Below are positions 1 to 64,000 of a stretch of DNA of 64,000 nt, in pieces. The notes below the pieces were generated by a model. The model was not told where the DNA came from. It did no database searches and saw only the letters and a list, made by a program, of their open reading frames with translations. A program made the translations under genes and the position numbers. Each line of letters opens with the position of its first letter. Position 1 is the first letter of the stretch. The stretch comes from Botryococcus braunii (lineage: Eukaryota; Chlorophyta; Trebouxiophyceae): positions 336,003 through 400,002 of the forward strand of contig KV908400.1 in assembly GCA_002005505.1 (NCBI GenBank). Direction: 5' to 3'.

Positions 1-3000
1 GGCTGTCACCACCTTCCCCTACCAGTCCACGCCACTGATGGGGAGAGCCAGGCGTTTCCACACAAGTCTCACCGCTGACATGAAGCTCATTCACTGGACA
101 GGACCCACCCGTGCAACTCAGCTCCCTGGGACCATTTGCAGTCATTATTGTGGCTGCCCCCCTCTCATCACTAACATGAAAATCAGAGCTCTCAGACTGG
201 CACCCATCTACCTGCACTTCCCCTGGTCCCGGTGACTGTGTGTCACTTTCTGTTAGCCCCACTTTGTCTCTGCTCTCTCCCATCTCCTGTGACAGCAGGA
301 GTTCTCTTGCAAGTGTTCGTTGCTCATGCCTCTGAGCTCTTGTCAGCCCATCAGCAGCCAAATTGGAATTCTCCAGGCTGGTTGGTCTGAGAGTCTCTTG
401 AGCTCGCATCATTTGTTGCTGTAGGCCCGAGTCCGAATGAGCGCCGCGGGCCAGGTCCAGAGTTGCTTCGATGGTCCTTCGGATCTCCGCGGGAGCAGTG
501 GATCTCTGGGGGTCAGGCTCGGGCTCAGCCTTCCCAGAGGGTCCTGAACATTCTGAGTCTGCGTCTTTCTGGGAAATGTGAGGGTGCAATGTCTCAACGG
601 ACGAGTCCTGGATCTCTGCCTCACTGTCGTCTTCACAGGATACAGTAACTGGCTCTGGGTGCTGTTTGGAAGTGCTGGTTCCAGAGGGAACAGGGCACAG
701 AAATTTCTCAGACTGAGCGGGAGTCACACTGAGACCAATACGAGAGGCCCCTCTGAGGTGCTCCACAAAGATGACATCTCTGCTTTCTCGCCATATGCCC
801 CCACCCATGTATATACGATAAGCTTTGGAGGAGGCTGAATAACCGGTGAGCATTCCTGGCACAGTTTTTGGTGCAAAGACTGGCCTCTGGACATCTGGGA
901 TATGCACATATGCAAGGCAGCCCCATGTGCGCAGAAGTGAGACATCAGGCTTATATCCCCAGAATAATTCAAAGGGGGTAAGGTCCCTGCCTGTACTTGG
1001 GCCCATGTTGAGCAGGGTGCATGCTGTCTCCAGGGCTTCTTTCCAGAGGGTGGGACTGGCAGCAGCAAAGGCCAGGATAGTCCGGGTTCTTTCCTTCAGG
1101 GTTCGGTTGGCTCGTTCAGCCACTCCATTCTGCTGTGGGGTGTAGGGGGCAGAGGTCTCCAGCTTAGTCCCCTGGGAGGCACAGAACTCCTTGAACCGAG
1201 CATTAATAAATTCAGTTCCCCTGTCACATCTGACACACTTCACAGTGGTTTTTCGTTGCGTCTGCCAGTAAACAAGTAAGTCCCTGACAGCTGCACTGAT
1301 GGTGTCTTTGGACTTTACTGGGATAACTGCTTTCCACTGAGAGGCTTCATCCAGTACAGTAACCCACAAACGTTCACCAGTAATGGCTGCAGGTGTAATG
1401 GGACCCACAGTGTCTATGTGTACTCGGTCCAGAGGTTCCAAGGCAGGTCTGGTACTGGTTCCGAAAGAGGGTCTGGCAGTCTTTCCTTCAATACATGCTT
1501 CACAGTGTACCGGGCAATCAGTGCAGGGAGAGAGGGAGGTGTCAATCCCAGTCACCAGGTTCTCCTTAGCAAGACGCTGCATCCACGTTTCTCCAGGGTG
1601 TCCCATTCTGCTATGCCAAATGTAACGTTTGGCACAGCTGTGCGACAAGATACTGGATTTTAACTGTTTGGTTGCACTGGCTGCATGCTTTGGTGTGCTG
1701 GTCCCTCTCACTGCAACTACACTATGAATGTAGTACAGTCCCATCTCTGCAGTGACCTGAGCTCTCCAGTGGTTTGGTCCACTGACATATGAAAAGGCAC
1801 CCACATTGTCTGTTTGGAATACTGCACCATCCCTAAGGGCAGCAGATACTGACAGGATGTTGGTGGTAGCTGAGGGGACACACTGCACATGATGGATCCA
1901 GAAGGGAATGCGTTGCGGGCTCAAAATACAGACTGACCCAGATGCAATAATACAACCAGTGGCATCAGAGGTAGCCAAGTGCAGGGGAATTGGTTTGGCA
2001 TGGATGATAGGATTATGCAGCAATGCCACGTCATTTACTAGGTGGACCGATGCCCCACTGTCAACCAGCCAGGAGTGCTGTAAGGGTTTACTGATCGTAC
2101 TGTCCAGGACATTGTGGGATATAGTGTACAGCATACCTTCAGGAGGAGGTGGAGGTGGAGCAGGAGGCTGGAACCAAGCAGGGAAGGCATCTGCACCATG
2201 ATGGGCCATTTGGGCTACTGGAGGATGGTGTCCACCCACAGGTGGCTGGCCCTGAGGCCACATGCCTTGCAGTTGCTGGACCGCTGCCACCACGTTCCTC
2301 TGGGTCTCCTCGTCCCTGCGCCTCTTTCTGCAGTCTCTCCAATAATGGCCCTTTTTATTACAGTAGTTGCAAACTCCCTTGGGATCAGATGCACTTGAAG
2401 ACTGCTGAGCAGTTGCTGCACTTGCTGCTGGCGGGTTGCTGGCTCCACTAGTGCTTGGGGTGATGGCCAGGACTCTGGGCTGGCGGGGAGCTGTCTCATC
2501 AAAGCCCAGGGCCGCTGCAGTGGTACGTAGTAATTCAGCCAGTTTGTTGAGTGGAGATGCGACGGCTGTGGACAGGCTGCCAGGCTCCTTAGCTGCCTCA
2601 GGGAGACCCTGCACTATTTGGGTCGCTACAAAGCCATCCATCAGATGATGATTATTTCTGTGGAGGCAGGCTTTGAGATTGAGCATGCGATTCACGTATT
2701 GGGAAATTGTTTCATCATGTCTCATCCCTTGACCCATTTCTTGCAACCAGTCCATGTTTGCCTGAAGATTATGTCCACCAATGAATTTCCTGCATATGTA
2801 CTCATATGCATCATATGCAGATCCCAGTTCTGCCAGTTCTCCTTGCCACTCCTCAGGCACAGATTCATACAACAGTAACAGAGCTGCTGCATCATGCAAC
2901 GTGCCAGGCATGGCCTCCAGCACTGCAGGAAGGGACCCCTTTGCCTCATTGGCTGCCAAATAAGCACTCTTCCAGATCAGAATATTATGTCCCTTGTCCC

Positions 3001-3169
3001 TCAGTTTGATGTGTACTTTAACCTGAGTGGGAATAACTTTTGGCAATACATCACCTTCCCCCCTTGATGTACTTGGGGTGCAGGGTTCTCGAACAGGTGT
3101 AGAGGTGGTGGTCTCGCTGCTTGAGGTTGACGCCCCACTCGTTGACTGCCCCTTCTTCTTCGATGTCAT
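1..3169 (-). CDS. Ty1/Copia retrotransposon Gag-Pol polyprotein, 3' part outside the window
   Basis: One frame stays open from an ATG at 3169 to the left edge (1056 codons, no stop). Gag comes first. A CCHC zinc knuckle (CNYCNKKGHYWRDC) lies near residue 266 and an aspartic protease motif (WLVDSGAS) near 370. A pre-integrase H-H-C-C module (HSRMGHPGE ... CPVHCEAC) lies near 520-555. The integrase follows with D (VHIDTVGP, about 586), D (RCDRGTEF, about 650) and E (PQQNGVAER, about 686), then a C-terminal segment with GYKPDVSLLRTWGCLAYVHI. The tail shown here is Ser/Glu-rich; reverse transcriptase and RNase H should lie to the left, outside the window. The protease-integrase-RT order marks Copia. 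An intact frame suggests a young copy. No LTR or primer-binding site was recognised between 3170 and the ORF at 3228. Confidence 0.93.
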   Translation of the reverse strand, partial: MTSKKKGQSTSGASTSSSETTTSTPVREPCTPSTSRGEGDVLPKVIPTQVKVHIKLRDKGHNILIWKSAYLAANEAKGSLPAVLEAMPGTLHDAAALLLLYESVPEEWQGELAELGSAYDAYEYICRKFIGGHNLQANMDWLQEMGQGMRHDETISQYVNRMLNLKACLHRNNHHLMDGFVATQIVQGLPEAAKEPGSLSTAVASPLNKLAELLRTTAAALGFDETAPRQPRVLAITPSTSGASNPPAASAATAQQSSSASDPKGVCNYCNKKGHYWRDCRKRRRDEETQRNVVAAVQQLQGMWPQGQPPVGGHHPPVAQMAHHGADAFPAWFQPPAPPPPPPEGMLYTISHNVLDSTISKPLQHSWLVDSGASVHLVNDVALLHNPIIHAKPIPLHLATSDATGCIIASGSVCILSPQRIPFWIHHVQCVPSATTNILSVSAALRDGAVFQTDNVGAFSYVSGPNHWRAQVTAEMGLYYIHSVVAVRGTSTPKHAASATKQLKSSILSHSCAKRYIWHSRMGHPGETWMQRLAKENLVTGIDTSLSPCTDCPVHCEACIEGKTARPSFGTSTRPALEPLDRVHIDTVGPITPAAITGERLWVTVLDEASQWKAVIPVKSKDTISAAVRDLLVYWQTQRKTTVKCVRCDRGTEFINARFKEFCASQGTKLETSAPYTPQQNGVAERANRTLKERTRTILAFAAASPTLWKEALETACTLLNMGPSTGRDLTPFELFWGYKPDVSLLRTWGCLAYVHIPDVQRPVFAPKTVPGMLTGYSASSKAYRIYMGGGIWRESRDVIFVEHLRGASRIGLSVTPAQSEKFLCPVPSGTSTSKQHPEPVTVSCEDDSEAEIQDSSVETLHPHISQKDADSECSGPSGKAEPEPDPQRSTAPAEIRRTIEATLDLARGAHSDSGLQQQMMRAQETLRPTSLENSNLAADGLTRAQRHEQRTLARELLLSQEMGESRDKVGLTESDTQSPGPGEVQVDGCQSESSDFHVSDERGAATIMTANGPRELSCTGGSCPVNELHVSGETCVETPGSPHQWRGLVGEGGDS

Positions 3170-3227
3170 TGTCTGCACTCTATACGATTATCAAGGAAAC
3201 ATTCAGACAGTCATCTCAACCACCGGA

Positions 3228-3713
3228 CTAATCACTGTCTGACTCCGTCTCCCAGTCAGCTTCACATCGAACACTCAGAGACAGGGTGTCTTTGAAAGCA
3301 GCTATCGGGATAGTGGACAATGCTAACTCCACTGAGTTGTACGCTGCAATTTCGGCTGTTTCCTGCTCTCTGTTCAGCCAGACAACGGTACGCCAATACT
3401 TCAGGAACTTAGCCTTCGTGATGAACCCAGGCTCAAGATTCACAAACGAGATCTCCCACGGGGTGAACTTATAAGCTGGATACACAGGAAATCTATCCGC
3501 AAACCACGATGGCAGAGGAAGCGGGCGTCCAGCGTACAGATGAAGAACGTAGTTTTTGATGACGAGTGCTCGCTCGTCCGGTGTACGTTCTCCTCGAGGT
3601 CCCCCAGCCTTGATTCGATCGTTGTACGAGGGAGGTCCAGTCCTTAGGTGCGCAGGAACGTTGACACAGGTAGTTTTTCTTGCCGTCTGCTTCGTGCGGC
3701 GTTTCTTAGCCCT
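3228..3713 (-). CDS. Unknown protein fragment beginning with a histone H3 tail-like motif
   Basis: An open frame of 161 codons lies 59 bp upstream of the Copia ATG on the same strand. An in-frame TGA (3714-3716) precedes it and there is no ATG before the conserved-looking part, so translation probably enters by splicing; the AG at GGGCTAAG just before it is a possible acceptor. The first residues are AKKRRTKQTARKTT. RTKQTARK is identical to residues 2-9 of the histone H3 tail. The rest is not an H3 fold. It contains PDERALVIKNYVLHLYAGRP, FADRFPVYPAYKFTPWEISF and KAKFLKYWRTVVWLNREQ, and ends acidic (WETESDSD). I do not recognise the family. It may be an extra ORF of the Copia element or a host or other mobile-element exon. 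Confidence 0.5.
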   Translation of the reverse strand, partial: RAKKRRTKQTARKTTCVNVPAHLRTGPPSYNDRIKAGGPRGERTPDERALVIKNYVLHLYAGRPLPLPSWFADRFPVYPAYKFTPWEISFVNLEPGFITKAKFLKYWRTVVWLNREQETAEIAAYNSVELALSTIPIAAFKDTLSLSVRCEADWETESDSD

Positions 3714-3769
3714 TCACGGTTGTCTTCCTCCGTCTTCAGAGCCACCCACACTCAACGGGAGAGTGGTGG

Positions 3770-3794
3770 GCCCATAACCTGTTAGGTTATGGGC
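3770..3794. repeat. Short inverted repeat, 11-bp arms
   Basis: GCCCATAACCT and its exact complement flank a 3-base spacer (GTT). It sits just 3' (minus strand) of the first CACTCCGGGTG module. Confidence 0.85.
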
Positions 3795-3804
3795 TTGGCG
3801 TATT

Positions 3805-4643
3805 CCTGTGCAGTGGCGGCACGGAGGGTGTGAGTCAAAGTTCGCTCTACTGTGTGACGAAGAGTAGAGTCAAGAACATGAACAATCAAGGACTGATTGG
3901 GCAACTTTAAGGAAACACCCGGAGTGCTTGTGTAGTCCCAACCAAGTCTATTACAATTGCTCACTTGCTCTCTCTTAACAACGGAATTCAATCTACCCTA
4001 ACTGGTACGTACTCAGAAAGGATCAATCTCATTGTCCGATGATAAGATAGCCAAGCACATACACATAACATGAAATACTAAGGTCAACAAAGCCTAAAAT
4101 CTCCCATTCTATTCACAATCACGTTACCTGTGCAGTGGCGGCACGGAGGGTGTGAGTCAAAGTTCGCTCTACTGTGTGACGAAGAGTAGAGTCAAGAACA
4201 TGAACAATCAAGGACTGATTGGGCAACTTTAAGGAAACACCCGGAGTGCTTGTGTAGTCCCAACCAAGTGCCTTGCCTCTCCGTGCTAGCACCACTACCT
4301 TCCTGCACTAAACGTGTCTGTAACTTGCGTTATCTCTATCTACATTCAAATTGTTCCTAACCGCGAAGTCTTTGCAGTTTCGCCCATATTAGTCATTTAT
4401 TATTGTCACTGACGGAAATGCCACCATTACTCCACTGAGGGAAAGGCATAAATAACTCATCCAATACAACAACGTCACACTAAGATGTAGCACTTTACCT
4501 GTATGTCCCGGCACGAAGGGTGTTAAGCTCGGTCGGGTCTCTTGCTGTGTGTAGGAGAGCAAGCAGAGCCCGACTATGTGTTGACACTTGTGGCAACTGA
4601 TCAGAGATAAGCACCCGGAGTGCTCTTTCAGTCCCAACCAAGT
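3805..4643 (-). repeat. Three-copy array of a 140-bp exon-like module (module G)
   Basis: Copies lie at 3805-3947, 4127-4269 and 4498-4643. The first two are nearly identical; the third is diverged. Read on the minus strand each begins ACTTGGTTGGGACT, carries the small hairpin GCACTCCGGGTG, and contains a longer stem (CTCTACT/AGTAGAG in two copies, GTCGGG/CCCGAC in the third). The two right-hand copies end in CAG followed by a GTAA donor-like site. The leftmost copy instead runs directly into downstream sequence, as if spliced. The leftmost copy is also open in frame (LGWDYTSTPGVSLKLPNQ...), but the third copy is not open in that frame, so coding is doubtful. Related modules occur at 15,645 and 17,348 on the plus strand. 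Confidence 0.7.
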
Positions 4644-4741
4644 GCCGAGCCCTTCATGCCGGCTGCTTATATCCTTTCTAGCAAGAACGTGTCAAATTGC
4701 ATTACTCTCTTTCTCCTAAGTGGAATCAGTCTAGACCAATT

Positions 4742-4767
4742 ATGGCAGAACTCTAGAGTTCTGCCAT
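4742..4767. repeat. Perfect 26-bp palindrome
   Basis: The two 13-bp halves of this stretch, centred on CTCTAGAG, are exact reverse complements with no spacer. The remaining sequence between 4644 and 4879 shows nothing else recognisable. Confidence 0.85.
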
Positions 4768-4879
4768 CCATTACTCAACCTCTTAGATTGTTCACAGTGA
4801 CTGCTTTAGAGAAGCCTGGCCACTATTACTCTTCTGAGGGAAAGTCACTAATTGTTCTTTCACTATTATAACAGTTTCT

Positions 4880-5665
4880 CACACACCAGTTGCACCAACA
4901 AGTGGAAGTTCACCATATTTCTCAATTTTGGGCCCCGCAACTCGGCGTAGGGCCCAACATCACCCCTTGAGGCTGCGTCCCCTCCCCTCTGCCCGTCCGC
5001 ATTCACACGGGCCAAGCTTTCAGCCCAGCCAAAACATTCAGAAACACCTCAAAACAATCACGGATTGCTTGAAAATATTGCAGCGAAATGCTACCAAGGT
5101 GTCAGGCTCACGGCTTCCTTTCGGACCTTGGGCATGCAAAATTCCGTGCCTTCCCCGATGCTCTCCAAACTTCGCACCCCTTCTCCTTGCCACCACGGCC
5201 ACCCACTGGTATGCCTCTTGCAAATAGAAAGCCCTGGGAACGCCCTCTAAAGCTCTTGCAAACAGAGCCCTTACCTCCCCGGGCTTCAAACGGCCAGTCC
5301 CACCCTGCAACTTCAGGGCGGTACTGTACCATCTTTGTCGCGCAGGGCCCACCAGATTTCCTTTGTACTACGGTAAGTTGCAGTACGCCTCACACGTGTA
5401 CTGCCCATGGCCCTCAAAACCCCTGATTAAATATCCTGAAATGCGGATTTCTGCAGCCCAGATTTGCGCCTGACAAGATTTATTGTCATGGGTGTTGACA
5501 CCCATGACAAGAAGTTTTGTCACAGCGTTACTCACGCAGGTCTGGCCTGCAAAACCCCACTTTGCGCTTACAGCCCACAAACTTTTATATCAAGGTTCTA
5601 CATGAGCAAGGCAAAACGTGGGAAGCTAGGCCGACGAGACACAGCCCCTACACATGACCAACACT
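4880..5665. repeat. Dispersed repeat P, copy 1
   Basis: The body begins CACACACCAGTTGCACCAAC and runs to about 5510. A side segment (5515-5665) is shared with copy 3. The body is shared with copy 2 (7971-8517) in direct orientation and with copy 3 (25,788-26,345) in inverse orientation. On the minus strand a frame reading QWVAVVARRRGAKFGEH is partly conserved between copies, but copy 2 has a stop in it, so I do not call a gene. A hairpin with GTCATGGGTGT arms lies near 5490-5511. Confidence 0.8.
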
Positions 5666-5718
5666 TGGTGTAGTGTAAAGATGATGTCCGAAGTAAGTAC
5701 TTGTGGAAGTAGGTTCAC

Positions 5719-6160
5719 CTGTTTATCAACCCGTAAGCATATGTTACTATCTTATGCAACATCAGTTACGATCATGCTATCGTCAACTGATCACCGCTGC
5801 CAACCCGTGTAAACACTACGCTTTTACGTGTAGTGTTTACAATATGATATAGTTATGCAGCCACCACTGTCATACTACAGACAGCAACACAACTCCTGAT
5901 ATTCTCAGTCACTCTAACATGCAAAGCAACGCGCGTTGCTACGAACTCGAGCAACATCTCGGCAGAGATATCCAGACAGGTCCTTTCGGGCAGTCACACA
6001 AAATAGGACTCCAGGCGACATCTTTAGAGATCCTAACTGTCTTAGTTACATGGTGTTATTAATTACCTGTTTATTAATCCGTAAGTATATGTTAGTATCT
6101 TACGCAAGCATCAGTTACGATCGTGCTATCGTCAACTGATCCCCTGCACAAATAACGCCA
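5719..6160 (-). repeat. Hairpin-exon element family 2, copy e (5'-truncated)
   Basis: The first part (about 5719-6035) is an intron-less array like 15,981-16,258. The junctions CTGATCACC/GCTGCC and CAACTCC/TGATATTC show both introns absent. A GT...AG-type linker follows on the minus strand, then the last exon of an intron-containing copy, broken off just inside the position of the first intron (about 6145). It abuts copy d head to head. A hairpin with GTAAACACTAC arms lies near 5808-5840. Confidence 0.7.
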
Positions 6161-6162
6161 TC

Positions 6163-7484
6163 GTGTTGTGTATTGAAAGAGAGCATAAGGTACGGATCCG
6201 AATGTACGGATGTACATGTACGTAAGTATGTGTGCTCTAGAGCACACATACCTACAAAGAGAGATCTCTCTCTGAATCACATCATTGCTTTTAGGCACGT
6301 CACTTGATTGGACGAAGGGACATATTATGTGCATAAGAAAACGCATGCATCAGGACACAAAAATTGTTGTTATGTTTAGGAGCCCTGGAGAGAGAGAGGT
6401 CTCCATGGGAGTTAGAAGTTCATAGCCCACCATGCAAGTACGGGTCTCCATGAAGTTCAAGGAACTGTGATAGAGATTCTATCGAGAGTGTAGACGTGTA
6501 GGACAGATGTGCAAGATATGGCATAAGTCTGTATCTCGTGGTGTGACAAGTGTACTTCACACACTTAGGTGTGGTGATAAAGTACACCTCTCTGCGGTGA
6601 TCTTCGATTGTACGTAACGCACGATCGAGCTAGGAGGGGCAGATCGGCAGTTTGTTCCTCAGACAGTTGGAGCTGTCTATCGAAGTTTCCTGGAGTCCTA
6701 TTCAGTGTGAGTCGCTGAAGAACCTGTCTGGAACCTGCCGTGATATTGCTTTGACTAATAGCATGCTTTGCAAGTGCATCTGGGAAAAGTAAAGAATATC
6801 GGTAAGCCCCGGTTAGTGCATCGGTTGTGTGAGAGCATGATGGTGCAAAGGTGTTAATGAAGGTCCATTTAATTATAAATACTAAATTACATTTCAATGC
6901 TATGCAGGAGGTTGTTTTACTGTCTGTTGTATGACAGTGGTGGCTGCACAAGTGTAGTGTTTACACGGGTCAGTAGCGTTATGAACAACTACTGGAACGC
7001 ATGTGCATTGATGAAAGACATTGTGGTATTTAGTTACTGTCATAAGAATGTTACTTAAGGTTGCGATGGCGTTATACGTGCAGGTGATCAGTTGACGATA
7101 CCACAATTGTAACTGATGCTTGTGTAAGATAGTAACATATGCTTACGGGTTGATAAACAGGTAATAAATAACACCATGTAACAGATAGTTGGAGCTTTTT
7201 ATCGAAGTTGTATAATGTCCTATTCAGTGTGAATCGCTGAAGGACATGTCTGCAACTTGCCGTGATATTGCTTTGACTAATAGCATACTTTGCGAGTGCA
7301 TGTGGAAAAAATAAAGAATATCGGAGGTTGTTTTACTCTCTGTTGTAAGACAATGGTGGCTGCATAAGTGTCGTTTTACACGGGTTGCCACTGCCAACTT
7401 GGCAGCGGTGATCAGTTGACGATAGCACGATCTTAACAAACGCTTGTGTAAGATAGTAACATAAGCTTACGGGTTGATAAAGAG
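6163..7484 (+). repeat. Hairpin-exon element family 2, copy d (leader + intron-containing array + intron-less array)
   Basis: 6163-6660 is a leader also present, inverted, at 16,860-17,240. The intron-containing array spans about 6663-7160. Its first intron is 6802-6907 (AATATCG|GTAAG...TGCAG|GAGG, 106 nt). The second, about 6978-7083, ends TGCAG but has a degenerate donor (GTTATG). The linker 7161-7184 starts GTAATA and ends ACAG. The intron-less array 7185-7484 reads AATATCGGAGGTTG straight across the first junction. Exon hairpins include GATATT/AATATC, ACTGTC/GACAGT and ATCAGTT/AACTGAT. No frame stays open through the array, so it is probably non-coding. Confidence 0.75.
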
Positions 7485-7539
7485 GTGAAACCACATCCGC
7501 AAATACGTACTTCGGACCTCATCTGTACTCTACACATCG

Positions 7540-7960
7540 CAAGCCTTAAGTAACATTCTTACGACAGTAACTAAATAACACAGTGCCTTTCTATCAATGT
7601 ACATGCGTTCCAGTAGGTGTCTGTACCACTGCCAACCCGTGTAAATACTACACTGATGCAGCCACCACTGTCATATGATGGACAGCAACACAACTCCCTG
7701 CACAACATTATCTCTTATGTTGACTGAATGTTGAAAGTCATTTAGTCAACATAAGTTCTTATGTTGACGAAGTGTTGAAAGTCATCTAGTCACCATGTAA
7801 ATGTATATGACATTTAGTTCTCACGGCTAAATGAGCTTAACCACTGACCAGCACGCTATTGATCTACAGTGATCAATAGCTGCGAGAGCACACATACTTA
7901 CCTACATGTACATCCGTACATCCGGATCCGTACCTTATGCTCTCTCTCAAGACACAACAC
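7540..7960 (-). repeat. Hairpin-exon element family 2, partial inverted copy
   Basis: 7541-7690 matches the first-intron and exon portion of the copy at 16,375-16,515, in the same orientation as that copy. 7885-7955 matches the leader end (ACATGTACATCCGTACATCC). Between them lies a stem pair around TTATGTTGACT/AGTCAACATAA (about 7730-7765) and a near-repeat of it. Together with copies e and d it makes the 5.7-7.96 kb block a composite of opposed copies. Confidence 0.65.
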
Positions 7961-7970
7961 TTAGTTACAC

Positions 7971-8517
7971 ACACACACCAGTTGCACCAACAAGTGGAAG
8001 TTAACCAAGTTTCTTAACTTTGGGCCCCGCAATTCGGCGTCCAAAACACTCAGAAATACCCCAAAACAATCACGGATTGCTTGAAAAGTTTGCAGCAAAA
8101 TGTTACCGAGGTGTCGGGCTCACGGCTTCCTTTCGGACCTTGGGCATGCAAAATTCTGTACCTTCTCCGATGCGCTCCAAAATTCGCACCCCTTCTCATC
8201 GCCACCACGGCCACCCGCTGCTATATCTCTTGCCAAAAAGAAAAAAGGGCACTGGGAACGCCCTCTAAAGCTCTTGCAAACAGAGCCCTTACCTCCCCGC
8301 GCTTCAAACGGCAAGTCCCACCTGCAACTTTGGGGCCGTACTGTACCATCTTTGTCGCGCAGGGCCCACTAGATGTTTTTCGGTACTACGGCAACTTGCA
8401 GTAAGCCTCACACGTGTACTGCCCATGGCCCTCAATTCCCTTGATTAAATGTCCTAAAATACCGATTTCTGCAGCCCAGATTTGCGCCTGACAGGAGTTA
8501 TTGTCATGGGTGTCGAC
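7971..8517. repeat. Dispersed repeat P, copy 2
   Basis: This is a direct repeat of the body of copy 1, from CACACACCAGTTGCACC to TTGTCATGGGTGT. It lacks about 90 bp present near 4955-5035 of copy 1. Copies 1 and 2 bracket the composite hairpin-exon block. Confidence 0.8.
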
Positions 8518-8529
8518 TGTATTGGGCGT

Positions 8530-8712
8530 GCCGCGGGCGAGCCTGCCATTCCCGCGGCTGCAGCCTCGAGAGAATGGCTGAGGCAACCAAAGACCTCAGA
8601 TACGGGAGTGGTTGGTCCCCGTCCTCACAAAAGGGTAGCAGGGCCCTCGGGAGGATGGGCCGGGACATTTAGTGAAATGGGGAAACAGGAGGGCTGCCTA
8701 AACCAACCAAAC
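8530..8712 (-). repeat. Inverted fragment of the large repeat unit
   Basis: This stretch is the reverse complement of 11,690-11,880 (unit A) and of about 31,370-31,560 (unit B). Landmarks are the GAGGCTGCAGCCTCG palindrome and the sequence around AAAAGGGTAGCAGGGCCC. It lies directly left of unit A and in opposite orientation to it. Confidence 0.8.
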
Positions 8713-9028
8713 ACGTGCTCCGCCCTAACAATCCCGCTCCAGGCGGGGGGCCTCCGCCCAGATCGCTGCAGCCCCTAAGGAGCACTGCGACATCCCCTGG
8801 GCTGGTGCGTTCGCTCACTCAGACACGCTTGGGCACGCGTGTTGAGCCTCACAGTCCGTCCATTTCGCATTTGTGATCAATATGCAATGTCCCGATATCT
8901 TCTGGCCCCAAGAAGGCTCACTGTCTGCCAATTAGCGGGCGTATTTCACTCTCTGTCCTTGGGCGCACTTCAACTTTTCAGGCTTCGTTAACCGAGCCAC
9001 CCCTTCCCAGATCTGCTCACTGGAGCAC

Positions 9029-9100
9029 TGCAGACCCTCGAACAAACGCTCGAAGGGAGGGTGCGCACCCTCCCTTCGAGCGTTTGTTCGAGGGTCTGCA
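9029..9100. repeat. Perfect 72-bp palindrome
   Basis: Two 36-nt arms meet at GTGC|GCAC with no spacer and no mismatch. Only the right arm exists at the equivalent place in units B (about 27,685) and C (about 34,876), so the left arm was added in copy A. Confidence 0.92.
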
Positions 9101-9341
9101 TATAAAATCAAAAATTGAAAAGCCCAACGATCACAGTGAACAAACGACGATATACGTAACCGTTACTTGGAACCCTCAGGGTTCGTCAGAAGAAGAGGCG
9201 GTGCTTTCGACTATTTCGCAGCATAGGCCCACAACACCTTGCTGGTGGCCAATGTGTCAGCAGGATTTAAACTCAAGGTTACAAATTTTGTATGCGCCAA
9301 GACTTGATCATCAAGATGACGGGCAAACCTTGCAGGTAAGC

Positions 9342-9347
9342 CTGTGT

Positions 9348-9433
<86 letters not shown>
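9342..9433. repeat. (GT)n microsatellite at a donor-like site
   Basis: The tract starts directly after TTGCAGGTAAGCC. Equivalent tracts lie at 27,966-28,040 and 35,153-35,254. Confidence 0.95.
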
Positions 9434-9434
<1 letters not shown>

Positions 9435-10086
9435 TGGTTGTGAGAGAGTGAGAGAGAGGGGGGGGGGGGAGGGAGGGAGAGCACACGCGGGCACACACAC
9501 GCATGTGCTGGCACGCTTGTTGTTCTTTGTGTGGTGTCTAGGTGTGTAGTGGGGGAGGGGGAGAAGTTGGAGGGGGTATCCCTGCACATGGGCCAGGGCA
9601 AATGCAGGGGCTTGAGTGCCATGCATCGGGGGCAAATATGTAGCGTTGCCCGCATGTGCAGAGAACAGACGCTTACGCATGCACGGACTGCAGACGCCCG
9701 GGGGGGGGGGGGGTGCAGGAGCGTGATATGCATGTTGTTGGAAATGTGCATGCTCTTGGTTGGCTGCATAGTGTCCGGCACACCAGCCCTTCCAAATCAC
9801 ATGGCCTTCCAAATTTCATGTGTGCACCCACAACTGTTTTTGTTGGTGTCATGCGGTTCTTGCACAGGGCTCAGCCACGTGACTGCGATCGCTTTCAGAT
9901 GCTCTCAACACCGGTGACCCCCTGAGGGCGGGGACATTATCTCTATGCGCCCCCCCCCCCCCATTCGATTCCCCTGCATCTCGCTCCTGCATCTTTCTTA
10001 CCTCTCCCCCTCTAACCAATGTGCAATCCGGCGCCCTTCTCCTCCTCTCCTCCGCATCCCTCCCCCAACCCCCCCCCCCTCGTGAG

Positions 10087-10363
10087 CAGCGCTGCCCTCC
10101 CCTCCGGGTCCTGCCCTGGACTCGCCCACCTTGGCGAGGTGCTGCTGACATATTCAAAGCGCCATGTCATGCAGGACATTGCAGTTGAGCTGGCTACGGT
10201 CAAGGCGGACCTGGCTGCCGTCAAGGTGACGATGGCGACAATGGCCACCAAAGAGAATATTGAGGAGTTAAAAGGCCTGATGACCGCCATGTCACAGCAG
10301 CTGAGAACAGCGACCCTTGTGGGTACCCATGTGATGCCTCAGACACATGCTGGGTGCAAGTGA
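10087..10363 (+). CDS. Predicted coiled-coil exon, unit A
   Basis: This frame is shared by all three units. It follows a C-rich tract ending in AG and reads LAHLGEVLLTYSKRHVMQDI, then a charged helix (ADLAAVKVTMATMATKENIEELKGLMTAMSQQL in outline) and ends THAGCK followed by TGA. The heptad-like DLAAVKA segment predicts a short coiled coil. Units B and C carry the same exon with few changes; C has expanded the heptad. The family is not recognised and the upstream exon could not be joined in frame, so the gene model is incomplete. Confidence 0.45.
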
Positions 10364-11397
10364 TGGGGGGGGGGGGGGCGGGGGTTGCCTGTGGAAACTT
10401 TGTCCAACTGAGAGAATAAGTACTCATCCGTGCCTCTAGCAAGGTGTGCGCCCATAGGGCATGGCTCTGTAGGCCCCACATCTGTGTCTGTATTGTTTGC
10501 CCCCTGCCTTCCTGTTGAGAATTTACAAGGTATGAAGAGCAATATGATTTGTGTAGCAGCAAGAAGGTGGGGCCGCTTCAAACCTGTCGTGAGGCTGAAG
10601 CGCAGCCGCCCGCTCTCTTGGACGGGCTCTGCCACGTCACCCCATGAAGTCTGGTTGTATGTCATGATCTACTTTCTCCAGCTTTGGGGAGGACCTGTAG
10701 TGTGTCGTGGAGTCTGGCAGGCCCTCCTTTGTGTTTCCCACATTTCGTGCGTATGCTATGCCAGAGGTTTTCCCTTGCTTCACAGATTTTGGGGATCTGA
10801 TTGCGTGTGGCGCAGGTCTGGAGAGTCTCTCGCCCCCCCCCCTCTCCGCTCCCTCTCTCCCCTCTTTCCACTCCCCTTTCTCCCCCCCCCCTCTCCCCCC
10901 TCTCCCTCACCTCCCCCCCTCTCTTTTTGTCTGTCCGCCCACTTCCCGCCCGCTGCCCACCCACTCTCCCTGTCGCTCCCTCGGACGGCAAGTGGGAGGG
11001 TTCTACTGCTGACGGGGGCAAGGGGAAGCAGGGCCCTGCGGTTGCCGGGCCAGGAGCAGGGGTACCAAATGCTGCAGCTGCTGGGGCCTTCGGGTCCACC
11101 CCCGAAAAAAGCACGGTCCGCAAGGCCAGGGCTGCGAGGTCTTTCAACAGCCTCAAGCGTAGACTCAAGCGCTAAATGTGGGTGCTTTCCCAGACTGATG
11201 CTTGTAAGCCTCTTTAAGTACGCTTAATGTTGGAGGGATTTCTGATCCCTAGCCCATGTCCCCTTTCTCTACGCCTTTTTGCCCTGTGTAACTCTCCACC
11301 CCCCGCCCTCCCTCCCCGCCCCACCCCCCGCTCCTGTCCCCTTGTTGATTACAACAAGGCCTTGTTGTCACACTGTTTGGATCCACGTGTACGGCCG

Positions 11398-11560
11398 TAT
11401 GTGTGTGTGTGTGTGTGTGCTCGCGCGCGCTTGTGCGTGTGCGTGTGCGTGTGTGTCTGTGTGTGCGCGCGTGCGTGTGCGTGTGTGTGTGTGCGTGTGC
11501 GTGCGTGTGTGTGTGTGTGTGCGTGCGTGGGCGTGCGTGCGTGTGCGCATGGGTGTGTGC
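11398..11560. repeat. GT/GC-rich alternating purine-pyrimidine tract
   Basis: Imperfect GTGTGC runs, equivalent to 31,000-31,260 and 37,320-37,610 in units B and C. Alternating purine-pyrimidine sequence of this kind can adopt Z-DNA. Confidence 0.9.
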
Positions 11561-12989
11561 ATGCGCGCTTGTTCCTGCGAGGGGGGGGGGGGAGACAGGG
11601 GGAGAGGGGGATAGGGGAGGGGTATGTACATGAAGGCTATTATACCACTGAAGGTTCAGTTGGTGCCGTCTCGGGCCCTCGATTGCTGACCTGGAGGGTT
11701 TTGGCAGCCCTCCTGTTTCCCCTTTTCACTAAATCCTCCCTGCGAATGCCGACCCATCCTCCCAATGGCCCTGCTACCCTTTTGTGAGGACGGGGAGCAA
11801 CCACTCCCGTATCTGAGGTCTTTGGTTGCCTTGGTCATTCTCTCCAGGCTGCAGCCCCGGGAACGGCAGCCCCACGTCTGTAGGGGGGAGGGGGGAGAGG
11901 GAGGCAGGGGAGGTGAGGGAGGGAGGGGGAGTGAGGGGGGGTGAGGGAGGGGGTTGAGGGAGAGACAAGGGGGGCGGGGATGGAAGGGGGTTTTGGGAGG
12001 ACCGGAGGCCATGTGTTCGTTCCAACCCCGATGCAGAGAGGCGGTGTGCCAAAACGCAAGGGCTATTGTCCCCACACAAGTGCTGGTAGGGCCGGGACGG
12101 TCAGAGGGGGGTGGCCACTGCAAAAGCGATTCTGGGGGCTGACATGCGGTCGGGATACTGTGCACAGCTCGGGTAATGGCTTCAGTAACGGCCGAGGGGG
12201 CTCCAAGCAAAGACTGGGCGGATCGGCCCCTAAGGATACGGATCCGGCGGGGAGAGCAGGCGGTGGGTCTTGAGCCCTCAGATCTTGAGGCCCGGTAGCG
12301 CCCGGCAGACGTGAGCCTCCCCCCCCCTCCCCCCAGGCATCAGCATCTCTTTCTGAAACACTCTCCCATACTTTGACTGCTTCCTATGTGTAGGGCCTGA
12401 GTTGCCTGTGGTTGCTGGTGCCTTCCTTCTGTCGCCTCTTCCACACACAGATTTCACATTCCGATGGTGCCGCTGGCCCCCTTCCTTTCTCTGGCGTTTT
12501 TCCGTTGTGAAATTCCTTTACACATGTACTATCACGACATGTACGGGGGTTACATTGTACAGTCCAGATGTTATCATACCTTTCCAGACCCTGTAGGGTC
12601 TCACTCTGGCCCTTGCTGCTTTGCAGTAACTTGCCTCTGCTGCCTTTTGAAAGTGGTCATTTATTCTTACTCCTGACGGTGTCTTGCATGCCTCCCTGCT
12701 TTTGCAGGACCCCTTGGACGGTCGGCTGCGATGTCTTTCTTTCGGCCCAACGCCCAATATGTTTATCCACAGGGCCAAAAAACAAGAGCGGACCTGCAAA
12801 AAGAATCAGAAGCAGGCTCATGAAGGACTTGAAAGGCCTTGGAAGCCCACGCCAAGAGGGCTCTGCCTTGCGTTCAATCGTTTTGCCATCTGCTAGAAGG
12901 GGGGGAGGGAGGGCGAGGGGGGAGCGAAGGGGGATAAAGAGGCCGGGGAGGGGGGCGGAGGGGGAAGAGACAGACAGGATCTAGCAAAG

Positions 12990-14875
12990 GTCAGGATCAG
13001 ATGCGGACATTATCTAACGAAGGCACGAGAGTAAAAGTGTTGCGAGTGCCTTACTGCCGCCGTGCCGTACATAGGTACCCCAAAGGCATGCCCTAAAGGG
13101 TAAGAGCCGATGAGTGGTAGGTAATTTTTTCTTAGCGCTCGAAGTTTGCTGGGGCTGGCTCACAGCTTGCTTGCAGTTGCAGGGCTGTGCCCCTTCGAGG
13201 TTTTCGGGGGACGCTTGACAGTGTGTTGAGTATAGAGTGGAAGCAGCCGTAACCGTCAGCGGTACGTTAGTATGCAGAAAGTCATATCCTGTGAACACCA
13301 CCTTTCAATGTCAATAGCTATCTAGATCAGTGCTCGCACTGCCATCTAGATCTGCCGACTGCTTTCTTCCAAGGCGCCCTTTGCCCTCAGCAGTCACAGG
13401 AGTTTCACGGCCACTCCCAACCGTACGCTACTAGCCAGTGTGGACATCTCAACACACAAAGTAGCTTTCACTGTTCTTCCAACAGTAACAACAAGCTTGC
13501 AAGCTCCAGTATTGTTATGTGCAAGATCCCCTCGTTATCCTGAAACCATAGAATACTGAGCATACATTCAACAGCTTGGAGCTCGAGCACGATGCATTCC
13601 ACATCCATTCGACTCTTACAATGGTTAGACATATCTACCTGTGAACACCACCTTTCAATGTCAATAACTATCTAGGTCAGTGCTCGCACTGCCATCTAGA
13701 TCTGCCTGCAACCCGGGCGTTACGTCTTACTGGTGTGTTCATCAACGTTCATTTAATATATCTAAACCACTGTCAAACAACACACTTACTATCAACATGC
13801 GTGCACGTACCGACTGCTTTCTTCCAAGGCGTCCTTTGCCCTCAGCAGTCACAGGAGTTTCACGGCCACTCCCAACCCTACTGCACAAAACATGTGAAGG
13901 CAGCAGATTTCTTATCTAAACAGTTATTCTAACCAGGAGAAGCTTGCTTGTTATCCGTTTCTGTACGCACCGCTACTAGCCAGTGTGGACATCTCAACAA
14001 GTAGCTTTCACTATTCTTCCAACAGCAACAACAAGCTTGCAAACTTCTGTTCAACAAACACATGCATTCGTTCAAGATCGACGATAATATCAGCATGCAT
14101 GCGCCTAAACCCTGCGATCGCAGCCACCCGACTGCGACCGTTACTAGCGCCGCAGATCGCAAACTTACCAGTATTGTTATGTGCAAGACCCCCTCGTTAC
14201 CCTGAAACCATACAATACTGAGCATACATTCAACAGCTTGGAGCTCGAGCACGATGCATTCCACATCCATTCAACTGCCAAGCTCGTTCGCGATCTGGCG
14301 TTTCTATTCCTGATCGTAACCGACAGTAACGGTCCACATCCCTTCGAGATGCCGTACCGTACTGCATGGCCACATAAACATCCCTGACTTGGCCCTATGC
14401 CAACGTATAACTCTATAGCTACACCAGGTGTTCTAATCAAACATACGTGTACACACTCAATGGAGCCTTTGACTTGTGACCACACCGTCACTTGTACAAG
14501 ACCTGTACTGCATGGAGGTCGCTATATGATCATCCTGACAGATCAACACGCATTAACCTAGATACGCAAGCAAGCGTATACGTATCTGCTCCCTCGTACT
14601 CCACAAGTGGAGAAATTCAAGTAATACAATGTTTCCTAAAACCATTTGGTAAACTGATATAGTCCTTGAATATTCTACCTTGTATCTAGGTACGTTTGTC
14701 ATGACGTAACTATACGTACTTATCAGTTAACACAACACAGTGGTTTCGCAGTACAAGCACCCTTTCAGTTGAGTTTATGCTTGTGAGAGAGTTCTCAGCC
14801 ACTAACGGTGATGACAGAGAGGAGGAGAAAACATATGACTCGTTCAAAACACTGCATTCACATGTCAAATCGTGC
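12990..14875 (-). repeat. Hairpin-exon element family 1, copy a, inserted in unit A
   Basis: It interrupts unit A (12,985/14,876). On the minus strand a leader (about 14,280-14,740) precedes an intron-containing array, 13,639-14,276, with introns 14,047-14,168 (122 nt), 13,881-13,970 (90 nt) and 13,706-13,810 (105 nt), all GT...CAG. A 24-nt GT...AG linker (13,615-13,638) leads to the intron-less array 13,289-13,614. Removing the three introns gives 321 nt against 326 nt; the difference is one 5-base gap (CACAA). Stems include GTATT/AATAC, GCTACT/AGTAGC, GACTGCT/AGCAGTC and ATCTAGAT/ATCTAGAT. No frame is open throughout, so it is probably non-coding. Confidence 0.82.
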
Positions 14876-15271
14876 GAAAGGAGAGGATGCGAGGACCAGG
14901 CCCTTCTATTCCTGGACGCCCCTGGACACCTCGCCTTTGAGGAGAGGAGTTTGTAAACGTACTTCGTAGGACGAGGCTGAAATCCAAGACCTTTTTACTC
15001 CTGGATGCCAGCTGTTCAGATGTCAGGATCTGAGCCGGTGTGCTTGATCCACGCGGGTCTGCTGCAAGTTGCGTTTTCCACTCTGCGCAAGGCAACAGTG
15101 TCCTGACATCTGGGAATGCTTTTTTAAGTGGTTTAAAGGTGCCAAGGCAAATTGCGGAGTTTTGTAGTCATTTTGGGAACTTTACAGTAGCCTCAGTTAT
15201 GATACGAGCCAGGCTTCGTATGGTAGGATGGGTGAGAAGAGGGGAAGGGCGGCCATCAAAAGTATTGTTTT

Positions 15272-15354
<83 letters not shown>

Positions 15355-15440
15355 GTTGCAATTAAATGTGTGCCACCGTCGACATATGTGGGTGGCCCGA
15401 GGCGCTGCACCTGGTCGAATTGGGAGTTGCCCATTGTTGG
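14876..15440 (+). repeat. Large repeat unit, copy A, right part
   Basis: Resumes at GAAAGGAGAGGATGCGAGG and matches 32,828-33,335 of unit B and 39,187-39,700 of unit C. A (GT)n tract (15,278-15,348) replaces the T-rich stretch found there. From 15,440 to 15,644 nothing is recognisable. Confidence 0.8.
15278..15348. repeat. (GT)n microsatellite
   Basis: About 70 bp of GT inside the right part of unit A. It is absent at the equivalent place in units B and C. Confidence 0.95.
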
Positions 15441-15644
15441 ATGATAGAGTTTACTACGTGGCTTTCCCTCAGAAGAGTAATTGTGGCCTCGTGAGTGTGA
15501 ACGGTGTGAGTAATATAGGTTACAGCACATCTACGGGTTCTGCCAGACATAAGGTACAATGATGACATATTAGGAGGAAATGTAGTATCCAGACACGTTT
15601 TGCAAGCTAAGGTATTAAGGTGTGGTCACGGATAGGCTCGGCAA

Positions 15645-15840
15645 TTGGTTGGAACTTTAAGGCACTCCGGGTGCTTGTTTCTGTTGCCAATCAGGTCACT
15701 GACATTGGTGTCGTTGCCTTGCTATACACACACAGCTGGAGAATGACACCCGACAAAATGGGTGTCGTTCTCCAGCTGTGTGTGTATAGACACGGAGGGT
15801 GCCTGCGTGGTGAGGCACCCTCCGTGTCCTCACCATGCAG
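15645..15840 (+). repeat. Module G, plus-strand copy with two strong hairpins
   Basis: Starts TTGGTTGGAACTTT, then GGCACTCCGGGTGC, and ends ATGCAG followed by GTAACT, like the modules at 3.8-4.6 kb read on the other strand. It contains a stem with 30-nt arms (15,722-15,751 with 15,760-15,789, one mismatch) and a second with 16-nt perfect arms (15,789-15,804 with 15,813-15,828). Confidence 0.8.
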
Positions 15841-15980
15841 GTAACTAGGATTATATTCGAGCAATAAGGTGCAATAAGGTACAATCCAGAACAATACAAG
15901 ACAGGTTGTTGATATGGGGTTGTTTGTTTGTGTTGTGTAGAGATGATGTCCGTGGTACGTATTTGTGGAATTAAGTACAC

Positions 15981-17240
15981 CTGTTTATCACACAGTAAGC
16001 AAACGTTACTATTGCAAACATCAGTTACGGCCGTGCTCTCGACAACTGATCACCGCTGCCAACCCGTGTACACTCTACACTTATGCAGCCACTACTGTCA
16101 CGGCAGACAGCAAAACAACCTCCTATATTCTTTACGTTTCCCAGATGCACTCGCAAAGCATGCTGTCAGTCAAAGCAATATCACGGCAGGTTCCAGACAG
16201 GTCCTTCAGCGATTCACACTGAATAGGACTCCAGGCTTCGATAGAAAGCTCCAACTGTCTCATTACATTAAGTTATTTATTACCTGTTTATCACCCAGTA
16301 AGCAAATGTTACTATTCCAAGCATCAGTTACGGCCGTGCTCTCGACAACTGATCACCTGTGCGTATAATTCCATCGCAAACCCAAGTGACATTCTTACCA
16401 CAGTAACGAAATAATACACTGCATTTCTACCAATGTACATGCTTATCAGTAGTTGTTTGCACCGCTGCCAACCTGTGTACGCTCTACACTTATGCAGCCA
16501 CTACTGTCACAGCAGACAGCAAAACATCCTCCTGCATAGCATTGAATGTCATTTAGCATTATAACTAAATGGACCTTCATTAACACCTTTGCACCATCAT
16601 GCTCTTACACAACCGATGCACTAATCGGGGCTTACCGATATTCTTTACGTTTCCTAGATGCACTTGCAAAGCATGCTATCACAAGCAATATCATGGCAGG
16701 TTCCAAACAGGTCCTTCAGCGATTCACACTTAATAGAACTCAAGGCGGCTTCGATAGGAAGCTCCAGCTGTCCGAGGAACGAGCTGCCGATCTGCCCCTC
16801 CTACCTTGATCGCGCGTTACGCACAATCACAGATCACCGCAGAAAGGTGTACTTTATCACCACACCCTAAATGTGAGAGGTACACCTGTCACACCCACGA
16901 AGTATAGACTTATGCTGTATCTTGCACACCTGTCCTACACGTGTACACTCTCGAAGGATCTCTATCACAGTTCATTGAACTTCATTTGCTGAGACCTGTA
17001 CTTGCATTATTGGCTATGAACCCATACCTCCTATGGAGAGATCTCTCTCCAGGTCTCCTATACATAACAGCAATTTTTGTGTCCTGATGCAGGCGTTTTC
17101 TTTTGCACATCATGTGTACCTTCGTCCAATCAAGTGACGTGCCTAAAAGCACTGGTGTGAATCAGAGAGAGCACCCATCCTTACGTACATGTACATCCGT
17201 ACATCCAGATCCGTACCTTATGCTCTCTCTCAATACATGA
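15981..17240 (-). repeat. Hairpin-exon element family 2, copy c
   Basis: On the minus strand the leader is 17,240-16,772. The intron-containing array is 16,284-16,771, with introns 16,532-16,635 (104 nt; AATATCG|GTAAG...GCAG) and 16,357-16,462 (106 nt; GGCAGCG|GTGCAA...ACAG). The linker 16,259-16,283 starts GTAATA and ends GAG. The intron-less array is 15,981-16,258. Summed exons of the long array are 278 nt and the short array is 278 nt. Stems: GATATT/AATATC, CTGTC/GACAG, GCTGC/GCAGC and ATCAGTT/AACTGAT. The same leader and array occur at 6163-7484 on the other strand. Confidence 0.82.
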
Positions 17241-17347
17241 CAGTTTGTCATCAGACAATGATAGTTGTTGAATCACCCCATGAGCGGGATAGGTTAGCTC
17301 GAATCGTGTCAATCTGCCTAATAAGAGGGAGAGAGAAAGTAATTGAC

Positions 17348-17430
17348 TTGGTTGGAACTTTGTGGCACTCCGGGTGCTTGTTTCTGTTGCCAATCAGGTC
17401 ACTGTAACATTGGTGTCGTTGCTCTGCTAT
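17348..17430 (+). repeat. Module G, second plus-strand copy (partial)
   Basis: TTGGTTGGAACTTTGTGG through ATTGGTGTCGTTGC matches 15,645-15,725. The two copies flank copy c of hairpin-exon family 2 as direct repeats about 1.7 kb apart. Confidence 0.75.
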
Positions 17431-17589
17431 TGTTGAGTTACGAACATTATTATTGGATGCCTTGTGCTTAAGGTGATCTTCACGTGTACAATATTTGGAG
17501 ATGCATCTCCTATGGGTCCATTGTGAACATAAGGTACCTTAACACACTGTTAAATGTGCACGGTTTTCTGACATAAGGTACAATCTGAT

Positions 17590-18786
17590 CGTGAACACGC
17601 GGTGTTGTGGAAAGGCAATTAAAGCAGAGGTCAGTGACAGCCGGTCACCGCACAGTTTGGCAACTGTGGTAAAAAGATGCTGGGTAGTTAAGATGCTAGT
17701 CTTGTTAATACTGTTGCTGTTTGTTGTGTATTGGTTGGAGGATGCCGTAACTGTCAGCGGTACGTATGCCGTCAGAGTGTCATTTCCTGTGAACACCACC
17801 ACGTAATATCAATGTCTATATAGACCAGTGCTCGCACTGCCGTCTATATCTGCCGACTGCTCTCTTATCAGGACGCCCTTGGCCCTCAGCAGTCCCAGGA
17901 GTTTGACGGCTACTCCCAACCGATCGCTATTAACCAGTGTGTAACTCTCAACACACAAATAGCCTTACTGTTCTTCCAACAGTAGCACACAAGCAATGCA
18001 ACTCCTGTATTGTAATGAGTGAGATAGTCGTTTATCAAGAAGTCATTCAATACAGAGCCAATACATATCAGCTTGGAGCTCGAACCTAGATGTATTCCAC
18101 ATCCAATCGACTGGTTACAATGGTTTATGTATATTTACCTGTGAACACCACCACTTAATATCAATGTCTATATAGACCAGTGCTCGCACTGCCGTCTATA
18201 TCTGCCTGCAACCCGAGCGTTACGATTTACTGGTGGGTTCATTAGTGTCCTTTAAATATATCTAAACCACAGCACACACACACACTACCTATCCACATAT
18301 GTGTACGTACCGACTGCTCTCTTATCAGGGCGCCCTTGGCCCTCAGCAGTCCCAGGAGTTTGACGGCTACTCCCAACCGATCTGCACAATACGTGGTTCA
18401 TTAGAGATTTTAACAAAACAGTTATTCAACAAGCAGGAGCATGCTTGTTGTTGCATATCTGTACTCACCGCTATTAACCAGTGTGTAACTCTCAACACAC
18501 AAATAGCCTTACTGTTCTTCCAACAGTAACACACAAGCAATGCAACTCCTGCAACACACGAAACATGTAATGCTTCATTATCAACAGAAACATCATCATG
18601 CATGCGCTTGAACCCTACGATCGCAGCCACCCGACTGCGACCGTTACCCTTGCCAACGATCGCTCGCTTACCGGTATTGTAATGAGTGAGACAGTCGTTT
18701 ATCAAGCATTCATTCAATACAGAGCAAACACATATCAGCTTGGAGCTCGAACCTAGATGTACTCCACATCCAATCGACTGCCAAGC
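17590..18786 (-). repeat. Hairpin-exon element family 1, copy b, left part
   Basis: The intron-less array is 17,787-18,110 (324 nt). A 28-nt linker (18,111-18,138; GTAAAT...CCAG on the minus strand) separates it from the intron-containing array 18,139-18,777. Introns are 18,206-18,310 (105 nt), 18,382-18,468 (87 nt) and 18,549-18,671 (123 nt). Summed exons are 324 nt, exactly the length of the intron-less array. The element is split at CAAGC (18,782-18,786) by the chromovirus and resumes at 24,869. A long minus-strand frame over 18,367-18,903 runs through introns and into the LTR and is not a gene. Confidence 0.82.
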
Positions 18787-19008
18787 TGTTATGGCAATCA
18801 GCGGAAGAGTATTTGACTGAGGCAAAGAGATCCGTTCATGAAGACGAAGATAGCGACTGATTACAATGCGTGAAGTTCTCGTCTTAAATGCGAGAGCGGC
18901 CAATTATTGAATGTACGCGTTCAACTAAGTATATATGAAAACCAGAGAGAACTGTACGGGATCTCCCCATGCACGCATATGAAGTACAAGGTAATGGTTG
19001 TCTTTACA
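18787..19008 (-). repeat. 3' LTR of the chromovirus (222 bp)
   Basis: TGTTATGG...TTTACA on the plus strand; it matches 24,643-24,868 apart from a few bases. The flanking CAAGC (18,782-18,786) is repeated after the other LTR, giving a perfect 5-bp target site duplication. Confidence 0.95.
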
Positions 19009-19021
19009 TTCCCTCCCCCTT
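19009..19021 (-). promoter_or_regulatory. Polypurine tract
   Basis: Reads AAGGGGGAGGGAA on the minus strand, directly next to the 3' LTR. This is where plus-strand DNA synthesis would be primed. Confidence 0.85.
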
Positions 19022-19595
19022 GGAATGAAGATGACGGGCAAGGGCCCTTCTTCATGAAACGCAGATCATGAAGATAGATCAAAAAGGCAAAGGAAACCCT
19101 TCCGATCTTGCGCAATTAACCCACACACATCGGGTCAATTACAAGTTGCAGAGAGACAAGACATTGGAAGATACTCCAGGCAGGGAAAAGAGGAACAATT
19201 CCCTCCAGTAGCACAGAAGATGGCCTTTAAGGGCCTTCCCTTCCAATAGAAAGTCGCATCTAGGGAAGAACTGTCCACCACTATAAGTTGATTCCAAGGG
19301 GCATGGCTCCCAATCCATATTACTCCCCCCCCATCATTCAACCCAAGCACAGTAGAACAGTAAGCCAGAAAAATAAGGTACAGTGTACCTTATGCTGTAC
19401 TGTGTGTTGTACTGCTTTTTGAAAGAGGGTCCACAGAGCCTAATTGCAAGGCAACAAACACCATAACGAGTACCATCCCAGCCCCAAACCCTCCCAACCC
19501 AGAACCCACCCTCCCAAGTCTAAGCGCAGCCGCAGTACAGAGACCCATGCGGCGAAGATCCAGGCTGCCAAGAGGAAATCATTGCTCCAGCAAGG
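19022..19595 (-). other. Non-coding 3' region of the chromovirus
   Basis: No open frame that can be supported. A short palindrome (AAGGTACAGTGTACCTT) lies near 19,374-19,390. Confidence 0.6.
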
Positions 19596-20606
19596 TCACG
19601 GCAGTACTGGCGCAGCCGCGATAAGGTCTGTCAGGTGCCTGACATTCCGAAGCGCCTCCCAGGAATTATCATGATCTGACCAGCCTTTCCATTTCGCAAG
19701 AAAGCGCCAAGAGCGTCCAAATTTCCTCTTGCCCAGGATGGTCTCCACTTCATAGTAATCTCCTTGTCTGCCTGTATACAAAGGACCAGGGTTTGTAGGT
19801 TCTGCAGTAGGGTTAGTGGACGATACGTATGGCTTCAATTGAGACACATGAAAAACAGGGTGAATCCTAAAATCAGCAGGCAATTCCAGCTTAAATGCAT
19901 TCACACCTACAGCTTCCAGGATACAGAAGGGGCCCATATACTTAGCTGATAGTTTAGAGGACAACCCAGGAGGGAGCTGGTTTTGGCGCACAGCCAATAA
20001 CACTGAATCTCCAACCTGGAAAGGATGATCCCTCCTCTTCCTGTCAGCATAGTATTTCTGGCGCTGTTGGGAAGATGAAATATTAGATTTGGCACTATGC
20101 AAAGCCTTTTGCAAGTCCCTCACATATTCAGCAACGGCGGGCACCGACGAGCGCGTAGGAACAGCAGTGGACAAAGGCGTAAGAGGGTTTCTGCCATGGT
20201 TCAGGAAAAAGGGGCTATGCTGAGTAGTGGCCTGTACTGAATTATTGTAAGCGAATTCCACAATGGCCAAATACTTGCACCAATCATCTTGCCTGGGACC
20301 CACAAACCCTCTCAGCATGTCTTCAACGGTCCTATTAGCCCTCTCAGTCTGACCGTCGGTCTGAGGGTGGTACGCAGTAGACATATTCAGTTGCGTGCCG
20401 AGTAACGACATGAATGCCTTCCAAAAATGACTAGTAAACCTAGGGTCTCTGTCAGATACAAGGGAAGTAGGCATGCCAAACCGTCTAAATACTGTGTCAA
20501 TGAAGATCTGAGCCAACTGAGGTGCATTCACAGTTTTAGAACAAGGCGCTAAGACAATCAACTTGGTCAAACGATCGACAAAGACTACGATGGAGTCATG
20601 TCCACA
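19596..20606 (-). CDS. Chromovirus integrase C-terminal half with chromodomain (downstream of an in-frame TGA)
   Basis: Reads in the same frame as the RT/RNase H/integrase ORF upstream and is separated from it only by TGA at 20,607-20,609. It starts with integrase core sequence: VVFVDRLTKLIVLAP, SDRDPRFTSHFW (catalytic D) and HPQTDGQTERANR (catalytic E). A GPY-like segment follows (KYMGPFCILEAVG ... HPVFHVSQLKPY). A chromodomain ends the protein: YYEVETILGKRK, WRFLAKWKGW and NSWEALRN, the aromatic-cage region. Chromodomains of this class direct insertion towards marked chromatin in related elements; that role is inferred here. There is no natural start codon close to the TGA, so this is the broken 3' part of Pol rather than a separate gene. 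Confidence 0.9.
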   Translation of the reverse strand, partial: CGHDSIVVFVDRLTKLIVLAPCSKTVNAPQLAQIFIDTVFRRFGMPTSLVSDRDPRFTSHFWKAFMSLLGTQLNMSTAYHPQTDGQTERANRTVEDMLRGFVGPRQDDWCKYLAIVEFAYNNSVQATTQHSPFFLNHGRNPLTPLSTAVPTRSSVPAVAEYVRDLQKALHSAKSNISSSQQRQKYYADRKRRDHPFQVGDSVLLAVRQNQLPPGLSSKLSAKYMGPFCILEAVGVNAFKLELPADFRIHPVFHVSQLKPYVSSTNPTAEPTNPGPLYTGRQGDYYEVETILGKRKFGRSWRFLAKWKGWSDHDNSWEALRNVRHLTDLIAAAPVLP

Positions 20607-22145
20607 TCACAATGGCAGGTCTGTCACCAGATCCAAAGAAACACTCTCCCAAGGCGACTCTGGTACAGGCAAGGGCTGCAACAATCCAAAAGGTACTTTG
20701 CTAGTCCCCTTCATCTGTTGACAGCTAGTGCACTCTCTGCAGTACCGACGTACGGCAGACAACATGGCTGGCCAATAGAAGAACCTGCACACTTGCTCAG
20801 CAGTCTTGTGAGCGCCCAAATGGCCTGAAAAAGGTGTGCTGTGACACTCTGCTAGGATCCTCTCCCTCACAGGGCCTTCTGAAACATAAATCTTGTCATG
20901 CTCGGTATACAGCAACCCCCTTTTCCAACTCACGGTTCCCTGATCCAACAAACCAGGGACCTGTGGATCATTTTCATAACCCTTACTCAACTCTTCCAAC
21001 AAGGTGTCTGACACAAGAGAGGAGACATGCAGAGTAGCTAAGTCTGCGCGCCGACTCAACGCGTCCGCGACCACATTATCAGTACCTTTGACGTATCTAA
21101 TGTCAGGCATGAACCTCATAATGTCAGTCAAAAAGCGCTCTTGTCGATCAGTACGCGTCGGTGCAGTTAAGAGGAATTTTAAAGCTTTTTGGTCAGTGTA
21201 CACAGTAAACTTCCCCCCAATCAGCAAATGCTTCCACTTACGCAGGGCGTGTACAAGGGCCAATAATTCTCTGTCATATGGAGCCAACTTTCGCTCACTG
21301 GGCTGCAGTTTCCTAGACTCAAAGGCGATCGGCTGCAGTCCCTTACCTTGATCTTGCTGTAACACACACCCAATAGCAAAGGCAGATGCATCCACATGCA
21401 CGACAAAAGGTTTTTGCAAGTCTGGTGGGAGCAAACAAGGAGCAGTACACATCAGATGTTTCAATTCACGGAAAGCCTTCTCATGCAAGGCATCCCATTG
21501 CCATGGAGCATCCTTTTTAAACAACTCAGTAAGAGGGAAGGCAACATGAGCAAAGTGGTCTGCAAATGTATCATAAAACTGTAGAAGACCCATGAACGAA
21601 CGAAGTTCAGACACACAGGTAGGGGTGGGCCAATTCATGATAGCCTCAACCTTCTTCGGGTCCACCCTCACTCCCTCACTGGAAATGACATGTCCCAAAT
21701 ACTCCACCTCGGGTGCGCAAAACAAACACTTGGAGCGTTTACAGAAAAACTGATGGTCTCGTAGTGCCTGAAGTACAAGTCTCAAGTGTTGCAAGTGTTC
21801 CTCAAAAGACTTACTATATATGAGGATGTCATCTAAATAAACCAGCACAAACCTGTCTAAGTAAGGCGCCAGAACAGTATTCATCACGTATTGAAACGTT
21901 GCGGGGGCGTTTGTCAGACCAAAGGGCATCACAGTAAATTCATAGTGACCATACTTTGTCTTAAAAGCAGTCTTCTCTATACTATTCTCATGCATACGGA
22001 TCTGGTGGTACCCAGAGGCTAAGTCAAGTTTAGTAAAGAGCTTACTACCACACAACTGCTCGAACATTTCATCGATACGTGGCAACGGGTGTTGGTTTCT
22101 TATAGTCAATTTGTTTAGAGCGCGATAGTCAATCACAACCGCCAA
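20607..22145 (-). CDS. Chromovirus reverse transcriptase, RNase H and integrase N-terminal half (frame-shifted)
   Basis: RT motifs: VIDYRALNKLTIRNQHPLPR, FTKLDLASGYHQIRM, PFGLTNAPATFQ and the catalytic FVLVYLDDILIYSK. RNase H follows (VHVDASAFAIGCVL, ERKLAPYDRELLALV, VYTDQKALKFLL). The integrase HHCC zinc-binding region is HSTPFSGHLGAHKTAEQVCR ... CRECTSCQQ. The frame differs by one base from the protease ORF upstream: after KKDGGWR, one base is missing relative to the expected continuation into VIDYR. The ORF ends at a TGA within the integrase. There is no ATG at its beginning; it would only be made as part of Pol. Confidence 0.92.
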   Translation of the reverse strand: MAVVIDYRALNKLTIRNQHPLPRIDEMFEQLCGSKLFTKLDLASGYHQIRMHENSIEKTAFKTKYGHYEFTVMPFGLTNAPATFQYVMNTVLAPYLDRFVLVYLDDILIYSKSFEEHLQHLRLVLQALRDHQFFCKRSKCLFCAPEVEYLGHVISSEGVRVDPKKVEAIMNWPTPTCVSELRSFMGLLQFYDTFADHFAHVAFPLTELFKKDAPWQWDALHEKAFRELKHLMCTAPCLLPPDLQKPFVVHVDASAFAIGCVLQQDQGKGLQPIAFESRKLQPSERKLAPYDRELLALVHALRKWKHLLIGGKFTVYTDQKALKFLLTAPTRTDRQERFLTDIMRFMPDIRYVKGTDNVVADALSRRADLATLHVSSLVSDTLLEELSKGYENDPQVPGLLDQGTVSWKRGLLYTEHDKIYVSEGPVRERILAECHSTPFSGHLGAHKTAEQVCRFFYWPAMLSAVRRYCRECTSCQQMKGTSKVPFGLLQPLPVPESPWESVSLDLVTDLPL

Positions 22146-23470
22146 CCACCGTCCTTCTTGGGGACAAAAAGGATGGGAGCACCGTAAGGACTAGATCTGG
22201 GCCTGATGTACCCTCGTTCCAGCAACTCCTGCAGCTGTGCCCTAAGCTCAGCAAGCTGAGCTCCCGACAGCGGGTAAATGCGGGAGGCAGGAGGTCGAGC
22301 ACCAGGTTCCAGGTGGATTTCGTGGTCTCCGACTCGAGGTGGTGGAAGACTGTCAGGCAAGCCTGATAGGACATCCGAGAACTCTTGCAACAAGTCCTCC
22401 AACCCCGGCTGGGCATGTATTGGTTCAGAATCCCGTTGTACAGGTTTCAACTTGAGCACGTACAATTCTGTCAAATCAGAAGCAAATCTATCCAACTCTA
22501 TGGCAGAAATCACATATTTAGGCGCATCAGAACGCTGACTACCCACCAAAACATGTGTGCTTTCACCATCAACAAGACAAACAGTGTTCAAGCGCCAATT
22601 TACACATGGATTAAACGCTGTCAACCAGGGCTTTCCTAACACAACATCATAGGTATGCAGCTCTGTAGGCAAACAATCCACTCGGAACTGAAACGACCCC
22701 ACAGACAAGTCAACTGCACACACCTGATCAGTTACCTTGGCTCTACCATCAGCGAGGTTCACTGTCAACAACGAGTTGAGAGGCATAGTGGGTAAAACAA
22801 GAGCATGCATAAACTCTTCACTCACAAAATTAGCTGTAGCACCACTATCCAATAGCACCCTACATGCAACACCCTGCACCAATCCCTCAAACTGGATACA
22901 CGTATGTGACAAGTCAGGAGTCGCTACAGTAAAATCTGCGCTCATCTGTGCAATATGATGAAGGGGCTGGTAGGTGAGTTTACTAGGTACAGCTACAAGC
23001 CTAGTAATGACAGACACCTCAACCATGTCCCGCCCGAAAACACTCTTAACAGTGGGAGGCGCCTGAATCGCAGTAGATTCTCCCCATAACTGCAGTAGAG
23101 ATGTCCAAGGGATAACGATGGTCGCATGGCGTTGCTCCTGCAGTTCTGGCCCTACAGCCTCCCCACCTGTGGACCTGGGGCAAAGCAGTGTTACCCTATC
23201 CCCGGGAAGGGCCCGTGTAATCACTCTTTCCCAAGCCATGGGAGCAGCTTCAGAACTCAAGGAAACAACCAACTCATGGGATCCATCAACATGCGTCTCT
23301 CTACCCTCACACTGCTCACAAGCAGGGGTGATCAGCCCAAAAGGGGTTTCAGACACAGGCAAGCGTTGCGAACTCGTCACATGAGTCACAACACTCTCAG
23401 AAAAGGTGCGTAGGTAGGTAACAAACTCGTCAAACGCGGGAAGAACCGGGATCCCTGTTTGAATCTCCAT
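22133..23470 (-). CDS. Chromovirus protease and start of reverse transcriptase
   Basis: The ATG at 23,470 (MEIQTGIPV) lies 36 bp after the Gag stop, in the same frame. The aspartic protease active site is LLDSGATANFV. The RT lead-in follows (IYPLSGAQLAELRAQLQELL, then GYIRPRSSPYGAPILFVPKK), ending WRL at a stop created by the one-base shift. Gag and this ORF are separated by tandem TAA TAG stops (23,509-23,504), so Pol would need readthrough of two stops or re-initiation at the ATG. Confidence 0.9.
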   Translation of the reverse strand: MEIQTGIPVLPAFDEFVTYLRTFSESVVTHVTSSQRLPVSETPFGLITPACEQCEGRETHVDGSHELVVSLSSEAAPMAWERVITRALPGDRVTLLCPRSTGGEAVGPELQEQRHATIVIPWTSLLQLWGESTAIQAPPTVKSVFGRDMVEVSVITRLVAVPSKLTYQPLHHIAQMSADFTVATPDLSHTCIQFEGLVQGVACRVLLDSGATANFVSEEFMHALVLPTMPLNSLLTVNLADGRAKVTDQVCAVDLSVGSFQFRVDCLPTELHTYDVVLGKPWLTAFNPCVNWRLNTVCLVDGESTHVLVGSQRSDAPKYVISAIELDRFASDLTELYVLKLKPVQRDSEPIHAQPGLEDLLQEFSDVLSGLPDSLPPPRVGDHEIHLEPGARPPASRIYPLSGAQLAELRAQLQELLERGYIRPRSSPYGAPILFVPKKDGGWRL

Positions 23471-23506
23471 GGTACCAACACCTGTCACACCCCACAGCCA
23501 AGCCTA

Positions 23507-24580
23507 TTAGGCAGCCGTTTTGTGTTTTACTTTTCTCATTTCAGGGTGTAAGACCCAGCATGCATCGACATTATGTCCGGGTTTGCCGCAATGGGGGCAG
23601 GTAGGCTTATTAGCCTCCTGAGCCGGGGGAGAAGGTGTGGGTTTGGTCTGGGATCCTCCGGAGGGAAACCCCTTCTGCCCGCCACCCTGAGGAGGGACAC
23701 TTGCATGCAGATCAGATACTGCAACTGCAAGTGTGAACACCTCTTCCAGCGTCTGCGGACGCTGCACTGTAATCGCCCTGCGCAGGTCATCCCGACACCC
23801 ACGCTTAAACACAAACATTAACATCGCATCTGACATGCAGTCAGGTGCTTTGGCCCTACACGCATTGAAATGCGCAACATACTCCCTCATGGACCGTTTT
23901 CCTTGTCTCATGACAAGAAAAGGCTCAAAGTAAGTATCCGTCAGCTCCACTGGTCGGACGGCCTCCTGTAAAGCCTGCATGTATGCGTGGAACGTTGCCA
24001 ATTCCACGGCTTGCCCTTTAGCTGCCAATTGAGTCCGTGAGACGAGCCAATCAAGAGCCTTGCCCCGTAGGAACATACTGGCCATATCAACGGCTACGTC
24101 TCCTGACAGATCTACACGATTCGCACGCAAGTACGTACGAACTTGCAGAAAATGGGCATCCAACATGTCAGGATCTCCATAATACAACATGGGTTCAGGA
24201 AACTTGGTCTTCACAGCCGAGATGGGAACTTCCCTCAAGGTGGGGTCCGGAACCACAGGAGACGGTGCTGGGAAGACCATTCCACGCGAGCGCATCTGTG
24301 CTAGAAGAGATGCATCACTTAGACGGCTTGCATCTTGCACCACAGCACTGCCTGGGCGGCTCTCCGCCTCCTCATCAGTGGTGTCGTAAGTGGCTCCCGG
24401 GTCAAAGCCCCGAGCCAGCATCGACTCGTATAAAGGTTTGGAAACAAAAGTAGACACATCTACACGCTCAGGATCAACAAAATTCGGCCCTGAAGTAGGG
24501 ATTCCAGCAGGAACTATCTGCTTCCTAGGCGTCGTAAAACTGACCCGCTTGCGCGGAGCCCCTGTCCTGGTTCGTCTCAT
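23507..24580 (-). CDS. Chromovirus Gag
   Basis: The ATG at 24,580 gives MRRTRTGAPRKRVSF and a protein of about 357 residues. The middle has the retrotransposon Gag pattern (DMASMFLRGKALDWLVSRTQ ... FEPFLVMRQGKRSMREYVAHF). One zinc knuckle, CPHCGKPGHNVDAC (C-X2-C-X4-H-X4-C), lies near the C-terminus. It packages element RNA into particles in the cytoplasm. It starts about 60 bp after the LTR, is intact, and ends at TAA followed at once by TAG. Confidence 0.9.
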   Translation of the reverse strand: MRRTRTGAPRKRVSFTTPRKQIVPAGIPTSGPNFVDPERVDVSTFVSKPLYESMLARGFDPGATYDTTDEEAESRPGSAVVQDASRLSDASLLAQMRSRGMVFPAPSPVVPDPTLREVPISAVKTKFPEPMLYYGDPDMLDAHFLQVRTYLRANRVDLSGDVAVDMASMFLRGKALDWLVSRTQLAAKGQAVELATFHAYMQALQEAVRPVELTDTYFEPFLVMRQGKRSMREYVAHFNACRAKAPDCMSDAMLMFVFKRGCRDDLRRAITVQRPQTLEEVFTLAVAVSDLHASVPPQGGGQKGFPSGGSQTKPTPSPPAQEANKPTCPHCGKPGHNVDACWVLHPEMRKVKHKTAA

Positions 24581-24628
24581 CACAAACGCACCTAAGCCAA
24601 AGAAACAAGAAGATCAAGCGACAACTAT

Positions 24629-24641
24629 GTCGCCGATACCA
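24629..24641 (-). promoter_or_regulatory. Primer-binding site
   Basis: The minus strand reads TGGTATCGGCGAC, two bases after the 5' LTR ends. TGGTATC matches the complement of the initiator methionine tRNA 3' end used by many plant LTR elements. Confidence 0.7.
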
Positions 24642-24642
24642 G

Positions 24643-24868
24643 TGTTATGGCAATCAGCGGAAGAGTATTTGACTGAGGCAAAGAGATCCGTTCATGAAGA
24701 CGAAGATAGCGACTGATTACAATGCGTGAAGTTCTCGTCTTAAATGCGACGCAGAGCGGCCAATTATTGAATGTACGCGTTCATCTAAGTATATATGAAA
24801 ACCAGAGAGAACTGTACGGGATCTCCCCATGCACGCATATGAAGTACAAGGTAATGGTTGTCTTTACA
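24643..24868 (-). repeat. 5' LTR of the chromovirus (226 bp)
   Basis: Same sequence as the left LTR with a 4-base insertion and a few changes. CAAGC follows at 24,869-24,873, completing the target duplication. Confidence 0.95.
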
Positions 24869-25350
24869 CAAGCTCACTCGCGATCTGGCGTTTCTATGCA
24901 TCCTGATCGTAACCGGCGGTAACGGTACAGTTCCTTTCGAGAGGCCGTACCGTACTGCATGGCCACATAATCAACCCTGACTTGGCCCTATGCCAACGTG
25001 TAGCCCTATAGCCGCACCAGGGATCCCAAACTTATACACGTGTACACACTCAAAGGAGTACCTTGTGACCACACTGTGACCACACCGTCTGTTTACCTTG
25101 TGACCACACTGTGACCACACCGTCACTAGTACAAGACCTGTACTGCATGGAGGTCACTACATGATCAACCTGACTGATCACCATACATTACCCTAGATAC
25201 GTAATCAGGCGCATCTTCTTCCTTGTACTCCACACGTGGAGAAGTTCAAGTTATACAATGTTTCCTAAAACCATTTGATAAACTGATAGTGCCCTTGTAT
25301 CTAAGTACGTTTGCCGTCACGTATCTATACGTACTTATCAGTTTATACAA
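24869..25350 (-). repeat. Hairpin-exon element family 1, copy b, right part (leader)
   Basis: Continues the sequence interrupted at 18,786 and matches 14,277-14,740 of copy a (GATCTGGCGTTTCTAT, GCCGTACCGTACTGCATGGC, TACTCCACACGTGGAGAAG). It carries an extra 39-bp duplication of the ACCACACTGTGACCACACCG segment near 25,060-25,130. Homology to copy a stops near 25,350 / 14,740, the likely 5' end of the element. Confidence 0.8.
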
Positions 25351-25770
25351 CACTGTTGCTCAAGTGCAGGCAGTCGGCTGGGACTGTAGCTGGAGGAGCA
25401 CACACTTACGACCTGTCTGCATGTGTACGGGTGCGGTGACGCATGCTGTTTAGTGGTATTGTGTTAATGTGTGGTTGCTGCAGTGTAAGTGAACCATCTT
25501 AGTGTACAATCCAGCCTCCCAAACAGCTAAGGGACGGAGTCTGGATTGAGTATAGGAAGGTACTTGCTTGTAGCCGTCAAGAGTCTTATCCGTGGAGAGG
25601 TAGCTCATTGACAGACCTTTCATGTAACGGAATTGTGGTAAAAAGATGCTGGGCACTTGAGATGCTATTTTATACAGTTGGTGTTGCTCAAGTCCAGACA
25701 GTCGGCTTGGACTGTAGCTGGAGGAGCACACACTTACGACCTGTCTGCGTGTGTGCAAGATACGCCGAAT
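25350..25770. repeat. Direct repeat pair of about 85 bp
   Basis: The first copy is at about 25,354-25,432, the second at about 25,681-25,757. Both read GTTGCTCAAGT(G/C)CAG..., then GACTGTAGCTGGAGGAGCAC, then ACGACCTGTCTGC. The sequence between them partly resembles 17,660-17,710 (GTGGTAAAAAGATGCTGGG). No gene is recognised. Confidence 0.75.
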
Positions 25771-25787
25771 GCCCATAATCTAACAAG

Positions 25788-26345
25788 GTGGGACTTGCCG
25801 TTTAAAGCCCGGGGAGGTAAGGGCTCTGTTTGCAAGAGCTTTAGAGGGCGTTCCCAGGGCCGTTTTTTTTGGCAAGAGACATACCAGTGGGTGGCCGTGG
25901 TGGCAAGGAGAAGGGATGCGAAGTATGGAGAGCATCGGAGAAGGTACGTAATTTTGCATGACCTTGGGCCCAAGGTCCGAAGGGAAGCCGTAAGCCCGAC
26001 ACCTTGGTAGTAGTTTGCTACAATTTTTTCCAAGCAATCCGTGATTGTTTTGGGGCCCCCGGGGGTATTTCTGAATGTTTTGGTCCCCAAGTTGCGGGGC
26101 CCAAAACTGAGAAGTATGGTTAGCTTCCACTTGTTGGTGCAACTGGTGTGTGTGAAACCACGCGTTGGTCATGTGTAGGGGGGCCAGCGCTGTGTCTCGT
26201 CGGCCTATCTTCCCGCGTTTTGCCTTAAGGCAAAACTTGCTCATGTAGGACCTTGATATTATAGCTTGTGGGCTGTAAGCGCAAAGTGGGGTTTTGCAGG
26301 CAAGACCTGCGTGAGTAACGCTGTGACAAGACTTTTGTCATGGGT
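25788..26345. repeat. Dispersed repeat P, copy 3 (inverted, segments in swapped order)
   Basis: 25,788-26,153 is the reverse complement of the P body. 26,158-26,340 is the reverse complement of the side segment that lies at 5515-5665 in copy 1. In copy 1 the side segment comes on the other side of the body, so the two copies are circular permutations of each other. Confidence 0.75.
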
Positions 26346-26363
26346 GTAAAGTCGCAAACGCTG

Positions 26364-26482
26364 TTTTGCTGGCGGAAAGGGCCACCTTTAGCCCTGGCCC
26401 TTTGGCGCTATGTGAAGGTGGCCACGTTCACGTAGAGCCAATGCTTAGCCGGGGCTAAAGCTGGCCCTTTTCGCCAGCAAAA
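26364..26482. repeat. Fold-back element, about 31-nt arms
   Basis: TTTTGCTGGCG...AAAGGGCCA at the left returns as TGGCCCTTTTCGCCAGCAAAA at the right with two mismatches over about 31 nt. A weaker inner inverted repeat (GTGAAGGTGG/CCACGTTCAC region) lies within it. It is MITE-like in form; no target duplication was identified. Confidence 0.8.
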
Positions 26483-27287
26483 GTTTCAGGCCACAAAAGC
26501 TGCAGAAAAGGAGTGTGCGCAGGTTACAAGGCCACGTGACCGTGACGAAAGAATTATCGACAACCCAGTCGTAGATGATTGAACGGGGCCAAGGTTGCAT
26601 CCACCATCGGTGAATCTCCCCGTCCAAGATCTCCCTAATCTCAAGAGAGGCGGCCAAACACAAGTACTTTCAATCGTGTACTCTTTCAAAACCCTGAGAT
26701 ACTATCGGAATACTGTCAAACATCAAGGGAGCCAGGTGGGCGTGCGGGCTCTACTGCCAAGTCGCCACCAAGCAGCTTGATAGTGGTCGAACCTTGATAT
26801 GGCCCACAACGCAAATTGAAGCCATCGTATCAGGCAAGTTGCTGCATATTTCGTCCTTTTACTTGTGTGCATTCGAATGGCCCCTAACAATGTCTGCTGT
26901 CTCTAGAAAAGCTTTCACGATCGCGTAGTTCACAGCGCGCAGGGTTTGAAAGTCAAAAAGTCAGGTCGCGTCCATTAATATTGTAAACGTAAGATAAATG
27001 TCATTGAAATTTGTTTTGTGTTTTCAGATAGGCTGTTTTCCGATAGATTGTCTTTCGTCTTTCCGCTTTCGGTTTGGCATGTGGCCCGGCGACAGAGGGG
27101 TTTTGTGGCAGACATCTATCATCGATAGTAGTTAGCTTGAAGGGTTTGATATGTTTGGGGATATGAGCATTTGCTGCAACAGACAGATATCCAGGGAACG
27201 CAGTTTTTTTTTCCATGGATGATCATGGTCATGTTTATATGGATGCAGACATTCATGGCCCGGAAGACAGGTCCAATGACTTCATTT
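26483..27287. other. No gene seen
   Basis: No supported coding region or repeat was found between the fold-back element and unit B. Confidence 0.6.
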
Positions 27288-27318
27288 TAACGGGAAAAGT
27301 GAAAAGGCTGTGGGCAGG

Positions 27319-27480
27319 ATGATGGCCACGGAGGGAGAAGCAGCAGTTGCGCCTCAGTTCACGCACGCAGAGTCTGTAAATGTGACGGACCCCAACAATC
27401 CCGCTCCAGGCGGGGGGCCTCCGGAGCAGCCCGTTGGGGACACTGCGACTTCGCGTAGGCTGGTGCGTTCTCTCATACAC
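27319..27480 (+). CDS. Possible first exon of the unit B gene
   Basis: Starts ATG ATG GCC with reading MMATEGEAAVAPQFTHAESV and continues NVTDPNNPAPGGGPPEQPVGD. The same start is at 34,524 in unit C (diverging after PGGG) and is missing from unit A. The frame remains open to 27,759, but a splice at the TCGCGTAG/GCTGGTGCG region cannot be excluded. Function unknown. Confidence 0.4.
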
Positions 27481-27965
27481 ACACACGCTTGGGCACGCGT
27501 GTTAGGCCTCACAGTCCGTCCATTTCGCATTTGTGATAAATATGCGATGTCCCGATATCTTCTGGCCCCAAGAAGGCTCACTGTCTGCCAGTCAGCGGGC
27601 ATATTTCACTCTCTGTCCTTGGGCGCACTTCAATTTTTCAGGCTTCGTCAACCGATTCACCCGTTCCCAGATCTGCTCACGGGAGCACCCTCCCTTAGAG
27701 CGTTTGTTCGAGGGTCTGCATATAAAATCAAAAATCGAAAAGCCCAACGATCACAGTGAACAAAGGACGATATACGTAGCCGTTACTTGGGAACCCTCAG
27801 GGTTCGTCAGAACAAGAAGCGGTGCTTTCGACTATTTTGTAGCAGAGGTCCATAAGAACCTTGCTGGTGGCCAATGTGTCAGCAGGATTTAAACTCGACG
27901 TTACAAATTTTGTATGCGGCAGGACTTGATCATCAAGATGACGGGCAAACCTTGCAGGTAAGCCC

Positions 27966-27978
27966 TTGTGTGTGTGTG

Positions 27979-28040
<62 letters not shown>
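27966..28040. repeat. (GT)n microsatellite, unit B
   Basis: Directly follows TTGCAGGTAAGCCC, as in units A and C. Confidence 0.95.
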
Positions 28041-28041
<1 letters not shown>

Positions 28042-28640
28042 CAGAGTGTGAGAGAGTGTGAGAGAGGGGGGGGGGGAGGGAGGGAGAGCACACGCGGGCA
28101 CACACACGCATGTGCTGGCACGCTTATTGTTCTTTGTGTGGTGTCTTGGTGTGTAGTGGGGGAGGGGAAAAGTTGGAGGGAGTATCCCTGCATCGGGCGC
28201 AAATATGTAGCGTTGCCCGCATGTGCAGAGAACAGACGCTTACGCATGCATGGACCGCAGACGCCCCGGAGAGGGGGGGGGGGGGGAGGTGCAGGAGCGT
28301 GATATGCATGTTGTTGGAAATGTGCATGCTCTTGGGGTTGGCTGCATAGTGTCCGGCATACCAGCCCTTCCAAATCACATGGCCTTCCAAATTTCATGTG
28401 TGCACCCACAACTATTTTTGTTCGTGTCATGCGGTTCTTGCTCAGCCATGTGACTGCGATTGCTTTCACATGCTCTCAACACCGGTCACCCCCTGACGGC
28501 GGGGACACTATCTCTATGCTCCCCCACCCCCCTCGATTCCCCTGCATCTCCCTCCTGCATCTTCCTTACCTCTCCCCCTCTTAACTAATGTGCAATCCGG
28601 CGCCCTTCTCCTCCTCCTCCGCCTCCCTTGCCTCCCCCAG

Positions 28641-28915
28641 TGAGCAGCGCTGCCCTCCCCTGCGGGTTCTGCCCTGGACTCGCCCACCTTGGCGAGGTGC
28701 TGCTGACATATTCAAAGCGCCATGTCATGCAGGACATTGCACTTGAGCTGGCTACGGTCAAGGCGGACCTGGCTGCCGTCAAGGTGACGACAATGGCCAC
28801 CAAAGAGAGTATTGAAGAGCTAAAAGGCCTGATGACGGCCATGTCGCAGCAGCTGAGAACAGCGACCCTTGTGGGTACCCATGTGACGCCTCAGACACAT
28901 GCTGGGTGCAAGTCA
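28641..28915 (+). CDS. Predicted coiled-coil exon, unit B
   Basis: Begins after CCTCCCCCAG. Reads SAALPCGFCPGLAHLGEVLL, then the same coiled-coil helix as unit A with a single DLAAVK heptad, and THVTPQTHAGCKS. The frame is the same in all three units, which supports coding, but function is unknown. Confidence 0.45.
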
Positions 28916-29090
28916 TGGGGGGGGGGGGGGAGGGTTGCTTGTGCAAGCTTTGTCCAACTGATAGAATAAGTACTCATCCGCGCCTCTAGCAAGTTGTTCA
29001 TCAGCATCGTATAGGGCATGGCTCTGTAGGTTCCACATCTGTGGCTGTCTGATTTGCCCTCTGCCTCCCCTGTTAGGAGTTTTACAAGGT

Positions 29091-29231
29091 ATGAAGAGCA
29101 ATATGATTTGTGTAGCAGCCAGAAGGTGGGGTCGCTTCAAACCTGTCGTGAGGCTCAAGCGCAGCCGCCCACTCTCTTGGACGGGCTCTGCCACGTCACC
29201 CCATGAAGTCTGGTTGTATGTCATGATCTAG
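29091..29231 (+). CDS. Short basic ORF conserved in the large units
   Basis: 46 codons from ATG to TAG: MKSNMICVAARRWGRFKPVV, then RLKRSRPLSWTGSATSPHEV and WLYVMI. Unit C has the same length and stop (36,399-36,539, one Arg to Cys change). In unit A (10,531) the stop codon is TAC and the frame runs on. It could be an exon or a chance ORF; Arg/Lys-rich. Confidence 0.35.
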   Translation: MKSNMICVAARRWGRFKPVVRLKRSRPLSWTGSATSPHEVWLYVMI

Positions 29232-30737
29232 TTTCTCCAGCTTTGGGGAGGACCTGTAGTGGGTCGTGGAGTCTGGCAGGCCCTCCTTTGTGTTTCCCAC
29301 ATTTCGTGCGTATGCTATGCCAGAGGTTTTCCCTTGCTTCACAGATTTTGGGGATCTGATTGCGTGTGGGGCAGGTCTGGAGAGTCTCTCGCCCCCTCCC
29401 CCCTATCTTCTCCCTCTATCCCCTCTTTCCCCTCCCCCTTTCTCCCCCCCCTCTCCCCCATCTCCCTCACCTCCCCCCCTCTCTCTTTGTCTGTCCGCCC
29501 ATTTCCCGCCCGCTGTCCACCCACTCTCCCTGTCGCTCCCTCGGATGGCAAGTGGGAGGGTTCTACTGCTGACGGGGGCAAGGGGATGCAGGGCCCTGCG
29601 GGTGCCGGAGCAGCAGCGGGGATAACAGTGGCTGGGCCGTCCGGAACTGCTCCAGCCGACAAGACGAAGACGAAGGTCCGCACACTTTTCAGCAATGTGT
29701 CAATGTGTCTTGGTGTATGTCATGATCTAGTTTCTCCAGCTTTCTGGAGGACCGGTAGTGTGACGATGAGTCTGGCGGGCCCTCCCTTGTGTTTCCCAAA
29801 CTCCGTGCGCATGCTATGACAAGAACGCCAGAGGTTTTCCCCTGCTTCACGGATTTTGGGGATCTGATTGCGTGTGGCACAGGTCTGGAGAGTCTCTCGC
29901 CCCCTCCCCCCTCTCCCGCTCCCTCTCTCGTCTCTTCCCCCTCCCCCTTTCTACCCCCTCTCTTTCTCCCCTCTTCCTCCCCCCTCCCCTCTCTCTCCCT
30001 CTGTCTGTCCGCCCACTTTCCCCCCGATGTCCACCCACTCTTCCTGTCGCCTCCTCGGACGGCAAGTGGGAGGGTTCTACTGCTGACGGGGGCAAGGGGA
30101 TGCAGGGCACTGCGGGTGGCGGAGCAGCAGCGGGGATAACAGTTGCTGGGCCGTCCGGAACTGCTCCAGCCACAAAGACGAAGGTCTGCACACTTGTCAG
30201 CAATGTGTCAATGTGTCTTGGTGTATGTCATGGTCTAGTTTCTCCAGCTTTGGGGAAGACCGGTAGTGTGACGTGGAGTCTGGCAGGCCCTCTTTTGTGT
30301 TTCCCAAACTCCGTGCGTATGCTATGACAAGAACGCCAGAGGTTTTCCCTTGCTTCACGGATTTTGGGATCTGATTGCGTGTGCCCCCCCCCCTCTCCCG
30401 CTCCCTCTCTCACCTCTTCCCCCTCCCCCTTTTTACGCCCCTCTCTCTCCCGTCTCCTCTTCCCCCCCCCCTCTCTCTCCCTCTGTCTGTCCGCCCACTT
30501 CCCCCCCGCTGTCCACCCACTCTCCCTGTCGCTCCCTCGGATGGCAACTGGGAGGGTTCTACTGCTGACTGGGGCAAGGGAAAGCAGGGCCCTGCGGGTG
30601 GCGGAGCAGCAGCGGGGATAACAGATACTCCACCTGCTGGGGCCTTCGAAATGGGTGCACCCTCGAAGAAACCTCGGTCAGTTGGCTCCAGGGCAGCAAA
30701 GTCTATCGAAAACATCAAGCGCGGCTTCAAGCGCTTA
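29232..30737 (+). repeat. Triplicated exon-bearing module in unit B
   Basis: Three tandem modules start TTTCTCCAGCTTT at 29,232, 29,731 and 30,238. Each runs through a C/T-rich tract and ends in a similar open stretch: DGKWEGSTADGGKGMQGP..., DGKWEGSTADGGKGMQGT..., DGNWEGSTADWGKGKQGP.... The first two end at K-rich sequence followed by GTC. The third continues into GAFEMGAPSKKPRSV and SRAAKSIENIKRGFKRL, the basic C-terminal part. Units A and C have one module each. Confidence 0.7.
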
Positions 30738-30997
30738 ATGTGGGTGCTTTCCCAGACTGATGCTTGCAGGCATCTTCAAGTACACTTAATGTTGGAGTGA
30801 TTTCTGATCCCTAGCCCATGTCCCCCTTCTCTATGCCTTTCTGCCCTCTGTAACTCTCCACCCCTGGCCCTCCCTCCCGGCCCCACCCCCCGCTCCTGTC
30901 CCCTTGTTGAATAAATTTTGCATGTCAAAGTTTCCTTGTCCTCCTAGGGCCAAGGCCTTGTGGTCACACTGTTTGGATCCACGTGTACGGCCGTATG

Positions 30998-31010
30998 TGC
31001 ACGTGTGCGC

Positions 31011-31096
<86 letters not shown>

Positions 31097-31260
31097 CGTG
31101 CGTGTGCGGGTGCGTGTGCGTGCGTGTGCGGGCGTGTGCATGGCGTGCGTGTGCGTGCATGCGCGTGGGTGCGTGCGCGTGCACGTGTGCACACACTTGC
31201 ATATGTCTTTGTGTTAGTGCGCACTCGCGGGCGCGCGCGCGCATGCGTGTGTGCATGCGC
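30998..31260. repeat. GT/GC-rich tract, unit B
   Basis: Alternating GT and GC dinucleotides, equivalent to 37,320-37,610 in unit C. Confidence 0.9.
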
Positions 31261-34200
31261 GCTTGTTCCCGCGGGGGGGGGGGCGGGAGACAGGGGGAAG
31301 AGAGGGAGAGGGGAGGGGTATATACATGAAGGCTATTATACCACTGGAGGTTCAGTTGGGGCCGTCTCGGGCCCTCGATTGCTGACCTGGAGGGTTTTGG
31401 CAGCCCTCCTGTTTCCCCTTTTCACTAAATTTCCCGGCCCATCCTCCCGAGGGCCCTGCTACCCTTTTGTGAGGACGGGGAGCAACCACTCCCATATCTG
31501 AGGTCTTTGGTTGCCTCAGCCATTCTCTCGAGGCTGCAGCCTCGGGAATGGCAACCCCGCGTCTGTAGGGGGGAGGGGGGGAGGGAGAGATAGAGGGGGG
31601 AGAGAGGAGGGGAAGAGAGCGAGAGAGGGAGAGGGAGAGGGAGAGCGGGGGGGGGCTTTGGGAGGACCGGAGGCCATGTGGGGCACCCCCGACCCAGAGT
31701 GGCGATGTGCCACATTGCAGAGGTAGGCTATTGTCTCACACAAGTGCTGGTAGAGCCGGGGGAGTCAGAGGGGGATTGACCCTGCAAAAGAGCTTCTGGG
31801 TGCTGATATGCGGTCGCCATACTGTGCACAGGTCCCAATCTCCTCAGGGCGGATCTCCAGTGAAGCCCTCCATCGGATCGTCCCCTGATGGCGGAGCAGG
31901 CGGTGGGCCTTGAGCCCTCAGGATCTTGTGGCCCAGTACCGCCCGGCAGACGTGAGGGCCCCCCAGGCACTAGCATCTCTTTCTCACACATTCTCCCATA
32001 CTTGGACTGCTGACTACGTGAAGGGCCTGGCCGCGCGTGGTTGCTGGTGCCTTCCTTCTGTGGCCTCCTCCACACACAGATTTCAAATTCCGATAGTGCT
32101 GCTGGCCGCTCTCTGCTGCGCAAGTACGGTACAGATGTACTATCACGACACGTACGGGGGTTACATTGGACAATCCAGATGTTATCATATCTTTTGAGAT
32201 GCGAACTCCGGACACTGTAGCCCCCTGCCTCCCTTCCTGTGCCAAGCATTTCAAGGTCTGACTTGAGACATCTTTCACAACATGCTTGACCCCTATACAT
32301 GTATGTATTACAATATGTATAAGGGTCAAGCAATGTTGTGAGCTGCACAACCGTGTCGGCACTATCCCTTTTTTCTTTTTCTTTTTTTTCTTAGCCTTGG
32401 ATCAGGAAGCGCTTTAGGGTGGGGACCCCGGGAATGGTGTGCACCCTCTTTGATTGGGTGCACCAGCACGAATCACGCTCATGCCGAGGGAGTACGCTTC
32501 TGAGACTTCCTGGACGGGCTTCGCAAAAGCACCTCGTCCTCCACAAGTTTTAAGGAAGGACTCGAAATGTATGGCTTGACGATGCCCTAGCTAAGGCAAG
32601 GCTCTCTGATACTGGGGGGAGATTTTAGTTTAGAGTTTGTAAGGGCATTTAAGAGGTTTATTGGGAGGAGACGAGTGTCAGTTCATTTTAGTTTAGAGTC
32701 CGTCAGGGCATTTTTTGGGAGGGGAAAGTGTGGGCGCCTATCCCAGGGGTGCTGTGAATCATTCACAGTATACAGTTGCGCCGAGCACATGAGAGGTATC
32801 GCTCTTTGAGATCCCGGGCTCTAGTAGAGAAAGGAGAGGATGCGAAGAAGGATTTCAGGCCCTTCTATTCCTGGACGCCCCTGGACACCTCGGCTTTGAG
32901 GAGAGGAGTTTGTAAACATACTTCGTAGGACGAGGCTGAAATCCAAGACCTTTTTACTCCTGGATGCCAGCTGTTCAGGTATCAGGATTTGCGCCGGCAA
33001 GCTTGATCCACGCGGGTCTTTTGCAATCTGCGTTTACCACTCTACGCAAGGCAACACTGTCTCCAAATCTGAAAATGGTTTATTCTTTGCGAGTGGTTAA
33101 GAAGTGCCAAGGCAATTTGTGGGATTTCGTTTTCATTTTGGAAACTTTACAGCAGCCTCAGTTATGAGTCGTCAGGCTTCTTGCGGTAGGATGGGTGAGA
33201 ACTAGGGGAAGGGTGGCCATGATGTATTAACGTCTTTTTTGTTTTTTCGGTTTATTTTTTTTCCCTGCAACTTAATGGTGTGCCACCGTCGACATATGTG
33301 GGTGGCTCAAGGCACTGAATTGGGCGAATTTGGGAGTTGCCCACCCATGTGTACCCGCAATGTGTGCATGAGTCAATTGCACAGGAGGCGAAGTTCCGGC
33401 AACATTTAGGTTGTTCAAATTTTGAACAAACACATAAGTGAGGTGGTCCTCCCAACATTTGGTTTGTGTATTACTAATAATTTGTGTATTCCTACCGGTC
33501 TATCATAGCGTGTGGGAAATTTTCTCGAGTTCGGGGCGCGTAACAATCCTATGTAAACACTGATGTCCATCAAGAGAACAGATTCAAACTTTCAGCGACG
33601 GGCCCGCATCTGTGTACAGTCATGCATACTGTGGTTTCACAGCAAGCCTGATCGCTTTGGTCGGGGGACTTGTTGGAGCGGAAAGCGACGGTCATCGACT
33701 CCATGCTTCACAACATACGTCCACACATCTCCGTAGTTACATGCACATTCAACAACGTGTCCAGATGGCGTGTAGAGGTTACCCGGGCAAGACACAGAGG
33801 TCTGCCTGCAGGCGCCTTCCCTTCAGGTGTCGTTCTTGTGGAACGTGAGCTTGCTACACGCATTGCGCAATGCCTTCCCCTTTTTGTGACCCCTCCTGTA
33901 TAGCAGCTTATCTGCTTAGGGCTGCAGGGACTGTAAATACCTTCATTATCCATTGGGCAACAGCACGAGTTTGTTACGAGCATGGGATTACATGCAAGTG
34001 TGTCATAGGAGACCCCAAGGATGACTGATCTTGTAAAAAGTCGGCAGCTGACATCAGCACGAGGTAAGTGAACCTACAACATTGCATACACGGACCTCTA
34101 GAGATCTGGCATACAACACCTATTCCTTTTCAGCCACTTTTTGTCCCTTTGCAACGGTTGAAGTGACCAAGCCCACTCACGTGGGCTCGAACGCCCCCTA

Positions 34201-34465
34201 CTGCTGGTACTGACTGCATCTTCTCCAGTACCCCATTACGGGAAAGGAAGCTTCAGATCCGCAGTCCTCTCGGTGCACTGTACAGAAGATTTCCGACCAA
34301 AGGTAGGGTACTTGCCCCGGCTGAGGCGGCAGAGTCGACTTGTGTGTGTGGCCGTGCAATGAAAGTCCCTCACGCCTCACCAAAACACGGCACGCGGCCC
34401 AACCATGCACCTCAAAGAATTCAAAGCACTGCACTGCCTTTGACTCCTCTCCCCACACTCGTTTT

Positions 34466-34493
34466 TTTCAATTTTCAATTTTCAATTCAATTC
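34466..34493. other. Junction between tandem units B and C
   Basis: A T-rich 28-bp stretch made of repeated TTTTCAA / TTCAATT words joins the end of unit B to the start of unit C. It is not present at the outer ends of either unit. Confidence 0.75.
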
Positions 34494-35152
34494 AACGGGA
34501 AAAGTGAAAAGGCTGTGGGCAGGATGATGGCCACGGAGGGAGAAGCAGCAGTTGCGCCTCAGTTCACGCACGCAGAGTCTGTAAATGTGACGGACCCCAA
34601 CAATCCCGCTCCAGGCGGGGGGCGTCCCGAGCAGCCCCTACGGGACACTGCGATCTCTCATACACACACACGCTTGGGCACGCGTGTTAGGCCTCACAGT
34701 CCGTCCATTTCGCATTTGTGATCAATATGCAATGTCCCGATATCTTCTGGCCCCAAGAAGGCTCACTGTCTGCCAGTTAGCGGGCATATTTCACTCTCTG
34801 TCCTTGGGCGCACTTCAACGTTTCAGGCTTCGTCAACCGATTCACCCGTTCCCAGATCTGCTCACGGGAGCACCCTCCCTTCGAGCGTTTGTTCAAAGGT
34901 CTGCATATAAAATCAAAAATCGAAAAGCCCAACGATCACAGTGAACAAACGACGATATACGTAGCCGTTACTTGGGAACCCTCAGGGTGCGTCAGAACAA
35001 GAGGCGGTGCTTTCGACTATTTTGTAGCAGAGGTCCATAAGAACCTTCCCGGTGGCCAATGTGTCAGCAGGATTTAAACTCGACGTTACAAATTTTGTAT
35101 GCGGCAGGACTTGATCATCAAGATGACGGGCAAACCTTGCAGGTAAGCCCTG

Positions 35153-35255
<103 letters not shown>

Positions 35256-35860
35256 TGTTTGTGACAGAGTGTGAGAGAGGGGGGGGGGAGGGAGGGAGAG
35301 CACACGCGGGCACACACACGCATGTGCTGGCACGCTTGTTGTTCTTAGTGTGGTGTCTAGGTTTGTAGTGGGGGAGGGGGAAAAGTTGGAGGGAGTATCC
35401 CTGCATCGGGCGCAAATATGTAGCGTTGCCCGCATGTGCAGAGAACAGACGCTTACGCATGCACGGACCGCAGACGCCCCGGAGAGGGGGGGGGGGGGAA
35501 GGTGCAGGAGCGTGATATGCATGTTGTTGGAAATGTGCATGCTCTTGGGGTTGGCTGCATAGTGTCCGGCATACCAGCCCTTCCAAATCACATGGCCTTC
35601 CAAATTTCATGTGTGCACCCACAACTATTTTTGTTCGTGTCATGCGGTTCTTGCTCAGCCATGTGACTGCGATTGCTTTCACATGCTCTCAACACCGGTC
35701 ACCCCCTGACGGCGGGGACACTATCTCTATGCTCCCCCACCCCCCTCGATTCCCCTGCATCTCCCTCCTGCATCTTCCTTACCTCTCCCCCTCTTAACTA
35801 ATGTGCAATCCGGCGCCCTCCTCCTCCTCCTCCGCCTCCCTTGCCCCCCCCCCCCCCCAG

Positions 35861-36223
35861 TGACCAGCGCTGCCCTCCCCTCCGGGTTCTGCCCTGGACT
35901 CGCCCACCTTGGCGAGGTGCTGCTGACATATTCAAAGCGCCATGTCATGCAGGACATTGCACTTGAGCTGTCTACGCTCAGGGCTGACCTGGCTGCTGTC
36001 AAGGGGGACCTGGCTGCGGTCAAGGCGGACCTGGCTGCTGTCAAGGGGGACCTGGCTGCGATCAAGGCGGACCTGGCTGCTGTCAAGGCGACGATGGCGA
36101 CAATGGCCACCAAAGAGAGTATTGAAGAGCTAAAAGGCCTGATGACGGCCATGTCGCAGCAGCTGAGAACAGCGACCCTTGTGGGTACCCATGTGACGCC
36201 TCAGACACATGCTGGGTGCAAGT
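35861..36223 (+). CDS. Predicted coiled-coil exon with heptad expansion, unit C
   Basis: Begins after a C-rich tract ending CAG and reads SAALPSGFCPGLAHLGEVLL, then YSKRHVMQDIALELSTLRA. Five consecutive 21-bp repeats (35,986-36,090) follow, each coding DLAA(V/I)K(G/A). It then rejoins the sequence of units A and B (MATMATKESIEELKGLMTAM). Repeats 1 and 3 and repeats 2 and 4 share codon choices, so a 42-bp pair was probably duplicated. The frame is kept. Function unknown. Confidence 0.5.
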
Positions 36224-37319
36224 CATGGGGGGGGGGGGGAGGGTTGCTTGTGCAAGCTTTGTCCAACTGATGGAATAAGTACTCATCCGCACCTCTAGCA
36301 AGTTGTTCATCAGCATCGTGTAGGGCATGGCTCTGTAGGCCCCACATCTGTGGCTGTCTGATTTGCCCTCTGCCTCCCTGTTGAGAGTGTTACAAGGTAT
36401 GAAGAGCAATATGATTTGTGTAGCAGCCAGAAGGTGGGGTCGCTTCAAACCTGTCGTGAGGCTCAAGTGCAGCCGCCCACTCTCTTGGACGGGCTCTGCC
36501 ACGTCACCCCATGAAGTCTGGTTGTATGTCATGATCTAGTTTCTCCAGCTTTGGGGAGGACCTGTAGTGGGTCGTGGAGTCTGGCAGGCCCTCCTTTGTG
36601 TTTCCCACATTTTGTGCGTATGCTATGCCAGAGGTTTTCCCCTGCTTCACGAATTTTGGGGATCTGATTGCGTGTGGGGCAGGTCTGGAGAGTCTCTCGC
36701 CCCCCCCCCCCTTCTCCCGCTCCCTCTCTCACCTCTTCCCCCTCCCCCTTTCTACCCCCCTCTTTCTCCCCTCTGTTCCTCCCCCCTCCCCTCTCTCTCC
36801 CTCTGTCTGTCCGCCCACTTTCCCCCCGCTGTCCACCCACTCTTCCTGTCGCCTCCTCGAACGGCAACTGGGAGGGTTCTACTGCTGACGGGGGGCAAGG
36901 GGATGCAGGGCACTGCGGGTGGCGGAGCAGCAGCGGGGATAACAGATACTGCACCTGCTGGGGCCTTCGAAATGGGTCCACCCTCGAAGAAGCACAGGTC
37001 AGTCAGATCCAGGGCAGCGAAGTCTATCGAAAGCGTCGCGCGCGGCTTCAAGCGCTTAATGTGGGTGCTTTCCCAGACTGATGCTTGCAGGCCTCTTCAA
37101 GTACACTTAATGTTGGAGTGATTTCTGATCCCTAGCCCATGTCCCCCTTCTCTATGCCTTTCTGCCCTCTGTAACTCTCCACCCCTGGCCCTCCCTCCCG
37201 GCCCCACCCCCCGCTCCTGTCCCCTTGTTGAATGAATTTTGCATGTCAAAGTTTCCTTGTCCTCCTAGGGCCAAGGCCTTGTGGTCACACTGTTTGGATC
37301 CACGTGTACGGCCGTATGT

Positions 37320-37373
37320 GCACGTGTGTGCGTGTGCGTGTGCGTGTGCGTGTGCGTGTGCGTGTGCGTGTGC

Positions 37374-37418
<45 letters not shown>

Positions 37419-37610
37419 TATGTGTGTGTGCGTGCGCGTGTGCGTGTGCGTGTGCGTGCGTGTGCGGGCGTGTGCATGGTGTGCGTGTGCGTGCATGGCG
37501 TGCGTGTGCGTGCATGCGCGTGGGTGCGTGCGCGTGCACGTGTGCACACACTTGCATACGTCTTTGTGTTAGTGCGCACTCGCGGGCGCGCGCGCATGCG
37601 TTTGTGCATG
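37320..37610. repeat. GT/GC-rich tract, unit C
   Basis: Begins with seven GTGTGC-type hexamers, then (GT)n, then mixed GT/GC. Confidence 0.9.
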
Positions 37611-40600
37611 CGCGCTTGTTCCCGCGGGGGGGGGGGGGGGCGGGAGACAGGGGGAAGTGAGGGAGAGGGGAGGGGTATATACATGAAGGCTGTTATACAA
37701 CTGGAGGTTCAGTTGGGGCCGTCTCGGGCCCTCGATTGCTGACCTGGAGGGTTTTGGCAGCCCTCCTGTTTCCCCTTTTCACTAAATGTCCCGGCCGATC
37801 CTCCCGAGGGCCCTGCTACCCTTTTGTGAGGACGGGGAGCAACCACTCCCATATCTGAGGTCTTTGGTTGCCTCAGCCATTCTCTCGAGGCTGCAGCCTC
37901 GGGAATGGCAACCCCGCGTCTGTAGGGGGGAGGGGGGGAGGGAGAGATAGAGGGGGGAGAGAGGAGGGGAAGAGAGCGAGAGAGGGAGAGGGAGAGGGAG
38001 AGGGGGGGGGGGGCTTTGGGAGGACCGGAGGCCATGTGGGGCACCCCCGACCCAGAGTGGCGATGTGCCACATTGCAGAGGTAGGCTATTGTCTCACACA
38101 AGTGCTGGTAGAGCCGGGGGAGTCAGAGGGGGATTGACCCTGCAAAATAGCTTCTGGGTGCTGATATGCGGTCGCCATACTGTGCACAGGTCCAAATCTC
38201 CTCAAGGCGGATCTCCGGTGAAGGCCTCCATCGGATCGTCCCCTGATGGCGGAGCAGGCGGTGGGCCTTGAGCCCTCAGGATCTTGTGGCCCAGTACCGC
38301 CCGGCAGACGTGAGGGCCCCCCAGGCACTAGCATCTCTTTCTCACACATTCTCCCATACTTGGACTGCTGACTACGTGAAGGGCCTGGCCGCGCGTGGTT
38401 GCTGGTGCCTTCCTCCTGTGGCCTCCTCCACACACAGATTTCAAAGTCCGATGGTACTGCTGGCCGCTCTCTGCTGCGCAAGTACGGTACAGATGTACTA
38501 TCACGACACGTACGGGGGTTACATTGGACAATCCAGATGTTATCAGATCTTTTGAGATGCGAACTCCGGACACTGTAGCCCCCTGCCTCCCTTCCTGTGC
38601 CAAGCATTTCAAGGTCTGACTTGAGACATCTTTCACAACATGCCTGACCCTATACATGTATGATTCATAAATGTATAAGGGTCAAGCAATGTTGTGAGCT
38701 CCACAACCGTGTCGGCACTATCCCTTTTTTCTTTTTCTTTTTTTTCTTAGCCTTGGATCAGGAAGCGCTTTAGGGTGGGGACCCCGGGAATGGTGTGCAC
38801 CCCCTTTGATTGGGTGCACCAGCACGAATCACGCTCATGCCGAGGGAGTACGCTTCTGAGACTCCCTGGACGGGCTTCGCAAAAGCACCTCGTCCTCTAC
38901 AAGTTTTAAGGAAGGACTCGAATTGTATGGCTTGACGATGCCCTAGCTAAGGCAAGGCTCTTTGATGCTGGGGGGAGATTTTAGTTTAGAGTTTGTAAGG
39001 GCTTTTATGAGATTTTCTGGGAGGAGAAGAGTGTCAGTTCATTTTAGGTAAGAGTCTGTCAGGGCATTTTTTGGGAGGGGAAAAGTGTGGGCGCCTATCC
39101 CAGGGGTGCTGTGAATCATTCACAGTACACAGTTGCGCCGAGCACATGAGAGGTATCGCTCTTTGAGATCCCGGGCTCTAGTAGAGAAAGGAGAGGATGC
39201 GAGGAAGTATTCCAGGCCCTTCTATTCCTGGACGCCCCTGGACACCTCGCCTTTGAGGAGAGGAGTTTGTAAACGTACTTCGTAGGACGAGGCTGAAGTC
39301 CACGACCTTTTTAGTCCTGGATGTCAGCTGTTCAGATGTCAGGGTCTGAGCCGGCGTGGATCAAGCAAAGTGCTTGATCCACGCGGGTCTGCTGCAAGTT
39401 GCGTTTTCTACTCTACGCAAGGCAACACTGTCTCCAAATCTGAAAATGGTTTATTCTTTGCGAGTGGTTAAAAAGTGCCAAGGCAATTTGTGGGCTTTCG
39501 TTTTCATTTTGGGAACTTTACAGCAGCCTCAGTAATGAGTCGTCAGGCTTCTTGCGGTAGGATGGGTGAGAACTAGGGGAAGGGTGGCCATGATGTATGA
39601 ACGTCTTTTTTGTTTTTTCGGTTTTTTTTTCCCCTGCAACTTAATGGTGTGCCACCGTCGACATATGTGGGTGGCTCAAGGCACTGAATTGGGCGAATTT
39701 GGGAGTTGCCCACCCATGTGTACCCGCAATGTGTGCATGCGTCAATTGCACAGGAGGCGAAGTTCCGGCAACATTTAGGTTGTTCAAATTTTGAACAAAC
39801 ACATAAGTGAGGTGGTCCTCCCAACATTTGGTTTGTGTGTTACTAATAATTTGTGTAGTCCTACCGGTCTATCATATCGCGTAGGAAATTTTCTCGAGTT
39901 CGGGGCGCGTAACAATCCTATGTAAACACTGATGTCCATCAAGAGAAAAGATTCAAACTTTTAGCGACGGGCCCGCATCTGTGTACAGTCATGCATACTG
40001 TGGTTTCACAGCAAGCCTGATCACTTCGGCCGGGGGACTTGTTGACGCGGAAAGCGACGGTCATCGACTCCATGCTTCACAACATACGTCCACACATCTT
40101 TGTAGTTGCATGCACATTCAACAACGTGTCCAGATGGCGTGTAGAGGTTAGCCGGGCAAGACACAGCTGTCTGCCTGCAGGCGCCTTCCCCTCAGGTGTC
40201 GTTCCTGTGGAACGTGAGCTTGCTACACGCACTGCCTTCCCCTTTTTGTGACCCCTCCTATATAGCAGCTTATCTGCTTAGGGCTGCAGGGAATGTAAAT
40301 ACCTTCATTATGCCAGCAGGGCAACAGCACGAGTTTGTTACGAGCACGGGATTACATGCAAGTGTGTCATAGGAGACCCCAAGGATAACTGATCTTGTAA
40401 AAAGTCGGCAGCTGACATCAGCACGAGGTAAGTGAACCTACAACTTTGCATACACGGAACTCTAGAGATCTGGCATACAACACTATTCCTTTTCAGCCAC
40501 TTTTTGTCCCTTTGCAACGGTTGAAGTGACCAAGCCCACTCACGTGGGCTCGAACGCCCCCTACTGCTGGTACTGACTGCATCTTCTCCAGTACCCCATT

Positions 40601-40825
40601 ACGGGAAAGGAAGCTTCAGATCCGCAGTCCTCTCGGTGCACTGTACAGAAGATTTCCGACCAAAGGTAGGGTACTTGCCCCGGCTGAGGCAGCAGAGTCG
40701 ACTTGTGTGTGTGGCCGTGCAATGAAAGTCCCTCACGCCTCACCAAAACACGGCACGCGGCCCAACCATGCACCTCAAAGAATTCAAAGCACTGCACTGC
40801 TTTTAACTCCTCTCCCCACACTCGT

Positions 40826-41091
40826 AATGATTCATTGCAGCTGGATGGTGTTGTCCCATCGAATAGAATGCGATGGGGCACATTTAAGCCGGGTCGAGAC
40901 CTGGCAATAACACCAAGCATGGCTCCCGTACGATACCCCCGACAGGGGAGCACAGGCAGGGATGACGTGGTAGAGTCTCTTTAACTAGTAGCTAGTTTGT
41001 TGTTAGCTAAGGCACACTCCGCTCCAATTCTCTCCCTCACAAAGTCAAGAACCCCCCCCCTCTCACGGGGCACTCGCGCTAGCTGGCTCGC

Positions 41092-41171
<80 letters not shown>

Positions 41172-42101
41172 GTGCGCGCGCGCGGGCGCCCGATCGGCCC
41201 CTCTCTCTGTCCCCCCACTCCATCTCTCCCTAGTGCCCGCATGGCTGATTCAGTCCAGTCATTCCTCATCTTGCTTGCTATCCGAGCTCCTCCTATAAGG
41301 CTCCACCTCTCCCTTTGCCCCCGCCCCGGGCATAGCCCGTCAATACACGTTTCCCTACACGAAATGATCCGCAGAACCGTGTCCTGACTAAAACACCAGC
41401 AGCACGATGCCACTGGCCCTGAGCGCAGACAACGTGCTCCTGAACACCGGGTGAGGTCATCCGGCAGCACTCGAGACTGCACGACCTTAGCACCCGGCTA
41501 CAATTTCCTTTTTACCCTGCAACCTCGCAATGTCGCATTTCGAATGAAGTTTGGAATAGCACTGCGATTGTTTGGATTCCCAAGAGAAAGTGTCCACGCA
41601 TATGATTCAAAACGGGTTTTTGTGTATTCAAGCTTCCTTCATCCGGCTTCCTTGTAAGGTCCAGCTCTTGCATCTGCTGGGAGTGGCTCGAAAAACCGCC
41701 AAACAATCGCTCAGCGGCAAAAAGGAGCCTTGAGCATACCTCGGACCATGAGTCGACGGCACCCAGATCCAAAAGAGCAACTGCACTTTCTATAATGCAT
41801 TCGTTTTTCACCATGACAGACTCTCAAATATTCGCTGCCAGGCTCAGAGGGGTTGCGACTGACAAGACGCCTCACGCGTCATCTTGCAATACCCAACTGG
41901 AAAGATCGCAGGTCCTTCTTCTTCCCTCTCTGTCTCACTCTACTTCACTTGCAAACTGCTGTGGGGCGATGCGGGTCAACTGATGGCAACGCACCAATGC
42001 TGTGCAGCATGTGTACCCCAATGCCCACGCAATGCCTCCTAATGCATGCGGGGGTTGCGGGCAGCGGCAGAGCGCGGCCTTGCATGGGAATTCCCTCCTG
42101 G
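40826..42101. other. Intergenic region with a CT tract
   Basis: No supported gene. Contains (CT)n at 41,098-41,170 followed by a short GC-alternating run, and then lies downstream of the ETL1 stop codon. No clear polyadenylation signal was recognised. Confidence 0.6.

Positions 42102-64000
<21,899 letters not shown>

Follow-up and report, generated by a model that had tools for sequence, protein, structure and literature searches.

Paired arrays within a solo LTR

In the stretch of the Botryococcus braunii genome analysed here (64,000 nt; contig KV908400.1, positions 336,003 to 400,002 of the forward strand; hereafter the window) we found two related arrays next to each other on the minus strand (Table 1). 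The longer array, L, aligns as the shorter array, S, plus three GT..AG segments, and S has the form of spliced L, with L read from 14,276 to 13,639 and S from 13,614 to 13,289. An earlier note on this DNA had described three extra segments of 105, 90 and 122 nt, each GT..CAG on the minus strand, and our alignment confirmed them together with a single 5-nt gap between S and spliced L. The note also held that the flanks join base for base, which is correct for introns 2 and 3, where the joins lose no match, but not for intron 1, where the canonical GT..AG placement loses one. Its count of one to two substitutions was too low: 11 or 12 of 321 bases differ between S and the L exons, according to which of two alignments is taken, and together with the gap this makes the pair older than first thought.

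Ungapped direct repeats of 109 nt (96%), 72 nt (97%), 69 nt (97%), 61 nt (85%) and 29 nt (100%) lie within one 2-kb stretch. Since the same arrangement also recurs at many other places in the genome, the likeness of S and L exceeds chance. A coding function of S in this copy was rejected, as there are stops in all six frames. The label of a hairpin array proved unremarkable, because the fold of S RNA had a z of -1.68 and 7 of 100 shuffled sequences folded at least as well; a structured RNA was rejected as an explanation on these grounds. Rfam families were rejected too, with only two matches, both to miRNA families, below the gathering scores and at another place.

Copies of this region lose their homology abruptly, some 460 bp before L at one end and some 65 bp after S at the other. 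TG..CA ends (TGTTGTG... and ...ACA) together with an exact 5-bp target-site duplication (TSD) were found by script in 11 of 22 scanned copies of the same family, F1, and the LTR end lies 65-66 nt after S in each of these 11. From the sharp shared boundaries, the TG..CA ends and the TSD CACTG we conclude that the copy described above (copy a), 1,514 bp in length, is a solo LTR. Its layout, U3 - L - spacer of about 24 nt - S - U5, is repeated in other copies and in a very divergent second LTR family. A TATA-like AATAGAAA sits thirty-two nt upstream of L.

Table 1. Coordinates of the LTRs, arrays and proposed signals in the window
Feature	Position	Strand	Basis
Solo LTR, copy a, family F1, 1,514 bp, TGTTGTG...CTCAACA	13224..14737	-	boundaries common to copies elsewhere
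Target-site duplication CACTG, 5' side	14738..14742	-	sequence
Target-site duplication CACTG, 3' side	13219..13223	-	sequence
U3-like region upstream of L array	14277..14737	-	comparison of copies
TATA-like AATAGAAACGCC, putative promoter element, starts 32 nt upstream of L start	14297..14308	-	conserved in alignment of copies
L array, copy a, four exons and three introns; first base is the putative transcription start	13639..14276	-	alignment
Intron 1, 122 nt, GTAAGT..GAACAG	14047..14168	-	alignment to S
Intron 2, 90 nt, GTGCGT..GTGCAG	13881..13970	-	alignment to S
Intron 3, 105 nt, GTACGT..TTGCAG	13706..13810	-	alignment to S
24-nt spacer GTAGATATGTCTAACCATTGTAAG, 5' splice site at start, TGTAA near end	13615..13638	-	sequence
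S array, copy a, four L exons fused, intron-free, ends TTCACAG/GATATG (3' splice site)	13289..13614	-	alignment
Proposed fourth intron (spacer and S), 350 nt, GT..AG, putatively spliced	13289..13638	-	sequence
U5-like region	13224..13288	-	comparison of copies
LTR, copy b, family F1, TSD AACAG, interrupted by Ty3/gypsy chromovirus	17722..25352	-	copy comparison, TSD
L array, copy b	18139..18779	-	alignment
Spacer GTAAATATACATAAACCATTGTAACC, copy b	18113..18138	-	sequence
S array, copy b	17787..18112	-	alignment
LTR, family F2, TSD CAAAC, two introns; L from ~16,773, S ~15,981-16,259, spacer 16,260-16,283	15931..17242	-	alignment
S array of second F2-type copy, its L upstream from ~6,661	7184..7487	+	alignment

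Other arrays and neighbouring elements

On the plus strand of the window F2-type arrays were found at 7,184-7,487, forming a complete pair, and at about 5,665-6,163, where a fragment is left. Copy b of F1 is interrupted by a Ty3/gypsy chromovirus (18,787-24,868), which is present in pieces encoding gag, protease, reverse transcriptase, RNase H, integrase and a chromodomain. Flanked by the TSD GCTTG and ending in LTRs of its own (about 226 bp), it was inserted 12 nt before the start of L. We considered whether the arrays belong to the LTR of this neighbouring element and rejected the idea, because the chromovirus with its own LTRs and TSD is an insertion in copy b. In genome searches with the two ends of the chromovirus, matches were found at the best 40 places scored out of 1,430 candidates and at the best 40 out of 524. 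Between the F1 copy and the F2 LTR, at 15,711-15,805, lies a nearly perfect long inverted repeat with weak Rfam miRNA matches below the gathering scores, which is likely a small foldback element. In the description of the race B Botryococcus assembly, LTR elements are stated to predominate among class I elements (PMC11286282).

The F1 LTRs belong to a Ty1/copia element

A search of the assembly with S gave 174 matches, and the best 40 of 197 candidate places were scored. A complete element was found on contig C516, where two F1 LTRs (L020, the 5' LTR, and L019) flank pieces of a copia pol. In sense order its internal ORF pieces carry zf-CCHC/Pol_BBD, gag_pre-integrs/rve, SH3_retrovirus and RVT_2 domains (four of six pieces with a domain match, two without), with integrase before an RVT_2-type reverse transcriptase as is the copia pol order, and both outer flanks read CAAGG. 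These domains between two F1 LTRs and the matching flanks identify F1 as a Ty1/copia element. The earlier statement that the element contains no reverse transcriptase is hence true of the solo LTR copy a but not of this relative. A Penelope-like element was rejected as a candidate, the reverse transcriptase being of the RVT_2 copia type and TG..CA LTRs being present. The pol evidence comes from F1; internal coding of F2/F3 was looked for in L049 and not found. Among six protein matches to the F1 gag-protease piece the closest was from Botryococcus braunii, with 88% identity over 90% of the query.

After the LTR in L017 we found GGTTATGGGCCCAC, a candidate primer site with divergent forms in L013, L020 and L022. 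It presumably is a copia-type site, for which the pairing partner is the anticodon arm of initiator tRNA-Met. Its complement, the 14-mer GTGGGCCCATAACC, had 887 + 1,011 = 1,898 matches in the genome and the reversed control none; the 1,898 matches are perhaps the primer sites of many copia elements.

The LTRs of F2 and F3 are 77.8% identical over 1,274 nt, whereas those of F1 and F3 are barely alike even under lenient scoring (65% over 109 nt, 69% over 84 nt). That they share the layout nonetheless indicates that it is old. One LTR, L013 (C16:577000-584500), is chimeric, with an F2-type U3 (83% over 460 nt), F1-type L and S and a switch near the L start, which suggests an exchange between families at the cDNA end. 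On contig C735 (L022, L023) three F1 LTR copies with near-identical S arrays stand in tandem 5.66 kb apart, explained either by an LTR-internal unit that was recently amplified as DNA or by an assembly effect.

Intron content of the arrays

Of 59 S-like places, 15 were the same place seen from overlapping loci and 4 were set aside (Ns or locus ends). The other 40 were aligned with introns allowed, and 39 of these are distinct, since L032 is the same place as the array at 7,184 in the window. Three introns were found in 25 of 26 F1 arrays and two in 13 of 14 F2/F3 arrays. A lenient search placed GT..AG within 10 nt in 97 of 106 segments; more strictly, 86 have such ends at no cost in matches, 11 reach them only by losing 1-4 matches, and 9, most of them from arrays that are decayed or poorly aligned, lack such ends. 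We infer that the L segments are spliced as introns in the RNA.

S follows its own L

For the comparison of S with L across copies 22 of the 26 F1 arrays were used. L036:2727 does not align and L016:4896 is divergent, and both were omitted together with two of the tandem C735 copies, which are nearly identical. The 22 include both LTRs of one element (L019 and L020), and their 231 pairings are not independent. Over these pairings 8,834 two-state sites unite each S with its own L, 21 unite S with S and L with L, and 9 are crossed. The own grouping is favoured in 228 of the 231 pairs, two pairs tie (one being the C516 LTR pair), and only L012/L013 opposes it, with three S/L sites and no own sites. 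These counts are from a refined exon comparison, which replaced a preliminary tree with rough exon ends, where several arrays, including recent duplicates and L024, had their nearest neighbour in another copy and not in their own partner. With 8,834 sites against 21, a single inherited duplication is ruled out. As the earlier note held, a plain tandem duplication of the DNA is not supported, and there is good support for an RNA intermediate. The note had further pictured a retrocopy placed beside its source; the RNA intermediate stands, while in place of a local event the pair is a built-in part of the LTR, renewed at each retrotransposition.

The timing can be read from elements with two LTRs. 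When S and L of both C516 LTRs were compared, 24 of 302 columns varied: 11 in L and 4 in S of the 5' LTR alone, 5 in L and 3 in S of the 3' LTR alone, and one three-state column in which L and S of the 3' LTR agree. None of the 24 splits S from L and none is a two-state split of 5' from 3'. This four-way star implies that all four sequences were identical at birth and have drifted since. In three further elements, taken as 5'/3' LTR pairs by spacing and strand, very few of 294 sites each varied: two in C500, both in L of the 5' LTR only, one in C14, in S only, and two in C193, one in L of the 3' LTR only and one splitting S from L. C193, C500 and C14 thus showed no two-state 5'/3' split, and among them only the one S/L site of C193. 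The young L049 has an S that matches the L exon blocks (143, 79 and 74 nt) without a single difference. The star in C516, the few variable sites in these elements and the identity in L049 indicate that S was made equal to spliced L during retrotransposition. As far as the sequences tell, S is spliced L at the birth of an insertion, and later gene conversion does not keep S like L.

Spacer and joints

The last exon of L (exon 4 in F1, exon 3 in F3) ends in CAG, and the spacer after it opens with GTAAAT, GTAATA or a similar sequence. The same CAG closes S, in front of U5. A script found AG/GT at the joint of L and spacer in 31 of 39 arrays; in 36 of the 39, TGTAA lies close to the end of the spacer. 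The eight spacers in which it did not find AG/GT include that of L020, the 5' LTR of C516. Spacer and S together read as a well-formed putative fourth intron, which in F1 holds the only nearby TGTAA, a motif that we take to be the poly(A) signal of green algae (chlorophytes).

The bases between TGTAA and S in F1 were G (10 copies), C (6), CG (3, all from one tandem array), TG (3) and CC (1); in F2/F3 they were AAGA (4), AATG (3), TG, AAGT and AAG (1 each). Among copies matching the search motifs the L start had a single form in 21 of 23 and in 12 of 13 matches, while the S joint was variable. A variable S joint with a constant L start suggests that the joint is remade in each cycle at the cDNA end. 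The two LTRs of C14 differ at the S joint (AATG vs AAGT), which is unexpected from one event; but this contig starts inside an internal region, and the two may therefore not be a true pair.

For F3, exact joints were counted genome-wide: 35 L starts, 64 spliced E1/E2 joints, 46 unspliced E1/intron joints and 36 E2/intron joints. The distance from the L start to the spliced joint was 658-728 nt in all 26 partnered cases. In the cycle proposed below, the first exon of L in the 3' LTR should also act as an acceptor, and intron-free LTRs lacking S would be expected, with the joint about 130 nt from the L start. None of the 26 F3-type L starts that are followed by a spliced joint has one at that distance, which speaks against the cycle. 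Nine F3 L starts had no exact spliced partner, and five of these were read. C394 is a normal LTR with a substitution, C109 is the ordinary F2 array L031, and C810, C817 and C111 (L055, L056 and L058) represent one S-less LTR in three places. It has the layout U3 - E1 - intron 1 - E2E3 - U5 with no spacer and the same flank each time, and looks like one locus in a duplicated region or in duplicated contig ends. Incomplete splicing of a leader could have produced it, as could recombination of the two E2 copies, and it was not counted as support. Apart from this locus on three contigs, other copies carry both halves wherever both are readable, a point that the earlier note had raised. About 30 of the 64 spliced joints had no exact unspliced partner upstream; a few of these carry other marks of L. 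Joints skipping exon 2 occurred at two places, both rejected as chance matches with no LTR sequence around them, and a joint skipping exon 4 in F1 had no match.

A triple array

One locus (L050, on C384) carries three arrays in the layout U3 - L - spacer - [E1E2] - spacer - [E1E2E3] - U5. The middle copy joins E2 straight to the spacer, and its E1 and E2 equal those of L. The last S differs from L in 2 of 143 bases of E1 and in 1 of 79 bases of E3, the latter being a change in L as judged by L049. The E2/spacer joint occurs once in the genome and shows no homology that would explain it, and the 3' LTR of the element is cut off in U3. The middle copy fits a leader in which the E2 donor was spliced to the CAG that ends L exon 3 and intron 4 was kept, followed by reverse transcription; read in this manner, L050 shows that an exon-end CAG can be used as a splice acceptor. 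An exact exon deletion at the DNA level is another conceivable source of the missing segment. Other copies in which the short array lacks different segments had been named in the earlier note as evidence against a spliced origin. L050 is the one such case, and as the missing segment is exactly one exon it supports the RNA reading.

Proposed rewriting of S in each cycle

In the reading that we consider probable, the arrays represent the leader transcribed from a Ty1/copia-type LTR, and S is rewritten from the spliced leader in each cycle through splicing of a fourth intron and transfer to S. The LTR would consist of U3, L as the leader (with three introns in F1 and two in F2/F3), the spacer of about 24 nt, S and U5, and transcription would start at the first base of L. 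As the splice sites and products suggest, both the L introns and the intron formed by spacer and S would be removed from the 5' leader, leaving the exons, U5 and the primer site. The 3' end of the RNA would hold unspliced L and the spacer, with cleavage after TGTAA just inside S. Strong-stop cDNA of the spliced leader would end at the first exon base and transfer to the start of S at the RNA 3' end. The new LTR would then inherit L with its introns from the 3' end and receive an S copied afresh from the leader after splicing, so that each cycle yields one S; retention of intron 4 would produce a triple array. With S as an acceptor that matches spliced cDNA, the element could use leader introns without losing them, which is the likely purpose of the pair. 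Two RNA pools, similar to those of BARE (see below), would be one way for the 3' L to stay unspliced and for the transfer to avoid exon 1 of the 3' L.

Among other explanations, renewal of S from spliced L might proceed without fourth-intron splicing, if the reverse transcriptase jumped between the direct repeats and deleted one, which would make S a patchwork with parts of the old S and parts of spliced L. Retroviral reverse transcriptase does delete repeats when it switches templates, and the extra array of L050 indicates that leaders with spacer and S are apparently copied at times. Such a patchwork should leave sites shared between different S arrays, yet these number only 21 against 8,834. 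The AG/GT at the spacer start in 31 of 39 arrays also speaks against it, as does L050, which implies that the CAG of the last exon works as a splice acceptor, and we regard this path as unlikely.

DNA gene conversion between adjoining L and S, which would keep their exons alike, is more doubtful still. Gene conversion can take place between adjoining direct repeats of 60-140 bp, but conversion within each LTR would be expected to leave sites at which L and S of the 5' LTR together differ from those of the 3' LTR. None of the 24 variable sites of C516 is of this kind in two-state form (the three-state site has L and S agreeing in the 3' LTR), nor is any in C193, C500 or C14. Introns were not seen in S either: within 1,500 nt a second unspliced joint was found for 0 of 46 E1/intron 1 and 0 of 36 E2/intron 2 joints, and the E2/spacer joint of L050 is without homology that could have guided an exchange.

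A single old retrocopying event next to the source, with the pair handed down from then on, would account for the layout and spacing common to all readable copies, but we give it almost no credence because S should then group with S, which it does at 21 sites against 8,834. Just as improbable is that S is original and the L segments are independent intron gains, in line with the 'three precise intron gains in one copy' that the earlier note had entertained, for although L minus the segments equals S, other copies have them at the same positions in the exons, and the segments of different copies align with each other at 77-89%.

Comparison with known systems

F1 shares with Ty1/copia elements of the Drosophila copia type the pol order with RVT_2 last, gag_pre-integrs, the integrase core, TG..CA LTRs and 5-bp TSDs. 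It differs in having two copies of the leader in the LTR, one unspliced and one spliced, of which the latter is apparently renewed in each cycle, and we know of no copia element with such a pair. Penelope-like elements likewise keep introns and form tandem partial copies with direct terminal repeats, but unlike F1 they are not LTR elements and have neither a copia pol nor a TG..CA LTR; they are not known to have a spliced/unspliced pair. Some retroviruses, HTLV-1 and foamy viruses among them, have a splice donor in R and resemble F1 in that splice signals lie in the transcribed part of the LTR. Theirs is a donor only, serving subgenomic messages, and their genomic RNA is left unspliced at that place, unlike that proposed for F1.

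The barley copia element BARE is described as having transcripts in spliced and unspliced pools, of which only some are competent for reverse transcription (PMC3735527). Its splicing removes part of the coding region in favour of Gag, and its LTR holds no spliced copy. The LTR1 lentiviral vector resembles our case in its altered path of first strand transfer and, in one version, a leader intron; in contrast it is engineered, omits first strand transfer and renews nothing (PMC5542766). A search of titles and abstract openings in the open-access literature, with subscription papers and preprints outside its scope, did not find an LTR with a spliced and an unspliced leader side by side.

Implications

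We lean towards the view that this LTR carries both a leader gene and a landing pad that is rewritten each generation. S would then be a heritable record of parental splicing, mistakes such as that in L050 included, and the divergence of S from L in a solo LTR would tell the age of the insertion like a clock. In this green alga a mobile element appears to carry introns in its terminal repeats safely through a life cycle via RNA, by means of a stored intron-free copy. Introns are expected to be lost when a sequence passes through spliced RNA, which is why retrocopies lack them. If our reading is true, this would be a new way round intron erasure, with the processed and the unprocessed leader stored side by side. 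The picture of first strand transfer would change as well, the acceptor being the spliced twin and not the repeat where transcription starts, and genomes would hold a readable archive of splicing outcomes together with a dating tool for solo LTRs.
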